A stretch of 62,544 nucleotides of DNA from positions 1-62,544 of the forward strand of contig JAMOQI010000013.1 of the NCBI GenBank assembly GCA_027064095.1, read 5' to 3'. Shown piece after piece: positions 1 to 62,544 of this stretch (position 1 is its first letter; every line of letters starts with the position of its first letter). The notes under the pieces are model-generated. The model worked only from the letters and a program-made list of their open reading frames with translations. It did not search any database and was not told where the DNA came from. A program made the position numbers and the translations under genes. Source of the stretch: Bacteroidales bacterium (lineage in GTDB: Bacteria > Bacteroidota > Bacteroidia > Bacteroidales > UBA1556).

Positions 1-1934
1 TTAAGTCTTGCTTTACGCAATGATTCGTACCGTAATGTTTGAAGACGTTTTTCAAGTATTTGCCTTGACATAAAAGCTGTCTTCACTAAATTTACTCTTT
101 CATAGTCATCGTACTCCGGCAAATCACGAAGGAATATCCTGTATTTACCATTAACTCTAACTATTTCGGTATATTTTGATGCATAATTATTATAATCTTG
201 CTCCAGAATATTTGAATTATAATTTGATACGGCAGTATATTTTGTATAATATCGATAATGTGTTGTTGTATCAATATAACTAATTGTGCTATCAAATTGT
301 CCAATATATCTATTATAAATTCCATTTTCATCACTAAGCCAAGCGAATTTATTATTAGAGATTGCCATCGGATAAATCTCATTTGCCAAAGGAGTATTTG
401 TTATTCGCCTAAGGATATTAGATTTCTTTGTTAAATCATAAAAGTACAAATCAAAATTATTTAATCCTCTCAAGGTATCTTCAGCTATTTGATGAATGGT
501 CTGCTTAATAATTCTCAGGGTATCATCAACCCTATTCGAACTCCAAATGAGGGCAGAATTATTATTTACAAATCGTGGATAATTATCATCATAACCATCT
601 TGAGTGATACGTCGATACGAATTCCCGGCAAGACTAAGAATGTATATATCACTTTGTCCATTTACTATAGCAGAAATAGCAATTTTATTACCTCTTTTAT
701 TGAAAGAGAAATCATGAATTTTGTCAAACTGCTTCAATACTTTAGTACGTGATTTTCCTTTCTCAATATCATATATATCAATATAATTTGTATTTCTCTT
801 TTCATAAATTATAGCTAAATAATCTCCTGCTGTTGACCATTTTAGCAATGGATATGAATAGTCCACTTTTTCGTCAAGTTTATATCCCATTTTCATTACT
901 CTTTTCACTTTTCCAGTCTCCAAATTTCGAATATAAACCTTTACTTTACCAATTTCATTAGTAGAATATGCTAACATTTTACCACTCTTACTTATACAAG
1001 CTTGAGCATATACTTTCTTCTTTTTATTCTTTTTTAATACAGGATTTTTTGGCTCGTCGAATAAATCGATATCCTCTCTGTAAACCTGAGTATAATATTC
1101 TGACCATTGGTTCATTAATTCATCAAATCCGACTCCTAAAACGTAAAGATATCCATTCTCTATGTTACGATTAATCTTAGCCATATATATGACATTAGAA
1201 ACAGCTTTTGGTCCATACTTTAATTCAATAAATTTCCATAATGACTGACTTACAATTCTTTTATCAGATCTACTGAGACGGTCGAATTTATTGAAATTAC
1301 CAGAAATAATCCCTACCCTAAGTTTATCATCAAGCTCTGTATTCCAACCCTCTGCCATAAAAGATATTAAACCATCGGTATACCATTGTGGAAAAGAAAG
1401 CAGTATGGAATTTTTTATTTTAGAACCAGTGGAACCACCAAACATCATCTCATTAAGGTAAACTTGAGCAATACCACGTTTTATCTGGTATTCAAAATCT
1501 TTATGTTCTCCATTAAAATAAATAAAGACTTTATTATTGATAACGTGAGTTACACCTCCTACATTATACTCTTCATCAGTAATTAAGCCAATATTTGTTT
1601 CCTTAAGGTCGGATAAATCATTAAATATTAAAAACCTAATCTTACTATCCGGAACAAAATCGAGTTTATTTCCGATAATTTTCATTTGTTTATCGGCAAA
1701 AGATGAAGCATATATAGCTAAAGACTGACCTCCTTTATAGTAATAAGTATCAAAATTATTGAATCTATAGTAACTCCATTTCTTATCTTTTGTATATTGA
1801 ATTCTATTACGCCCAAAAGTCATTTGTGAGCCTGAATAGAATTGAGCTTCAGATATATCCACAAAAACAAATATCAACACAACAATAATGCTAATGATAG
1901 ATATTTTACTTTTTAGAGTATAAAATAGATTCAT
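1..1934 (-). CDS. TolB-like beta-propeller envelope protein (3' end cut by window edge)
   Basis: An uninterrupted minus-strand frame runs from an ATG at 1934 to the left edge of the window (about 644 codons, stop not reached). The N-terminus is a hydrophobic signal/anchor of roughly 28 residues ending near an Ala-Gln. The first half resembles the peptidase-MA-like region, and the second half holds repeated segments of the kind seen in TolB/WD40-like propellers (strands ending in phrases such as SDIYILSLAGN and LIWSSNRVDDT). Bacteroidota carry many proteins of over 1000 residues with this arrangement in the periplasm or outer membrane; their substrates are mostly unknown. A TAnnTTTG promoter box lies about 47 bp upstream, divergent from the hydrolase gene. 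The function is inferred from architecture only, so the family call is moderate and the role unknown. Confidence 0.7.
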   Translation of the reverse strand, partial: MNLFYTLKSKISIISIIVVLIFVFVDISEAQFYSGSQMTFGRNRIQYTKDKKWSYYRFNNFDTYYYKGGQSLAIYASSFADKQMKIIGNKLDFVPDSKIRFLIFNDLSDLKETNIGLITDEEYNVGGVTHVINNKVFIYFNGEHKDFEYQIKRGIAQVYLNEMMFGGSTGSKIKNSILLSFPQWYTDGLISFMAEGWNTELDDKLRVGIISGNFNKFDRLSRSDKRIVSQSLWKFIELKYGPKAVSNVIYMAKINRNIENGYLYVLGVGFDELMNQWSEYYTQVYREDIDLFDEPKNPVLKKNKKKKVYAQACISKSGKMLAYSTNEIGKVKVYIRNLETGKVKRVMKMGYKLDEKVDYSYPLLKWSTAGDYLAIIYEKRNTNYIDIYDIEKGKSRTKVLKQFDKIHDFSFNKRGNKIAISAIVNGQSDIYILSLAGNSYRRITQDGYDDNYPRFVNNNSALIWSSNRVDDTLRIIKQTIHQIAEDTLRGLNNFDLYFYDLTKKSNILRRITNTPLANEIYPMAISNNKFAWLSDENGIYNRYIGQFDSTISYIDTTTHYRYYTKYTAVSNYNSNILEQDYNNYASKYTEIVRVNGKYRIFLRDLPEYDDYERVNLVKTAFMSRQILEKRLQTLRYESLRKARL

Positions 1935-1980
1935 TTATTAAACATATATTAATTTATATTTATGCTTATTGAATAACGAA

Positions 1981-1988
1981 CAAAGTTA
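1981..1988 (-). promoter_or_regulatory. -7 promoter box for the TolB-like gene
   Basis: Read on the minus strand this is TAACTTTG, a perfect match to the Bacteroidota TAnnTTTG box, 47 bp before the ATG at 1934. No good -33 TTG is visible at the expected distance. Confidence 0.5.
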
Positions 1989-1993
1989 ATTAT

Positions 1994-2001
1994 TATTTTT
2001 G
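1994..2001 (+). promoter_or_regulatory. -7 promoter box for the MBL-fold hydrolase gene
   Basis: TATTTTTG fits TAnnTTTG, and a TTG at 1969-1971 is 22 bp upstream. This gives a leader of about 100 nt before the ATG at 2110. It nearly abuts the divergent box at 1981-1988, so the two promoters could interfere with each other. Confidence 0.5.
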
Positions 2002-2109
2002 CATCCTTGAATAGGAATTAAATAATTACATTTTTGTAATTCACGGCGGTTATATTACCCTATTATCGTATTATTTTTAAGGCAATAATACTTATAAATT
2101 ATTTTTGAC

Positions 2110-2763
2110 ATGACTATTAAAACATTTACCCTAAATCATTACCAACTAAACACATATATCATTTATGACGATACCAAAGAGGGTATTATTATCGATGCAG
2201 GCAATAGTAATGAAGAAGAAGATAACATCTTATTTGATTTTATTTCTAAAAATAATTTAACCATCAGAGGTTTATATTATACACATGCTCATGTCGATCA
2301 TATTGTAGGTAATAATTCTATTTTAAGAAAATACAACATTAAAAGTTATGCTCATAAAAACTCAATAGAATTTTTCAAACAATATAATGGTTATGCTGCT
2401 TCACTAGGTTTCAAGAATGAAGAACCTATACTCCCCACTGTGTTTTTAAAAGAAGGTGATATCATAAAGTTCGGAGAAAGCCAATTAAAAGTAATAGAGA
2501 CTCATGGTCATGCCAATGGTAGTCTAAGTTTTTATAGCGAAGAGTTTCAATTCGTTATAGTAGGAGATGTACTTTTTAGAGGAAGTATTGGCAGAACAGA
2601 TTTGCCAACAGGGGACTTTGATTTATTATCGAAAAATATTATTAAAAAACTGTATAGTTTACCTAATGCTGTAAAGGTATATTCTGGACATGGCCCAAGT
2701 ACGACAATAGGGTTTGAGAAGATGAATAATCCATTCGTAAATATGAATCCTGATAGTTTGTAA
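2110..2763 (+). CDS. MBL-fold metallo-hydrolase (glyoxalase II-like)
   Basis: This 217-residue protein is a compact metallo-beta-lactamase-fold hydrolase of the YcbL/glyoxalase II-like type. The metal-binding signature THAHVDH is at residues 58-64 (H59, H61, D63, H64). Further ligands are H134 (in ETHGHANGS), D153 (VGD) and H194 (SGHGP), so both zinc sites look intact. It has no signal peptide and should be cytoplasmic. The length is that of the short family without the C-terminal substrate domain of true glyoxalase II, so the substrate (a thioester or other small ester) cannot be assigned. It is a single-gene unit, convergent with the CAP-domain gene. The family is secure; the exact reaction is not. 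Confidence 0.88.
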   Translation: MTIKTFTLNHYQLNTYIIYDDTKEGIIIDAGNSNEEEDNILFDFISKNNLTIRGLYYTHAHVDHIVGNNSILRKYNIKSYAHKNSIEFFKQYNGYAASLGFKNEEPILPTVFLKEGDIIKFGESQLKVIETHGHANGSLSFYSEEFQFVIVGDVLFRGSIGRTDLPTGDFDLLSKNIIKKLYSLPNAVKVYSGHGPSTTIGFEKMNNPFVNMNPDSL

Positions 2764-2770
2764 TCTTATT

Positions 2771-2789
2771 GGTTAGGAATTCTCTAACC
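2771..2789. terminator. weak shared hairpin between convergent genes
   Basis: GGTTAG (2771-2776) and CTAACC (2784-2789) can pair with a 7-nt loop, in the 20-bp gap between the convergent stops. It overlaps the stop codon of the minus-strand gene and has no clear T run on either side, so it is only a weak terminator candidate. Confidence 0.3.
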
Positions 2790-3428
2790 ACCATAATCAA
2801 TTACACAATTATAATTATATATTTTATGAGGCTGTATTGAAACTCCAATAACCTTGGCATGTAAATCTAAAATATTATTTCTATGCCCAAGTGATTTTAC
2901 GCCTTCATCTATTAGCAAGTCAAAAAAAATGTCCATAGCAATAAAATAACCATAACTTGCATTTTCAGAAAATCGTGAATGCCCTGATTTTTTTGCTCTA
3001 TAACTAAACTTATAATGTCCCACTTTACCTTTCTTCCCTGACCATACAGCATAATCTTTAGCTAATGTATAAATATGTTTACTAGGTTTTAGAAGTGGTA
3101 ATTTATATGCTTTCTTTTTTAGATCATTATATAAAGACTTAACATAAGGAGTATATTTAACACTATTCTTCTTAATATATTCGGAAAGGAATGTTCTTGC
3201 AAACAAAGCGCCATCAAAACGAGCCAAATTATGTAACCAAATAATATTTTTCTCTTCAATAGTCATGTAATCAACCTTAGAGGCTGTATTACAGGTACTT
3301 ATTACAACATCATTCCAAAGATGGTACGGATAATTAACGGTATCTACATTATCAAATACAGATTGTGAGATCCCCAAAAACCCCTTAAAGACAATAAAGA
3401 CAATTAAAAAAGCGTATCTTAAATTCAT
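2784..3428 (-). CDS. secreted CAP (SCP/PR-1-like) domain protein
   Basis: The protein has about 214 residues. The longest frame begins at a TTG (3431), but an ATG follows immediately at 3428 and a promoter lies just upstream, so the ATG is preferred. A hydrophobic signal peptide covers roughly the first 20 residues. The CAP-domain hallmark GHRNNIL is near the C-terminus, preceded by an N-A-S-Y-G-Y segment typical of the fold. The conserved cavity His is plausible, in the LHNLARFD region. Bacterial CAP proteins are exported and of poorly known function. The protein ends shortly after the core (VIDYGG), without a sorting domain. It is monocistronic. The family is likely; the activity is not known. 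Confidence 0.75.
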   Translation of the reverse strand: MNLRYAFLIVFIVFKGFLGISQSVFDNVDTVNYPYHLWNDVVISTCNTASKVDYMTIEEKNIIWLHNLARFDGALFARTFLSEYIKKNSVKYTPYVKSLYNDLKKKAYKLPLLKPSKHIYTLAKDYAVWSGKKGKVGHYKFSYRAKKSGHSRFSENASYGYFIAMDIFFDLLIDEGVKSLGHRNNILDLHAKVIGVSIQPHKIYNYNCVIDYGG

Positions 3429-3461
3429 CAAAAGTTAATCTATTAACAATTTTTATTGACA

Positions 3462-3491
3462 CAAAGATATAAATAAAATATAATTAACAAA
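3462..3491 (-). promoter_or_regulatory. promoter of the CAP-domain gene (-7 and -33 boxes)
   Basis: On the minus strand, TATCTTTG (3462-3469) is the -7 box and TTTG (3488-3491) the -33 box, 18 bp apart. This is near-ideal Bacteroidota spacing and gives a leader of about 28 nt to the ATG at 3428. The remaining bases up to 3726 hold no gene or clear repeat. Confidence 0.7.
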
Positions 3492-3726
3492 ATTTATTTA
3501 CGTTACTCATACTCTTTCTAATAAATTTATGTTTTATTCTCATCTATACCCGGACCGGATAATATTTATGTACTATCGTTTGAACACATAAGTTGTTAAT
3601 CGTCTAATATAATAAGAGTGAAACATTTACTGCTTGCTAAATCAAATAAATAAAACATCTCAAATTATATATTTAAAGTGAAATTGTTTTTAAAATGATA
3701 GCTTTAATGGTAGGGCATATATAAAA

Positions 3727-4323
3727 TCAAAGGTCCAATTTCAATTGGTTTTTAAGATGAAAACTTCTTCTATGATATTTTGTTTGTCCAAACTTTTGAA
3801 TAGCTGCAATATGTTTTTTAGTAGCATAAGCTTTATTCTTATCCCATTCATATTGTGGAAATTCCTCGGCTAAGTCAACCATAATTTTATCGCGATAAGT
3901 TTTTGCTAAGATAGAGGCTGCAGCAATGGACAAATATTTTCCATCACCTTTTACTATACAATGGTGTGGAATATTTTTATATTTATTAAACCGATTTCCA
4001 TCTATAAGGAGTAACTCAGGAGCAATCTTAAGTTTATCAATAGCACGATGCATTGCAAGAAAGCTTGCATTTAAAATGTTTATTTTATCAATTTCCTTAT
4101 TTGAGACAATACCTATAGCATAATCTAAGGCATCATTCATTATCTGAGCTTTCAATATATTTCTGAGCTTTTCAGATATTTTTTTTGAATCATCCAATAG
4201 TGGATTACAATAGTCTTTAGGGAGAATCACTGCCGCTGCAACAACAGGCCCGGCAAGGCAACCTCTTCCTGCCTCGTCACAACCGGCCTCAATATATTTA
4301 TCTGAATATGAAGTGCTAAGCAT
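3727..4323 (-). CDS. rnhB: ribonuclease HII
   Basis: RNase HII removes RNA from RNA/DNA hybrids and cuts at single misincorporated ribonucleotides. The 198-residue length is normal. The family signature DEAGRGCLAGPV begins at residue 16, giving catalytic D16 and E17. Further acidic residues are D108 (LLIDGN) and D127 (VKGDGK), followed by the SIAAASILAK motif at 132-141. It is the last gene of a minus-strand group with upp, purD and the DUF6427 gene, overlapping the latter by 8 bp, which suggests translational coupling. No terminator is visible downstream. Confidence 0.95.
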   Translation of the reverse strand: MLSTSYSDKYIEAGCDEAGRGCLAGPVVAAAVILPKDYCNPLLDDSKKISEKLRNILKAQIMNDALDYAIGIVSNKEIDKINILNASFLAMHRAIDKLKIAPELLLIDGNRFNKYKNIPHHCIVKGDGKYLSIAAASILAKTYRDKIMVDLAEEFPQYEWDKNKAYATKKHIAAIQKFGQTKYHRRSFHLKNQLKLDL

Positions 4324-5299
4324 AATATATTTGATACATTAAATAAAAATTATGCAAAAGAAATAATAAAATGAAACCTTCAAAAAGCCAATTATTTTTT
4401 AATTCAGCAAAATAAATACTTGCGATAATAGCTACACAAAATAAAATAAGGATAAAATGATAAGGCATCATAGTACCAGCAAAGGGTAACAGTAAAATAC
4501 TAAAGACTAATCCCCAAAATAAAAAACTTGTATATATACGTATCTGAATCAATTTATTACGAATGTTCGCAAAAACATTATATACAATCATAATTGAGAA
4601 TAACAAAATTGCTATTATCATGACAGTTTCTAAAAAAGGCTGATGCATATTGAAGTCAATCCTAATATTTTGAAAAACTACAATAAATTCATTAAACTTA
4701 ATTGATAAATTACCTTTCATAAAATACCAAGAAAATAGATAAATATAAGGTATAACATAAGATGATAATACAATCAAAACTTCGCGCAAATTAAACTGAC
4801 GAAATAAGAACAATGCCAAAATAAGTATCACAATATCCCAAATAAGAACTGTGTAAAATAATGATGCCAACGATAAAGTAATGGCACTGTATGCTAGTTC
4901 TTCTATTGCTCTATCCTTATTACTAATTCCGAATAAAAGTTGAACTCCCAAAATCACTAATGGCAGAGAAAAAAGTACTGGACTAACTACCCAAGCATTT
5001 ACATACGAAAACATCATTAATGGTGCAATTAGCAAAAAATGATAATGTAAACGTTTCATTAACCCGAAAGAAATCGAAAAAAATTGGGTTGATAAAACAG
5101 AAATGATAATTAGAATAATAAAACTAATCTTAATAAGGATTGGGTTTCCTGATAATAAGTTATAGAAGCTTAAATATAAAGGATTAAAGCCACTATTTTC
5201 TACTAATCTAACGGGCATAGAAATCACCAACAGGAAGTACATCACAACAATTATTAATTGTAAGAAAACATTTCTTCCGTTGAAAATTTTTAAAAGCAT
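4316..5299 (-). CDS. polytopic membrane protein, DUF6427-like
   Basis: This 327-residue protein is almost entirely hydrophobic, with about ten predicted membrane segments and short polar loops. It resembles the Bacteroidota-specific DUF6427 family, whose members sit near purD/upp-type housekeeping genes and have no assigned function. The recognisable features are an N-terminal motif around residues 1-10 (LLKIFNGRN) and a strongly aromatic C-terminal segment. It lies 29 bp after purD and overlaps rnhB by 8 bp, so it belongs to the same transcript. Family assignment is from memory of the sequence style and gene context. Confidence 0.6.
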   Translation of the reverse strand: MLLKIFNGRNVFLQLIIVVMYFLLVISMPVRLVENSGFNPLYLSFYNLLSGNPILIKISFIILIIISVLSTQFFSISFGLMKRLHYHFLLIAPLMMFSYVNAWVVSPVLFSLPLVILGVQLLFGISNKDRAIEELAYSAITLSLASLFYTVLIWDIVILILALFLFRQFNLREVLIVLSSYVIPYIYLFSWYFMKGNLSIKFNEFIVVFQNIRIDFNMHQPFLETVMIIAILLFSIMIVYNVFANIRNKLIQIRIYTSFLFWGLVFSILLLPFAGTMMPYHFILILFCVAIIASIYFAELKNNWLFEGFILLFLLHNFYLMYQIYYA

Positions 5300-5328
5300 G
5301 TAATTAGTTTATTAAAAAAACCAGAAAT

Positions 5329-6606
5329 TTATAACAAATCAAAGCCTAAATCAGACCTATAATATTGATTCTCAAATTCTATATTCTGTATTTGCTGATA
5401 GCATTTATCTAAAGCACCTTTCAAGCTGGTAGCCGCAGATGTAACCGTTAAGACCCTGCCTCCATTTGTCAATACATCACCTTCATCAACTAGTGTAGTA
5501 CCTGCATGAAAAATAACACTATCAGAAACTTTATCCAATCCTGTTATAATTTTTCCAGTCGCATACTTCTGTGGATATCCGCCAGAAACCAACATGACTG
5601 AAGCAACATAGTTTTTATCGATTTCGAGTTTTACATTAGATAACCCATTGTTTTTCATCACAATAAACACATCTAACAGATCGCTCTTTATTCTGGGGAT
5701 AACAGATTCTGTTTCAGGATCACCCATTCTTACATTATACTCAATAACAAATGGATTACCATCAACATTCATCAAACCAATAAAAACAAAACCATTATAC
5801 TCAAAGCCTTCTTTAGCTATTCCTTCCACCGTAGGCTTTATTATTCTGTCTTCAACTTTCTTCATAAAAGAAGCATCTGCAAAAGGTACGGGAGAAATAG
5901 ACCCCATTCCCCCGGTATTTAAACCTGTTTCTCCCTCTCCTACACGCTTATAATCTTTTGCTTCGGGCAAGATAACATAATCTTTACCATCTGTAAGAAT
6001 GAAAACAGAAAGCTCAATTCCACTAAGATATTCTTCAATAACAACTTGTTCACTTGCTATACCAAATTTATTCCCAACAAGCATATCGCTAAGCGAATCC
6101 TTGGCCTCTTGCAAATCATTAATAATTAAAACCCCTTTTCCCCCAGCCAAGCCATCAGCCTTAAGTACATAAGGTGCATTTAAAGAATTCAAGAACTTAT
6201 GTCCATCGGCTATTTGAAACTTAGTAAAGGTTTTATAGGCAGCAGTAGGAATATTATATTTTGTCATAAAAGTTTTAGCAAAGTCTTTACTGCCTTCCAA
6301 CTGAGCAGCATGTTTGGACATTCCAACAACAAATACATCTTTGGTCTCATTATCATTCTTAATAAAATCGTATAAACCATCAACCAAAGGTTGCTCTGGT
6401 CCAACAATAATAATCTCAATACTCATATCAACAACAAATTGTTTTATGGCATTAAAATCATTTAATTTAAGCTCCACATTAGTTCCATGCAATATTGTCC
6501 CTGCATTTCCCGGAGCGATAAAAAGATTTGTAAGCTTATTACTTTGCGAAATTTTCCATGCAATAGCATGTTCTCTTCCACCAGAGCCCAATAATAATAC
6601 GTTCAT
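5329..6606 (-). CDS. purD: phosphoribosylamine--glycine ligase
   Basis: GAR synthetase catalyses the second step of de novo purine synthesis, joining phosphoribosylamine and glycine with ATP. The 425-residue length is standard. The N-terminal signature is GSGGREHAIAWK (residues 7-18). The ATP-grasp glycine-rich loop LKADGLAGGKGV lies near residues 148-159, and the metal-binding segment GDPETE is further on. It follows upp by 13 bp on the same strand, forming a nucleotide-metabolism operon (pyrimidine salvage plus purine synthesis). No sign of decay. Confidence 0.97.
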   Translation of the reverse strand: MNVLLLGSGGREHAIAWKISQSNKLTNLFIAPGNAGTILHGTNVELKLNDFNAIKQFVVDMSIEIIIVGPEQPLVDGLYDFIKNDNETKDVFVVGMSKHAAQLEGSKDFAKTFMTKYNIPTAAYKTFTKFQIADGHKFLNSLNAPYVLKADGLAGGKGVLIINDLQEAKDSLSDMLVGNKFGIASEQVVIEEYLSGIELSVFILTDGKDYVILPEAKDYKRVGEGETGLNTGGMGSISPVPFADASFMKKVEDRIIKPTVEGIAKEGFEYNGFVFIGLMNVDGNPFVIEYNVRMGDPETESVIPRIKSDLLDVFIVMKNNGLSNVKLEIDKNYVASVMLVSGGYPQKYATGKIITGLDKVSDSVIFHAGTTLVDEGDVLTNGGRVLTVTSAATSLKGALDKCYQQIQNIEFENQYYRSDLGFDLL

Positions 6607-6619
6607 AATAAGGATAATA

Positions 6620-7279
6620 TTAATCTAGTTCAATTTTCTCACCGAAAGATAAATCACCAGCATCACCAAGACCAGGAACAATGTACGACTGTGCTGTCAA
6701 TTCATCATCAATAGCTCCTAACCAAAGTGTAATTTTATTCATATTAAGTTTTCTTTTAATATAATTGACACCTTCCAAACTAGCAATAGCACTAACGATA
6801 TGAGTGTGTTTTGGTTCGCCATATTGCAAGATAGCTTTGTATGCAACCTCCATACTTGAGCCAGTAGCTAACATAGGATCAACAAGTATTAAAGTCTTAT
6901 CACTGATATCAGGACAACTTAAGTATTCTAATTCTATATCAAACTTGCCATTTTTATGATGTTTACGATAAGCAGAAATATATGCATTATCAGCATGATC
7001 GAAATAATTTAAGAAACCTTGATGTAATGGCAATCCAGCTCTTAATATTGAAGCTAATATAGGTTGCTCAACGATAAGATTCATCTCCGACATTCCCAAT
7101 GGCGAAACAATCTCTTCTTTTTTATATACTAATGTTTTACTAATTTCGTAGGCAAATATCTCTCCAATACGCTCCATATTCCTACGAAAACGAAGACGAT
7201 CATTTTGTACATCTTGATTTCTTATTTCTGATAAAAACTGGTTGAAAATAGAATTTGCATTACCGAGGTTGTGTAACAT
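6620..7279 (-). CDS. upp: uracil phosphoribosyltransferase
   Basis: This enzyme salvages uracil with PRPP to give UMP. The protein has 219 residues. The PRPP-binding loop ILVDPMLATGSS is at residues 131-142. ASILRAGLP (76-84) and the C-terminal YIVPGLGDAGD segment, which contacts uracil, are both present. It is the first gene of the minus-strand group upp-purD-DUF6427-rnhB. Upstream lies 184 bp without a gene. A good promoter match sits about 145 bp away (7424-7453), which would leave a long leader; no riboswitch fold is evident in it. Confidence 0.96.
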   Translation of the reverse strand: MLHNLGNANSIFNQFLSEIRNQDVQNDRLRFRRNMERIGEIFAYEISKTLVYKKEEIVSPLGMSEMNLIVEQPILASILRAGLPLHQGFLNYFDHADNAYISAYRKHHKNGKFDIELEYLSCPDISDKTLILVDPMLATGSSMEVAYKAILQYGEPKHTHIVSAIASLEGVNYIKRKLNMNKITLWLGAIDDELTAQSYIVPGLGDAGDLSFGEKIELD

Positions 7280-7423
7280 GACTTAATATTGTATAGTTCG
7301 TTATAGCGGCTAAATTATTAAAAATAATAAGAGAACTTACGTAAAAATCATTTTTAAAAATTTATACTTATTTAGGTTCTAATCATTAAGATATTTGTTT
7401 TGTCACTATTTATTGCTAAAAAG

Positions 7424-7453
7424 CAAAAATATCGCCAAAACACTAATAACCAA
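7424..7453 (-). promoter_or_regulatory. candidate promoter for the upp operon
   Basis: On the minus strand, TATTTTTG (7424-7431) with a TTG (7451-7453) 19 bp upstream match the -7/-33 pattern well. The distance to upp is about 145 bp, which is long. A chance match in AT-rich DNA is possible. Confidence 0.4.
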
Positions 7454-7463
7454 CCTTTAACAA

Positions 7464-10235
7464 CTACCTTAATAGTGTTACTGTCCCGGTAATTTGATAT
7501 GGGTCAATACTTTTTTCAGAAACTCTTATTATATAAGTATAAACACCAGAAGGAAGGTCTATATGATCTTTTGTTCCATCCCATTGAGCGTATTTATCAT
7601 TAGACTTAAACACAACAGTCCCCCATCGATCATAGATAATAAACTCATAAAAAGCATTATCAGAAACAATTCCCAATGGTCCAAATTTATCATTTAAGCC
7701 ATCACCATTGGGAGTAAATGCAGAAGGAATATACAAAGCACAGTGTTCTACATATACAAAAACAGAAGCCGTATCATAGCAATTAGTACCATTTTGAGAG
7801 TTTATTGCCAAAAGCTTATAAGTTTTAGAAGCTGTTGGCTCATCTCCCCAACTTGGAGCTCTGCTTCCACTATCCCACAAATAAGACATTCCACCTTGAG
7901 CAGAAAGAGTTACTATACCTCCCCTACATAAAGTATCATAATCGCTCAAAGCTCTGGCGATTGGCAAAGAGAGAATAGTCACTTGCACATCGGCACTGTC
8001 AACACAATTATTATTATCGGTTACTACAACTGTATATATCTTATCATCAACAGGATTAACTGTTTGAGATGATTGATTAGAACCATTACTCCACTGATAA
8101 ATATTTCCACCACTGGCCCACAAAACAACATCTGTATTTTCACAAATAGTTGTATCATTAGAAATATTAATAATTGGGAGTGGTGCCACCGTAACAAAAA
8201 CAGAGCTATCGTAGACACATGTATTAGAATCTGTTACCGTAACAAAATAAGTTGTACTACTTGAAGGTGCTACTTGTATATTTGCACTATTATCACCATT
8301 ACTCCAAACATAAATATCACCACCACTAGCAAATAAAGATGCTTGTGTGCCAATACAAATTAAAGTATCATCAGACATTATTATTTGAGGTAAAGGATTT
8401 GCTACTACCATAATACTATCTTCGTTACTACAACCTACTAATGTAGTTGCTGTTAGTTTGTACGTTTGTGTTGAATTAACCGTAACATTAATATTTGAAT
8501 TTGTACTACCATTACTCCACAAATAAGAAGTAGCAGGCACAGTATTTCCACTACTAAGCAAAATATTATCATTTAAGCAAATTGCTGTATCATTACCTAT
8601 ATCGATAATAGGTGCAGGATTAACATAAACAGCTAAAGTAGTATCATATAGACAACCTGCGCCATCTTGCATTGTATATATAAGGCTATCTATTCCAGGG
8701 TATAGAGCAGTATAATTAATAGTATCACCACTACCAAAATTCCAATACGTGGTATCAATAACAGGAGTGTATCCCCATGAAACCGGCATAACTGAAGGGT
8801 TAAAATCTAAACCCCATGAAAAGATAAAACCATTATCAATAGCAAGATTATCAGTAACAATTATACTCCACGCACCATTTAATGGACAACCAATAAAATT
8901 ATTAAAAGGAGTTTCCGGTGAATAAATAACCTGTGGATAAGGAGGTGATGCCGTTGAAGTAGTAGGATAAGCCGTAGATGGAGGCAAATAGTTATGATTA
9001 TATACAGAATTCCCTAAGGCATCAGTAAAACTATGACTGTATGTACCTACAGCATTCAACATAGTTGTTGTCCCATTGCTCTGCCAATAATACATATATC
9101 CTAAGCCAGGAATTTGCTGAGAATTATTATCAATCGGTTCTCCTAAATAAGTACTTGTTCCACCGGGATAAGACTTAAGAGTTACAGAAGAATTATTTGG
9201 ACATTTTACAACAATATTTAAATCACCAAGATATGAATGCTCAATTTCAGCAAATATTCTTAGAACATCAGATGCTTGTTGCACTGTTTGTCCAGCATTA
9301 AAACCAGAGAATACTAAATTAGAAGTATAAGAAACTCCTGAACCATCAGGTAAATAAGTAGTCCCTGCAACTGAAAGAGATGGTATTATCTCCCAGTGTG
9401 TAGCACTAACATAACCATTCAGTTGCGTGCTATCAAATTGACAAATAGTATCGTTAAGGATATCTGTTCCAGCAAAAACCGGTGGTGTTGACACTCTAAT
9501 TCTAACTTCTGTAGCCTGACTTGCCCTACAACCATTAGTATCTTCAGCAATTATATATGCATTATAACCTTGAACATTATTAAAAACAGCAGAAACAGAT
9601 TTTCCATTAACAACAGCTCCTCCATTAAAATTCCAAGAGAAAGTCGTTGTAGCAGTATCTTGATGATAGTAAAAATTATTAAAAGGAAATACAGCAGAAG
9701 CTGTTAGCTGTACAGAATCACCTGGACAAATATCGATATAATAAATACCATTAGTAGAAGTAAATTGAGGAGTTGAAGAAAGAACAACTGCATTAAAATC
9801 CTGACAAGGGACACCACAACTTATGTTAGCCGCCCAGCCGGCTCCCTGTCCAACTGATGACCATCTAAAAGTAAGCTTTCCTCCGGGATTAAACAGACTA
9901 GCTCTAATAGTTTGTCCTACGGGAGTATTACCATTATTATAAACTCCTATTAACGGAGAATTTACAGAAGCACCATCAAATACCTCAAGTACATCGCCTA
10001 TACTGACCGCAAAAGAAGTAAACGAAACATCTGTAAATCCTGCAGCTGCCGGAGCAATGGTAACAATATAACTCTGACCAGAAACATAACCTCCATTAGG
10101 GCCTCCTGAATCATAAAAAGTACCGGAACAGGTACTAATTGTTTGATTATTATAAGAAGAAATAAGATATGTTTGAGCTGAAATAACACCTCTTAATCCA
10201 AGAAAAAGTACAAATAATAATATTGCTCTTAACAA
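7464..10235 (-). CDS. type IX secretion cargo: CUB + P-domain + Ig/PKD-like repeats + type-B sorting domain
   Basis: This 923-residue protein opens with a signal peptide (about residues 1-20, cleavage after SAQ). Next is a CUB-like domain (about 30-140, ending near a Cys in ANISCG). The middle (about 255-500) resembles a proprotein-convertase P-domain, with IEHSYLGDLNIVVKCPN and a final IVTDNLAIDNGFIFSWGL. Four Ig/PKD-like repeats follow (about 540-830), each with a C-x-x-x-x-x-L start and a YLWSNGS or YQWSNGS core. The last 94 residues (830-923) are a gliding-motility-associated type-B C-terminal domain (IPSAFTPNGDGLND, RWG, WDG, GVYTYIIRV), the T9SS export and anchoring signal. The reading frame starts at TTG (10235); no ATG precedes the signal peptide. 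No protease domain is visible despite the P-domain. The protein is probably surface-exposed and adhesive. Confidence 0.88.
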   Translation of the reverse strand: MLRAILLFVLFLGLRGVISAQTYLISSYNNQTISTCSGTFYDSGGPNGGYVSGQSYIVTIAPAAAGFTDVSFTSFAVSIGDVLEVFDGASVNSPLIGVYNNGNTPVGQTIRASLFNPGGKLTFRWSSVGQGAGWAANISCGVPCQDFNAVVLSSTPQFTSTNGIYYIDICPGDSVQLTASAVFPFNNFYYHQDTATTTFSWNFNGGAVVNGKSVSAVFNNVQGYNAYIIAEDTNGCRASQATEVRIRVSTPPVFAGTDILNDTICQFDSTQLNGYVSATHWEIIPSLSVAGTTYLPDGSGVSYTSNLVFSGFNAGQTVQQASDVLRIFAEIEHSYLGDLNIVVKCPNNSSVTLKSYPGGTSTYLGEPIDNNSQQIPGLGYMYYWQSNGTTTMLNAVGTYSHSFTDALGNSVYNHNYLPPSTAYPTTSTASPPYPQVIYSPETPFNNFIGCPLNGAWSIIVTDNLAIDNGFIFSWGLDFNPSVMPVSWGYTPVIDTTYWNFGSGDTINYTALYPGIDSLIYTMQDGAGCLYDTTLAVYVNPAPIIDIGNDTAICLNDNILLSSGNTVPATSYLWSNGSTNSNINVTVNSTQTYKLTATTLVGCSNEDSIMVVANPLPQIIMSDDTLICIGTQASLFASGGDIYVWSNGDNSANIQVAPSSSTTYFVTVTDSNTCVYDSSVFVTVAPLPIINISNDTTICENTDVVLWASGGNIYQWSNGSNQSSQTVNPVDDKIYTVVVTDNNNCVDSADVQVTILSLPIARALSDYDTLCRGGIVTLSAQGGMSYLWDSGSRAPSWGDEPTASKTYKLLAINSQNGTNCYDTASVFVYVEHCALYIPSAFTPNGDGLNDKFGPLGIVSDNAFYEFIIYDRWGTVVFKSNDKYAQWDGTKDHIDLPSGVYTYIIRVSEKSIDPYQITGTVTLLR

Positions 10236-10331
10236 AATAACCTATATTAAAATAACTATATACAATGACGTAAAAGTAGCACAAATAGTTGCTTGATTGT
10301 AAAATAAATTATATCAACTGAGTTTATATAT

Positions 10332-10382
10332 TAACCCGCATTATTCATACAATTCGCTTTGCTTTTGAATGAATAAGCAATG
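10332..10382. repeat. dispersed noncoding repeat, copy 1, with internal inverted repeat
   Basis: The 26-bp core at 10341-10366 matches 34863-34888 with a single mismatch. Here TTATTCAT (10341-10348) pairs with ATGAATAA (10369-10376), so the copy can fold into a stem with a 20-nt loop. It lies in the gap between rdgB and the T9SS cargo gene. The preceding AACCCGCATTATTCA recurs in related form near 34552. No coding potential was seen. It could be a relic of a small mobile element. Confidence 0.55.
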
Positions 10383-10493
10383 AGAAAAAAATTCTCCGCT
10401 GTGGCACTTTGGAAAGTAAATGAGAAACACTCCCAAAAACAACATATTAACAGGATAATTCAAGAAAAATAAAAGACAATTAATACGTTGGAA

Positions 10494-11075
10494 TTAATTC
10501 TTATTGCTTAGGTAAGAAATCATTTTCGATAATGCTACAGCCCTATGGCTAAATTTATTCTTCTCCTCAATACCCATTTCTGCATAAGTTTTATCATAGC
10601 CATAAGGCCTAAAAATTGGATCATAACCAAAGCCCTCTCCTCCACGGAATTCGGAAATTATCTTTCCTTTAACTTCCCCTCGAAAGAATTTAGTTTTCCC
10701 ATTGAGTTTTAGGCAAATAACAGTAACAAATTTTGCATTACGATTTGCTTCACCTTCAAGTTCTTTCATTACTTTTAAGTTATTATCTTCGTAAGTGCAG
10801 TTTTCACCGGCATAGCGTGCAGAAAACACTCCGGGCCTTCCATCTAAGGCTTCTATTTCAATTCCAGAATCATCAGCAAAGCAGTCATAATTATATTTTT
10901 CTAATACCCAATTGGCTTTTTGCTCTGCATTTCCTTCAAAAGTATCAGCAGTTTCAGGAATATCATCAAAACAAGATATATCCTTTAGACTGTTAATTTC
11001 AAAAAAAGATTTTAATTTTTCTCTTACTTCATCAAGTTTATGAGAATTATTAGATGCAAAAACTATTGATTCCAT
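10494..11075 (-). CDS. rdgB: dITP/XTP pyrophosphatase (RdgB/HAM1 family)
   Basis: This enzyme hydrolyses non-canonical purine triphosphates (dITP, XTP) to monophosphates, keeping them out of DNA. The 193-residue length is typical. The nucleotide-binding start ASNNSHK is at residues 7-13, the metal-binding FADDSG at 66-71, and GRPGVFSARYAG at 79-90. GFGYDPIF, which recognises the base, is near residue 150, and SHRA is near the C-terminus. It lies downstream of ppiD on the same strand, but a good terminator separates them and no promoter box was found, so its expression may rely on read-through or an unrecognised promoter. Confidence 0.95.
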   Translation of the reverse strand: MESIVFASNNSHKLDEVREKLKSFFEINSLKDISCFDDIPETADTFEGNAEQKANWVLEKYNYDCFADDSGIEIEALDGRPGVFSARYAGENCTYEDNNLKVMKELEGEANRNAKFVTVICLKLNGKTKFFRGEVKGKIISEFRGGEGFGYDPIFRPYGYDKTYAEMGIEEKNKFSHRAVALSKMISYLSNKN

Positions 11076-11116
11076 AATTTTAAAGTATTATAATTATTAC
11101 ACTTCCTAAACAATAA

Positions 11117-11157
11117 TTAAAAAGCCCATCAATTCAAAAGAGAATGTAATGGGCTTT
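11117..11157 (-). terminator. intrinsic terminator after ppiD
   Basis: AAAGCCCAT (11121-11129) pairs with ATGGGCTTT (11149-11157). On the minus strand the stem is followed by a T-rich tract. It begins 25 bp beyond the ppiD stop and lies before rdgB. Confidence 0.75.
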
Positions 11158-11181
11158 CCATAACTATCAATCTATTTCTTA

Positions 11182-13362
11182 TTAATAGAAAAAGTATAAG
11201 AAGTTTTCTATCACGGCATTCTCTTCTAATGCATTATATGCAGAAGTTGCAACTCTTTGATTGAAAGTATCAAAATTTCTTTGTTGGAAATATTTCACAT
11301 CAGCCACTTGAGGCTTTTTGCCAGCTTCGACAACTTTGAAGAAAAACACTGCTTGATCACCTTTAAGAGGTCCAAGAAGCTTACCTTGCTCTGCAACAGC
11401 CATCCTACCTTCAATATTTTGCTCAGGACCATAATTAGGAAGAGAGTAAGAAGCAAAAGAAAGAGTAGCAGTATCTGCCTGCGCACCAAAGATTTTATCA
11501 TCTAAGCTTTTTACATTCTTCATTTTTTCCTTAAGGATACGAGCTTTTACATCTCTTGTAACCAACACCTTGATATCATCTTTTACAGCCTCTAATGGTA
11601 AAATTCCTTTTGGTCGGATATCTGTCAATACAGCAACCATCACCTTATTCTCAAAATCAAAAACATTTGAAACATTACCAATTGTAGTATTTTCATCAAA
11701 CATCCATTTTACTACATCACGAGAATTTTTAAGACCGTTAATTCCACCGGCAAGCTTATCAGTAAAATCACCTTTCATTACATTCAAGCCTAAACTAGCA
11801 GCAGAGGTATCGAAAGATTCATAATTCTGATTCATAGCAGCAAATTTAATTGCCTTAGCATAAACTGCATTAAAAGTCTCTTGAGAGAATGTAATAGGTA
11901 AATCAATTTGAGCCACTCTAACTTTCTCAGTATCCTTAAGTTTATCATCGATTCTAAGAATATGATATCCAAAAGCTGTTTCTACCAAAACAAAATCACC
12001 TTTTTTGCCATTGATACATGCTTTATTAAATTCAGGAACCATAGCTCCATCAGCAAACCAACCAAGGCTTCCTTGATTTTCTTTGGCAGAAGGGTCATCA
12101 GATTTAATTACTAATGCGTCAAACTCTTTAGGATGAGACTTTACTACTTCTAAAATACTGTCAGCAAGAGCACGAGCTCCAATTTTAGTTCTTGTAGTAG
12201 TTTGGGCAGCATTATATGCACCAGAATATGCGATAAGAATATGACTTGCCTTCATTGAATCAGGGCGCATACTTCTATCAATAATCCTTGCTACATGATA
12301 TGCATTATTTTCAGTCCAAGGACCTAAAACGCTACCAACTTCAGCAGCAAAAGCAGCAGAATCAATAAATGGAGAGAGAGTTCCCTTTTTAAACCATGAA
12401 CTATCATAACGATTTTCGCCGATACGATTTACATAATAAAGTATATTCTCGTTTTCAACAGTCGCAAACTCTTGTCTAATTTCATTAATTTGCTTTTGTA
12501 AATCGGCAATATCCTTTTGACTAGGACGAACATCCCAAGTGATATATTCAATTTTTCTTGTCTCCTTCTTATTATCAAACTCATAACTATGCTCATCGTA
12601 ATATTTTTGATAATCAGCATCAGTTGGATTAGCTTCAGCATCAGTAATAATACTATAACGAGCTCCATTATAAACAACTTTATTCATAATGCTATTATCA
12701 TAAAAATCAGCTTTAGCAAGATCTTCGGGCATATAGTAAGCTTTAGCAATAAGGCTATTATATTTTTTTGTACTAATATCATTTCTGATATATGTTTTCA
12801 ACATATCCCATTGAGCTTTAGACTCCAATGCTTGTTGACGTTGTTTTGGGTCTTCACTTTTAACACCTTGTTCTAAATAATTTAAGAAATTTGTAACTGC
12901 CTGAGGATTAAATTGCCCAGTTTTAGGGTCACTAAAGTTTCTAATAATTTCTTGATGAGGATTATCGCCAATAAGATTGTCCATATATTCATCCATGGTT
13001 ACTTTTGCCACAGGGTCATTACCTATTTTTTGAAGCAAACCAATCTCTTCCATTTGTTGACGCATGATGGTTTCTCTTTTAACCAAGTTCCACACATTCA
13101 TAACATTTTGATAAGATTCTTCAGAAGTCAAGCTGCCTTTCTTCATATTACGCATCATAATATCTGCTTGCTCACTAACTCTTTGACTAAAGTCTTGAGT
13201 AGAAACTTTTTCATCATTTATAAGAGCTACTCTGCTTTGATCCAGACGTTTTGATTTGCCAATATTCTTAACTAAATCACCTAAAACAAAAGCAGCTAAA
13301 GCTACTCCAATAATAACTAATAAAAGACCTGATTTTTGTCTAATTTTTCCAATTACTGCCAT
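11182..13362 (-). CDS. ppiD: membrane-anchored periplasmic folding factor, PpiD/SurA-like peptidyl-prolyl isomerase
   Basis: The protein has 726 residues. The N-terminus is a short cytoplasmic stretch then one membrane anchor (about residues 12-30), followed by a SurA-N-like chaperone region (about 36-260). A parvulin rotamase domain (about 365-470) begins with MKASHILIAYSG and includes the conserved LGWFADGAMVPEF and FGYHILRI. A long C-terminal part follows. This is the PpiD architecture: an inner-membrane protein whose periplasmic part helps newly exported outer-membrane proteins fold. It has its own promoter box 27 bp upstream and a terminator downstream, so it is probably a single transcript, although it lies at the end of the coaX-lptC envelope block. 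In this phylum the isomerase activity is often reduced; I cannot judge that here. Confidence 0.88.
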   Translation of the reverse strand: MAVIGKIRQKSGLLLVIIGVALAAFVLGDLVKNIGKSKRLDQSRVALINDEKVSTQDFSQRVSEQADIMMRNMKKGSLTSEESYQNVMNVWNLVKRETIMRQQMEEIGLLQKIGNDPVAKVTMDEYMDNLIGDNPHQEIIRNFSDPKTGQFNPQAVTNFLNYLEQGVKSEDPKQRQQALESKAQWDMLKTYIRNDISTKKYNSLIAKAYYMPEDLAKADFYDNSIMNKVVYNGARYSIITDAEANPTDADYQKYYDEHSYEFDNKKETRKIEYITWDVRPSQKDIADLQKQINEIRQEFATVENENILYYVNRIGENRYDSSWFKKGTLSPFIDSAAFAAEVGSVLGPWTENNAYHVARIIDRSMRPDSMKASHILIAYSGAYNAAQTTTRTKIGARALADSILEVVKSHPKEFDALVIKSDDPSAKENQGSLGWFADGAMVPEFNKACINGKKGDFVLVETAFGYHILRIDDKLKDTEKVRVAQIDLPITFSQETFNAVYAKAIKFAAMNQNYESFDTSAASLGLNVMKGDFTDKLAGGINGLKNSRDVVKWMFDENTTIGNVSNVFDFENKVMVAVLTDIRPKGILPLEAVKDDIKVLVTRDVKARILKEKMKNVKSLDDKIFGAQADTATLSFASYSLPNYGPEQNIEGRMAVAEQGKLLGPLKGDQAVFFFKVVEAGKKPQVADVKYFQQRNFDTFNQRVATSAYNALEENAVIENFLYFFY

Positions 13363-13388
13363 TATATTCTTGTTTAAAAAATTGCTTG

Positions 13389-13396
13389 CAAATGTA
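13389..13396 (-). promoter_or_regulatory. -7 promoter box for ppiD
   Basis: TACATTTG on the minus strand fits TAnnTTTG, 27 bp before the ATG at 13362. Confidence 0.5.
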
Positions 13397-13488
13397 CATT
13401 TAATAATTTAAGTATGGAAATTATTTTCAAACAAAATTATACTGGAAGATAGAGGGTTATTACACTCAATATCTGCACATTACAAATT

Positions 13489-14763
13489 TTATGTATTATT
13501 TCTACTTATTTTGACAAGGTCAATTTTTGTCATACTAGCCTGTAGAATCTCAAAAGTATAGTTTCCAATTTCGAATTTAGCCCCCTTTTGAGGAATACTT
13601 TCATGAAAAGTAATTATGAAACCTCCTAGAGTTTCATACTCTTCAGAATCCTCAAGTCCAAGATGAAATACTTCATTTATATAATCTATTTCCAATCGAG
13701 CTGAAAAGATATAAGTATTCTCATCAATCTGTTTCTCTATTAATTGATCCTTATCAAACTCGTCTTCAATCTCTCCAAAAATCTCTTCCATTAAATCCTC
13801 TAATGTTAATATCCCTGAAGTACCTCCAAATTCATCCAATACAACAGCTATATTATTTTTCTCATTAATCATTTGTTGCAGCATCTCGTTGGCTGCCATT
13901 GTTTCAGGAATAAAAATTATATCTCTAAGTATTTTTATGATACTCTTAGGCTTTTTTATCAAGTCAAAAGCATGCACATAACCAATAATATCATCAATAT
14001 TCTCATTATAAACAAGAATTTTGGAGTGTCCTGTTTTGTGAAATAAATCTAGTAGATTTTCGATACTATCATATTGGTCAATGGCTGCTATCTCAGTCCT
14101 GGGAACCATACACTCCCTAATTTTTGTAGATTGAAAATCGATAGCATTTTTTAATATCTGTAAATCATCATTTATTTCTTCACTATCTTCATTATCCTCA
14201 TTGTGAAACTCTTGAATATAATGATCTAAATCTGTGGTAGTAAAAACATATTTCTTAGAACTAACCTCTATTCTGAATATGTTTTTTAGAATTAATTCTG
14301 ATATTTTTAAGAACGCAAAAATAAATGGAAGTAATAGAAAATAAAGTATCGCAAGAGGAATACTAAATATTTCAATTATTTTATTACTATTTAGTCTAAA
14401 TGTAGCTTTTGGGATAAACTCTGCAAATATTAAAATAATTAATGTTGATATAATTGTATTAAGTAATAAAACTACAATAGGTCCTGAGAGATATGATGGT
14501 AGCAAATTATTTAATTTTGGGCCAATAAAACTTTCCATATAAATTCCATAAAGGACTATTGCAATATTATTTCCTAGCAAAAGCATTGTAATAAAATTGG
14601 CTTCTCTATCATTGAACCAAGATAGAATCTTACCTGTAATTTTATTTTTATTTTTATCGATTTCTATTTTAAGTCTGTTAGCAGAGATAAATGCTATTTC
14701 CATACCTGAAAAGAAAGCAGAGAAGACCAGACTAAGAATAATAATTAAAAGAGCAGTTTCCAT
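13489..14763 (-). CDS. CNNM/CBS-pair transporter-type membrane protein (CorC/hemolysin family)
   Basis: This 424-residue protein has an N-terminal DUF21/CNNM membrane domain with about four segments (residues 1-165), including the FFSGMEIAFIS signature at 18-28. A pair of CBS domains follows (about 205-330, beginning MVPRTEIAAI and ending in FGGTSGILTLEDLMEEI). A CorC_HlyC domain (about 345-420) closes the protein. Members of the family are linked to Mg2+/Co2+ transport; the gliding protein GldE of flavobacteria is a relative, but nothing here singles out that role. Its start codon overlaps the lptC stop by one base, so the two are translationally coupled. The substrate is not established. 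Confidence 0.85.
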   Translation of the reverse strand: METALLIIILSLVFSAFFSGMEIAFISANRLKIEIDKNKNKITGKILSWFNDREANFITMLLLGNNIAIVLYGIYMESFIGPKLNNLLPSYLSGPIVVLLLNTIISTLIILIFAEFIPKATFRLNSNKIIEIFSIPLAILYFLLLPFIFAFLKISELILKNIFRIEVSSKKYVFTTTDLDHYIQEFHNEDNEDSEEINDDLQILKNAIDFQSTKIRECMVPRTEIAAIDQYDSIENLLDLFHKTGHSKILVYNENIDDIIGYVHAFDLIKKPKSIIKILRDIIFIPETMAANEMLQQMINEKNNIAVVLDEFGGTSGILTLEDLMEEIFGEIEDEFDKDQLIEKQIDENTYIFSARLEIDYINEVFHLGLEDSEEYETLGGFIITFHESIPQKGAKFEIGNYTFEILQASMTKIDLVKISRNNT

Positions 14764-15344
14764 TAGTTTATAGTATCACTTACATCAGTATCAAGAGTAA
14801 TATCACCCGTTGGATGACTTATTTCCCAGTTTTCAAATTGTTCATCAGCGATAAGCCCATCACCGAACAATGTTTTATCGTCACTTATAACTTTAACATT
14901 TTTCTCAGTATAAATCTTATGAGTATTTTGATCCCAAATCAATTCTTCGGTAATTAGTTTTTGTCCTTTAGAATTGGTGGCAACAACGTTATTTTCAGCT
15001 TTCATTATTTTCTTTTTAATATAATTAATAGAATAATTAGCACTGATGGTAGATTTAATATTTCCTAAAGAATCATAGAATTCCATTTTCATACCTTGAG
15101 GCATCTCCATAAACTCATCATCACCCGCAAAACGGTTTATTTCAGGAGTTTTCATTAACATAACTAATTTTCCGGAATCGGTGTATTCCAGAGTAACATC
15201 ATAAGTTGACTCCACTGGTGATTTTTCATCCACTCTTAGAGATTCAACAACGGACAAATCATTTTCACACGAAAAAAGCATTGTTCCGACAAAAATCAGA
15301 ACAATGCTTTTGAAAATTAAAATAATATTTTGTTTATTTATCAT
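14763..15344 (-). CDS. lptC: LPS export protein LptC, lipoprotein form
   Basis: LptC is the single-pass bridge component of the Lpt machinery that carries lipopolysaccharide from the inner membrane to the outer membrane. The 193-residue protein begins with a hydrophobic segment ending in a lipobox-like MLFSC (Cys at residue 26), so it may be a lipoprotein rather than a transmembrane protein, as is common in this phylum. The body is beta-rich, with LptC-type segments such as MKMEFYDSLGNIKSTI and the late LFGDGLIADEQFENW. A -7 box lies close upstream. The downstream CBS gene starts at its stop codon. Assignment rests on size, lipobox, motif style and the known gene order coaX-OMP-TPR-lptC. Confidence 0.85.
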   Translation of the reverse strand: MINKQNIILIFKSIVLIFVGTMLFSCENDLSVVESLRVDEKSPVESTYDVTLEYTDSGKLVMLMKTPEINRFAGDDEFMEMPQGMKMEFYDSLGNIKSTISANYSINYIKKKIMKAENNVVATNSKGQKLITEELIWDQNTHKIYTEKNVKVISDDKTLFGDGLIADEQFENWEISHPTGDITLDTDVSDTIN

Positions 15345-15366
15345 CGTGTCAGCTGCGTTTCAGCTG

Positions 15367-15374
15367 CAAAAATA
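15367..15374 (-). promoter_or_regulatory. -7 promoter box for lptC
   Basis: TATTTTTG on the minus strand fits TAnnTTTG, 23 bp before the ATG at 15344. It suggests a promoter inside the coaX-to-lptC series. Confidence 0.45.
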
Positions 15375-15389
15375 TACAATTAATCAGAA

Positions 15390-16808
15390 CTATCTGTACC
15401 TTACTGTTGTTTCTTCATTTATCCAGCATTCAACAGTAATTTTCTGTCCGGCTGCAAGATTTCTCATAAAGGCATCTTTTTGTTCTGGAAAACTTTTCTT
15501 TATAGTAGCAAGTTTTTTCCGTGCTATTTCTTTAGTCTTATCATCAGATGATATAGCTATAGCACTTTTGTATTTATCGGCAGCAGCCCAATAAGCAACT
15601 CTAAGACCTTGTAAAGTACATTTTGCAGCACTACTAGTATAAAGATCACCAATTAGTATGTAAGCCATTCCTTCCTTAGGATTGTATTTTAATACCTTTA
15701 ACGCAGCAGACCTAGCAGCTGGATAATTTTTTAATGAACGATAAGTCTCTGATAACAATAAATATGATGAAGCCTTTTTAATAGCTAAAGAATCATTTAG
15801 AGTAGTAGTTGCTTCCTCTAAGTATTTCTTTGCTTTTCCGAACTGTTTACGTTCAAACGCCATTTTACCCATTGAAAATGCAGATTCAGGGGTTGGCTCT
15901 ATAGAATGAACTTTCTCTAATGCATTAAAATAAACATCAGATTTAGTACATTTACGTCTCTCAAAGAACTTTACTATGTTTTTTGCTAACTTCAAATCAT
16001 CAGGATTAGATTCTAACTTTGGACCATATAATTGAACAAGTTTTTCGCATGTAGCAAATTTGCTAACGTTCTTTTCCAAATTAATGTTCACTTTATTATA
16101 GTTCTCCAATTTCTTAGGATTATCAGCATATTTAAGCATATTATATTCTAAGGCGTCTTGAATTTCAACATAATTTTCTAATATCAGATCCTTTTCGGCA
16201 TGCTTTTGCTGAACATATCTTACAGAAGCAACGTAAAAGTAAAACATTGTAGTAGGTTCTGAATTATTTCCCATTAGCTTAAATGACTCTTCAAACATAG
16301 GATAATACACCTCTGACTGCTCCACTCTATACTTCATATAATCTTTGGCTTTACGTCCTAGTAATCGTCCTTTAGGTGACTTTTTATCATCACCAAAGTA
16401 TTTAATACGCTGATCATAAACCATCATTAGAGTATCTACATAAGCTTGCATTTTTATAGAGTCATCTTTATTACTCTTTATCAAATACTTTAGCATTTTA
16501 TTGCCATGGATATACATATTTTTACTCACCAATGGGCAGGCAAAAAAACAATATCTCCAAGAAATCATTGCTTGAGAAACTAGATTAGCATCTTTGTATT
16601 TTCCTGCTTTCCATTGTTTATAAAATTCTCTATAAAGGCTAAGATTCTTAACACAAGTTACACTATCTTTTCCATATTTGCTACCTCCATCAGGAGTTCC
16701 CATATTAAAATTTAATAAATCAGCACCTGATTGCTCTGCTTTTCCATCAACCAAGCCAACTATCATTATTAAGCTAAAGGTAAGTACTAAAAATTTAAAT
16801 TTGTTCAT
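15390..16808 (-). CDS. exported tetratricopeptide-repeat protein
   Basis: This 472-residue protein has a signal peptide (about residues 1-24). An N-terminal region contains the Cys-rich segment SWRYCFFACPL near residue 85. TPR-like helical hairpins lie in the second half, for example around residues 300-420 (SAFSMGKMAFERKQFGKAKKYLEEA and KNYPAARSAALKVLKYNP). It is periplasmic or membrane-associated and presumably a scaffold. It sits between an outer-membrane barrel gene (21 bp upstream) and lptC. This arrangement is conserved in Bacteroidota, suggesting a role in envelope assembly, but no function is established. Confidence 0.75.
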   Translation of the reverse strand: MNKFKFLVLTFSLIMIVGLVDGKAEQSGADLLNFNMGTPDGGSKYGKDSVTCVKNLSLYREFYKQWKAGKYKDANLVSQAMISWRYCFFACPLVSKNMYIHGNKMLKYLIKSNKDDSIKMQAYVDTLMMVYDQRIKYFGDDKKSPKGRLLGRKAKDYMKYRVEQSEVYYPMFEESFKLMGNNSEPTTMFYFYVASVRYVQQKHAEKDLILENYVEIQDALEYNMLKYADNPKKLENYNKVNINLEKNVSKFATCEKLVQLYGPKLESNPDDLKLAKNIVKFFERRKCTKSDVYFNALEKVHSIEPTPESAFSMGKMAFERKQFGKAKKYLEEATTTLNDSLAIKKASSYLLLSETYRSLKNYPAARSAALKVLKYNPKEGMAYILIGDLYTSSAAKCTLQGLRVAYWAAADKYKSAIAISSDDKTKEIARKKLATIKKSFPEQKDAFMRNLAAGQKITVECWINEETTVRYR

Positions 16809-16829
16809 CTCAAATTGTGTTTATGTTGT

Positions 16830-18122
16830 TTATAAATATTTCGGTCTATTAAACCATGTATTTCGAATATTTACTCCTAATCTAACTTGAAAATAATCTT
16901 GCTGTATTAGATTATTGATTGTTGTTCCTCTTCTTCCAAATTCGAAACTCAAATCCACATCCGAAATTGTATTAGCATTATTGCGTAATGGTAGGCAAAC
17001 CCCAAATGTTATGCCATAATCATTTATTGAAGTATTATTTAAGTTCAAATAAGAGTTATTATATTTAAAACCGGCATTTATTGCAATTTTCCCTATGTAA
17101 TACTGTCCACCAATATTGTATCTTATACTATTTGACAGACTGTCATTTATTCCAAAAGAAGAAAACTTAGAAAATTCATTAAACGTAAAATCCGCTGCTA
17201 TCATCCACTTTTTATATTTACCCACACTAAAACCTCCACCAATCTTCATAGGCATCACAATATAACCGTCTCCTTGATTAATATCCACAACAGTATCCTT
17301 AACAAATTCATTCCCATCGGCACCATTAGTATATGTAACTCCAAAGGCAGATTTTGTAGATTTAATTTTCTGTTTATTAGCATAGATAAGTCCTAAACCA
17401 AAAAAGTATTTCTTTTTATCATATTCCTCTTCTTTTCCAAAACGAGTATAATACTGTAGTCCATAATTAAGATACAATCCTTTCACATTAATATTATTAG
17501 TAAGTCTATACATAAATGCATAAGGATGGTCAGTTAACTCAACTTCCCGGCGATAATTAGTATTGCCAAATAAATAAGACATCTTTATCCCAACGGATAA
17601 TTTTTTACCAATTTTAAATGAGTTATTCCAAAAAATATCTGTAATACCACCATCACCAAGATGACTATATCTTACATCTCCTATAGAATCAAGATTATCA
17701 TGAGTGCTAACATTATAACCAACTGTTGTAAAAGGCGTTAATCCTCCACCAGTTCTCCACCATGTGGTAACAGGCAAACCAAATTGGAGATATGAAAGGT
17801 TAAAATAATTAGTACTACCACTTTGTGAAGTGGTCTTAGTATTAACAAAGAGTCCGTTAAATGCTGCATTAAAAACAAAACTTCCGGAGTCAATTGCAGC
17901 TATAGCAGCAGGATTAATAGTACTTATTCGCAAATAATCTCTAACCCCATAACCAACACCACCCATTGAAGATTGGTAAACATTATAACCCGGATTTACA
18001 TCGCCAAGTCCAAAACGAGAGTACGGTGAATCAATTCGCAATTGTCCGAACGAACTATTGCTTATGGCGATAAGAATGAAAATTATTAACGCAAATGACT
18101 TATAATGAATTGTTTGTCTCAT
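16830..18122 (-). CDS. outer-membrane beta-barrel protein
   Basis: The 430-residue protein has a signal peptide (about residues 1-26, ending SSFG-Q). The mature start, LRIDSPYSRFGLGDVNPG, is typical of Bacteroidota barrels that begin with a YSRFGLG motif. The rest alternates short amphipathic strands with turns and ends in an aromatic-rich C-terminal strand (VRLGVNIRNTWFNRPKYL). It resembles FadL/PorV-type barrels in general style, but no substrate is apparent. Its start overlaps the end of coaX by 23 bp. The conserved placement before a TPR protein and LptC suggests an envelope biogenesis role. Confidence 0.75.
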   Translation of the reverse strand: MRQTIHYKSFALIIFILIAISNSSFGQLRIDSPYSRFGLGDVNPGYNVYQSSMGGVGYGVRDYLRISTINPAAIAAIDSGSFVFNAAFNGLFVNTKTTSQSGSTNYFNLSYLQFGLPVTTWWRTGGGLTPFTTVGYNVSTHDNLDSIGDVRYSHLGDGGITDIFWNNSFKIGKKLSVGIKMSYLFGNTNYRREVELTDHPYAFMYRLTNNINVKGLYLNYGLQYYTRFGKEEEYDKKKYFFGLGLIYANKQKIKSTKSAFGVTYTNGADGNEFVKDTVVDINQGDGYIVMPMKIGGGFSVGKYKKWMIAADFTFNEFSKFSSFGINDSLSNSIRYNIGGQYYIGKIAINAGFKYNNSYLNLNNTSINDYGITFGVCLPLRNNANTISDVDLSFEFGRRGTTINNLIQQDYFQVRLGVNIRNTWFNRPKYL

Positions 18123-18837
18123 TAAAATTTAGTATTTCGTTTAGCCCAATAAGAACTATATTAGAATTTGCAAAGATGTTACTTTTTATATACTTTTCAA
18201 AATAAATACTTTCTCCTCCACTAAGAAATATTTTTATATTTGAAAAACAACTTTGATATTCGTTAATTAAACCATTAATTTCGGCAATAGCACCATTCAT
18301 AACTCCTGATAATATAGAGCTTTGCGTGTCATCACCAATTAATTCATGAACATTATTATAGCTGACTAACGGTAATTTTGCGGTAAAATTATGCAAACTT
18401 TTAAATCGAAGAAAAAGACCAGGAGCAATACTTCCTCCAAGGTATTCACCTTTGTTATTGACAAAATCAAACTTTATTGCTGTTCCAATATCAATGCTCA
18501 AGGCATTACTCATTGGTGCTAATTTATTTATACCAACAGCTGCCGCCAATCTGTCTTTACCCAAAGATTGCTTATTTGTATATTTATTTACAATGGGGAT
18601 AGGTGTATTATGCGACAAATTGATAAAAAAATAATTTTCATTCAACCAATCTAATATTTCTTGTGGTGTATTTATAACTGTGGAAAGGATACAAGAATTA
18701 ATCTTTTTAAAATTCCCCACAAATATTTGAAGTTGATTTAAGGTTAATGATTTAAATTTCTCCATAGCTACAATCTTATCTACATCAAAGACTGCACATT
18801 TCTGAAAAGTATTACCAAAATCAAGAATCAAACGCAT
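18100..18837 (-). CDS. coaX: type III pantothenate kinase
   Basis: CoaX phosphorylates pantothenate, the first step of coenzyme A synthesis, using an ASKHA-fold active site and a monovalent cation. The 245-residue length is normal. DFGNT at residues 6-10 is the phosphate-1 motif. GKDRLAAAVG at 93-102 is the pantothenate-binding signature. SIDIGTAIKFDF at 114-125 is the second phosphate motif, and GGSIAPG at 134-140 is also diagnostic. It leads a minus-strand series (outer-membrane protein, TPR protein, lptC), and a promoter box lies 18 bp upstream. Confidence 0.95.
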   Translation of the reverse strand: MRLILDFGNTFQKCAVFDVDKIVAMEKFKSLTLNQLQIFVGNFKKINSCILSTVINTPQEILDWLNENYFFINLSHNTPIPIVNKYTNKQSLGKDRLAAAVGINKLAPMSNALSIDIGTAIKFDFVNNKGEYLGGSIAPGLFLRFKSLHNFTAKLPLVSYNNVHELIGDDTQSSILSGVMNGAIAEINGLINEYQSCFSNIKIFLSGGESIYFEKYIKSNIFANSNIVLIGLNEILNFNETNNSL

Positions 18838-18854
18838 AACAAAAAATAATTCAG

Positions 18855-18862
18855 CAAAAGTA
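18855..18862 (-). promoter_or_regulatory. -7 promoter box for coaX
   Basis: TACTTTTG on the minus strand matches TAnnTTTG. A TTTG (minus strand of 18885-18888) lies 22 bp upstream. The leader would be about 12 nt. Confidence 0.5.
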
Positions 18863-19022
18863 ATAAATTTGTTTGCTTAAATACCAAATATTATTTCTCT
18901 AAAAAAAGTGTTCATTAGATCTTCGGATGGTAATATAAAATAATAATACATAACATAAACACTTGTATATATTCTATTTACAACACAATTAAAATTAATT
19001 GCAATAATATTTCCTTTTTTTG

Positions 19023-19051
19023 TTGTGAAAATAAAAAAAATATTATCTTTG
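19023..19051 (+). promoter_or_regulatory. promoter of tRNA-Phe
   Basis: TATCTTTG (19044-19051) is a perfect -7 box, with TTG (19023-19025) 18 bp upstream. The first base of the tRNA is 14 bp downstream. Confidence 0.75.
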
Positions 19052-19064
19052 CAGCCGCTTAAGA

Positions 19065-19137
19065 GGTACCATAGCTCAGTTGGTAGAGCAATGGACTGAA
19101 AATCCATGTGTCCCTGGTTCAAATCCAGGTGGTACCA
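19065..19137 (+). tRNA. tRNA-Phe (GAA)
   Basis: The acceptor arms GGTACCA (19065-19071) and TGGTACC (19130-19136) pair fully. The D-arm AGCTCAGTTGGTAGAGC, an anticodon stem of ATGGA/TCCAT around loop CTGAAAA, and the T-loop GGTTCAAATCC are intact. The anticodon is GAA. The CCA end is not encoded. A promoter precedes and a terminator follows it, so it is transcribed alone. Confidence 0.96.
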
Positions 19138-19144
19138 CAGCCTT

Positions 19145-19181
19145 AAAAAGCCCTAAGATTAAATATCATAGGGCTTTTTTT
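19145..19181 (+). terminator. intrinsic terminator after tRNA-Phe
   Basis: AAAAGCCCTA (from 19146) pairs with TAGGGCTTTT (from 19169), followed by a run of seven T on the plus strand. The stem also allows termination from the minus side. Confidence 0.85.
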
Positions 19182-19265
19182 AATTATATATTGTCAATAA
19201 TTAAAAAGCGACACATAAAAATGTATCGCTTTAAAAAATATCTCTAATATTTTTGGAATCAAATA

Positions 19266-20234
19266 TTATCCAATGGTATTATATATTGAATTCCAACGGT
19301 CATTATCCATTTTAGCACCAATAACTTCAATAATATTACCGGCAGTAATGGAGCCAATTTCAGCACATCTATCAAGACTATAACCTTTTACCATACCATA
19401 AATAAACCCTGAAGCATAAAGATCTCCGGCTCCTGTGGTATCAATACTATTTGCTTTAATTACTCCAGCTGAATACACTTTATTATCATGTTTCACCATA
19501 CTTCCTTTACTACCAACTTTCACTATTGCATAATCAGCAATCTTAGAAATTTCATGTAATGCTTCCTCCGGTTCTTTCCCTGTAAAAGCTTTTGCTTCTT
19601 CTTCATTAGCAAATACAATATCTACATATTGTTCTGTTATTCTTTTTAAGAAATCCAAATTATCTTCCACAACATTATAACTTGCCAAATCTATACTAAT
19701 TTTACAACCGGCTTCTTTAGCTAATTTAACAGCTGTTTCTATTAATGCGTAGTTTTGTACAAGGTAACCTTCAATATGAAAATAATCATATCCTTCAAAA
19801 GACTTTAATTTTAAATCTTCAGCTGATAGTTCCACAGCTGCTCCTAAAAAAGTAGCAAAAGTTCTTTCAGAGTCCGGGCTAACAAGAGCTAATGCTAATC
19901 CTGATTTAGTATCACTTTCTGCTAATATTGGATTAACTTTAGCCTCTATTAAATCATTCTTAAAGAAATCTCCAATTTCATCTTTACCAATTTTCCCAAT
20001 AAAGCCTGTTTCTACACCTAACTTTGCTAAACCATGAATTGTATTTGCAGCAGACCCTCCAGAAGCTTGTGAACGAGGAAAAGCATCAACAGCTTTCATC
20101 ACCTTTTCTGATGTGTCCCAATCTACTAATTGCATGCTCCCTTTCGGCAAGTTTAATTCTTCTAGTACATTATCATTATCAATACGCACAAGGGCATCTA
20201 CTAATGCATTGCCCATTCCTAATACTTTTGTCAT
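19266..20234 (-). CDS. PfkB-family carbohydrate/nucleoside kinase, adenosine kinase-like
   Basis: This 322-residue sugar/nucleoside kinase has the N-terminal GMGNALVDALV (residues 6-16). The substrate-site GGSAANTIHGLAKLG begins near residue 59. The catalytic/anion-hole signature DTTGAGDLYASGF lies near residues 264-276, with the base at D270. The overall sequence is closest in style to the bacterial adenosine kinase/ribokinase group common in Bacteroidota. The true substrate cannot be told from sequence (adenosine or a sugar). It is transcribed alone, with a -7 box 30 bp upstream. Confidence 0.88.
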   Translation of the reverse strand: MTKVLGMGNALVDALVRIDNDNVLEELNLPKGSMQLVDWDTSEKVMKAVDAFPRSQASGGSAANTIHGLAKLGVETGFIGKIGKDEIGDFFKNDLIEAKVNPILAESDTKSGLALALVSPDSERTFATFLGAAVELSAEDLKLKSFEGYDYFHIEGYLVQNYALIETAVKLAKEAGCKISIDLASYNVVEDNLDFLKRITEQYVDIVFANEEEAKAFTGKEPEEALHEISKIADYAIVKVGSKGSMVKHDNKVYSAGVIKANSIDTTGAGDLYASGFIYGMVKGYSLDRCAEIGSITAGNIIEVIGAKMDNDRWNSIYNTIG

Positions 20235-20263
20235 TATAAATATTTTTATGAATTTTCAGAGCA

Positions 20264-20271
20264 CAAACTTA
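20264..20271 (-). promoter_or_regulatory. -7 promoter box for the PfkB kinase gene
   Basis: TAAGTTTG on the minus strand fits TAnnTTTG, 30 bp before the ATG. No -33 box stands out. Confidence 0.5.
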
Positions 20272-20417
20272 CAAAAAATGTGCACTCTTTAGCATCATTC
20301 AGGGCAAACGCATCAATATTTTTAACAGCGATAACAAATAGTTGTTATCCCAACCAACAGCAAGCCTTTTATTAAAAACACTTACTTTCTATATATTTTA
20401 ACGTAACATACTGAGAA
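20272..20417. other. noncoding stretch between the kinase gene and the IS remnant
   Basis: Part of a 600-bp gap. I see no open frame, tRNA or strong hairpin in this part. It may contain decayed insertion-sequence DNA continuing from the transposase fragment, but nothing recognisable remains. Confidence 0.4.
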
Positions 20418-20600
20418 CTATTCTGTTGATGTTGATAAAATTCTTTGCAGCATACTTATCAAATAGTCTTTTATTTTAAACTTCTTTACATAACGGTCTG
20501 AACTGTGCCTCTTGGCACTTGTGGTAATAATATTTGAATCAATTAAAGAAATCAGCTGTCGAAAACCGATGTGCCAAAAAAATGTGTACCTATTATCCAT
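20418..20600 (-). pseudogene. truncated IS4-type transposase N-terminus (DUF4372-like)
   Basis: This 60-codon minus-strand frame matches the start of IS4-type transposases. It has TFF at residues 6-8, then FRQLISLID (about 13-21), and SSDRYVKKFK (about 33-42) followed by DYLISML, in the order and spacing of the N-terminal domain (DUF4372). The homologous stretch breaks off about residue 51, and a short unrelated tail leads to a stop. The catalytic DDE part, normally another 300 or more residues, is absent, so this is a dead remnant. It lies in the 600-bp gap between the PfkB kinase and the MerR-type gene. Confidence 0.65.
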
Positions 20601-20646
20601 AATTGTAATTTTTAAATTGTAAAAAAAACATAATTATAAAAAGAGT

Positions 20647-20680
20647 TGGGATGACCTTATGGTCTTCCTTCTTTTTTTAT
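20647..20680 (+). terminator. hairpin plus T tract with no gene before it
   Basis: GGATGACC (20649-20656) and GGTCTTCC (20661-20668) pair with one mismatch around a TTAT loop, then TTCTTTTTTT follows. It has the form of a plus-strand intrinsic terminator, but no plus-strand gene lies upstream. It sits about 50 bp before the start codon of the transposase remnant and may have belonged to the lost insertion sequence. Confidence 0.5.
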
Positions 20681-20834
20681 CGGACAACAGTGATTTGAAA
20701 TAATGAAATATATAAAACAAGCTACCAATTAAATTAATTAAATCTAAGCAAATTCAAGAAAATTGTTTTTATCAATAATATTGAACCTAATATTGACAAA
20801 ATATTTTCTTATTTTTACCGCAAATTAATTTATT

Positions 20835-21179
20835 ATGCCATATAAGAAGCCTGAAATAAAGAAATTATATTACACCATAGGAGAGGTTGCTGATATTTTT
20901 GACGTAAACACCTCATTAATAAGATTTTGGGAAAAGGAATTTGATATTTTAAAACCAAAAAAGAACGCAAAAGGCAATAGATTATTCACTGAGGAAGACT
21001 TAAACAATTTGTTTATAATATATCACCTTGTAAAAGAAAGAGGCTATACCCTACAAGGAGCTAAAGAAAAATTGAAAGATAATAAAGATGACACCATAAA
21101 TCAAATTGAAATGGTGAAATCATTAGAGAATGTTAAAAGTTTTCTATTAGAGCTTAAGAAACAACTAAAAGAAGAATGA
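20835..21179 (+). CDS. MerR-family transcriptional regulator (short form)
   Basis: This 114-residue protein has a MerR-type winged helix-turn-helix: YYTIGEVADIFDVNTSLIRFWEKEF (about residues 12-36), then a wing with NRLFTEEDLNNLFIIYHL. A short helical tail (about 75-114) could form the dimer coiled coil. It has no Cys-based metal-binding loop and no effector domain. Its stop overlaps the next gene's start (ATGA), so it is translationally coupled to the FtsX/MacB-type permease and may regulate it or cell-wall/division functions. Upstream is a TATTTTTA box at 20810, one mismatch from consensus. Confidence 0.85.
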   Translation: MPYKKPEIKKLYYTIGEVADIFDVNTSLIRFWEKEFDILKPKKNAKGNRLFTEEDLNNLFIIYHLVKERGYTLQGAKEKLKDNKDDTINQIEMVKSLENVKSFLLELKKQLKEE

Positions 21180-22411
21180 ACAAGCTTCTAAAAGAAGATA
21201 TAAAAGAAGCCTTTAAAAGCATCCAATCTCACGTCCTTAGAGCCGCATTGACAATGCTTATCGTTGCTATAGGTATAATGTCGTTAGTAGGAATATTAAC
21301 TGCCTTGGACTCAATAAAAGGAAGTATAAGTGACAACTTTATAAGAATGGGGTCGAATACTTTTAGTATCAGAAACCTTAAATCTGTAAATATATCTCAA
21401 AAGGGACATAGAAGAGTAAACTACTCTTCAATAACTTATAATCAAGCTAATGAATTCAAAAAAAGATTTGAATTTCCCGGCATTATTTCTCTAAATGCTA
21501 ATGCTACAGGTGCTGCTACTCTAAAATATGGTTCCAATAAAACAAATCCGAATATTTCTGTTTTGGGTATTGACGAGAATTATCTTTTAACAGCGGGTTA
21601 TGAAATTGCTGAAGGTAGAAATTTCAGTCCTCATGAAATGCAAAGTGGCAGCAATACTGTTATTATAGGGAATGAAATTTCTACTACTTTGTTTAAAAAA
21701 GAAAATCCTATTGGAAAAATAATAAATATAGGAGCATCAAGATACAAAGTTATTGGTGTTCTTAAAGCAAAAGGAAGTTCAATGGGTTTTGGCGGCGACA
21801 GAAATGCATACATTTCATTAAGTAATCTTAGACAAAAGTATTATTATTCTAATATGAGTTTTACAATAAACTTTATGGCAGAAAATCAGCAATTACTTAA
21901 TCAGGCTGTAGATGAAGCAATTGGAATTTTCAGAATGATACGAAGATTAAAAATAGGTGAAGAAGACAACTTTAGCATAAGTAGAAGCGACAATATTGCA
22001 GAGCAACTTATTGACAATCTTGGATTTCTAAGCATCATTGCAAGTATTATTGCATTTATCACTTTATTAGGTGCTTCTATTGGGCTGATGAATATTATGC
22101 TAGTATCTGTTAGTGAACGCACTAAAGAAATTGGTCTTAGAAAAGCTCTTGGAGCTAATAATAAAGCTATTAGAAATCAATTTCTTGTAGAATCAGTAGT
22201 TATAACTGAATTAGGAGGACTAATTGGTATTGTTTTAGGACTTATTTTAGGAAATTTAGTATCAATCTTCACCGAAGGGCCATTTGTTATTCCTTGGCTA
22301 TGGATTAGCCTAGCAATTTCTGTTAGCCTTTTTGTTGGTCTTATCTCTGGGCTTTTCCCTGCCATTAAAGCATCCAAGCTTGACCCTATTGAATCACTGC
22401 GCTCTGAATAA
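21176..22411 (+). CDS. ABC transporter permease, MacB/FtsX family
   Basis: The protein has 411 residues. The first membrane segment (about 22-45) is followed by a MacB-type periplasmic core domain (about 50-260). Three C-terminal segments belong to the FtsX domain (about 275-405), with the conserved LMNIMLVSVSERTKEIGLRKALGA at the cytoplasmic coupling helix and a final FPAIKASKLDPIESLRSE. MacB/LolC relatives drive export or mechanotransmission with a separate ATPase. No ATPase gene is adjacent, so it must pair with one encoded elsewhere. It is coupled to the MerR-type gene by a 4-bp overlap. Confidence 0.88.
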   Translation: MNKLLKEDIKEAFKSIQSHVLRAALTMLIVAIGIMSLVGILTALDSIKGSISDNFIRMGSNTFSIRNLKSVNISQKGHRRVNYSSITYNQANEFKKRFEFPGIISLNANATGAATLKYGSNKTNPNISVLGIDENYLLTAGYEIAEGRNFSPHEMQSGSNTVIIGNEISTTLFKKENPIGKIINIGASRYKVIGVLKAKGSSMGFGGDRNAYISLSNLRQKYYYSNMSFTINFMAENQQLLNQAVDEAIGIFRMIRRLKIGEEDNFSISRSDNIAEQLIDNLGFLSIIASIIAFITLLGASIGLMNIMLVSVSERTKEIGLRKALGANNKAIRNQFLVESVVITELGGLIGIVLGLILGNLVSIFTEGPFVIPWLWISLAISVSLFVGLISGLFPAIKASKLDPIESLRSE

Positions 22412-22475
22412 GCTTTTTATTTTGTGAAAATTATCACCTAAATTGTATTTTTTTTACTATATTAAATAGTTTTAC

Positions 22476-22483
22476 TATATTTG
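22476..22483 (+). promoter_or_regulatory. -7 promoter box that decides the start of the next gene
   Basis: TATATTTG fits TAnnTTTG. Transcription would begin near 22490, which rules out the TTG at 22491 as a normal start and favours the ATG at 22512. Confidence 0.55.
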
Positions 22484-22511
22484 CCTCAACTTGATTAACG
22501 ACTCGGTTATA

Positions 22512-23081
22512 ATGCAAAAGCTATTTATATTTTTATTTAATAATTATATTCTATCGTTTATTTTTGTTGGCGTAATTGCTATAAATGTATGGATGTATTT
22601 TGGTGTTGGTGGAATTCATGACATTAAATATGTTTCAGGAGGTAAAAATATTCCAGATACGCAATTATACCAGAGTACGGATAATCTAAATAATCTGTTG
22701 TCTAAATATGGCTCTCAAGGTAAACTCTATTACCTCAGATATCAATATAGAGATTACATATATCCATTTTTTTATGGTTTATTACTAATGGGTATTCTAT
22801 TTAGATTAATTAAGCCAACAGGATTTAATGTATGGGTTTTTGTTCCGGTTTTAGCTGCTTTTTTTGATTATATAGAAAATTATTTTCTTAGAATATGTTT
22901 TTATGATTATCCAAATTTGATAGATACAAAAGTGATGATGGCCTCTGTTGCAACCTCATTAAAATGGTTCTTTATAGCACTTAGCTTTGTATTAATAATA
23001 ATTGCATACATAAATAGAAGAAAAAAATATATTGCCAGGAATAAAATAAAAAATCAGAGACCTAACACATATACTTCCTAG
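22512..23081 (+). CDS. small polytopic membrane protein, unknown
   Basis: This is a 189-residue protein from the ATG at 22512. A longer frame begins at a TTG (22491), at the predicted transcription start, and is less likely. Four hydrophobic segments are visible, at about residues 10-30, 85-102, 109-130 and 145-168, with a polar loop of about 50 residues between the first two and a basic C-terminal tail. I do not recognise the family with certainty. It is transcribed alone, with a promoter box just upstream. No catalytic motif is evident. Confidence 0.65.
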   Translation: MQKLFIFLFNNYILSFIFVGVIAINVWMYFGVGGIHDIKYVSGGKNIPDTQLYQSTDNLNNLLSKYGSQGKLYYLRYQYRDYIYPFFYGLLLMGILFRLIKPTGFNVWVFVPVLAAFFDYIENYFLRICFYDYPNLIDTKVMMASVATSLKWFFIALSFVLIIIAYINRRKKYIARNKIKNQRPNTYTS

Positions 23082-23145
23082 TATATATTTCATAAATAAT
23101 ACGTGTTATGTCTAATTATTAGTTATAATATCAGTTCTATTTTCA

Positions 23146-23153
23146 TACCTTTG
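23146..23153 (+). promoter_or_regulatory. -7 promoter box for the BNR protein gene
   Basis: TACCTTTG fits TAnnTTTG, 35 bp before the ATG at 23189. Confidence 0.55.
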
Positions 23154-23188
23154 CCTTCAACTATTTTTTTATAAAAAACACATTAGGA

Positions 23189-26100
23189 ATGAAGCATCTA
23201 CATATTTTACTATCAATTTTTTTAATCCTTTTTACCATAAGTATTAACGCACAAAAAAAGAACAAGAAAGATATTAAAAAGGATAATTACCTTTTAAAAA
23301 GTTCGGATTTAACAAGTTACAAATTCAGAAGTATCGGACCGGCAATGATATCAGGAAGAATAATTGATATTGCTGTTAATCCAAATAATCCATCAGAGTA
23401 TTATGTAGCTGCTGCTTCAGGAGGAGTTTTTAAAACTACGAATGCAGGAATTACATTTACCCCAATTTTTGATAAACAAAAATCCTATTCCATAGGATGC
23501 ATAAGTATAGACCCGAATAATACTAACATAATCTGGGTAGGAACAGGTGAAAATAACAGCCAAAGATCTGTAAGCTGGGGCGATGGAGTATATAAAAGCC
23601 TTGATGGAGGTCTGTCATGGAAAAATATGGGATTAGAAAAATCTGAACATATCGGCAAAATCCTCATTGACCCTAGAAATTCAGATATTGTGTGGGTAGC
23701 AGCTCAGGGACCACTTTGGAATTCAGGTGGGGAAAGAGGATTGTACAAAACAACTGATGGAGGCAAAAACTGGGAATTGAATTTAAAAATAAGTGAGAAT
23801 ACAGGTATATCAGACCTAGCCTTCGACCCTGAGAATCCAGATATAGTATATGCTACAGCATATCAAAGAAGAAGACATGTTTATACGTTAATAAATGGAG
23901 GTCCGGAAGGTGGAATTTACAAAACAGAAAATGCAGGAAAAAATTGGCGTAAAATAAATAAAGGTTTACCTAAAGGTGATATTGGGAGAATAGGCATAGC
24001 TGTTTCTCCCGTTGATGGAAATTACATCTATGCCATTGTAGAGGCAGAAAAAGGTAAAGGTGGCTTTTATCGCTCAATAAATAAGGGAGAATCATGGCAA
24101 AAGATGAATAATTTTGTTTCCGGAAGTCCCCAGTATTATCAAGAACTATTTGCTGACCCAAAGAATAAGAATTGTATTTATGCAATGGACACCTACGCCA
24201 GATACACAATGGATGGTGGTAAAAGCTTTACTAAGTTTAATTATACAAGCAAGCATGTTGATGACCATGCACTTTGGATAGATCCAAATAATACAAATCA
24301 TCTTTTAGATGGTTGTGACGGTGGGGTTTATGAAAGTTGGGACAAAGCCAAAACATGGGATTATAAGGCTAACTTACCTTTAAGTCAATTTTACAGGGTA
24401 GCCGTTGATAATGATTTACCATTTTATAATGTTTATGGTGGTACACAAGATAATAATAGTGTTGGAGGACCATCGCAAACTTCTAATGCACATGGAATTA
24501 GAAATTCAGATTGGTTTATTACACAAGGAGGCGATGGATTTGAGTCGCAAGTTGATCCTACAGACCCAAATACCATTTATGCTCAAGCACAATACGGATG
24601 GCTGGCACGATATAATAAAACAACCGGCTTGGGTGTAGATATCAGACCCAGTGAACCAGATAATGGAGAGGCATATCGTTGGAATTGGGACGCCCCACTA
24701 TTAATAAGTCCACACAATAGCAAAAGGTTATATTTTGCAGCCAATAAATTATTTCGCTCAGATGATAGAGGTGATAATTGGCAAGTTATTTCTCAAGATT
24801 TAACAAGACAAATAAATAGAAACGAGCTCAGGATAATGGGCAAAATTCAAAGCCCAGAAGCTGTTGCTAAGAATGCTTCTACATCTATTTATGGAAATAT
24901 TGTCTCATTCGATGAATCTCCTAAAAAAGAAGGACTACTGTATGTTGGAACTGATGATGGTTTAATACAAATAAGTGATGATGGTGGTAGCAACTGGACA
25001 AAGGTTAGCACTTTTGCCGGAGTTCCTGAAACAACTTATGTTAGTTGTATAAAAGCTTCCAAACATGATGAAAATATCGTTTTTGCTTCTTTCGATAATC
25101 ATAAAAGGGGCGATTTTAAACCTTATTTGCTAAAAAGTACTAATAAAGGAAAAACATGGAAATCAATAGTTGGCAACTTACCCGACGACGCAGTAGTTTG
25201 GAGTATTGCACAAGACCACATTGACGCTGATTTGCTTTTTGCAGGAACAGAGTATGGTATTTATGTTAGCTTAAATGGAGGTGAAAATTGGGTGAAAATG
25301 AACTCAGGATTACCAAACATTGCCATTCGAGATATTGATATTCAGAAAAGAGAAAACGACTTAGTTTTAGCTAGCTATGGAAGAGGATTTTATATCCTTG
25401 ATGATTATAGCTCATTGCGGAATATTAAAAAAGCTGTTAAAGAAAGCAAGAATTATATATTCGAGATACAACCATCTTTAATGTATGTTCCCTCACATCC
25501 TATTGGTTGGAGGAAGAAAGGTCATTTTGGAGATGATTTTTATGTTGCAGACAATCCACAATATGGAGCTGTTTTTACTTACTATATTGATGAATCTTAT
25601 GAAGGGCTTAAAGATAAACGAAAGAAAGAAGAAAAAGAAAAATTAAAAAACAATGAAGATATCTCCTATCCTACTATGGATGAATTTCGAAAAGAAGATA
25701 ATGAATTAAATGCATATTTACTATTTACTATTAAAGATAATAGTGGAAATTTAGTAAAGAAACTAAAGTCTCCAATTTCAAAAGGGATCCATAAAATTGC
25801 TTGGGACTATAGATATGAAGGAATAAATCCAACTTCCACGAAGGCAAAAAAACATAATCTTGCAAGCCAAGGAATTGGCAGACCGGCAATGCCTGGTTTA
25901 TATACTATCGAAATGGCCAAGGTAATAGATGAGAAAATTAACCCAATTGGGAATAAACAAAATTTTGAAGTACGTTCGTTATATAACAGCCGCCAACTTG
26001 CAAGACCTGAATTAAATGATTACTATACCAAAATGGAAAAAGTATCCAGGACATTTGGAACAATAACAAATAGACTCAATGAACAAGAAAAGCAAATTAA

Positions 26101-26452
26101 GATAATCATTGCTGCATTAAAAGTAAACTCTTCAAATCCAGAAAAATGGATAAGCAAAGCTTTCGATATTAAAAACAATATTGATTCATTGAAAATTATT
26201 ATCTACGGCGACAAAACTATTTCGAACCGGTACGAGGCAGCACCTCCAAGCCTTCAGAATAGGCTTTATAGCTCTATCTACGAAATATGGGGAAATCCTG
26301 AAGGGTTAACAGGTACTCACAAAAAAGATATTGAAATAGTGGCTTCACATAATGATAGTATTTTAAAAGTATTAGCAATCAATAAAATAGTCATTAAAGA
26401 ACTAAATCAAGAGTTGGACAGAATAGAAGCACCATACACCCCTGGCAGGTAA
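23189..26452 (+). CDS. large exported BNR/sortilin-like propeller protein
   Basis: The protein has 1087 residues with a signal peptide (about 1-21). From about residue 45 to 750 it carries repeated Asp-box/BNR-type units, seen as GVFKTTNAG, GVYKSLDGGLSWKNM, GLYKTTDGGKNWEL, GIYKTENAGKNW and GIYVSLNGGENWVKM, typical of sortilin/VPS10-like or sialidase-like propellers. The C-terminal third has a different style (YEGLKDKRKKEEKEK, then an FN3-like region and a helical tail) and lacks an obvious T9SS sorting domain. Such proteins are annotated as glycosyl hydrolases by repeat homology only; no catalytic residues could be identified. It is followed 11 bp later by a GT39-like gene. Confidence 0.8.
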   Translation: MKHLHILLSIFLILFTISINAQKKNKKDIKKDNYLLKSSDLTSYKFRSIGPAMISGRIIDIAVNPNNPSEYYVAAASGGVFKTTNAGITFTPIFDKQKSYSIGCISIDPNNTNIIWVGTGENNSQRSVSWGDGVYKSLDGGLSWKNMGLEKSEHIGKILIDPRNSDIVWVAAQGPLWNSGGERGLYKTTDGGKNWELNLKISENTGISDLAFDPENPDIVYATAYQRRRHVYTLINGGPEGGIYKTENAGKNWRKINKGLPKGDIGRIGIAVSPVDGNYIYAIVEAEKGKGGFYRSINKGESWQKMNNFVSGSPQYYQELFADPKNKNCIYAMDTYARYTMDGGKSFTKFNYTSKHVDDHALWIDPNNTNHLLDGCDGGVYESWDKAKTWDYKANLPLSQFYRVAVDNDLPFYNVYGGTQDNNSVGGPSQTSNAHGIRNSDWFITQGGDGFESQVDPTDPNTIYAQAQYGWLARYNKTTGLGVDIRPSEPDNGEAYRWNWDAPLLISPHNSKRLYFAANKLFRSDDRGDNWQVISQDLTRQINRNELRIMGKIQSPEAVAKNASTSIYGNIVSFDESPKKEGLLYVGTDDGLIQISDDGGSNWTKVSTFAGVPETTYVSCIKASKHDENIVFASFDNHKRGDFKPYLLKSTNKGKTWKSIVGNLPDDAVVWSIAQDHIDADLLFAGTEYGIYVSLNGGENWVKMNSGLPNIAIRDIDIQKRENDLVLASYGRGFYILDDYSSLRNIKKAVKESKNYIFEIQPSLMYVPSHPIGWRKKGHFGDDFYVADNPQYGAVFTYYIDESYEGLKDKRKKEEKEKLKNNEDISYPTMDEFRKEDNELNAYLLFTIKDNSGNLVKKLKSPISKGIHKIAWDYRYEGINPTSTKAKKHNLASQGIGRPAMPGLYTIEMAKVIDEKINPIGNKQNFEVRSLYNSRQLARPELNDYYTKMEKVSRTFGTITNRLNEQEKQIKIIIAALKVNSSNPEKWISKAFDIKNNIDSLKIIIYGDKTISNRYEAAPPSLQNRLYSSIYEIWGNPEGLTGTHKKDIEIVASHNDSILKVLAINKIVIKELNQELDRIEAPYTPGR

Positions 26453-26462
26453 TATCTTTCTT

Positions 26463-27863
26463 ATGGAAAAATCAGTTTTAAAAAATATTTTCAAAGATAT
26501 TAGATTTTGGTTGATAATACTATTTCTAATAAGGCTTTTTGGTATAACAAATGCACCACTTGAAATAGGTCATAACTGGAGACAGGCTATAACAAATATG
26601 GTTACTAGAAATTTTGTAGAAAATGGTGCTAATTTACTATTTCCACAAATTGATATGGCTGGCGCAAAAACTGGAATTAGTGGGTCTGAGTTTCCTATAT
26701 TTAATTACATTATTTATTTAATTTCTACAATATTTGGATATGAACATTGGTATGGTAGATTAGTCAACTTAATTTTCTCAAGCATAGGGATATTCTACTT
26801 TTATAAGCTGATAAAAGCAATCTTCAGCAAAAGTATTGCGTTTAATGCTACCATTATTTTATCAGTATCGATATGGTTTTCATTTTCAAGAAAAATAATG
26901 CCTGACACTTTAAGTGTGGCAATGATTTTAATAGCCCTCTATCATGCTTATAAATACATAATAAATGGTAACTTCTTTAAACTTATTCTATTTTTTATTT
27001 TTAGCACACTCGCATTGCTTATTAAAATTCCTTCATTGGCTATTTTAAGTGTAGTAGCTATTGTAGTTTTTATAAAGGAAATTAGTAGAAAAAGAAAGAT
27101 ATACTTATTAGTCACTGCCTTTATTAGTTTTGTTATTGCGGCTTTATGGTATTTTATTTGGGTACCGTATCTACAAGATACTTATCACTACTATTTATTT
27201 TTCCCAAAAGGAATTATCGAGGGAATCCAAGAGATAATACCATTGATTCCAGACTATTTAAAGAAATTTTATTTTAGTGCTTTACATTCATATATAGCAT
27301 TTATTATGTTTCTCACAGGCTTGTATTACTTTATAAAAGGAGACAACAAAATTGCTAAATATGGAATTGGGATTATAAGCATAGTGTTTTTTGTTTTTAC
27401 ATTAAAAACAGGTGCTGTTTTCCCTTTGCATAACTATTACGTCATACCATATGTTCCAGTAATGGCATTAATAACATCAGTATTTATTTCTAAAATCCCA
27501 AAACGATACCAATATATTCTACTTCTAATAATTTCCATAGAGGCCATTGGAAACCAGCAACATGACTTTTTTATTAAAAACAGTGAACTTTATAAATTAG
27601 AACTCGATAATATTACTAAAGAAGTCATTCCTAAAAACAAATTGATAATAATTAATGGTGGAGAATCTGCACAGAGCATCTACTTTTCTCACAGAAAAGG
27701 TTGGACCATAAACAATCAGCAAGCTTTAAATAGGAGATATATTGATTCATTATCAAATATTGGTGCAGAATACCTTATTATTGATAAAAACAGATTAGAA
27801 AATATTGAATTAAATTACAAAATTTTATATTCAGATACTAATTATAGTATCTATAAATTGTAA
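26463..27863 (+). CDS. membrane glycosyltransferase, GT39/ArnT-like
   Basis: The protein has 466 residues and about ten membrane segments. An early periplasmic loop has NWRQAITNMVTRNF (about 38-51) and an acidic residue in GSEFPIFNYI (about 75-84), as in the PMT/ArnT family, where such acidic residues help transfer a sugar from a polyprenyl-phosphate donor. A short soluble C-terminal tail of about 95 residues follows the last segment. It sits 11 bp after the BNR protein gene and is probably cotranscribed. Donor and acceptor are unknown; lipid A or protein O-glycosylation are possibilities. Confidence 0.75.
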   Translation: MEKSVLKNIFKDIRFWLIILFLIRLFGITNAPLEIGHNWRQAITNMVTRNFVENGANLLFPQIDMAGAKTGISGSEFPIFNYIIYLISTIFGYEHWYGRLVNLIFSSIGIFYFYKLIKAIFSKSIAFNATIILSVSIWFSFSRKIMPDTLSVAMILIALYHAYKYIINGNFFKLILFFIFSTLALLIKIPSLAILSVVAIVVFIKEISRKRKIYLLVTAFISFVIAALWYFIWVPYLQDTYHYYLFFPKGIIEGIQEIIPLIPDYLKKFYFSALHSYIAFIMFLTGLYYFIKGDNKIAKYGIGIISIVFFVFTLKTGAVFPLHNYYVIPYVPVMALITSVFISKIPKRYQYILLLIISIEAIGNQQHDFFIKNSELYKLELDNITKEVIPKNKLIIINGGESAQSIYFSHRKGWTINNQQALNRRYIDSLSNIGAEYLIIDKNRLENIELNYKILYSDTNYSIYKL

Positions 27864-27902
27864 TGAAATAATCAGTGAACTAATTAAAATTGAAATTAAT
27901 AT

Positions 27903-29522
27903 TTATAATTCCTTTCGTCTAAGAAATGAAGATAAAGACATTAAAATAAGAAGTACAACTATAAAAATGGATATTCTACCAAGATAATCTCCATTTTTTG
28001 CATAATATGTCCATGCAGTATAAATAGGTATATTTGCTTTTATAGCCGTTTTATCGTAGAATTTGGAAGTTTCCAACACCTCACCTTTTTCATTTATAAC
28101 TCCCGAAATTCCAGTATTTGCTGCTCTTACAACATATCGCCTTGTCTCAATAGCACGCAAGCGAGCATAAGAAAAATGCTGCTTATGACCAGGGCTATTG
28201 TACCACCATGCATCGTTAGTAATAACGGAAATAAAGCTTGGCTGTTCTTTTACAAAATTCCCCACAAACTCTCCATAAATGGATTCATAACAAATTATTG
28301 GAGCAACATTAACATCTGGTCGGGGAGAAAATAATTTTGGTTTAGTACTAATTCCAAGACTACCGGTTGTACCTCCTAAATCAATAGCATATTTTTCTAC
28401 CGGCTTTAGCAAAGCAGCAAAAGGCATACGTTCTACACCAGGGACAAGTTTGGCTTTATGATAAAATTCGATAGGTTTATTATTTTGCAAGAATAAAGCA
28501 GAATTATAATTATAGTAATATTTATCCGGTTCGTCACTAAAACTTCGGGCATAGGCTTTTACTTCTTCACCTTGCCTAAGCATTCTCCTTGTTGAAGCTC
28601 CTATTAATATGCTTACATTTTTATGTTTTTTAATAAAATTTCGCAGCTTTTTAATAGCAGGGTATTGTTCTATACTTTCTTCCCACATTGTTCTATTAAT
28701 GCTACTTTCCGGACATATTATAAGTTCCGTATTTGTATCTATATACTTCTTTGATATATTTAAAATATTATCAACCAATTGTCCGGATGTTAATTCATAA
28801 GCCTCTTCATAAGGTTCAATATTTGGCTGAATTAAAAGCACATTTATAGAGCTCTGCTGTTTTTGTATCCTGTCGCTCAAATACGATGAAAACATTAAAG
28901 GAACTACAATTAAAAATAAAGCAGTAAAAAGTGGGACAATAGAATATTGAATTTTTCTATCATATTTTATCCATCTCAAAATAGCCTGTTGAATAATAAG
29001 ATTAATTGTAATTACCCAAATACTTCCTCCCAGAACTCCTGTATATTCATACCATTGAACAAAATTAGGATATTCTGAAAAAACATTTCCTAAATTTAAC
29101 CAAGACCAAGTAAGTTCCCAATTCATATGTAGATATTCGAAACTTATAAAGAAAAAGATAAGAATAAAAAATCCAGTTTTTCCTTTCATTATTCTCGAAT
29201 CAACAATATGAGCTAATCCAAAAACCAAAGCCATAAAAAACGAATTAAGCAAAAATGCCAAAACTCCCCCAACCAAAGTTGAATAAGCGACCCACCAAGT
29301 AGTAAACAAATTGAATACCAAAAATGTAACATAGGAATAAAGTACCATTGCACCTCTGGAAAATAGAGTTGGATTTTGCAAAATATATGTTCTAATAAGA
29401 AGCATCGGAATTAGCGCAATAAAAGCTAATGGAGCAAAACCATTGACCGGCCACGACATTCCTAGAAGCAATCCGCTCAATATTGCCAATAACCAAATCT
29501 GATATTTTTTAAACTGTAGCAT
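27903..29522 (-). CDS. lnt: apolipoprotein N-acyltransferase
   Basis: Lnt adds the third acyl chain to lipoproteins in the inner membrane. The 539-residue protein has about seven membrane segments (1-215) and a nitrilase-like domain. The catalytic triad is visible as E272 (ICPESSI), K356 (YHKAKLVPG) and C411 (IICYES). A WYNSPGHKQHFSYARLRAIETRR stretch near residues 438-460 is also typical, with the Trp and the AIETRR motif. A -7 box lies 22 bp upstream. It is separate from the MobB-like gene that precedes it. Confidence 0.93.
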   Translation of the reverse strand: MLQFKKYQIWLLAILSGLLLGMSWPVNGFAPLAFIALIPMLLIRTYILQNPTLFSRGAMVLYSYVTFLVFNLFTTWWVAYSTLVGGVLAFLLNSFFMALVFGLAHIVDSRIMKGKTGFFILIFFFISFEYLHMNWELTWSWLNLGNVFSEYPNFVQWYEYTGVLGGSIWVITINLIIQQAILRWIKYDRKIQYSIVPLFTALFLIVVPLMFSSYLSDRIQKQQSSINVLLIQPNIEPYEEAYELTSGQLVDNILNISKKYIDTNTELIICPESSINRTMWEESIEQYPAIKKLRNFIKKHKNVSILIGASTRRMLRQGEEVKAYARSFSDEPDKYYYNYNSALFLQNNKPIEFYHKAKLVPGVERMPFAALLKPVEKYAIDLGGTTGSLGISTKPKLFSPRPDVNVAPIICYESIYGEFVGNFVKEQPSFISVITNDAWWYNSPGHKQHFSYARLRAIETRRYVVRAANTGISGVINEKGEVLETSKFYDKTAIKANIPIYTAWTYYAKNGDYLGRISIFIVVLLILMSLSSFLRRKEL

Positions 29523-29543
29523 ATTCTATAATTAATTCTTTGA

Positions 29544-29551
29544 CAAAGATA
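29544..29551 (-). promoter_or_regulatory. -7 promoter box for lnt
   Basis: TATCTTTG on the minus strand is a perfect TAnnTTTG box. A TTTG (minus strand of 29574-29577) lies 22 bp upstream. It is 22 bp before the ATG. Confidence 0.6.
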
Positions 29552-29597
29552 AGTATTAGTGCTTTTAGGAAAACAAATCAATAAAATCAATTTTAAG

Positions 29598-30128
29598 CTA
29601 TTTATCCAAAAACAATTCATTACCATGTAAACGTATATTTTGAATATCAAAATCCATTTGCTCACCATCATTATTTATGAGAATTGGGTTATAATCCAGA
29701 TACTCTTTTTTGCCAATTTTCTTTCCTTTGTCAATGATATAAAAGAAAAGCCCGGGAGAAATGACCTTATGTAATCCGCCTGACTCTACAACCACTACTT
29801 TATTATCAAATAATGATTTCAGGGACTCAAAAGCTTCACCTATTTTATCTCTTTTGCACATCACAAAATATACCTTACCAGCACCGGCTTGTAGCATAAG
29901 AGAACTGTCCTTATTATTAATATTCGTTTCACGAATAATTACATAATCATCAGTCTTAACAATTAAATTATTAGCATCGTAATAGTGAAAATGAGGAGAA
30001 ATTTTCACTCCTACGACTTCACTTTTTGATGACAAATGTTCAATACATCTGCAGCACCAATATGTTTTTCCGACATTGCGTCCATCACCTGCCACAAGTA
30101 GAATATTTGGAAATAACTCTTTCTGCAT
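29598..30128 (-). CDS. P-loop NTPase, MobB-like
   Basis: The protein has 176 residues. The Walker A loop GDGRNVGKT is at residues 14-22, after an ILLVA strand. A VVGVKISPHFH segment (about 38-48) and KDSSLMLQAGAGKVYFV (about 73-89) follow the layout of MobB, the GTP-binding partner of molybdopterin-guanine dinucleotide synthesis, where a V-x-x-I-K-H motif and a D-S-x-x-x-x-x-AGA motif occur. The usual MobB loop is GxxGxGKT/S, so this loop (R-N-V in the middle) is divergent. No moa/mob genes are nearby. MobB or another small P-loop family remain possible; the substrate is not known. It has its own -7 box. Confidence 0.5.
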   Translation of the reverse strand: MQKELFPNILLVAGDGRNVGKTYWCCRCIEHLSSKSEVVGVKISPHFHYYDANNLIVKTDDYVIIRETNINNKDSSLMLQAGAGKVYFVMCKRDKIGEAFESLKSLFDNKVVVVESGGLHKVISPGLFFYIIDKGKKIGKKEYLDYNPILINNDGEQMDFDIQNIRLHGNELFLDK

Positions 30129-30157
30129 ATTAATTTTAAATTACCAGCAATTTACTG

Positions 30158-30165
30158 CAAATATA
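30158..30165 (-). promoter_or_regulatory. -7 promoter box for the MobB-like gene
   Basis: TATATTTG on the minus strand fits TAnnTTTG, 30 bp before the ATG at 30128. Confidence 0.5.
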
Positions 30166-30441
30166 TGTATATAAATCAGCAATAATGCAATTCACATTAA
30201 TTAAACAAAAGTAAACAAGAGATTTTTTTTAACAGAAATACATCATGTATTTGTATTCTATATTTACTCTTTTCCGAAGGCTTTGTTTTGAATGCTATAG
30301 ATTCTATTTCGGTAATAATAAATTCAATGAGTAAAACCGACTTTTAGAGGAATAATAAAAGCTTAAAGAGAGCAAAGTGATTAACCGGCATCGAATAAAC
30401 ACAAAATATACTATTTACTATACACAATTTTCTATCGCGGC
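30166..30441. other. noncoding stretch
   Basis: Between the MobB-like promoter and the small frame after the PAP2-like gene. I see no open frame of note, no tRNA and no strong hairpin. Confidence 0.4.
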
Positions 30442-30531
30442 TTAGAATAATTTCAATATTCTTATTCCATCTTTTACAACTCCAAATTCATCACCTTCAA
30501 CATTTATTTTCACGAGGTAAGTCTTTTTCAT
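30442..30531 (-). CDS. possible 29-residue small peptide after the PAP2-like gene
   Basis: An ATG at 30531 starts a 29-codon frame (MKKTYLVKINVEGDEF, ending ILKLF) just 15 bp after the stop of the PAP2-like gene. An AAGGA stretch lies about 10 nt before the ATG and could serve as a ribosome-binding site. The composition (Lys start, beta-like, no membrane segment) is unremarkable. It could equally be noncoding or the relic of a longer beta-rich domain. Confidence 0.25.
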   Translation of the reverse strand: MKKTYLVKINVEGDEFGVVKDGIRILKLF

Positions 30532-30545
30532 CTGAATCAATTCCT

Positions 30546-31172
30546 TCAACCAAGATGAAGCACTAAATATCCCATTAAGCCTGAAATTATTACTCCCAAA
30601 AAATACCCAAGCAATAGTTCAAACCAAGTATGAGCTTTTAAGTAATGTCTAGATAAAAGCACAATAATTGAAAGTACAAAAGTTACAATAACAGGAACAA
30701 TAAGTTCCAAATCGTAATAATCCATTAAAACAACCATCATGGTATTCACACTAGCAATAGATAATGCATGTGCGCTCACTTTTAGCATAGTATTAAATAG
30801 AGTCAGGATAAGAGCTGATATTGCAGGAATTGCAAACATTAAAGGTATCAATATTGGGATATAGTTAATCCGATAAACCATGTAAGCAGTAACAGAATAA
30901 TATGAAAAAATAAGCAAATAAGGGATAAACCTTTGTTCGCGTTTTTCTATTCTAAAAGAAGAAATAACACCTTGTCTTTTTAGCATGTAAATAGAAAATA
31001 CCGGTAATAGAACTGTTGTCATAAAAGCCATAATAGTAATGGAAATGGCAAAACGACTTCCCAAAGACTGTAATTCAAATATTGGCAATACAAGAATAAA
31101 AACGAGGCTATAAAAAGCAACAAGTATTGGATGAAATGAAAGAGAGAAACTCTCAGCTAATTCTTTTCTCAT
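30546..31172 (-). CDS. PAP2-like membrane protein
   Basis: This 208-residue protein has about six membrane segments. Traces of the PAP2 acid phosphatase signature are visible: KVSAHALS (about residues 130-137), in place of the usual PSGH, and SRHYLKAHTWFE (about 174-185), which keeps SR-x5-H but has E where the final D is expected. It may be a lipid phosphatase (undecaprenyl or lipid A phosphate) or an inactive relative. It begins 3 bp after rpoN ends, so it is cotranscribed with rpoN. Confidence 0.6.
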   Translation of the reverse strand: MRKELAESFSLSFHPILVAFYSLVFILVLPIFELQSLGSRFAISITIMAFMTTVLLPVFSIYMLKRQGVISSFRIEKREQRFIPYLLIFSYYSVTAYMVYRINYIPILIPLMFAIPAISALILTLFNTMLKVSAHALSIASVNTMMVVLMDYYDLELIVPVIVTFVLSIIVLLSRHYLKAHTWFELLLGYFLGVIISGLMGYLVLHLG

Positions 31173-31174
31173 TA

Positions 31175-32641
31175 TTATAATTCTTTACGCAAACGAGCAA
31201 CTGGAATATTCAATTGTTCACGATATTTTGCTATTGTGCGACGAGCAATTTTATAACCATTATCCTTTAAAAACTCAGCAAGCTTATCATCAGTATAAGG
31301 TTTGCGCTTATTTTCTTTTTCCACAATACTTAGCAATATTTTCTTAATCTCGCGAGTAGAAACCTCTTCTCCACTTTGAGTCATCATACCTTCAGAGAAA
31401 AAGGATTTAAGCTTAAAAGTACCAAAAGGCGTTTGAACATATTTGCTATTCACAACACGCGAAATAGTTGAAATATCTAGATTTACCTTATTTGCAATAT
31501 CCTTTAGAATCATAGGACGAAGTTTTGTTTCGTCGCCTGTTTTAAAATAATCATATTGATATTCCATAATAGCTTGCATAGTACTCTGCAAAGTATATTG
31601 ACGTTGCTTAATAGCATCAATAAACCATTTTGCAGAATCAATTTTTTGACGCACAAAAGTCATTGCCTCCTTCATCTGCTTTGTTGTCTTACCTTTTTGT
31701 TCAGAATATGCATTCAACATATTTTTATATGTTCTCGATATTCTTAATTCCGGTGCATTTCTACCATTAATATTAAGCACAAGCTCTCCGTCATTCTCAG
31801 TGATAATAAAGTCGGGCACCACATGTTCATTAATATGCTGACTTTGGCTAAGACTATTACCAGGTTTAGGATTCAATTTAAGAATTTCATTTATAGCACT
31901 TTTCAACTGTTCCTCATCAATATCCAAGCGACTAATAATTTTGTTATAATGTTTTTTTGTAAAGGCATCGAAATACCTTTTAAGAATTCTCTCAGCCAAT
32001 AAAACAGACTCTGTTTGTTCTTTCTGCTCCAACTGCAACAATAGACATTCTTTTAAATTTCGGGCACCGACACCGGCTGGCTCGAAAGTTTGTATCAGTT
32101 TTATAATTTGCTCTACTTCCTTTTCGTTAGTAATAATATTTTGAGTGAATGCCAAATCATCTACAATGGCAATAGTTTCGCGGCGCAAATATCCGGAATC
32201 ATCAATATTACCTATAATAAATTCAGCAATAGACTTTGTCCTATCATCAATTCTTTGATAAGACAACTGTGTTCTAATCAATTCATGAAAAGTATCACCA
32301 GAAACAAAAGGAATATTCTTCTCCTCATCATCCCTGCTATGATTGTTAGCTTCATATTTATAATCAGGTGCATCATCAGGGTCGATATAATCTGCTAAAT
32401 CAAATTCATCATCAGAATTAGATTCATTTTCATCTTGAACATCATTTACAGACTCTGTGTATTCATCTTCCATATTCTCCCCTTCATCATCAGAGCCCTC
32501 AACTAAGGCAACATTCTCTTCTACCTCTTGCTTTATTCTTTGTTCCAAAGCAATGGTCGGAACCTGTAACAACTTCATAAGTTGAATTTGCTGAGGAGAT
32601 AACTTTTGCTGTAATTTTTGTTGTAAACGTTGTTTAAGCAT
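31175..32641 (-). CDS. rpoN: RNA polymerase sigma-54 factor
   Basis: The 488-residue sigma-54 factor has an N-terminal Gln/Leu-rich activator-contact region (QRLQQKLQQKLSPQQIQLMKLL, from residue 4) and an acidic linker (about 45-100). A core-binding domain follows, and then the C-terminal DNA-binding part with the diagnostic RpoN box ARRTIAKYRE (466-475). It directs transcription from -24/-12 promoters with an enhancer-binding protein; none is encoded in this window. It has its own promoter and is followed by the PAP2-like gene after 3 bp. In this phylum rpoN genes are widespread and the acidic linker is typical. Confidence 0.96.
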   Translation of the reverse strand: MLKQRLQQKLQQKLSPQQIQLMKLLQVPTIALEQRIKQEVEENVALVEGSDDEGENMEDEYTESVNDVQDENESNSDDEFDLADYIDPDDAPDYKYEANNHSRDDEEKNIPFVSGDTFHELIRTQLSYQRIDDRTKSIAEFIIGNIDDSGYLRRETIAIVDDLAFTQNIITNEKEVEQIIKLIQTFEPAGVGARNLKECLLLQLEQKEQTESVLLAERILKRYFDAFTKKHYNKIISRLDIDEEQLKSAINEILKLNPKPGNSLSQSQHINEHVVPDFIITENDGELVLNINGRNAPELRISRTYKNMLNAYSEQKGKTTKQMKEAMTFVRQKIDSAKWFIDAIKQRQYTLQSTMQAIMEYQYDYFKTGDETKLRPMILKDIANKVNLDISTISRVVNSKYVQTPFGTFKLKSFFSEGMMTQSGEEVSTREIKKILLSIVEKENKRKPYTDDKLAEFLKDNGYKIARRTIAKYREQLNIPVARLRKEL

Positions 32642-32660
32642 TCTGTTATAATTAAAAGTT

Positions 32661-32688
32661 CAAAGTTAGGAATTTTTTTTATTCTCAA
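32661..32688 (-). promoter_or_regulatory. promoter of rpoN
   Basis: On the minus strand TAACTTTG (32661-32668) with a TTG (32686-32688) 17 bp upstream. It is 20 bp before the ATG at 32641, so the leader is short. Confidence 0.6.
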
Positions 32689-32845
32689 GATTAATATTTA
32701 TCATCATAATAATTATGGCAGAGTTTTTGTTGTTTGCAGAATCAGTTTTTATCAATTAATACAAAATAAAGGTCACTAGCAGGTCGATATTTTACAACTA
32801 AATAGAATTAAAATAACATTTATATAAACGTTTAAATATATTACA

Positions 32846-34459
32846 ATGAGAACTTTAAGTATAATAATCTTAGTTTTTTTATCACTCTTGGTAAATGCTG
32901 AAGACAAAAAGGTAAAATCAAAAATAAAGGAAGTAACGGTATTCCAAAACGGAGCTCAAATACATAGAACAGCCCAAACAACTCTAAAAGCAGGACATCA
33001 AGTAATTATTTTTAGCGATCTAAGTACTTCTATAGTTGCTTCAAGTATTCAAGTAAATGGTAAAGGTGATTTCACAATAATGTCAGTAACAAATCAAATT
33101 AATTATTTAAAAGAAATAAAGAAAAATAAACGTATTGCAGTAATTCAAGATTCAATAAAAATCTTAAATAAAAAACTAAAATCCGAGAAAATGATAATCT
33201 CTGCTTACAAACAAGAGATTAAATTACTTGAAGCAAACAGAAGTTTAAAAGGAACCAATAATAATTTGAGCATCAATGAAATAAAACTTGCAGCAGATTA
33301 TTATCGTCAGCGATTTCGTCAAATATATAATGATCAAGAAAAGATAAATGCAAAAATTACAGATTATCAGAATAATATAAATAGACTAAAAAATGCTTTA
33401 AATCAACTTCGACAACGAAGAGCACCAAAAGGGATAGGAGAAATAATGGTAGAAATAGATGCAAAGAAATCAATTCCGGCAAGCTTTACTCTTAATTATT
33501 TGGTAAATAATGCAGGATGGACACCCCTTTATGATATACGTGCTATTGATGCAAATAAAGATATTGAGCTACATTATAGAGCAAATATATTCCAAAATAC
33601 TGGTATAGACTGGAATAATGTAAAATTATCAATATCTACAGGAAACCCTCATCAAAATGGGAAAATACCATATATGAGTCCATGGTATTTAAGCTTTAAT
33701 ATAAATAGATATAAGACTTTAAGAGGAAATTCATTTGCTCTAGAATCAGATATGGAAGAGATTACTGAAGCACCAACTGCAAAATACATTCAAAAAAATA
33801 TGGTATCTGCGTCTAATTCAGCAAATTACACCACAGTAAATCAAGGACAAACAAATACAAGCTTTAAAATATCATTGCCATATACAATTCCATCAAGCAA
33901 TAAAACTATAAATGTAAAAATACAGAAATGGACACTACCAGCTGATTACAGATACTATGCAGTTCCACGTCTTGATCCAGATGCTTTCTTGCAAGCCAGA
34001 ATTACAGGCTGGGAAGATCTTAATCTATTGCCCGGTGCTGTAAATGTATTTTTCGAAGGTACATATGTTGGCAAATCATTTATAAATCCTGCTAATCTAC
34101 AAGACACTATGGATATTTCTCTTGGAAAAGATAAGAATATTGTTATTGAACGAAAAAAATCGAAAGACAAAAGTGCAAATGGCATCTTTGGCAGCGATAA
34201 AAAAATGAATATAGGATGGAATATATCAGTAAGGAATAATAAAAGTTCCGGAATACATCTTGTCATTCAAGACCAGATTCCTTTATCTAATAAAGCGAAT
34301 GTAGAAGTTAAATTGGTTGAGAAATCAGGGGCAGCTTATAATAATAAAAATGGGTTCCTTAAATGGGATTTTAATCTAGAAAGCAAGAAGACTAAAAAAT
34401 TAGAATTCCAATATCAAATAAAATATCCAAAAAATATGAACATCTACAATATATGGTAG
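32846..34459 (+). CDS. mucoidy inhibitor MuiA family protein (DUF4139)
   Basis: The 537-residue exported protein has a signal peptide (about residues 1-18). An N-terminal DUF4140-like domain includes KEVTVFQNGAQIHRTAQ (about 28-44). A coiled-coil region (about 95-195) is rich in Lys, Glu and Gln. The C-terminal DUF4139 domain includes PASFTLNYLVNNAGWTPLYDIRA (about 211-233), the family's most conserved segment. The family name comes from a colony-morphology phenotype, and the biochemical role is unknown. It is a single-gene unit with a strong terminator downstream. Confidence 0.85.
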   Translation: MRTLSIIILVFLSLLVNAEDKKVKSKIKEVTVFQNGAQIHRTAQTTLKAGHQVIIFSDLSTSIVASSIQVNGKGDFTIMSVTNQINYLKEIKKNKRIAVIQDSIKILNKKLKSEKMIISAYKQEIKLLEANRSLKGTNNNLSINEIKLAADYYRQRFRQIYNDQEKINAKITDYQNNINRLKNALNQLRQRRAPKGIGEIMVEIDAKKSIPASFTLNYLVNNAGWTPLYDIRAIDANKDIELHYRANIFQNTGIDWNNVKLSISTGNPHQNGKIPYMSPWYLSFNINRYKTLRGNSFALESDMEEITEAPTAKYIQKNMVSASNSANYTTVNQGQTNTSFKISLPYTIPSSNKTINVKIQKWTLPADYRYYAVPRLDPDAFLQARITGWEDLNLLPGAVNVFFEGTYVGKSFINPANLQDTMDISLGKDKNIVIERKKSKDKSANGIFGSDKKMNIGWNISVRNNKSSGIHLVIQDQIPLSNKANVEVKLVEKSGAAYNNKNGFLKWDFNLESKKTKKLEFQYQIKYPKNMNIYNIW

Positions 34460-34502
34460 GGATGTAATACTAAATAATAAGGTGAAAAATAGTGATTATC
34501 TA

Positions 34503-34542
34503 ACCCCCATCAAGTAAAAGCTTGAATGGGGGTATTTTATTT
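34503..34542 (+). terminator. intrinsic terminator after the MuiA gene
   Basis: ACCCCCATCAAG (from 34503) pairs with CTTGAATGGGGGT (34521-34533) with a one-base bulge around a TAAAAG loop, then a T-rich tail. It begins 44 bp after the stop. Confidence 0.8.
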
Positions 34543-34953
34543 AACCCGGATTATTCACAAATAATCCAAACGATTAAGTAATACCAAATTAAAAACAAAA
34601 CTACCGCAAAATTCGTTATCTTTTTATGTTTTGCTTCCTTAAAAAAATAAACCGTAACTGAGGCTATGCTTAATTTTTTTTAAATTCGTTAAACAAAAAA
34701 ATATTTAGAATATATATCGGCACTTTTGCTTTCAAATTGGTATAAAACTGTAAAAAAAAGCTCATCTCTAACTAAGGTTAATAAATTTGATTTTTATATA
34801 AATCAGTTTGTCACGAACTTGTTTCGGTAAGGGTTTCCCGCATTGCACCCACTATTCATTGCTTATTCATACTATTCGCTTTGCTTTTATATAAATATTG
34901 CGGATTAATTAATACCACATAATCGTCTATTTAAATCATAAAAATTAGGAGTA
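34543..34953. other. noncoding stretch containing dispersed-repeat traces
   Basis: A 411-bp gap with no open frame of note. It holds the second copy of the 26-bp repeat (34863-34888) and, at about 34551-34570, a related AACCCGGATTATTCA stretch with its own short inverted repeat. Nothing else was recognised. Confidence 0.5.
34863..34888. repeat. dispersed noncoding repeat, copy 2
   Basis: Twenty-six bases matching 10341-10366 with one mismatch. The immediately preceding CATTGC also matches the complement of the right side of copy 1. It lies in the gap between the MuiA terminator and yqeY. Confidence 0.55.
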
Positions 34954-34993
34954 CAAAAAAAGTCATCTAATCTAACGACTAAATGACTTTTTA
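34954..34993 (-). terminator. intrinsic terminator after yqeY / dcw cluster
   Basis: AAAAAGTCAT and ATGACTTTTT arms flank a loop of about 16 nt and begin about 25 bp past the yqeY stop. Runs of A and T on both sides allow termination from either strand. It probably ends the ftsZ-yqeY transcript. Confidence 0.7.
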
Positions 34994-35017
34994 CTAATAA
35001 ATATTTAATAAAATATA

Positions 35018-35470
35018 TTAGGCCAACCTCTCTTTTACAATTTTAGAGATTAAGCTATTATCTGTCTTACCTGCCAATTGTTTGGCTGCCATCCCCATAA
35101 CTCTGCCCATATCTTTCATACTGGAAGCTCCTGTAGCAGCAATTATATCAACAACAACCTTTTCAACATCCTCTTCACTCATTTGCTCTGGCAAATAAGC
35201 TTCAATAATTTCGGCCTGATACATTTCTTCTTCGTATTGTTCAGCTCTATTCTGCTCTTTATACAAAGCAGCCGATTCTTTTCTCTGCTTAATTAACTTC
35301 TGAAGAGTTTTAAGTTCCAATTCTTTCGGCACTTCAGCAAACTGTGTATCTTTTCCCGTTTTAATTAAAAGCAGAGCAGCTTTAATAGCACGTAAAGCTT
35401 CTAACTTACGTTTATCTTTTGCTATCATTGCAGCCTTAATATCCGAATTTATAGTTACCTCTAAGCTCAT
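35018..35470 (-). CDS. yqeY: GatB/YqeY domain protein
   Basis: The protein has 150 residues. The family start is seen in LEVTINSDIKAAMIAKDK (residues 3-20), the central KLIKQRKESAALYKEQNR is near 58-75, and the C-terminal helices include MGRVMGMAAKQLAGK (near 123-137). This small helical domain is homologous to the C-terminal tRNA-binding part of GatB. Its free-standing function is unknown; a role in tRNA-dependent amidation or tRNA handling has been proposed from homology. It starts 3 bp after ftsZ and shares that transcript, an arrangement common in Bacteroidota. Confidence 0.9.
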   Translation of the reverse strand: MSLEVTINSDIKAAMIAKDKRKLEALRAIKAALLLIKTGKDTQFAEVPKELELKTLQKLIKQRKESAALYKEQNRAEQYEEEMYQAEIIEAYLPEQMSEEDVEKVVVDIIAATGASSMKDMGRVMGMAAKQLAGKTDNSLISKIVKERLA

Positions 35471-35472
35471 TA

Positions 35473-36996
35473 TTAATCTACATTATCGTGTAAAAAAGAA
35501 TTATTAGAACGAATTTCACCACTTTCACTGTCCAAAGTATATCTACTTACATTAGCTTCTTTACTTGAAGGAGTTTCAGATAATGAAACACCTCTACGGA
35601 TATATGCAGGAGTATTCTCCATTTCTTCTAAATCTTCATGAGTAGAGAAACGCTGGCTTAAACCCTTAAGTTTAGAAATACGCTCATTCGCTCTTGACTG
35701 AAATTCTTCATTAATCTCAGGGGCTGATTCTTGAATTTTCTGTCTATTTAAATCATGAGTATTCTTACTAACAATCTCAGGTTCGTCACCATCTAAAGTA
35801 TAAATAGTAATATTTTCAGCCTCAGCAGGTTTTGTTTCCTTAAACTCAGGTTTAGGAGTTGGGTTCACGGAAGGTTCAATAGGAGCAGGCTCTCTAGTAA
35901 TTAATTTAAAACCATCATCCTCGTTTTCTGTCTTAGGTTGATTTTTAAGTTTCTCTTCAGAATCATCATTTAAATCATGAACAATTTTCTTTGGCTCTCT
36001 TGAAGCTTCTGTTTTTGCAGTATTTTCCACAATACTATTTCTAGCAAAACCAGTTGCAACAACAGTAACACTGATAGATTCACCCAACTCTTCATCATTA
36101 CCATTACCCCATATAATTTCTGCGGTAAGGCCAGCCTCATCTTGGATATAATCGGTGATAGTAGCCACTTCATCCATTTCTATTTCTTTAGTTCCTGATG
36201 CCATAAACAAAAGGATATCAGAAGCTCCTTCAATATTATTATCATTCAATAAAGGAGAAGCTAAAGCAAGTTCAACAGCTTTAAGAGCTCTATCTTCGCC
36301 ACCGGCGATACCAGTACCCATAATAGCAACACCGGAATCACGCATTACAGTTTTCACATCTTCTATATCAACATTTACATAACCCGTAACTGTGATTATT
36401 TCAGCAATACCTTTAGCTGCATCAGTTAATATATTATCAGCCTTACCAAAGGCATCTGTCAAAGTAAGGTTACCGTGCAACTCACGCAATTTATCATTTG
36501 ATATAATCAATAAAGTATCAACATTCTGACGCAATTCCTCAAGACCTGCTTCTGCTTGCATTTTACGTTTTCTACCTTCAAATTTAAAAGGGATGGTTAC
36601 AATACCGACAGTAAGTATACCCATTTCTTTAGCTACAGAAGCTATAATAGGAGCCGCACCGGTACCAGTTCCACCACCCATACCAGCAGTGATAAAAAGC
36701 ATCTCAGTATTTACTCCAAGAATATCTTTTAGCTCATCAATATTTTCTATTGCGGCATTTTTACCAACTTCAGGAATAGCACCTGCACCTCTACCTCCGG
36801 TAAGGCTGGCTCCTAACTGAATTTTATTAGGGATAGGACTACTATCTAAAGCCTGCGCATCAGTATTGCAAATTATAAAGTCAACACCTCTAATTCCTTG
36901 TTTATACATATGGTTCACGGCATTGGAACCTCCACCTCCTACTCCCACAACCTTTATCATGGAAGACATTTCTTTTGGGGCATCAAATTCTATCAT
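35473..36996 (-). CDS. ftsZ: cell division GTPase FtsZ
   Basis: This is the tubulin homologue that forms the division ring. The 507-residue protein has a conserved GTPase and T7-loop core (about 1-330). The nucleotide motif GGGSNAV is at 21-27 and the tubulin signature GGGTGTG at 107-113. A linker of about 130 residues is rich in Pro, Glu and Lys. The expected FtsA-binding tail motif appears as NTPAYIRRG at 461-469, and 38 further residues follow it, an extended C-terminus. Two similar YTLD segments (near 395 and at 486-489) are present in the tail region. ftsA is 206 bp upstream, with no obvious promoter box in the gap. Confidence 0.97.
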   Translation of the reverse strand: MIEFDAPKEMSSMIKVVGVGGGGSNAVNHMYKQGIRGVDFIICNTDAQALDSSPIPNKIQLGASLTGGRGAGAIPEVGKNAAIENIDELKDILGVNTEMLFITAGMGGGTGTGAAPIIASVAKEMGILTVGIVTIPFKFEGRKRKMQAEAGLEELRQNVDTLLIISNDKLRELHGNLTLTDAFGKADNILTDAAKGIAEIITVTGYVNVDIEDVKTVMRDSGVAIMGTGIAGGEDRALKAVELALASPLLNDNNIEGASDILLFMASGTKEIEMDEVATITDYIQDEAGLTAEIIWGNGNDEELGESISVTVVATGFARNSIVENTAKTEASREPKKIVHDLNDDSEEKLKNQPKTENEDDGFKLITREPAPIEPSVNPTPKPEFKETKPAEAENITIYTLDGDEPEIVSKNTHDLNRQKIQESAPEINEEFQSRANERISKLKGLSQRFSTHEDLEEMENTPAYIRRGVSLSETPSSKEANVSRYTLDSESGEIRSNNSFLHDNVD

Positions 36997-37202
36997 AAGT
37001 CTATTATTTTGTTCGGTTAAATTTAAAGCTAATCACTATGTGCACATCTTTGTAAAAGAGTATTTTTCAACGAATACTTGTTAATTAAATCAAGTCTCTG
37101 AAAGACTATAAAACAAGCTCTTAACGTATATTATAAATTATTACAAAGAAGAATTAACTTATAAAAATTATTTGTATTTATATTTACTTAAATCACTTAT
37201 TA

Positions 37203-38471
37203 TCAATCTATATCATCTTCAAAGAACTGTCTTCCCTTCTTAAAAATATTATCGAAGAAACTGCTTTTCTCTTTACTGGATTGTGCTCTTTCATTATCTG
37301 ATACTTTGTGAGAATTTTCAATTCCCTGCAATCCTTTTATCACCAAACCAATACTTGTAGCATACTGAGGGCTGCTCAATTCTTCGGGAACATTGTTAGC
37401 AAGATGCTCATTAGGATAACCAATACGAGTGTCCAGACCAGTCAAAAACTCAAAAATCTGAGCTATATGATTCAACTGAGCTCCCCCACCGGTAAGTACA
37501 ATTCCACCTATTAATTTTTTCTCGTAACCAGAGTTTTTTATTTCAAAGAAAACATGCTCTACTATCTCTTCAATACGTGCTTGAATGATATTTGCAAGAT
37601 TCTTTAATGTGATTTCCTTTGGAGGACGACCTCTTAAACCAGGAATAGAGACTATTTCTTCTTCCCTATTTTCGCTAGCAAGGGCAGAACCAAACTTCAC
37701 TTTTAGAGCCTCAGCTTGATTTTTAATAATACTACAGCCTTCCTTAATATCCTCAGTAATAATATTTCCACCAAGAGGAATTACTGCTGTATGGCGTATT
37801 ATTCCATCCTGAAAAATTGCAATATCAGTAGTACCACCACCAATATCTACAAGGGCAATTCCCGCCTCTTTTTCTTCTTCAGTAAGAACGGCTTCTGCCG
37901 AGGCCAATGGTTCCAAAATAAGATCTTCAACATTCATACCTGACTTCACAACACATTTATTAATGTTTTTAGCAGCAGTAATTTGGCCGGTAATAATATG
38001 AAAATTAGCTTCAAGGCTAATACCTGACATACCTATCGGATCCTTTATACCCTGCTCTTTATCAACAATATACTCTTGAGGGATAACATGAATAATTTCC
38101 TCACCAGGCTGCATAACAAGCTTGTGCATATCCTCTATAAGTGTATCAATATCGTTTTGATCAACCTCATTTTCCAAGGTATTTCTTACGAGGCTACCCC
38201 TGTGTTGATGACTTTTGATATGCTGTCCTGCTATACCAACAAATACATGATCAATATTTACGGTACTTTTTAATGAAGCTTCGTCAACAGCACGGCGAAT
38301 GCTTTGAACAGTTTTTTCAATATTAGCAACAACACCACGACTCACTCCTATGGAAGGAGACTTACCATAACCGAGTATCTCAATCTTGTCATACTCATTT
38401 CTCTGGCCCACAATACAGGCAATCTTTGTTGTTCCTATATCAAGACCAACGATGATTTCAGATGATTTCAT
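37203..38471 (-). CDS. ftsA: cell division protein FtsA
   Basis: FtsA is the actin-like membrane tether of FtsZ. The 422-residue protein has the phosphate motif GLDIGTTKIACIVG (residues 9-22), a 1C domain, and the second motif ALVDIGGGTTDIAIF (about 201-215). GGIVLTGGGAQL follows near 327. The final helix is a short basic/hydrophobic tail (FFDNIFKKGRQFFEDD) suited to membrane attachment. It begins 5 bp after ftsQ and precedes ftsZ, as in other dcw clusters. Confidence 0.95.
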   Translation of the reverse strand: MKSSEIIVGLDIGTTKIACIVGQRNEYDKIEILGYGKSPSIGVSRGVVANIEKTVQSIRRAVDEASLKSTVNIDHVFVGIAGQHIKSHQHRGSLVRNTLENEVDQNDIDTLIEDMHKLVMQPGEEIIHVIPQEYIVDKEQGIKDPIGMSGISLEANFHIITGQITAAKNINKCVVKSGMNVEDLILEPLASAEAVLTEEEKEAGIALVDIGGGTTDIAIFQDGIIRHTAVIPLGGNIITEDIKEGCSIIKNQAEALKVKFGSALASENREEEIVSIPGLRGRPPKEITLKNLANIIQARIEEIVEHVFFEIKNSGYEKKLIGGIVLTGGGAQLNHIAQIFEFLTGLDTRIGYPNEHLANNVPEELSSPQYATSIGLVIKGLQGIENSHKVSDNERAQSSKEKSSFFDNIFKKGRQFFEDDID

Positions 38472-38476
38472 AATAT

Positions 38477-39271
38477 TTAAATTTTAGTGCACACTATTTG
38501 ATTTCTATATTTTAAATTTATAATCTTATAATCGTTCCATCGGTGATGGGCTAATCCATCAGAATAAAACAATTTCAGTTTGTTAAATTTATCTTCAATA
38601 TTTTCGGCTTTACCAAACAGAATAACGTGGCTACTTACTAATGGAACTAATGTAAATTCCCCATTAATATCCACATTTATTTGCGCTATCTGTTTATGCA
38701 AAAATGTATCCTTATTTAGTATTGTTGCCATTTTGTAAATATCATATATTATATTTTTCCTAATAATACTATCAATTTCATTATCAGAATAGTTGCGTGA
38801 GTAAAAACCTATACTTGGTATAATACCATTACATACAAGCACATGAGCAGGAAAATAAGACCGAATAGGTAAAATATGCCCATCTTCATCAAGATAAAAC
38901 TGATCGCCATAAGAATCTATTATCCTAACAATCGCTTTTCTTTGAATTATTCTCATTTGCAACTTACCATTTATGGTTGAGAATACATCAGCATTTTTTA
39001 CGTATCTGATTGATAATAAATCTGATTCAATTTGCTCAATATTAATATCTTTGATTTTTTTACCAACAATACTATCATAACGATGACGAACAAAAGTATT
39101 TATATCTTCATATGTAAGTAATCTGTTTGTTTCTCCATCTTTATCATAATTAATATCCACATTAAGCTCTTGCACTTTCTTATTCACATAATGATTTTGG
39201 GCAATAAAACCAACTACCACCACTAAGATAGGGAGGCTAATCCAAAGTAATATTTTTAATATTCTATGCAT
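38477..39271 (-). CDS. ftsQ: cell division protein FtsQ
   Basis: The 264-residue protein has a short cytoplasmic N-terminus and one membrane segment (about 7-25). A POTRA-like domain (about 35-105) includes INIEQIESDLLSIRYVKNADV, and a beta domain ends in an unremarkable tail. FtsQ links early and late divisome proteins. Assignment is secured by position between murC (8-bp overlap) and ftsA, by size and by the POTRA pattern; FtsQ sequences diverge strongly in this phylum. Confidence 0.88.
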   Translation of the reverse strand: MHRILKILLWISLPILVVVVGFIAQNHYVNKKVQELNVDINYDKDGETNRLLTYEDINTFVRHRYDSIVGKKIKDINIEQIESDLLSIRYVKNADVFSTINGKLQMRIIQRKAIVRIIDSYGDQFYLDEDGHILPIRSYFPAHVLVCNGIIPSIGFYSRNYSDNEIDSIIRKNIIYDIYKMATILNKDTFLHKQIAQINVDINGEFTLVPLVSSHVILFGKAENIEDKFNKLKLFYSDGLAHHRWNDYKIINLKYRNQIVCTKI

Positions 39272-40616
39272 CTAATAAAGTTTGTTTTACAATCTCCACT
39301 TGTCTATCAATATCTCCAGCACCCATCATCAAAATCAGAGGGCTAAGATTATTTATAATAAAATTAGGCAAATCATCTTTAGAAACAAGATGTTTATTCT
39401 CCAGGTTTACCTTTTGAAGCAGCATTTGTGAATCGACTCCATGAATTGGCAACTCACGAGCAGGGTAAATATCCAATAAAACAAGGCTATCTAACTTTGA
39501 TAACTCTTTTGCAAAATCATCGGCAAAATCTCGTGTTCTAGTATATAAATGTGGTTGAAAAACGCCCATAATAGGATAATTAGGGAACATTTCTCTCGCT
39601 GCATAAATTGCGGCTCTGATTTCTGCAGGATGATGAGCATAATCATCTATTAACACCTGAGAGTCGGTATCGATTAACCTCTCAAATCTACGCCTTACAC
39701 CCTTATAAGTACTTAATGCATAAAACATCTGCTCCTTACTAATATTAAGTAATGAAGCCACAGAAAGAGCTGCTGTAACATTATTAAGGTTGTGTCGACC
39801 CGGCATTGGCAATTCAAAGTTTACAGTTATATTACTTTTATCTTTAAAACTAAACAACTGAGCTCTATTTTTTATTTTTATGAATTTAGACTGAAATGTG
39901 TCAATATCATTTTCTCCATAAGTATGAACAATATCTGCAATATCATTTGGAATATTTAATTTATCGTGATAAATCAATGTGCCACCTTTTTTTATCTGGC
40001 GAGTAAAATCCATAAAGGTATTTTCGAGAGTTGATTTATCATTATAAATATCCAAATGATCGGCATCAATAGATGATATTATAGCGATATCAGGATGTAA
40101 ATGCAAGAACGAACGATCAAACTCGTCAGCCTCAACAACCATTATATGTGCATCGGCATCAACTATCAAGTTAGAATTATAATTATTGCTGATACCACCA
40201 ATAAAAGCATTTACTTTAAGTCCACTAACATGTAAAATATGAGCAACCATACTAGTAATGGTAGTTTTTCCATGAGTCCCGGCAATAGCAATAGTGAAAT
40301 AATCTTTGCTTATCTCTCCTAATATCTCAGCACGTTTAAATTTAGGAATATCAGAATTCATAAAAGCCGTATATTCATTTAGTGTATGAGGAATTGCCGG
40401 CGTATAAATCAGTAAATCAACATCTTTAATAGCATTATCACCTAAATCTTCAAAATGAATATCTATACCTTCGTCTTGCAAAGCTTTGGTTATAGGTGTA
40501 CTTACTTTGTCATAGCCAGACACAATTTTTCCTTGAACATGGAAATAGCGAGCTAAAGCACTCATTCCTATGCCTCCAATTCCTAAAAAATATATATGTC
40601 TAACTGTTTCTAACAT
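39264..40616 (-). CDS. murC: UDP-N-acetylmuramate--L-alanine ligase
   Basis: MurC adds L-alanine to UDP-MurNAc, starting the peptide stem. The 450-residue protein has the N-terminal Rossmann motif FLGIGGIGMSALAR (residues 10-23) and the ATP-binding loop GTHGKTTITSM (about 113-123). The central EADEFDRSFL, with its acidic metal ligand, is near 158. The C-terminal DDYAHHPAEI, near 307, binds the substrate. All are normal. It lies 12 bp after murG and overlaps ftsQ by 8 bp. Confidence 0.97.
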   Translation of the reverse strand: MLETVRHIYFLGIGGIGMSALARYFHVQGKIVSGYDKVSTPITKALQDEGIDIHFEDLGDNAIKDVDLLIYTPAIPHTLNEYTAFMNSDIPKFKRAEILGEISKDYFTIAIAGTHGKTTITSMVAHILHVSGLKVNAFIGGISNNYNSNLIVDADAHIMVVEADEFDRSFLHLHPDIAIISSIDADHLDIYNDKSTLENTFMDFTRQIKKGGTLIYHDKLNIPNDIADIVHTYGENDIDTFQSKFIKIKNRAQLFSFKDKSNITVNFELPMPGRHNLNNVTAALSVASLLNISKEQMFYALSTYKGVRRRFERLIDTDSQVLIDDYAHHPAEIRAAIYAAREMFPNYPIMGVFQPHLYTRTRDFADDFAKELSKLDSLVLLDIYPARELPIHGVDSQMLLQKVNLENKHLVSKDDLPNFIINNLSPLILMMGAGDIDRQVEIVKQTLLDA

Positions 40617-40628
40617 TATATAAATAAA

Positions 40629-41732
40629 TTATTTTAATAAAGAATTTGCCACACTAACAATTGCCATAGTGGCATCTTCAACTCCCATTTGAGTAATATT
40701 ATTAATAAGATTCTGCCTATCCACCTCATTATCTACAAGGCGAATAATTTCATGCATTAGTTTTTCTTCAAGTTCCACATCTTTAACTAACACAGCTGCA
40801 TGATTTGTCATCAATGCTAATGCATTCTTAGTTTGATGATCTTCAGCCACAAAAGGTGAAGGCACTAATATAACCGGCTTACGCACAACACATAACTCAG
40901 AAATAGCAATAGCGCCGGCACGAGAAACTACAATATCGGCAGCAGCATAAGCTAAGTCCATTTTAGTAATAAATGCTGTTGCTGTTATTCCATTTTCACC
41001 AACAGCTTTTACTGCTGTATCAGCTTGAGGAAAATATTTTTTGCCAGTCTGCCAAATAAGTTGAATACCTCGGGAATAAAAATCCCTGATATGTTTTTCA
41101 ATAGCTTCGTTTATTGTCCTTGCACCCAAGCTGCCACCCACAACAAGCACAACTGGTTTATCTGCTGACAACCCAAAATACTTTAAGGCTTCCTCTCTTT
41201 TTCCATTTATCTGCACAACATCCTTTCTAATAGGATTTCCTGTAAAATAAATCTTTTTTGCGGGAAAATATTTCTCCATATTATCATAGGCAACACAAAT
41301 TTTATCCACCTTCTTGGAGAGAATAATATTAGTAATACCCGGATATGAATTCTGCTCCTGAATAAGAGTAGGTATTCCCATCTTAGCGGCTTGATATAAT
41401 GTAGGTCCACTTGCAAAACCACCAACTCCAATAACTAATTCGGGTTTAAAGTTTTTAATAATCTTCTTTGCCTTTTTTAAGCTGGAAATAACTTTAAAAG
41501 GAAAGCTTAAATTCTTTGGACTTAAACTCCTTTGAAAACCACTAATCCAAAGACCTTCGATCTTAAAACCAGCGGCAGGTACTTTTTCCATTTCCATTTT
41601 ATCTTTTGCCCCAACAAAAAGGATCTCGCAATTTGGATAAGTTTCTTTAAGGCTATTTGCAATGGCAATAGCTGGAAAAATATGTCCTCCACTACCACCT
41701 CCGCTGATAATAAATTTTCTATTTGTTGTCAT
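40629..41732 (-). CDS. murG: UDP-GlcNAc:lipid I N-acetylglucosaminyltransferase
   Basis: MurG converts lipid I to lipid II at the inner face of the membrane. The 367-residue protein begins with the donor-binding GGGSGGHIFPAIAIA (residues 11-25). It has GVGGFASGPTL near 101-111, GGSLGARTIN in the C-terminal domain near 198-207, and RAGAIAISEL near 270-279, which holds the conserved Glu that binds UDP. Its 5' end overlaps the end of ftsW by 14 bp, consistent with translational coupling. Confidence 0.97.
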   Translation of the reverse strand: MTTNRKFIISGGGSGGHIFPAIAIANSLKETYPNCEILFVGAKDKMEMEKVPAAGFKIEGLWISGFQRSLSPKNLSFPFKVISSLKKAKKIIKNFKPELVIGVGGFASGPTLYQAAKMGIPTLIQEQNSYPGITNIILSKKVDKICVAYDNMEKYFPAKKIYFTGNPIRKDVVQINGKREEALKYFGLSADKPVVLVVGGSLGARTINEAIEKHIRDFYSRGIQLIWQTGKKYFPQADTAVKAVGENGITATAFITKMDLAYAAADIVVSRAGAIAISELCVVRKPVILVPSPFVAEDHQTKNALALMTNHAAVLVKDVELEEKLMHEIIRLVDNEVDRQNLINNITQMGVEDATMAIVSVANSLLK

Positions 41733-42900
41733 CTGCAGTAGTATTTTCTGTTTGCAATTCAGTAGTTTCTCGGCTCACACTCAACACTATACCAATAGCA
41801 AAGCTAGTGAACCAGAAAGAAGTTCCTCCCATACTTAAGAGAGGAAGGGGCTGACCAGTAACAGGAAGTAAATTCACTGCAACAGCCATATTTATAAATG
41901 CTTGGAATATCAAACTAAACATCAATCCAAGCGATAAAAACGCGCCATAAGTTCCAGGGCTTCGGAGTGCAATTTGCACAGCACGATATAGTAATATTAA
42001 GTATAAAACCACTATTACAAATCCTCCTAAAAAGCCATATTCTTCAATAATAATAGCATAGATAAAATCTGAATAAGGATGTGGTAAAAAATTACGCTGC
42101 ATGCTATTCCCAGGCATTTTTCCAAAAAATCCACCTGTAGCGATGGCAATTTTTGATTGTTCAGCTTGATAATTACCTTCTGAATCTTTATCCATAAAAT
42201 TCTCCACACGCGACTGCCACGTTCCCAATCGTGGTAATAATTTAGGATAATACTGCGATACCATTAATAAGATTATAACTACCACCAAACCAGTGCCAAT
42301 CATTATAAAAATATATTTCAAATTAATACGTCCAATGAAAAGCAATATTAAACTGGTGGTAAATAAAATTGCAGCTGTAGAGAAATTGGCAGGGAATATT
42401 AATCCCACTGTCAACAAAATAGGAATCATAAGAGGTAAGAAACCTTTTTTCAAATCTTTAATAGTTTCTTGTTTCTTACTTAACAACCTAGCGATATACA
42501 TCACCAAGGCAATTTTAGCTAAATCCGAAGTTTGAAAACTCAAGTTTATAACCGGAATATTTAACCATCGACTAGCATCATTTAAATTTGAACCTGATAT
42601 AAGGGTAATGAGTAATAATGGTATTGATAAATAAATTAAACCTTGGGATATCCTCGAGTAATATTTATATGGCACTAAATGAGCTAAATACATTATTAAC
42701 AAACCCGATATCATTAAAGCACCATGTTTTAGAATATAGTACATAGTATTACCCCCTTGATACTTATAAGCTAAAGTTCCGGTGGAACTATAAACTACAA
42801 GCAGCGACACAATTGACAGGATACCTACAATTATCCATATCACCTTATCACCAGTAAGGTTATTTAAAATTTTACGTACTAAATTATTACTCCGGTTCAT
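41719..42900 (-). CDS. ftsW: septal peptidoglycan polymerase FtsW (SEDS family)
   Basis: FtsW is the SEDS-family glycosyltransferase that polymerises lipid II at the septum with FtsI. The 393-residue protein has ten membrane segments and a large periplasmic loop with the conserved WQSRVENFMD (about 222-231). The catalytic region PHPYSDFIYAIIIEEYGFLGG (about 270-290) carries the essential acidic residues. Further conserved turns include GQPLPLLSMGGTSFW near 355. The linker between murD (6 bp) and murG fits the cluster. Confidence 0.95.
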   Translation of the reverse strand: MNRSNNLVRKILNNLTGDKVIWIIVGILSIVSLLVVYSSTGTLAYKYQGGNTMYYILKHGALMISGLLIMYLAHLVPYKYYSRISQGLIYLSIPLLLITLISGSNLNDASRWLNIPVINLSFQTSDLAKIALVMYIARLLSKKQETIKDLKKGFLPLMIPILLTVGLIFPANFSTAAILFTTSLILLFIGRINLKYIFIMIGTGLVVVIILLMVSQYYPKLLPRLGTWQSRVENFMDKDSEGNYQAEQSKIAIATGGFFGKMPGNSMQRNFLPHPYSDFIYAIIIEEYGFLGGFVIVVLYLILLYRAVQIALRSPGTYGAFLSLGLMFSLIFQAFINMAVAVNLLPVTGQPLPLLSMGGTSFWFTSFAIGIVLSVSRETTELQTENTTADDNK

Positions 42901-42906
42901 AGTATT

Positions 42907-44256
42907 TTATAAATCTTGTACAGCTCTAGTAAAACGATTTCCTCTATCCTCATAACTTTCGAACAAATCAAAACTTGCACATGCAGGAGAAAGTAATACA
43001 ACATCTCCAGGCTCGGCAAGGTAAAATGAGCTAAGTACCGCATCATGAGCAGTATCTGTCTCAATAATATTAGAAACGACAGGAGAGAATGCCTCAATAA
43101 TTTTGCTATTGTCAATACCTAAACAAACTATAGCTTTTACTTTTTCTTCTGCCAAAGGAATAAGATCAGAATAATCGTTTCCTTTATCTTGACCACCGAC
43201 TATCCAAACTACAGGTTTAGTCATCGACTCCAAAGCATACCATGCAGAATTTACGTTAGTAGCCTTGCTGTCATTGATAAAGCTAACACCTCTAACAGTA
43301 TTTACTTTTTCTAAGCGATGACTAACACCTTGAAAATCTGATAAGCATTTCTTTAAACTTTCTTTTCTAATGCCTTGTAATTTAGCAGCAATTCCTCCAG
43401 CCATAGTATTGTAGGCATTGTGTCTTCCCTGTAATGCAAGTTTTTCAATATCCATATTAAATCTTTCTGTATTAATTTGAAAATAAATTTTGTTATCTTT
43501 TATAAAAGCTCCATTATTTTCCAACTCCTTTGTTTGGGTAAATGGAAATAATTTAGCCTTTGTTTTATGCGTATTAATAAAATCACTAATAACCTCATCA
43601 TCAAAGTTATAAATAAGATTATCGGTATTAGTAAGCTTTTGAATTATCCTCATTTTTGAAAGAGAATAAAGATTAAAATCGTATTGATATCTATCTAAAT
43701 GATCAGGAGTAATATTTAGAATAACGGTAGTATCCGCTCTGAAATCGAACATTGAATCAAGCTGAAAGCTACTTATTTCCAAAACATAGTAGTCATGTCT
43801 TTCAAGAGCAAGTTTTCTGGCAAAACTATCACCGATATTTCCCGCAAGAGCAACATCCAATCCTCCATTTTTCAACAATTCATAAGTCAAAGTAGCTGTT
43901 GTTGTTTTTCCATTACTACCAGTAATGGCAATTATATGCGCATCGGTATATCTAAAAGCAAATTCAATTTCAGAAATAACTCCTATTCCATTTTCTTTTG
44001 CCTGCTGTATTAAAGGAATCGTTAAAGGAATACCCGGACTAATAATAATTTCATCAGCACTAAGTATCCTATCAATATTATGATGATTCTCTTCAAAAGG
44101 AATAGAATAATGTTGTAAGTCTTCTATATAAACATCCTTTATACTGCCATTATCAGAAACAAACACATCAAAGCCTAGCTTTTGAGCTAAAATAGCAGCT
44201 CCAACTCCACTTTCGGCAGCTCCTAATATTACGATATATTTCTGATTCACTGACAT
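42907..44256 (-). CDS. murD: UDP-N-acetylmuramoyl-L-alanine--D-glutamate ligase
   Basis: MurD adds D-glutamate to the peptide stem. The 449-residue protein has the N-terminal GAAESGVGAAILAQKLG (residues 12-28), the ATP-binding TGSNGKTTTATL (about 115-126) and a central SSFQLDSM (about 170-177). HRLEKV near 311 is followed by NDSKATN (about 327-333), which is conserved for the substrate. The enzyme is complete. It sits 9 bp after mraY and 6 bp before ftsW. Confidence 0.97.
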   Translation of the reverse strand: MSVNQKYIVILGAAESGVGAAILAQKLGFDVFVSDNGSIKDVYIEDLQHYSIPFEENHHNIDRILSADEIIISPGIPLTIPLIQQAKENGIGVISEIEFAFRYTDAHIIAITGSNGKTTTATLTYELLKNGGLDVALAGNIGDSFARKLALERHDYYVLEISSFQLDSMFDFRADTTVILNITPDHLDRYQYDFNLYSLSKMRIIQKLTNTDNLIYNFDDEVISDFINTHKTKAKLFPFTQTKELENNGAFIKDNKIYFQINTERFNMDIEKLALQGRHNAYNTMAGGIAAKLQGIRKESLKKCLSDFQGVSHRLEKVNTVRGVSFINDSKATNVNSAWYALESMTKPVVWIVGGQDKGNDYSDLIPLAEEKVKAIVCLGIDNSKIIEAFSPVVSNIIETDTAHDAVLSSFYLAEPGDVVLLSPACASFDLFESYEDRGNRFTRAVQDL

Positions 44257-44264
44257 TTGAATAT

Positions 44265-45506
44265 TTATCTAAGTTTAAGTGTAACAATAGTTAATACAGC
44301 CAACATTATTCCCACAATGAAGAATCGTTGAACAATTTTAGCTTCGTGATAGCCTTTCTTTTGATAGTGATGATGCAATGGCGACATCAGGAATATTCTG
44401 CGTCCTTCACCATATTTTTTCTTGGTAAACTTAAAATATGAAACCTGTATTATTACTGACAAATTCTCCACAAGGAAAATACCACAAAGCAATGGAATCA
44501 GTAATTCCTTACGAATAATAATTGCGAAAACAGCGATGATACCACCAAGTGCAAGGCTCCCTGTATCTCCCATAAAAACTTGTGCCGGATATGAATTATA
44601 CCAAAGAAATCCTATAGTTGCACCAACAAACGCACTGATAAATATAGCCAGCTCTCCAGAGTTAGGGATATACATTATATTGAGGTAATCGGCAAAAATA
44701 AAGTTACCCGAAACCCAAGCCAGGACTCCCAAAGTAGCTGCAATAACCGCAGAAGTACTCGTTGCTAGCCCATCCAAACCATCGGTGAGGTTAGCACCAT
44801 TAGAAACAGCAGTAACAATTACAATTACAAGAGGAATAAATATTATCCAAGTATATTTTTTATATCCATCTCCCATCCAACTTAACAACCACGAATAATC
44901 AAATTGGTTTTTCTTAACAAAAGGAATAGTTGTTTTAAATGACTTCTCTTCCTCCTGTTTAAAAATATCATTAGATTCAGTTCGGCAATTAGCTTCTTTG
45001 TTTTCGACTATAGTTTGTTGATCTAATTTTTCGCGTATAACAATATCATCATTAAAGTACATTGTAAGGCCTATTATTAAACCTAATCCTATTTGTCCAA
45101 GTATTTTAAATTTACCAGCTAAGCCTTCCTTATTTTTCTTAAAAACTTTAATATAATCATCAATAAAACCAATTGCACCAAGCCATAATGTGGTTATTAG
45201 CATAAGTATCACGTAAATATTATCAAGTTTTGCAAATAATAAAGTAGGGATAACGATAGCAGCAAGGATAATAATACCTCCCATGGTAGGAGTTCCTGCT
45301 TTTTCGTTTTGACCTTTTAGACCCAAATCACGGACAGTCTCTCCAACTTGTTTTTTTTGCAATAGTCTGATAAGCCTTTTACCAAAAAGGAGTGAAATAA
45401 GCAATGATGTAAAAACTGCCATTGCGGCTCTAAAAGAAATATATTGAAACACACCTGCTCCAGGTACATCCATCTTTTCCAGAAAATCAAATAAATAATA
45501 CAACAT
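44265..45506 (-). CDS. mraY: phospho-N-acetylmuramoyl-pentapeptide transferase
   Basis: MraY makes lipid I from UDP-MurNAc-pentapeptide and undecaprenyl phosphate. The 413-residue protein has ten membrane segments. The Mg2+-binding aspartates are in [11 protein letters not shown] (D116, D117), and the nucleotide-binding [10 protein letters not shown] is at 239-248. The C-terminal [12 protein letters not shown], near residue 375, is also diagnostic. A charged insertion of about 45 residues (about 155-200), rich in Asn, Glu and Lys, separates two membrane segments and explains the length above the usual 360; Bacteroidota enzymes commonly have one. Confidence 0.96.
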
Positions 45507-45517
45507 AGCTTATTTCT

Positions 45518-46969
45518 TTAGTTTATTAGTTCGCGAATAATTTCTTTATCATCAAAATGAAGACGTACACCATTTATCTCTTGATATTTCTCGTGTCCTT
45601 TACCAGCAATAAGAATAACATCACCCTTTTGAGCCAATGCAAAAGCTGTTTTAATAGCTTCTTTCCTATTTGTGATACGAATGGTAAATTTCTTTCTGTC
45701 AACGGTAACACCCGCTTCCATATCATCCAGAATATCATCAGGATTTTCGGAGCGAGGATTATCAGAGGTCAGTATTAATCTGTCCGACTTTTCTGCAGCA
45801 ATTGCAGCCATCTCAGGTCGTTTTGATTTATCTCTATCACCACCTGCACCAACAACTGTAATCAACTGACCTGCACCTCCACGAATATCATTAATGGTAT
45901 TTATTACATTAAGAAGCGCATCAGGAGTATGAGCATAATCAACAATTGCATTTACACCTTCGGTGCCTTGAACAAACTCAAACCTTCCTTCTGCTGTCTT
46001 TATTTTGCTAAGCTCTTGCAACACCTCCATTTCATCAGCACCCAATTCCATAGCTGTAGCATACACAGACAAAATATTATAAGCATTGAATTCACCAACA
46101 AGAGGGACCCAAATATCTTTATTGTTAATATCAAGATGTAAACCACTAAAATCATTTTCGATAATTCTAGCTTTATAATCACTCATAGTATTAATACCAT
46201 AAGTTCTGCAACGAGCTTTTGTATTCTGTAGCATTATTTCTGCATTCTTATCGTCAGAATTAACTAAGGCAAAAGCATCCGCTGATAAATCATCAAAGAA
46301 TTTCTTTTTAGCTCTAATATACTCCTTAAAAGTTTTATGAAAATCAAGATGATCGTGAGTGATATTTGAGAAAATAGCACCAAAGAACTCTAATCCACTT
46401 ATTCGCTCCTGAACAATTGAATGAGAGCTAACTTCCATAAAACAATAATCACATCCCACATCAACCATTTCACCCAATAGCGAATTTAGTTGTACAGCAT
46501 CAGGAGTAGTATGTGTAGATTTTATTTCTATGTCATCAATTCTGTTGCTAACAGTAGAAAGTAAGCCGACATGATAACCTAATGCTCTAAACAAATTAAA
46601 AAGCATAGTAACAGTAGATGTCTTACCATTGGTTCCTGTAATACCTATCAACTTTAATTTACTAGAAGGATTATCGAAATAATTCGATGCTAATATTCCT
46701 AATGCGATAGCTGTATCTTCAACCTGTAAATAACTTATATCGGATTTAATATCTTGTGGTAAAGTTTGGCAAACAATAATATTAGCACCTTGATTAATGC
46801 ATTGCTGTATATATTTATGACCATCTACTTGAGTTCCTTTAACAGCAACAAACAAATCACCTTCACCAATTTCGCGTGAATCAAAGCTCATTTTATTGAA
46901 TAAGGTACTAGATCCTTCAATCAATTTAACTACTTTAATATTTTGCAATATATCCTTTAAGTTCACCAT
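45518..46969 (-). CDS. murE: UDP-MurNAc-tripeptide synthetase, meso-diaminopimelate type
   Basis: MurE adds the third residue of the peptide stem. The 483-residue protein has the ATP-binding GITGTNGKTSTVTMLF (about 108-123). The DNPRSENP motif (about 400-407) marks specificity for meso-diaminopimelate over lysine. The Mur-ligase segment STHTTPDAVQL (near 150) and the VGAGGDRDKSKRPEM segment (near 365) are also present. It overlaps the ftsI stop by one base, indicating coupling, and lies 12 bp from mraY. Confidence 0.96.
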   Translation of the reverse strand: MVNLKDILQNIKVVKLIEGSSTLFNKMSFDSREIGEGDLFVAVKGTQVDGHKYIQQCINQGANIIVCQTLPQDIKSDISYLQVEDTAIALGILASNYFDNPSSKLKLIGITGTNGKTSTVTMLFNLFRALGYHVGLLSTVSNRIDDIEIKSTHTTPDAVQLNSLLGEMVDVGCDYCFMEVSSHSIVQERISGLEFFGAIFSNITHDHLDFHKTFKEYIRAKKKFFDDLSADAFALVNSDDKNAEIMLQNTKARCRTYGINTMSDYKARIIENDFSGLHLDINNKDIWVPLVGEFNAYNILSVYATAMELGADEMEVLQELSKIKTAEGRFEFVQGTEGVNAIVDYAHTPDALLNVINTINDIRGGAGQLITVVGAGGDRDKSKRPEMAAIAAEKSDRLILTSDNPRSENPDDILDDMEAGVTVDRKKFTIRITNRKEAIKTAFALAQKGDVILIAGKGHEKYQEINGVRLHFDDKEIIRELIN

Positions 46970-49071
46970 TAAAATCTTAATTTTAGAGTTACTACATCAC
47001 CTTTTGCCACTCTTTGTCCAGGAACTAATGATTGTTCTACAACCTTTCCCACACCTTTAATTTCAACCTTTAAGCCCAATTCTTCCAAAAGATAAATTGC
47101 ATCTCTTGCTGTCATATATTTCACATTAGGCATAAGACCATAAATAATTTTACGCTGATACAAACTAATACTATCAGCTTTTGCTACTCCATATTCATAT
47201 GAGGCATCTTCAGGTTTTGAAACAATCTCAATATTCAAATCATCATATACAGCTTCAACATCACTAGCTTGTCCTACCTTTGAATTTGGAGCTTGAAATA
47301 CAGTATCCTTTTCCTGATGAATCTGAATATCTAAATCAGTGGCATAAATTTTATCTGAAATATCTTTAAACACAGGAACAGCAACAGAACTAGCATAATA
47401 CAATCCCCTATTAGGATTATTAATTACGACAATACATGAATATTTAGGATTGTCGGCAGGGAAATAACCAACAAAAGATGCTTGATAATTTCGCTTATTA
47501 TATCTTCTCTTAAAAATCTGTGCTGTACCAGTTTTACCGGCAATAGGATAAGGTGAATTTCTCAGCATTGAAGCAGTTCCATTTTGCACAACACCCTCCA
47601 ACATTTTTTTCACCTTTTTGATAGTCGAAGGGCTACTAATTTGAGGGTCTAAAACAACCGGTTTAAAAGTTTTTTTAGTTTTACCTGTTTTTGATAATTC
47701 AGTAACAAATATTGGTTTAACCTTTACACCATTGTTGGCTACAGCATTATAAAAAGTAAGTATCTGCATTGGAGTTAATTTCAATTCATAACCGATTGAC
47801 ATCCAAGGCAATGAAAGTTTTGACCATGTTTTATCCTCAGGAGTTTTAATATAGGGTTTAGCTTCTCCTTTTATTTCCAGCCCAAGAGGCTTATTAAGCC
47901 CCATAGCATAAATAGCATCAATAAACTTTTTAGGTTCAGATTCATAAGCTTTAAGAACAATTTTAAATACACCAATATTTGAGCTCTTTTCCAAAACTTC
48001 GGAAGCAGTAATATCACCAAAACCACCTTTATGAGAGTCGTGTATTATTTTACCATAATACTTAAAGGAGCCATCCCCAGTGCTAATAATTTCATTCGGG
48101 GAAACCTTTTTATCTTCTAAAGCCGCCATCATGGAGGCAAGTTTAAACGTAGAACCAGGTTCTGTGGCTGTACCAATAGCATAATTAAAACCTTCGTAAT
48201 AACTATTAGTGGCAGTATCGGCTTTTAAATTAGCTATTGCTTTGATTTTTCCGGTTTTTACTTCCATTAAAACAGCGCATCCCCAGTCAGCTTTATTTTT
48301 CATAAGCTCACGATAAAGAGAATTCTCAGCAACATCTTGCAGGTCAATATCAATGGTGGTAACGATATCCATACCATTAATTGGCTCCTTGATAGTCTTA
48401 TCGAAAAGATAAAGAGGGCGCCACCCTCCTGCAGTTTTCTGTTTTATTCTAACACCATCTTCACCTTTGAGGTACTTATCATAAGCACCTTCAAGACCAA
48501 CTACATAAGCATTACGACTTCGATTAAAAGTACCAATTGTACGCTTTGCCAGATTTTGATAAGGTCGTTTTCTATAATCAGTCTTCTCGGTAATTAAACC
48601 ACCTTTATATTTACCTTTTCTAAAAATAGGCATTACAGAAATTGCTTTCATCTCTGAATAACTAACCCTTCTTCTAATTCTATAATATCTATTCTTATTA
48701 TCGTAAGCCTTTATTATTCTCGATCTAAAAGAACTTATTGATTCTTGAGGGAATAAATTATGGTAAGCTATAGCCAACGAATCAACTTGTGATAAGAATG
48801 TGTTTTTATCAACCACTTTGGAATCCCAGTAGATATCATATATAGGAACAGATGTAGCTAAAAGTCTTTTATTTTCAGTATAGATATTGCCTCTAATAGC
48901 AGTAACATCAAAATATTTAGTGCTCTGAGCTTCAGATTTTGCTCTCCACTTATCTCCTTCAGCTACTTGTATTTGCACAATACGAAAGATAATTGCAACA
49001 CCAACAAGAAAAACTATCAAGAAGAGTAAATATATTCTGAATCGTATGTCTTTTGAAATAGTTATTGCCAT
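46969..49071 (-). CDS. ftsI: septal penicillin-binding transpeptidase (FtsI/PBP3-like) with PASTA domain
   Basis: FtsI cross-links septal peptidoglycan. The 700-residue protein has one N-terminal membrane anchor (about 11-30), a pedestal domain, and a transpeptidase domain. The active-site S307-T-F-K310 motif is followed by the SSN triad (363-365) and KTG (513-515). The C-terminus carries one PASTA-type domain (about 640-700: a MPNVKYMTARDAIYLLEELG start and a VVTLKLRF end), which may bind nascent peptidoglycan. It overlaps the ftsL-like gene by one base. Confidence 0.94.
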   Translation of the reverse strand: MAITISKDIRFRIYLLFLIVFLVGVAIIFRIVQIQVAEGDKWRAKSEAQSTKYFDVTAIRGNIYTENKRLLATSVPIYDIYWDSKVVDKNTFLSQVDSLAIAYHNLFPQESISSFRSRIIKAYDNKNRYYRIRRRVSYSEMKAISVMPIFRKGKYKGGLITEKTDYRKRPYQNLAKRTIGTFNRSRNAYVVGLEGAYDKYLKGEDGVRIKQKTAGGWRPLYLFDKTIKEPINGMDIVTTIDIDLQDVAENSLYRELMKNKADWGCAVLMEVKTGKIKAIANLKADTATNSYYEGFNYAIGTATEPGSTFKLASMMAALEDKKVSPNEIISTGDGSFKYYGKIIHDSHKGGFGDITASEVLEKSSNIGVFKIVLKAYESEPKKFIDAIYAMGLNKPLGLEIKGEAKPYIKTPEDKTWSKLSLPWMSIGYELKLTPMQILTFYNAVANNGVKVKPIFVTELSKTGKTKKTFKPVVLDPQISSPSTIKKVKKMLEGVVQNGTASMLRNSPYPIAGKTGTAQIFKRRYNKRNYQASFVGYFPADNPKYSCIVVINNPNRGLYYASSVAVPVFKDISDKIYATDLDIQIHQEKDTVFQAPNSKVGQASDVEAVYDDLNIEIVSKPEDASYEYGVAKADSISLYQRKIIYGLMPNVKYMTARDAIYLLEELGLKVEIKGVGKVVEQSLVPGQRVAKGDVVTLKLRF

Positions 49072-49532
49072 TATTTGTCCTCCCTTTTAAGTTTATAAAT
49101 CTTAAATGGAGGCTCAGTAGCCTCTTTTATTCCGCGTGATCTTAAGCGTTTAGCTAATTCTGACCTCTTGGTGAAATACATTAAATCTGACTTAACACTA
49201 ATATGTTCATCCCTTAAGTCTTTAAGCTCTCTGCCAATGCTATCAATCTTCTTTACTTTCGATTGAGCAACAAAATTATTCCCGATATAAATCAATGCTA
49301 AAACAAAAAGGAAAAGAAAATATGGAGCTTGCTTTATAGCCCAGTCTGAAGTGAGAATACTTCCATCAAGAATGGTTGATACCTTACGTAAAGAGCTGAA
49401 AGTAAATTTATGTTTTTTACTTGATCCACCATCTCCAATATTCTTATTAGCTTTTTCTGCCTTTTTTGGTCTTTCACCTTCCTGTAAAGGAAGATTCTTA
49501 CGAATTTCTTTCTTTTTACCTATCCCAAACAT
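49071..49532 (-). CDS. ftsL: FtsL-like divisome protein
   Basis: The 153-residue protein has a basic N-terminus of about 65 residues, one membrane segment (about 70-88) and a C-terminal helical, coiled-coil-like stretch (about 93-135), as in FtsL/DivIC. The sequence itself is poorly conserved; the call depends on position between rsmH (3 bp) and ftsI (1-bp overlap), the place of ftsL in every complete dcw cluster. It is usually required for FtsW/FtsI activation. Confidence 0.75.
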   Translation of the reverse strand: MFGIGKKKEIRKNLPLQEGERPKKAEKANKNIGDGGSSKKHKFTFSSLRKVSTILDGSILTSDWAIKQAPYFLFLFVLALIYIGNNFVAQSKVKKIDSIGRELKDLRDEHISVKSDLMYFTKRSELAKRLRSRGIKEATEPPFKIYKLKREDK

Positions 49533-49534
49533 AC

Positions 49535-50434
49535 CTACAACTTTTTAGCAATTCGTAATTTTGCACTTCTCGACCTAGGATTTAACAAAAGCTCTTCTTC
49601 ATCAGCTAATATTGGTTTTCTATTAACTAATTTAAACGGCGTTAAGTTATTTCCATAAAAATCTTTTTCTACTTTTCCTTCGAAATTACCTGTTTTAAAG
49701 AAATTCTTTACAAGTCTATCTTCCAAAGAATGGTATGACATTACCACTATAATACCACCCGGCTTTAGCACCTCCAAAGCCTGTTTAAGCATTATTTTCA
49801 AAGCTTCAAGCTCTTGATTTATTTCTATGCGAATAGCCTGAAAAACTTGAGCAAAATATTTATTTTCTTTGCCTCTTGGAATACAATCTAACAAAGCCTC
49901 TTTCAGGTCTTTAGTTGTTTCTAAAGGTTTAATATCTCTTGCTGCAATTATTGCTTTAGCAGTATTAAAAGCATTATGCAATTCTCCATAATAACGAAGA
50001 ATATTTATTAAATCCTGTAATTCAATTGTATTTAAGAGTTCCGCAGCAGTAATACCTTTCGAAGTATCCATTCGCATATCAAGAGGACCATTAAAACGAG
50101 TTGAAAAACCACGCTCAGATTTGTCAAACTGATGGGAAGAAACGCCTAAATCTGCCAAAATACCATCAACAGGTATGGCTTTATATAACGCTAAATAATT
50201 TTTTAAATATTTGAAATTTTGCTGAATAAGAGTAAACCTATCATCAATAATTGTATTTACAAAAGCATCTGTATCTTGGTCGAAAGCAAAAAGTTTGGCA
50301 TCCTCACCCATTTCAGCAAGAATGGCTCTGGAATGTCCACCTCCACCAAAAGTAACATCGACAAACACATTGCCATTTGTTAAATTTAGAGCATCAACAC
50401 ATTGTTTCAACATTACAGGAATATGGTATGCCAT
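49535..50434 (-). CDS. rsmH: 16S rRNA m4C1402 methyltransferase
   Basis: RsmH methylates C1402 of 16S rRNA. The 299-residue protein begins with HIPVMLKQCVDAL (residues 4-16), and the SAM-binding FVDVTFGGGGHSRAIL is at 24-39. The GILADLGVSSHQFD segment near 91-104 and SYHSLEDRLVKNFF near 232-245 are diagnostic. It is the second gene of the cluster, 74 bp after mraZ, an order conserved in most bacteria. Confidence 0.97.
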   Translation of the reverse strand: MAYHIPVMLKQCVDALNLTNGNVFVDVTFGGGGHSRAILAEMGEDAKLFAFDQDTDAFVNTIIDDRFTLIQQNFKYLKNYLALYKAIPVDGILADLGVSSHQFDKSERGFSTRFNGPLDMRMDTSKGITAAELLNTIELQDLINILRYYGELHNAFNTAKAIIAARDIKPLETTKDLKEALLDCIPRGKENKYFAQVFQAIRIEINQELEALKIMLKQALEVLKPGGIIVVMSYHSLEDRLVKNFFKTGNFEGKVEKDFYGNNLTPFKLVNRKPILADEEELLLNPRSRSAKLRIAKKL

Positions 50435-50508
50435 AAGTTATTCGATTGCAAAAATTAGCTTCATAAATTTACTACCCCACAGAAAAAATTAGTTTCTTTT
50501 GAAATAAA

Positions 50509-50979
50509 CTATACTTCTGTATCATTCAAATCAATGCTACCCATAACATCTTCCGCTAATTGTGCAAAATCAACATCCGGATCATTAACTACTTTCTCGT
50601 AGGAATCTTTATCCCAGATTTCGATTCTATTAACTGAAGATGAGAGCACCACTTCTTTCTTAATCCCTGAAAATTTAATCAGGTCTTTCGAAATCTGAAG
50701 ACGTCCGGAATTGTCCAACTCGAGAATTTTAACTCCCGCCATGAACATTCTAATGAAATCATTGTTCTTTTTTACGAATCTATTAAGCTTATTCACACCC
50801 GCTATTTCAGTGTTCCATTCTGACATTGGATACAATTCCAAGCATTTATGAAAAACTGACCTTTTGAGCACAAACCCCTCTCCTACAATTGATTGCAATT
50901 GCTTCTTTAGACCTGAAGGTAAAGATAATCTACCTTTAGTGTCTACCTTACACTCGTATGATCCAATGATGTTTACCAC
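50509..50979 (-). CDS. mraZ: transcriptional regulator MraZ
   Basis: MraZ is a ring-forming AbrB-fold DNA-binding protein that represses the dcw operon from GTGGG repeats. The 156-residue protein has two repeats of the family's beta unit (SYECKVDTKGRLSLPSGLKKQL near residue 7, and ILELDNSGRLQISKDLIKFSGI near residue 85). The start is a GTG, because the frame is closed by a stop 21 bp upstream with no ATG in between. A triple GTGGG operator and a promoter-like box lie 30-62 bp upstream. Confidence 0.95.
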   Translation of the reverse strand: MVNIIGSYECKVDTKGRLSLPSGLKKQLQSIVGEGFVLKRSVFHKCLELYPMSEWNTEIAGVNKLNRFVKKNNDFIRMFMAGVKILELDNSGRLQISKDLIKFSGIKKEVVLSSSVNRIEIWDKDSYEKVVNDPDVDFAQLAEDVMGSIDLNDTEV

Positions 50980-51008
50980 GTCTTCAAAATCTGGTTGCTA
51001 ATTTACTG

Positions 51009-51041
51009 CAAATTTTCCCACTTATACCCACATTTTCCCAC
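51009..51041 (-). promoter_or_regulatory. MraZ operator (three GTGGG repeats) and -7-like box of the dcw cluster
   Basis: On the minus strand, GTGGGA, GTGGGT and GTGGGA occupy 51036-51041, 51026-51031 and 51016-51021, exactly 10 bp apart, so they face the same side of the helix. This matches known MraZ operator architecture (repeats of TGGG(A/T) with short spacers). AAAATTTG (51009-51016) matches TAnnTTTG in seven of eight positions and would place the transcript start just after the repeats, so bound MraZ would block the -33 region. Confidence 0.75.
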
Positions 51042-51527
51042 TATGTTGAAAACTTTTATACTATTGTTAATAGCAAAAGGTTACAAATACTATTATATCA
51101 TTATATATCTGTACTTTACACAACTTTATAGTATATATATTATAGTGGGAAATAAAAACATGGGATTATTACAACACTAAAGTCCATTTTCTATTATTCA
51201 ATGCTAGATTTATTTTACTAAATACAAATAATTGTTAATCTAAACTCGATAAAAGCTTTCCTCACAGTTCAAGATGATTAGTTCCTTTGTGTCTCAAATT
51301 TTAGAAATACTACTTGCCCTTGTCACCAAACATACAATCAAATCTCAGAAAATACAGGAGTTAATTATCGAAAATTACAGACAAAAATATAGTATATCAG
51401 GCAGCTACAGCCTCATGACTTTTTTTTAAACAACAAATCAGGAATGCTATTGATTTGTATATGATATAAATCTTATGTCGAACTCAAGTTATTATAAAAA
51501 AACATAAAATATTACAAAAAGCTTTTA
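51042..51527. other. noncoding stretch upstream of the dcw cluster
   Basis: About 490 bp without a convincing gene. A further AGTGGGA occurs on the plus strand near 51143, opposite in orientation to the operator repeats. AT-rich stretches at 51085-51140 show no strong stem. Confidence 0.45.
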
Positions 51528-51535
51528 TACCTTTG
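51528..51535 (+). promoter_or_regulatory. -7 promoter box for the outer-membrane protein gene
   Basis: TACCTTTG is a perfect TAnnTTTG match, 19 bp before the ATG at 51555. The leader would be about 13 nt. Confidence 0.55.
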
Positions 51536-51554
51536 TCAACCTTAAATACACAAT

Positions 51555-52688
51555 ATGAAAATTATATTTAAACATTTATCTATTTGTCTTCTCTTTATAT
51601 TTTTAGCTACATCTTCTTTTGGCCAGTTGTATATTAACAACAAACAACTCAAAGACAGTAGCGAGAACACATTATCGCTTAGGTTTGAAAACACTTATTT
51701 TATAAAAGATAATGAATATTCTAGCCAATTATTAAACAACGAGACATATATAGGCCTATTTGCCAAACCTACATTGGAATATTATTTCACAAAGAATACA
51801 AAAGTAAACGTCGGTGTTTTTCTGCTAAGATATTCCGGCTTAAATAATTTCTCAAAGGTGACACCAATTTTTTCTGTACAACAAAGAATCACAAAACACC
51901 TTGATTTGGTAATGGGAAGTATATATGGAAATGATTATCATCAGCTCGATGAACCTATTTTTAAAATTGAAAACTATTTCACCAATAATGTAGAGTATGG
52001 GGCACAATTTCTATATCATTCCAAATATTTTGATTCAGATTTGTGGTTAAATTGGGAGAAATATATATTTATTGGCGACCCTTATCAGGAGCAATTTCAC
52101 TTAGGATGGAGATCAAACATAAAATATAATATTAATTCGTTAAGCATCTCAATTCCAATTCAATTCTACACACTTCACAAAGGTGGAACAATAGACTCTT
52201 GTCCAGCTCCAGTTATATCCATATTGAATGGAGTTGGCGGTATTAATTTTAAATATAATTTCAACAAAAACACATCTTTAAGTATCCGTCCCACAGTATA
52301 TTTATATAATGCAATTTCGCATCCTAAATCTGGTCCATATGCGTTAAAACTTACAAATGGGGAAGCATATTATTTAAATTTATTATTCAAAAGTAAATAT
52401 ATTGATGCTATTGTAGGCTATTGGTATGCACGAGATTTTGTTGCTCCAAGAGGTGAATACTTATTTCAAAGTTTATCGATAAAAGACCCAAGTTATTATC
52501 AGAAATACCGTAAAGTTGTTCCTTTTAAACTGATATTTAAATATCCGATAAATAAATACATAAAACTTCAGCTAAGAACAGATGATTATTATAATGTAAT
52601 AGATAAAGTAATAGATCCCTCTTATAGCTTGTTTTTAATAATTAATCAAGATTTTTTTATTACTAAGATTAAGGAGAATCCAAGATAA
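51555..52688 (+). CDS. outer-membrane beta-barrel protein, unknown
   Basis: The 377-residue protein has a signal peptide (about residues 1-22, ending SSFG-Q). The rest is built of amphipathic strands with aromatic ends and turns (for example YGAQFLYHSKYFDSDLWLNW and YYLNLLFKSKYIDAIVGYWY). The C-terminus ends in a strand with a Phe (LIINQDFFITK), consistent with a barrel. There are no recognisable catalytic or plug motifs. It is monocistronic and convergent with rnpA. The substrate is unknown. Confidence 0.7.
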   Translation: MKIIFKHLSICLLFIFLATSSFGQLYINNKQLKDSSENTLSLRFENTYFIKDNEYSSQLLNNETYIGLFAKPTLEYYFTKNTKVNVGVFLLRYSGLNNFSKVTPIFSVQQRITKHLDLVMGSIYGNDYHQLDEPIFKIENYFTNNVEYGAQFLYHSKYFDSDLWLNWEKYIFIGDPYQEQFHLGWRSNIKYNINSLSISIPIQFYTLHKGGTIDSCPAPVISILNGVGGINFKYNFNKNTSLSIRPTVYLYNAISHPKSGPYALKLTNGEAYYLNLLFKSKYIDAIVGYWYARDFVAPRGEYLFQSLSIKDPSYYQKYRKVVPFKLIFKYPINKYIKLQLRTDDYYNVIDKVIDPSYSLFLIINQDFFITKIKENPR

Positions 52689-52696
52689 GAATTAGT

Positions 52697-53092
52697 TTAT
52701 TTTTTAGCACATACTTTTTCAACATCTTCAGAAACTTTCAACAGCATTTTTTTAATTGCTTTTTCATGAAAGTGAAAATTTTTTATTTCTTTTTCGATAT
52801 AAAGTAATGCTATTTGTATTTTTTTATTTTCTAAAGAGTCTTGCAATAATGACTTTTGAGTTCTATAAGACTCTCTAATATATCTCTTTATTAGATTTCT
52901 ATCAACGGCTCTCTTAAAATTTCTTTTACTGACAGAAATTATAATACTTATTGGAACTTGCTGATTATCAACATCTACAATATGCCAAAAAATACGATAT
53001 GGATAGGAGAATATTTTTTCACCATTATCAAAAAGGTTGTTTATTTCCTTTTTACCGTGTAATCGTTCTGCTTTAGTAAAACTATTGTCCAT
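52697..53092 (-). CDS. rnpA: ribonuclease P protein component
   Basis: RnpA is the protein subunit of RNase P, which matures tRNA 5' ends. The 131-residue protein has the central signature SVSKRNFKRAVDRNLIKRYIRESYR (about 58-82), the conserved basic helix that contacts RNA. The usual neighbours rpmH and yidD are not adjacent here. The promoter box at 53098-53105 lies so close that the transcript may start at the ATG, making the message leaderless. It is convergent with an outer-membrane protein gene. Confidence 0.93.
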   Translation of the reverse strand: MDNSFTKAERLHGKKEINNLFDNGEKIFSYPYRIFWHIVDVDNQQVPISIIISVSKRNFKRAVDRNLIKRYIRESYRTQKSLLQDSLENKKIQIALLYIEKEIKNFHFHEKAIKKMLLKVSEDVEKVCAKK

Positions 53093-53097
53093 TGATG

Positions 53098-53105
53098 CAA
53101 AGGTA
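53098..53105 (-). promoter_or_regulatory. -7 promoter box for rnpA, immediately before the start codon
   Basis: TACCTTTG on the minus strand ends 5 bp before the ATG (53092). A transcript starting about 6 nt beyond the box would begin at the ATG. Confidence 0.55.
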
Positions 53106-53209
53106 TAGAAAAATAAATGGTAAAAACAGGATATATTTATTCAAAGATATCACCCACAACTTATCACTATGTGTAGTAACAATTATATAGAAACATAAAT
53201 AATATCACC

Positions 53210-54064
53210 TTAGTTCACATGTTTCTCGGCATGATAAGACGAACGAACTAAAGGACCACTTTCCACATAGCGAAAACCCATCTCAAGGCCAATAGTTTCA
53301 TATTCTTTAAAGGTTTCCGGAGTAATAAACTCATGTATCGGCAAATGATTAGGAGTTGGCTGAAGATATTGCCCTATGGTAATAACTTCACAACCTACAT
53401 TTCTAAGGTCTCTCATAGTTTCCAGAACTTCCTCTTTTGTTTCAGTAAGTCCAAGCATAATACCAGATTTAGAACGAGCAGAAGAATTAGAAATGATTTC
53501 AATCACTCTCAAACTTGTATCATATTTTGCTTTAGTGCGAGTAGTTGGAGTTAATCGACGAACTGTTTCCATATTATGAGACACAACTTCAGGACCAGCA
53601 TCAATAACTTTATTTATTAAATCTTTATCGCCATTAAAATCAGGGATTAGACATTCTATAGTAACATGTGGAGTTCGATTTTTAATTTCTCTGATAGTGG
53701 TAGCCCAAACTTCAGCACCACCATCTTCAAGGTCATCTCTATCAACAGAAGTAAGCACACAGTGTTTAAGTTTCATTTTATCTACAGAATCGGCAATACG
53801 ATTGGGCTCATCATAATCTACGGCAAGAGGTTTTCCTGTTTTTGTATTACAAAATCCACAAGCACGAGTGCATATATCACCTAAAATCATAAAAGTCGCC
53901 GTACCAGCATTCCAACATTCTCCCATATTAGGGCAATTTCCGCTGGTACAAATAGTATGCAATCTATTTTTTGCCACTATTGATTTTACATCTATATATG
54001 TTTTACCGGAAGGCAATGGACTTTTCATCCATTTTGGTTTCCTTTGTATTTTAATTTTTTCCAT
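53210..54064 (-). CDS. lipA: lipoyl synthase
   Basis: LipA is a radical SAM enzyme that inserts two sulfurs into the octanoyl group of lipoyl domains. The 284-residue protein has auxiliary-cluster cysteines C39, C44 and C50, the radical SAM motif C65-x3-C69-x2-C72 (DICTRACGFC), and the C-terminal RSSYHAEKH segment containing the Ser ligand. All are intact. It follows lipB by 24 bp and is cotranscribed with it. Confidence 0.97.
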   Translation of the reverse strand: MEKIKIQRKPKWMKSPLPSGKTYIDVKSIVAKNRLHTICTSGNCPNMGECWNAGTATFMILGDICTRACGFCNTKTGKPLAVDYDEPNRIADSVDKMKLKHCVLTSVDRDDLEDGGAEVWATTIREIKNRTPHVTIECLIPDFNGDKDLINKVIDAGPEVVSHNMETVRRLTPTTRTKAKYDTSLRVIEIISNSSARSKSGIMLGLTETKEEVLETMRDLRNVGCEVITIGQYLQPTPNHLPIHEFITPETFKEYETIGLEMGFRYVESGPLVRSSYHAEKHVN

Positions 54065-54088
54065 TATTAAAATTTAAATTTTAGCAGA

Positions 54089-54793
54089 TTATACTAACTG
54101 CCAATTAAAATTACAACTCAGCTTCTCCAATACTATCTTTTTAACATCTTCCATATCAAGTTCTTTACCAAGCTCTTTACTTAAAGAAGTTACATCTTTA
54201 TCAGTAAAACCACAAGGATTGATATAAGAAAAATAATCCAGATTAGTGTTAACATTAAAAGCAAAGCCATGCATTGTTATATATCTACTCGCTTTAACCC
54301 CAATAGCACAAATTTTTCTTGCTTTACCGGGAATATTCGCATCTAGCCAAACACCTGTTGCTCCTGCCAACCTTTCACCAATTAAACCAAATTCTGCAAT
54401 AGTTTGAATTATGCTTTCCTCTAAAGTTTCAATATATGTTCTTATACCCAAACTAAAAACTTCTAAATCGATAATAGGATATACAACTATCTGACCTGGT
54501 CCATGGTATGTAATATCTCCACCACGATCTATTTTATAAAATTTTGCATTCTTAGCTTGCAATTGTATACTATCAATAAGAAGATTCTGCTCCACACCAC
54601 TTTTCCCAAGAGTATAAACATGATTATGCTCACAGAATAGAAGGTTATATTCTCTATCATCAGGAGTGTTATCTTTCCTATCTTGAAAAGACAGCTTTTC
54701 TCTCATCATAATTTTAAAAATTTTTTCCTGATAATCCCAAGCTTTTTGGTAATCAATCAAACCTAAATCCTGAAATTTTACTTTAGCTTTCAT
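54089..54793 (-). CDS. lipB: octanoyl-[acyl carrier protein]:protein octanoyltransferase
   Basis: LipB transfers octanoate from ACP to lipoyl domains, giving the substrate of LipA. The 234-residue protein has RGGDITYHGPGQ at 90-101, KICAIGVKASRYITMHGFAFN near 160-180 with the catalytic Lys, and the catalytic Cys at 194 (NPCGF). Together with lipA it makes a complete endogenous lipoylation pathway. A promoter box lies 17 bp upstream. Confidence 0.96.
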   Translation of the reverse strand: MKAKVKFQDLGLIDYQKAWDYQEKIFKIMMREKLSFQDRKDNTPDDREYNLLFCEHNHVYTLGKSGVEQNLLIDSIQLQAKNAKFYKIDRGGDITYHGPGQIVVYPIIDLEVFSLGIRTYIETLEESIIQTIAEFGLIGERLAGATGVWLDANIPGKARKICAIGVKASRYITMHGFAFNVNTNLDYFSYINPCGFTDKDVTSLSKELGKELDMEDVKKIVLEKLSCNFNWQLV

Positions 54794-54810
54794 TAGTATA
54801 ATTTATTGCG

Positions 54811-54818
54811 CAAAGATA
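54811..54818 (-). promoter_or_regulatory. -7 promoter box of the lipB-lipA operon
   Basis: TATCTTTG on the minus strand is a perfect TAnnTTTG box, 18 bp before the ATG at 54793. Confidence 0.6.
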
Positions 54819-54957
54819 TATTATTATTAATTGAAATAATCTTATAAATATTATCAATCTTATTTAACTTAAAATTGATTTTTTACATACTTGCTTTTCA
54901 ACCAAACAAATCAATCAACTTAAATAGTAAAAAAATCATTAATGACAAAAAAACATA

Positions 54958-54985
54958 TTGGATGAACAAATGTTCATTATTTTTG
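54958..54985 (+). promoter_or_regulatory. promoter with overlapping inverted-repeat operator
   Basis: TTG (54958-54960) and TATTTTTG (54978-54985) form a -33/-7 pair 17 bp apart. Between them, TGAACA (54963-54968) and TGTTCA (54971-54976) form a perfect 6-bp inverted repeat with a 2-bp spacer. Its place inside the promoter fits a repressor operator, plausibly for the DUF134 protein encoded next. It is not a recognised motif for a named regulator. Confidence 0.55.
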
Positions 54986-55005
54986 TACTCAATAATTATA
55001 AACAA

Positions 55006-55584
55006 ATGGCAAGACCAGTAAGACACCGACGAATGCAACGTCCTCCAATTATTAAAGGGTTTAAACCATATGGAGGAAAAGGACACACCAAAGAAACGGT
55101 TAAACTATTGATGGAAGAGTATGAATCCATACGCTTGCTTGATTTTGAAATGCATACTCAAGTTGAAGGAGCAAAAATAATGAATGTCTCCAGACCAACT
55201 TTCACAAGAATTTACGAATCTGCTCGTAAAAAAATAGCAATGGCTATGGTACTTTCCATGCAATTGGAAATTGAAGGCGGTAATGTTTTACTTGAGGGAA
55301 ACTGGTTTTTATGTAAATCTTGCAATGCAGTCTTTGAATTAAGTACTGAAGAAGATATTAAAGATATTAGTTGTCCACATTGCAGTTCTTTGGAATTTGA
55401 GAACATTAACGAAAATATCAGAACATATAAAAAACCAAGATTTAACTACCATCAGACAGAAATATCGAGCGAAGAAGGCTATTGTATTTGTACAAAATGC
55501 GGATTAAAAGTATCACATAAAAGAGGTACGCCATGTAGAAAAATGAATTGTCCAAAATGTGGAATAAACTTATGTAGAGAATAA
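55006..55584 (+). CDS. DUF134 family DNA-binding protein with zinc-ribbon tail
   Basis: The protein has 192 residues from the ATG at 55006. A longer frame begins with a TTG at 54958, but that codon is the -33 box, so it is rejected. The DUF134 start MARPVRHRRMQ is followed by a sigma-70 region-4-like helix-turn-helix (about 35-76, RLLDFEMHTQVEGAKIMNVSRPTFTR). The C-terminal half carries two Cys-x2-Cys pairs in one zinc-ribbon-like unit (C103/C106 and C123/C126) and a second set (C162/C165, C182/C185). The metal-binding half is longer than in a minimal DUF134 protein. It leads an operon with NifX-like and MinD-like genes and probably regulates it. Confidence 0.85.
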   Translation: MARPVRHRRMQRPPIIKGFKPYGGKGHTKETVKLLMEEYESIRLLDFEMHTQVEGAKIMNVSRPTFTRIYESARKKIAMAMVLSMQLEIEGGNVLLEGNWFLCKSCNAVFELSTEEDIKDISCPHCSSLEFENINENIRTYKKPRFNYHQTEISSEEGYCICTKCGLKVSHKRGTPCRKMNCPKCGINLCRE

Positions 55585-55634
55585 TTAAAACAACTAAAAT
55601 ATACAAATCAATATTAACATTAAAATAATAAATT

Positions 55635-55982
55635 ATGACAAAGAAAATAGCAATTCCAATGGCAGGAGGCAAATTAAGTTTACACTTCGGCCACTGTGAA
55701 CAATTTGCAGTAATAGAAATAGAAAATGGTGAGGTTGTAAAAGAATCATTAGTAAACCCACCGGAGCACATTACCGGCTCTTATCCTAACTTTCTTGCAC
55801 AAAAAGGAGTTCATGAGGTATTAGTAGGAGGCATTGGACAAAAAGCAATTGAGATTTTCAATGCAAACAATATAAAAGTACATATGGGAGCTCAGGCAAA
55901 GTCAATGTCTGAATTAATTGATGATTACAATAACAACAGGCTAATAACTGGCATGAACAATTGCGATGGTGGCTGCGAATAA
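55635..55982 (+). CDS. NifX/NifB-domain (dinitrogenase iron-molybdenum cofactor family) protein, ORP-like
   Basis: The 115-residue protein has the Nif cofactor-domain fold: KKIAIPMAGGKLSLHFGHCEQFAVIEI (about 3-29), VLVGGIGQKAIEIFNANNI (about 62-80) and ELIDDYNNNRLITG (about 92-105). The C-terminal tail NNCDGGCE holds two Cys. This family includes NifX, NafY, MTH1175 and the orange protein (ORP) of Desulfovibrio, which binds a Mo-Cu-sulfide cluster. Whether this protein binds a metal cluster is unknown. No nitrogenase genes are present. It is 50 bp after the DUF134 gene. Confidence 0.85.
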   Translation: MTKKIAIPMAGGKLSLHFGHCEQFAVIEIENGEVVKESLVNPPEHITGSYPNFLAQKGVHEVLVGGIGQKAIEIFNANNIKVHMGAQAKSMSELIDDYNNNRLITGMNNCDGGCE

Positions 55983-55995
55983 AATTTCTTAACAG

Positions 55996-56892
55996 ATGAA
56001 AATAGCCATTGCAAGTGCTAAAGGAGGAACCGGAAAAACAACAATAGCAACAAACTTATTTGAAGCACTGCGTTTAGAAGGAAATTTTACTGTGGATTTT
56101 TTTGATACTAATGTAGGTGAGCCTGACGCTCACCTATTTTTAGATAATATTTACACCGAACAAACTAATAAGGAAGTTGTCAATATCAAAATTCCCCTTT
56201 TTGACAAAGAGAAATGTACATATTGTGGCAAATGCCTTCATTATTGTGAGTATGACGCCATAGTAATGAATAAAGAAGATAGAAATATCTACTTAATAGA
56301 TAATAAATGTACTTCTTGTGGTGCTTGTATTTATGTATGTAATGATAATGCAATTACAGAAATTGACAAAGAAATAGGAATTATAAATATTAGAGAAAAC
56401 AAATCATCTGATAATCAAGGATCAAGATTTATTGACGGTTATCTTAATATTGGGCACCCTTTTGTATCACCCATAGTGCAATCTATGAAGACTAAACTTA
56501 TAACTGGGCAAATTAGTATAATCGATACAGCTCCTGGAACATCTCGTGCTGTGGTAGAGGCACTCTATGATGTAGATTATATTGTATTGGTAGCAGAATC
56601 TTCAGCATTTGGATTGCATGATTTACAATTGATGGTAAAAATGCTTAATGAATTACGAAAAGGATTTGGAGTAGTAATAAACCGATATCATGGAGAGCAT
56701 AATATTGTCCAAGAATATTTAGAAAAAGCACAAATACCTTTGCTCATGGAGATTCCTTTTAAAATGGAGTATGCCAGAATTTATTCTGAATCGGAATTAC
56801 TAGTTAATAACAATGATGATATGCGAAAGAAATTCTTAGAACTCTTCGAGAAAATCAAATCAGAATATATGCTTAAAGCAATGTATCGATGA
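55996..56892 (+). CDS. MinD/Mrp-type ATPase with two 4Fe-4S ferredoxin motifs, copy 1
   Basis: The 298-residue protein starts with a deviant Walker A loop KGGTGKTT (residues 9-16), with the extra signature Lys at 9, like MinD, NifH and Mrp. A ferredoxin domain is inserted (about 70-125) with C74, C77, C80, C84 and C105, C108, C111, C115, two C-x2-C-x2-C-x3-C motifs able to hold two 4Fe-4S clusters. The ATPase resumes with IIDTAPG (about 175-181). It resembles the paired MinD-ferredoxin proteins of the ORP locus. It begins 13 bp after the NifX-like gene and overlaps copy 2 by 4 bp. Confidence 0.9.
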   Translation: MKIAIASAKGGTGKTTIATNLFEALRLEGNFTVDFFDTNVGEPDAHLFLDNIYTEQTNKEVVNIKIPLFDKEKCTYCGKCLHYCEYDAIVMNKEDRNIYLIDNKCTSCGACIYVCNDNAITEIDKEIGIINIRENKSSDNQGSRFIDGYLNIGHPFVSPIVQSMKTKLITGQISIIDTAPGTSRAVVEALYDVDYIVLVAESSAFGLHDLQLMVKMLNELRKGFGVVINRYHGEHNIVQEYLEKAQIPLLMEIPFKMEYARIYSESELLVNNNDDMRKKFLELFEKIKSEYMLKAMYR

Positions 56893-57755
56893 AGCAAATA
56901 GCAATTATAAGTGGAAAAGGTGGTACCGGCAAAACCAGTATTACATCTGCATTCGCCTCATTGGCAAAGAATTCTATTTATGCCGATTGCGATGTTAACG
57001 CATCTGATTTGCATATTATCATGCGCCCTAAAGTAAAAGAAAGTTTCGTATTTTCATTTAATCAAAAAGTAAAAATAAACCAGCAAGAATGTATTAAATG
57101 TAGTATTTGTTTTAATGTATGCAGATTTAATGCTGTTGACAGAATTAGAAACAATTTTTATGTCAGAGAATTTTCTTGTACAGGTTGCGATTTATGTCGG
57201 AAGGCTTGCCCGGTAATGGCAATAGAAAAAATAGACAATAAAGCTGGAGAATATTTCATCTCCGATACCAGATTTGGACAATTAGTGCACTCACGATTAA
57301 ATGTTGGAGAAGATTATAGTGATAGATTAATTGATGATGTTAAGAGCTATGCTTGTAATATTGCCGAGGAGAAAAAATTAGACAATTTAATAATTGATGG
57401 ACCTCCGGGAATTGGTTGTACTACTATCTCAACTATTAATGGTATTGACTTAGCCGTTCTCATTACCAACTCATCAAAAAGCAGCCTCCACGACTTAAAA
57501 AGGAGTTTAGAGTTACTTAAAACGCATAATATAAAAGCATCAGTAATAATCAATAAGAGTAATTTTAATTGCAATATTACTAAAGAAATAGAAGAATATT
57601 GTTTAGAAAACGGAATTTCTTTTCTCGGTAAAATACCTTATGACAGAAACTTTACTTACGGCATGCTCGAACAAAAAAGTATTATTGAATATGCTCCTTT
57701 TTCGGCTACTTCTGATATTATCAGGAAAATCTGGGAGAAAATATTGAAATTATAA
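56889..57755 (+). CDS. MinD/Mrp-type ATPase with two 4Fe-4S ferredoxin motifs, copy 2
   Basis: The 288-residue paralogue of the preceding gene has Walker A GKGGTGKTS (9-17) and C68, C71, C74, C78 and C97, C100, C103, C107. The switch/Walker B region is LIIDGPPGIGC (about 166-176), with one more Cys (C176) just after the loop. It starts at the ATGA overlap with copy 1. The two proteins probably form a heteromer that uses ATP and iron-sulfur clusters, possibly to load or position the NifX-like protein. That is inference from the ORP system; activity is unknown. Confidence 0.9.
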   Translation: MKQIAIISGKGGTGKTSITSAFASLAKNSIYADCDVNASDLHIIMRPKVKESFVFSFNQKVKINQQECIKCSICFNVCRFNAVDRIRNNFYVREFSCTGCDLCRKACPVMAIEKIDNKAGEYFISDTRFGQLVHSRLNVGEDYSDRLIDDVKSYACNIAEEKKLDNLIIDGPPGIGCTTISTINGIDLAVLITNSSKSSLHDLKRSLELLKTHNIKASVIINKSNFNCNITKEIEEYCLENGISFLGKIPYDRNFTYGMLEQKSIIEYAPFSATSDIIRKIWEKILKL

Positions 57756-57844
57756 TTTGATAATACATTTAAAAAAAGAATCTCTTATAAAGAGTTTAAA
57801 TATTTAAAATGCACTATTCACAATATTAAATTAGATATATTTCA

Positions 57845-57852
57845 TATATTTG
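57845..57852 (+). promoter_or_regulatory. -7 promoter box for DUF4783-nadC-yihY
   Basis: TATATTTG fits TAnnTTTG. The TTG at 57850 that opens the longest frame is part of this box and therefore cannot be translated from this promoter; the ATG at 57934 is preferred. Confidence 0.5.
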
Positions 57853-57933
57853 CTTTTTTTAACGGCATATTATTTGATAAATATTAAATCCAAATTTATT
57901 AACAGAAAACATATACATAAAATACTAAATGGC

Positions 57934-58377
57934 ATGGAAGTAAATAAAAATAATACTAATTCATTTAATTTTAAAATAAACATATTGTCTATTTTATTGT
58001 TTTTTGCAATAATGCCAATGGGGGTTTATGCTCAATATTCGAGTGTTGCTGTTGCAAAAGAATATTGCATCAAAGCATTAAAAAATAATGATGTCGAAAG
58101 TCTGGTAAAGGGTTTTAGCGACCCTGTTGAGATTACTTTGCCAGAATCAGAAAATTCCTATTCTAAGTCTCAAGCTGCTATGGTTTTACGTAAGTTTATG
58201 AATAATAATAAAGTAAAGTCTTTTAATGTAAAACAAAGCGGTAAATCCACAGGTGGTTCAGAGTTTATTATTGGAGATATGACCACCACATCAGGAAAAC
58301 AATATCAAGTTTATTTTTTGATAACTATTATTAACGACGAAGCATTTCTACATTTAATTGAGTTTGAACTTATTTAA
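57934..58377 (+). CDS. DUF4783-like exported protein
   Basis: The protein has about 147 residues from the ATG at 57934, the first sensible start after the promoter box. A signal peptide (about 1-34, ending VYAQ) is followed by a small alpha/beta domain. The conserved pattern includes KEYCIKALKNNDVESLVKGFSDPVEI and a late QYQVYFLITIINDEAFLHLIEFELI. DUF4783 is a small SnoaL/NTF2-like family found in Bacteroidota next to nadC. Function unknown. It lies 73 bp before nadC and is probably cotranscribed. Confidence 0.7.
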   Translation: MEVNKNNTNSFNFKINILSILLFFAIMPMGVYAQYSSVAVAKEYCIKALKNNDVESLVKGFSDPVEITLPESENSYSKSQAAMVLRKFMNNNKVKSFNVKQSGKSTGGSEFIIGDMTTTSGKQYQVYFLITIINDEAFLHLIEFELI

Positions 58378-58450
58378 TAAATTAATATTATCATGGACTT
58401 TCATTATTTTTTTTAGGCTTTTAAAAAAACATTATATACTATTTTTATAA

Positions 58451-59284
58451 ATGAATATTGACCAAATAATTATTGAAGCTATTGACGAAGATGTTGGTTC
58501 TGGCGATTATTCTTCACTCTCTACCATACCTGCCAACTCTAAAAACAAAGCAAAGCTTGTAATTAAAGAAGCTGGTATATTATCAGGAATATCAATAGCA
58601 GAAAAAGTTTTTGCTGCCGTAGATAGCACTCTAAAATTTACTCGACTAATTGAAGATGGAGCAAAAATAGAGGTTGGTGATATTGCCTTTAGAGTTGAAG
58701 GCTCCGCAATTTCTATTCTTACTGCTGAGCGTTTGGCACTAAATTTCATGCAGCGAATGAGTGGAATTGCTACCTCCACTAATAAAATGGTAAAAATACT
58801 GGAAGGAACTAAAAGCAAGATTCTTGATACAAGAAAGACAACCCCACTTCTGCGTGAATTGGAAAAAATGGCTGTCAGACACGGTGGTGGTTTTAATCAT
58901 CGCTTTGCGCTTTACGATATGATAATGATAAAAGATAATCATATTGATTTTGCCGGTGGAATACCCAAAGCAATAGATAGTTGCAACAAATATCTGTTAG
59001 AAAATAAATTAGATTTAAAAATAGAAATAGAAGTGAGAGACTTTGAAGAATTACAACAGGTGATAAATCACGGTGGTGTGGACAGAGTGATGCTTGATAA
59101 TTATACTCCTGCAGAATTATCCAAAGCATTAGATTTAATTGACAATCGTTTTGAAACAGAAGCTTCTGGCGGAATTACAGAGAATACCATACGTTCATAT
59201 GCTGAAACCGGGGTTGACTATATTAGCGTAGGTGCACTAACACATCAGATTAAGAGCCTTGACATGAGTTTAGTCTCAGATTAA
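58451..59284 (+). CDS. nadC: nicotinate-nucleotide pyrophosphorylase (quinolinate phosphoribosyltransferase)
   Basis: NadC makes nicotinate mononucleotide from quinolinate and PRPP in de novo NAD synthesis. The 277-residue protein has SGIATSTNKMV (about 101-111), the substrate-binding LDTRKTTPLLRELEKMAVRHGGGFNHR (about 122-148) and KDNHI (about 157-161). The C-terminal EASGGITENTI (about 237-247) completes the barrel. nadA and nadB are not in the window. It is 10 bp before yihY. Confidence 0.96.
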   Translation: MNIDQIIIEAIDEDVGSGDYSSLSTIPANSKNKAKLVIKEAGILSGISIAEKVFAAVDSTLKFTRLIEDGAKIEVGDIAFRVEGSAISILTAERLALNFMQRMSGIATSTNKMVKILEGTKSKILDTRKTTPLLRELEKMAVRHGGGFNHRFALYDMIMIKDNHIDFAGGIPKAIDSCNKYLLENKLDLKIEIEVRDFEELQQVINHGGVDRVMLDNYTPAELSKALDLIDNRFETEASGGITENTIRSYAETGVDYISVGALTHQIKSLDMSLVSD

Positions 59285-59294
59285 TATTTTATTT

Positions 59295-60248
59295 ATGACA
59301 ATTGCTGATAGAATTCTCAAAATTAGATTTATTAGGAAACTAATTGTTTTAGCTAAACAAATAAGTTTTCCTGGTTTTGAAGGAGTTCCTATTTACAATG
59401 TTATTCTCCAGTTTATTAAAGCTATTAATGAAGGCGTTCTCTCTCAAAGAGCAGCTTCTATTAGTTTTAGTTTTTTTATGGCATTATTTCCTGGTCTATT
59501 AGTACTCTTTACGTTGATACCTTTTGTGCCTATTGATAATTTCCAAGAAGAAATAATACAAATGATTCAAAGAGTCCTGCCAGATGCAACTAATGAATCA
59601 GTAATGCAAGTTATAAGAGACATAATTACTCGCCCACATGGTAGTGTATTATCATTAGGTTTTTTACTTGCTCTTATATTCTCAACAAATGGTTTCAAAA
59701 GTATAATTGTAGCTTTTAACACTTCAATTCACATTAAAGAAGACAGGAGTTTTTTTAATTTACAGTGGACTTCTTTGGTAATTGTTTTTGTATTTACAAT
59801 TACCACCTTTATTACTATTTTATCCTCAATAATTAATCAGCAATTTCTTGATTTTCTTGTTGAATATGACTTTATGAAACAAGGTTCTATTTATTATATA
59901 ATTAAATTTGCTAATTGGATAATAATGGTAGCTATGATATTATTTATGGTTTCATTTTTATTCTACTACGGCCCCAAAACTAAATCAAAATTTAAACTTA
60001 TATCAACAGGTTCTTCAATAAGTACGATAGTTATTATCATTGTGATGCAGCTATTTAATGTATATATCCAAAACTTTAGCAAGTACAATGTTCTTTATGG
60101 CTCCATCGGGACTTTATTAATAATACTACTTTGGATATATATCAATGCTTTTATTCTCCTTTTAGGCTTTGAAATTAATGCTTCAATTGCAAGTGCTAAA
60201 GATGATGTAGAACATCATTTACCAAAAAACACACAAGAATCTCCATAG
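59295..60248 (+). CDS. YihY/BrkB family membrane protein
   Basis: The 317-residue protein has six membrane segments and the family signature RAASISFSFFMALFPGLLVLFTLIPF (about 52-77). A conserved helix-forming loop and a late FNVYIQNFSKYNVLYGSIGTLLIILLWIYI (about 255-284) follow. The family was once called ribonuclease BN by error; its real function is not established. It is the last gene of the nadC unit. Its end overlaps the convergent queA by 34 bp. Confidence 0.88.
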   Translation: MTIADRILKIRFIRKLIVLAKQISFPGFEGVPIYNVILQFIKAINEGVLSQRAASISFSFFMALFPGLLVLFTLIPFVPIDNFQEEIIQMIQRVLPDATNESVMQVIRDIITRPHGSVLSLGFLLALIFSTNGFKSIIVAFNTSIHIKEDRSFFNLQWTSLVIVFVFTITTFITILSSIINQQFLDFLVEYDFMKQGSIYYIIKFANWIIMVAMILFMVSFLFYYGPKTKSKFKLISTGSSISTIVIIIVMQLFNVYIQNFSKYNVLYGSIGTLLIILLWIYINAFILLLGFEINASIASAKDDVEHHLPKNTQESP

Positions 60249-61435
60249 CTAAGAAACCTAAAATTATTATCTAAAGCATAATTATATGTTTTTCTCCACT
60301 CCTCACCATAAAATGCAGAAACCAGCAATAGTAGCGTACTTTTAGGTTGATGAAAATTTGTGATTAGAACATCAATAATCTTAAATTTATATGATGGAGC
60401 AATTATTATCTGCGTATCACCATGAATTTCTTCTAGTTCTTTTTCGTTCATATAATTTAAGATAGCTGTTAAAGACTCCAAGGCCGATATTTGTTCAGAA
60501 TCATAATTCTCGTATGGCTCCCATTGGTTTATATGAAAATCAACATCCTTATTTTTAATAATTCTAACACCAAACCAAAATAAGCTCTCTAAAGTCCTAG
60601 TGGTAGTTGTTCCTACAGCAATAATTTTTTTATCCTGATAATAAATTAATTGCTCTATGATTTTTTTATGAATTACTACCTGTTCAGTATGCATTTCATG
60701 ATCTTCAATCTTTTCTGAGCTTACAGGCTTAAATGTACCTGCACCAACATGCAAGCTAACAAAAGCCTCTTCAATCTTCTTATTACGAAGCTTAGTCATC
60801 ACACTATCAGTGAAATGAAGTCCGGCTGTTGGAGCTGCAACAGAGCCTTGATGCTTGGCATAAATAGTCTGGTATCGCTCCACATCTTCCTTAGTAGTAT
60901 TTCGCTTCATATAAGGAGGCAATGGGATACTACCATTGGCCATCAACATATCCGAAAAAGATAAATTTGAAGGTTCCCAACTAAAGCGAATCCTAAATGA
61001 GTTTCCTATGGATTCAATCTTCTCTGCATAAAGAATCACATCTTCATTTTGATATCTTAAACTTAAAGAAAGTTTACCTTCTTTCCACTTTTTAGCGTTA
61101 CCTACCAAACATTTCCACTCACATTGCCCTTGCACTTGAAACGCATTCTGTATTTCTTGCGTAGGAGCTAGTGGTTCTAAAATAAATATTTCAATATTAG
61201 CCCCAGTTGGCTTTTTAAAATGCATCCTTGCTCTAATGACCTTCGTATTATTAAAAACAATAAGACTCTCTGATGGAAGAAAATCAGTAATATTTTCAAA
61301 AATTGATTCTACCACATTTCCTTCCTTAGAAACAAGAAGTTTACTTCTATCTCTTTGGTTAACCGGAAACTGAGCTATCTTATCCTCCGACAAAGGATAG
61401 TTATAATCTTCTATGGAGATATGTTTTGGATGCAT
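60215..61435 (-). CDS. queA: S-adenosylmethionine:tRNA ribosyltransferase-isomerase
   Basis: QueA transfers the ribose of SAM to preQ1 in tRNA during queuosine synthesis. The 406-residue protein has the opening YNYPLSEDKIAQFPVNQRDRSKLLV (about 11-35). The central VAAPTAGLHFTDSVM (about 199-213), SLHVGAGTFKPVSSE (about 227-241) and HEMHTEQ (about 246-252) are diagnostic. The family minimum is near 340-350; longer forms with an insertion are usual in Bacteroidota. It is convergent with yihY, with a 34-bp overlap of the coding ends. Confidence 0.95.
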   Translation of the reverse strand: MHPKHISIEDYNYPLSEDKIAQFPVNQRDRSKLLVSKEGNVVESIFENITDFLPSESLIVFNNTKVIRARMHFKKPTGANIEIFILEPLAPTQEIQNAFQVQGQCEWKCLVGNAKKWKEGKLSLSLRYQNEDVILYAEKIESIGNSFRIRFSWEPSNLSFSDMLMANGSIPLPPYMKRNTTKEDVERYQTIYAKHQGSVAAPTAGLHFTDSVMTKLRNKKIEEAFVSLHVGAGTFKPVSSEKIEDHEMHTEQVVIHKKIIEQLIYYQDKKIIAVGTTTTRTLESLFWFGVRIIKNKDVDFHINQWEPYENYDSEQISALESLTAILNYMNEKELEEIHGDTQIIIAPSYKFKIIDVLITNFHQPKSTLLLLVSAFYGEEWRKTYNYALDNNFRFLSYGDSCVFFGK

Positions 61436-61483
61436 CGTTAATCTAAAATATTATGGATTTCAGCATATTAAATTACAATAAAC

Positions 61484-61513
61484 AAAAAAAGCTGCAAATT
61501 GCAGCTCTTTTTT
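61484..61513 (-). terminator. intrinsic terminator after tRNA-Asn
   Basis: GAGCTGCAA and TTTGCAGCTT pair (about 61491-61507) with a T run of seven on the minus strand and six on the plus, so it can work in both directions. It lies just past the tRNA 3' end. Confidence 0.8.
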
Positions 61514-61514
61514 G

Positions 61515-61588
61515 CTCCTCCTCTAGGACTTGAACCTAGGACACCCTGATTAACAGTCAGGTGCTCTAACCAGCTGAGCTAAGGAGGA
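61515..61588 (-). tRNA. tRNA-Asn (GTT)
   Basis: On the minus strand the acceptor arms TCCTCCT (61588-61582) and AGGAGGA (61522-61516) pair. The D-arm has AGCTCAGCTGGTTAGAGC, the anticodon stem CCTGA/TCAGG encloses CTGTTAA, and the T-loop is GGTTCAAGTCC. The anticodon is GTT (Asn). The discriminator is G. CCA is not encoded. It has its own promoter and terminator. Confidence 0.96.
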
Positions 61589-61612
61589 ATTTTGCTTCCG
61601 TAAAAGCGAATG

Positions 61613-61642
61613 CAAATATACATCAACTTTCTAATTGTACAA
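61613..61642 (-). promoter_or_regulatory. promoter of tRNA-Asn
   Basis: On the minus strand TATATTTG (61613-61620) with TTG (61640-61642) 19 bp upstream, the best -33/-7 spacing in the window. Confidence 0.75.
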
Positions 61643-62009
61643 GAATTTTTTTATTTTTTTTTACTTTTTAGTATTCTCGTTCTTCACTAAACATAAAACA
61701 CTGATATTATATTTAATACACAATTTAAATCTGAAAATAAAGTCTGATTTTATAATATCATAATAAAGAAATTGCATTTGCCGGGTATATCTACGCACTG
61801 CATTTATAACAAAAAACAATGCAAATAATACAAATTCTATTAATACCTTTATCGATCCCCTCATTATTCATCAATTATTATTGATTAATCAAATTTGGGT
61901 TATCCTCACCATTTTATTTACAGGCTTTTCATTGCTACACTCTAAAGTTAGATGTTTTTACCTGTTTATAAGGTCTTGTAATAATAGGTAATATCGGTTT
62001 GAAAAACAC
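61643..62009. other. noncoding stretch before the last membrane gene
   Basis: About 367 bp. One 67-codon minus-strand frame (61661-61864) exists but has low-complexity composition and no family signal, so I do not call it a gene. Nothing else was recognised. Confidence 0.4.
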
Positions 62010-62507
62010 TTAATTAATCCCAAGTTTATCTAAACGCTTATATAAATTATTCATAATAAAAAAAACTATTGGCGCAATAATCCATGTAAGAATTGTCCCG
62101 CTAAAATAGTACTGATTCAGGACAATACCAGCTAATGAAGAAATTATCCACAAAAAACTCAGAACCAAACTTATACGTTTGTCTATAGTAATAAAAAATA
62201 ATGCCGATACAATAAAAAAGCCTACTAAGATATTAATTGTAGAAATTGTTGTTCCATAAATTATTATCTGAAATAACTCATAAATACCTCCAATAATTCC
62301 CGAGTAAGTGATAGCATATTCATTTATATTAGTGGGGAATATTTGCATTATTAAAATGAAAACCAATAATGAACTATAGCTGATAAAGCCATACTTCTTC
62401 CCAATTTCACTCTTCTTAGCGTAAGAAATAAAAACCAATGCAGGCACAGCTGCATAAGCAATCAGCTGTATTAAATAACCGATTTGTACAAGAGTTTTAT
62501 TTGCCAT
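62010..62507 (-). CDS. small polytopic membrane protein, unknown
   Basis: The 165-residue protein has about five hydrophobic segments (about 8-28, 41-56, 66-88, 92-107, 112-130, with a final 138-152) and a short basic C-terminal tail. Polar residues inside the segments are few and no catalytic motif is apparent. I do not recognise the family. It is the last gene before the right edge; its promoter may lie beyond the window. No linkage to neighbours can be inferred. Confidence 0.6.
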   Translation of the reverse strand: MANKTLVQIGYLIQLIAYAAVPALVFISYAKKSEIGKKYGFISYSSLLVFILIMQIFPTNINEYAITYSGIIGGIYELFQIIIYGTTISTINILVGFFIVSALFFITIDKRISLVLSFLWIISSLAGIVLNQYYFSGTILTWIIAPIVFFIMNNLYKRLDKLGIN

Positions 62508-62544
62508 AAAATTGCTAAAAACAATGAGCGTACTATTTCCTAAA

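Follow-up and report, generated by a model that had tools for sequence, protein, structure and literature searches.

The palindrome TGAACA-AA-TGTTCA (TGAACAAATGTTCA) located upstream of the DUF134 gene in the Bacteroidales bacterium assembly GCA_027064095.1 is most likely (with a probability that we put at about 0.85) the operator of the DUF134 protein, which would bind it as a dimer, repress its own operon and three additional promoters, and be relieved by a signal. The site, its position, its conservation and the associated gene set are read directly from sequence. The comparisons described below strongly implicate DUF134 as the protein that binds the palindrome, make a moderate to strong case for a dimer and for repression rather than activation, and weakly hint at metal or iron-sulfur cluster status as the inducing signal.

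The palindrome and the DUF134 operon

The window, that is, the entire stretch of 62,544 nucleotides that was analyzed (contig JAMOQI010000013.1), contains the following features around the palindrome:

54089-54793, minus strand: lipoyl ligase A/B family gene (lipB-like), on the strand opposite to the operon (profile)
54958-54960, plus strand: TTG, earlier called the -33 box; doubtful, 17 bp from the -7 box compared to 20 bp in relatives
54963-54976, no strand: putative operator, 14-bp palindrome (16 bp with the flanking A/T pair, 54962-54977), conserved upstream of DUF134 genes
54978-54985, plus strand: -7 box TATTTTTG (Bacteroidota TAnnTTTG), read from the window sequence; 1-bp gap shared by 38 of 40 promoters
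55006-55584, plus strand: DUF134 (UPF0251) gene, 192 aa, N-terminal helix-turn-helix (HTH) and C-terminal cysteine-rich stretches (profile match; start ATG 55006)
55111-55251, plus strand: HTH, residues 36-82 (structure model and profile)
55204-55206 and 55207-55209, plus strand: recognition-helix residues T67 and R68, which covary with operator letters
55635-55982, plus strand: Nitro_FeMo-Co (NifX/NifB-like) protein, 115 aa, second gene of the operon (profile)
55996-56892, plus strand: Mrp/NBP35-like P-loop ATPase with a 4Fe-4S insert (profile)
56889-57755, plus strand: second Mrp/NBP35-like P-loop ATPase with a 4Fe-4S insert (profile)

The perfect inverted repeat is present exactly as the original prediction described it; it extends by one A/T pair to a 16-bp palindrome (ATGAACA-AA-TGTTCAT), and 29 bp separate the 14-bp repeat from the DUF134 start codon. 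The exact TGAACANNTGTTCA matches the window only at this place and the whole assembly (2.13 Mb) at two places. A palindrome of 14 bp carries little weight on its own, and AT-rich DNA readily gives rise to such repeats; it is the position and the conservation that make this one more than chance. Given that the palindrome lies upstream of the expected transcription start and keeps a fixed distance to the -7 or -10 box, and is conserved across phyla, a chance repeat or a part of a transcript structure is effectively ruled out.

The DUF134 assignment is secure, with a PF02001 match of 64.9 bits against a curated cut-off of 27 (66.5 bits in the genome search). The start at 55006 was chosen because relatives share the MxRP beginning of the protein, and a TTG-started frame from 54958 was rejected as a mechanical extension. 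No Pfam match to a SorC-type effector-binding domain was detected in the C-terminal part of the 192-aa protein, which is cysteine-rich. The last 33 residues (window positions 55483-55581) are 52% identical to a stretch of a small zinc-ribbon-like protein of the putative regulon described below (L072:827-1111, minus strand). In two same-genus relatives that were tested (L058 and L044), DUF134 is fused to the Nitro_FeMo-Co domain.

The combination of a Nitro_FeMo-Co protein with an Mrp-type ATPase, which characterizes the orange protein (ORP) type of gene cluster, is found in the window, where both Mrp-like ATPases carry ferredoxin motifs and the second and fourth products of the operon match NCBIfam MrpORP below the cut-off. 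A similar set, in which Mrp-type ATPases with ferredoxin motifs accompany a Nitro_FeMo-Co protein, is described for the ORP cluster of Desulfovibrio vulgaris and for MrpORP in the available part of PMC6345978. The regulation appears to be different: according to the accessible portion of PMC3897727, the D. vulgaris ORP operons depend on sigma-54 and the enhancer-binding protein DVU2106 together with IHF, whereas the window promoter is of the -7 (housekeeping) type and contains a putative DUF134 site.

Geometry of the site within the promoter

The consensus of the -7 box in Bacteroidota is TAnnTTTG. The window box TATTTTTG fits this consensus, directly abuts the 16-bp palindrome and is separated by one base from the 14-bp palindrome, the same distance from the operator end as in 38 of the 40 Bacteroidota promoters compared. 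Thus, in the earlier description of the repeat as lying between a -33 and a -7 box, the -7 box is sound. The -33 box is doubtful because the window TTG is located 17 bp from the -7 box, a distance found in only 2 of the 40 promoters compared to 19 of 40 with 20 bp between the end of TTG and TAnnTTTG, and the window reads ATA at the 20-bp place.

Outside Bacteroidota, the -10 hexamer starts at base 13 of the operator and has at least four letters of TATAAT in 60 of 64 promoters; a TTGACA-like hexamer at 17-bp spacing is present in 38 of the 64, and in 36 the operator is embedded in a TTGACA-N17-TATAAT promoter with both hexamers recognizable. The palindrome thus overlaps the promoter of the gene for its presumed regulator, as in autoregulatory repressors, and a dimer bound here would cover both the spacer and some of the -10 box in a promoter that is otherwise standard, an arrangement that favors repression.

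Binding between the promoter boxes is known from activators of the MerR type as well, and DUF134 could, by analogy, act as an activator or switch between the two modes depending on its ligand state. The 20-bp distance in 19 of the 40 Bacteroidota promoters and the possibility that several genes of the set are needed only in the presence of the signal are compatible with such a mode of action. However, the promoters outside Bacteroidota have the standard 17-bp spacing and good matches to TTGACA and TATAAT (36 of 64), so that they would need no distortion, and their -10 box is overlapped by the operator; in view of the 17-bp spacers, MerR-like activation is retained as an unlikely alternative to repression.

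Several promoters contain additional operator-like sites. In seven loci (L158, L159, L168, L176, L178, L047 and L040), a second copy of the operator lies 31-33 bp downstream of the first and covers the DUF134 start codon, with the ATG included in its core GCATATGC. In six others (L003, L039, L045, L054, L055 and L057), a second operator-like site is located exactly 26 bp downstream, beyond the -7 box; there is none at this distance in the window promoter.

Conservation of the site upstream of DUF134 genes

The original prediction proposed a search for the repeat upstream of the DUF134 genes of related species, and the repeat was found there widely, outside Bacteroidota as well. Among 99 genomes of the genus and order, 58 encode PF02001 (70 of the 72 PF02001 places were read), and in most of the DUF134 upstream regions, a palindrome directly precedes a -7 box. 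The composite of site and -7 box (TGAACNNNNGTTCANTANNTTTG) occurs at 49 places in 36 of the 99 genomes, with no matches for the reversed-pattern control, and for 32 of the 49, a DUF134 domain is encoded on the same strand no more than 450 nt downstream. The composite is present in 35 of the 58 genomes with DUF134 compared to 1 of the 41 without it (Fisher p = 4e-10), the single exception being G020. Some of the 23 DUF134 genomes that lack the exact composite do so because the arms of their sites differ. Variant arms also accompany particular recognition-helix residues: the 99 genomes contain TGCACATATGTGCA with a -7 box at two places, each of them at a DUF134 gene that encodes Ser67, and TGAGANTATTCTCA is found at 19 loci, 4 of them with a -7 box and all 4 of these before DUF134 genes with Ala67. 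No palindrome was identified upstream of one same-genus DUF134 gene (G006:C7, L065).

A scan with the short-type alignment yielded 80 named DUF134 loci, and many of their upstream regions carry TGRGCATATGCYYA or TTRGCATATGCYAA. Of 161 DUF134 upstream regions, 105 contain a generic 14-bp palindrome with a score of at least 9 of 11; the corresponding number for dinucleotide shuffles is 11.75. Under a wider site rule, a palindrome is found at the DUF134 promoter for 135 of 160 proteins from many phyla, a count in which a few matches, L183 and L185 among them, are visibly due to chance. In 23 further genomes, which were picked for the presence of a DUF134 locus, TGRGCATATGCYYA is present in 21 (with one match for the reversed control), and DUF134 is encoded just 3' of the site at all 21 fetched loci; two extra TGRGCATATGCYYA places precede a Nitro_FeMo-Co gene (G356:C65) and a second DUF134 gene (G352:C52).

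No convincing site was detected for the Chlorobi-like DUF134 subtype, which accounts for 13 of the 14 parsed phylum loci (16 of 30 were not parsable); no convincing TG..CA palindrome was found upstream of L211-L237 (family f105, from the phylum search), with an N-terminus resembling MxxRVGRPTQCRSIQDLPK. The operator of the f105 subtype, if any, would differ from the TG..CA palindrome.

DUF134 is also encoded on plasmids of Enterobacterales, Aeromonas, Salinivibrio and Clostridia, where the DUF134-NifB/NifX pair is mostly kept and several DUF134 promoters contain one or two sites with a CATATG core. The Peptoclostridium gene order DUF134, NifX, ATPase, ATPase, MrpORP corresponds to that of the window. 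Several of the plasmids from Enterobacterales and Aeromonas with such pairs (L284, L287, L290-L292 and L294) are typed as conjugative, and some of these pairs are located near a gene for a SLAC1-type channel or a PaaI-type thioesterase.

Recognition-helix residues track the letters of the half-site

To identify the protein that reads the palindrome, we compared the DUF134 sequences with the letters of their sites. Residue 67 ranks first among 95 alignment columns by mutual information with position 4 of the half-site (0.64; the next column has 0.50): Thr or Ser at this position is accompanied by A in 99 of 104 half-sites, and Gly or Ala by G in 143 of 166. Arg68 is accompanied by G (160) or A (41) at position 2 in 204 half-sites, and other residues by T in 30 of 34, when the outer pairs are disregarded in the site rule and 53 proteins without a CATATG-core site are left out; most of the A letters paired with Arg68 belong to right arms with the sequence TTA, beside or within the -10 box.

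Counted by rows, residue 67 fits position 4 in 115 of 117 cases after 18 ambiguous rows were dropped, and residue 68 fits position 2 in 117 of 119, the two exceptions (L061 and L189) both having Lys68. On trees built without the tested columns, these associations correspond to four changes with two supported pairs for residue 67 and five changes with two supported pairs for residue 68, and neither sign test is significant. Because the tree-based test falls short of significance, we regard the covariation as suggestive rather than as proof on its own, and common ancestry could in part account for it. What lifts the case for DUF134 as the reader above mere ancestry is the DeoR contact described below, together with the sites of paralogs: where one genome encodes two DUF134 proteins that differ in helix type (G052, G017, G091 and G089), each gene is preceded by a different operator that matches its own helix. 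Together, the covariation and the own-type sites of the paralogs suggest that the site is read by the DUF134 protein itself, likely by means of a two-residue recognition code in which residue 67 goes with base 4 and Arg68 with base 2 of the half-site.

These observations bear also on the possibility that another host regulator binds the palindrome and DUF134 is simply the first gene of its regulon. The 17 of 49 composite sites that lie at promoters without DUF134, and G020, which has the site without a DUF134 match, would fit this explanation, but the site tracks the presence of DUF134 and crosses many phyla along with it, its letters follow residues 67 and 68 of the recognition helix, and paralog sites within one genome differ in the direction of their own helices; accordingly, we consider a different regulator improbable.

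Relationship of the DUF134 HTH to DeoR

The profile search identified a single relative with a solved structure, Bacillus subtilis DeoR, a repressor of the SorC/DeoR family (PDB 7bhy, 8r7y), with an E-value of 7.5e-5 over 38 aligned residues. Within this alignment, DUF134 displays a DeoR-type HTH with an SRPT.SR-like recognition helix, NISRPTVSRLL of DeoR corresponding to NVSRPTFTRIY of DUF134. In the solved structure, as given in the available part of PMC11229326, Arg39 of DeoR contacts T14 and G4 of ATTGAACAAAATTTCAAT (ATTGAAC). Arg39 is probably the counterpart of Arg68 in DUF134, as suggested by the alignment and by its spacing to Arg34, and DeoR G4 corresponds to position 2 of the DUF134 half-site. 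The same portion of that paper gives TTGAACA as one half of the DeoR operator and ACATATGTTCAA as the right half, the latter being almost one arm plus the core of the DUF134 site. The two proteins differ in architecture: DeoR possesses an effector-binding domain and binds a 39-bp operator as a tetramer (PMC11229326, in the part available), whereas DUF134 contains cysteine-rich stretches or a Nitro_FeMo-Co domain and has a single compact 14-bp palindrome in most promoters.

In the structure model of the window protein, the HTH comprises residues 36-82, a block with pLDDT above 90, and superimposes on DeoR at 0.7 A over 40 residues, with a Foldseek E-value of 0.14 that is not significant. A Foldseek search with the whole DUF134 model produced no significant match either, and it is therefore the sequence profile that links DUF134 to DeoR. 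The small HTH arrangement of the model recurs in sigma factor region 4 and similar HTH folds; comparison with sigma region 4 domains gave middling VIA-align Z values of 6-7.5, which may reflect this common arrangement alone, and Pfam Sigma70_r4 weakly matches one relative. Unlike sigma factors, DUF134 has no other sigma domains that we could see, and its HTH seems to be used as a stand-alone reader of a palindrome.

The putative regulon and a model of the switch

The genome that contains the window has six TGAACNNNNGTTCA places (two for the reversed control), four of which are followed by a -7 box. One of the four precedes the window DUF134 operon, another the genes for DUF5320 (PF17253) and a zinc-ribbon-like protein, and a third the genes for a second pair of Mrp-like ATPases; the last lies about 300 bp before a radical SAM gene. 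Together they form a putative small regulon that would encompass the DUF134 operon, Mrp-type ATPases, DUF5320 and the radical SAM protein. The stretch of about 300 bp before the radical SAM gene may contain a decayed small gene; translation of one frame between the fourth of these operators (C4) and this gene (L120 5545-5735, minus strand) gave no open frame. Autoregulation, which the original prediction proposed as the simplest reading, gains support, at the level of sequence comparison, from the presence of the site at DUF134 promoters across relatives, with the extension that three more promoters of the same genome would be controlled.

Among the 17 composites located away from DUF134 in the 99 genomes, which include the three extra sites of this genome, 13 lead genes of the regulon set as judged by reading of the translations. 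The site in G033 leads an aminotransferase-like gene, with the regulon set 1.9 kb further on. Three sites have no gene of the set nearby: one at a contig end (G036), one before an oxidoreductase-like gene (G001:C240) and one with no gene listed before 2.4 kb (G006:C22).

Under the proposed mechanism, each recognition helix of the DUF134 dimer (SRPTFTRIY, residues 62-70) would enter one half-site TGAAC, and the dimer bound to the promoter spacer beside the -7 box would shut out RNA polymerase. The genes for DUF134, the Nitro_FeMo-Co protein and the two Mrp-like ATPases would thus be repressed and, in this genome, so would the three other promoters of the same gene set. Repression would be relieved by a signal tied to whatever the products of the operon handle, probably metal or iron-sulfur cluster status, with either the C-terminal cysteine-rich region or the Nitro_FeMo-Co protein, which is fused to DUF134 in some relatives, as the candidate sensor.

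Implications

A palindrome-binding autoregulatory HTH protein is a known kind of system; the operator and the targets of DUF134 appear to be new, judging from the papers searched, in which no description of this operator was found. An iron-stimulon paper (PMC10434189) was considered as a source on DUF134 and rejected, since the single occurrence in it is DUF1349.

More tentatively, and with somewhat less than even confidence, DUF134 could be viewed as an ancient, mobile family of cluster-sensing repressors that travel across phyla and plasmids with their own spacer operator and the code linking residue 67 to base 4 and Arg68 to base 2, and serve as a dedicated switch for Mrp/ORP-type handling of iron-sulfur or molybdenum clusters, with sensing via a zinc ribbon or a fused Nitro_FeMo-Co domain. 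No function has been assigned to DUF134, a family that is widespread in anaerobes and occurs on enterobacterial plasmids as well; a coherent gene set together with a defined operator and a likely two-residue code would make it a testable regulator. The same site before DUF134 relatives in many bacterial groups points to a widespread switch of iron-sulfur cluster genes, and the inducing signal of this switch should reveal the cluster or metal that is handled, providing a handle on the role of the Mrp/ORP proteins.
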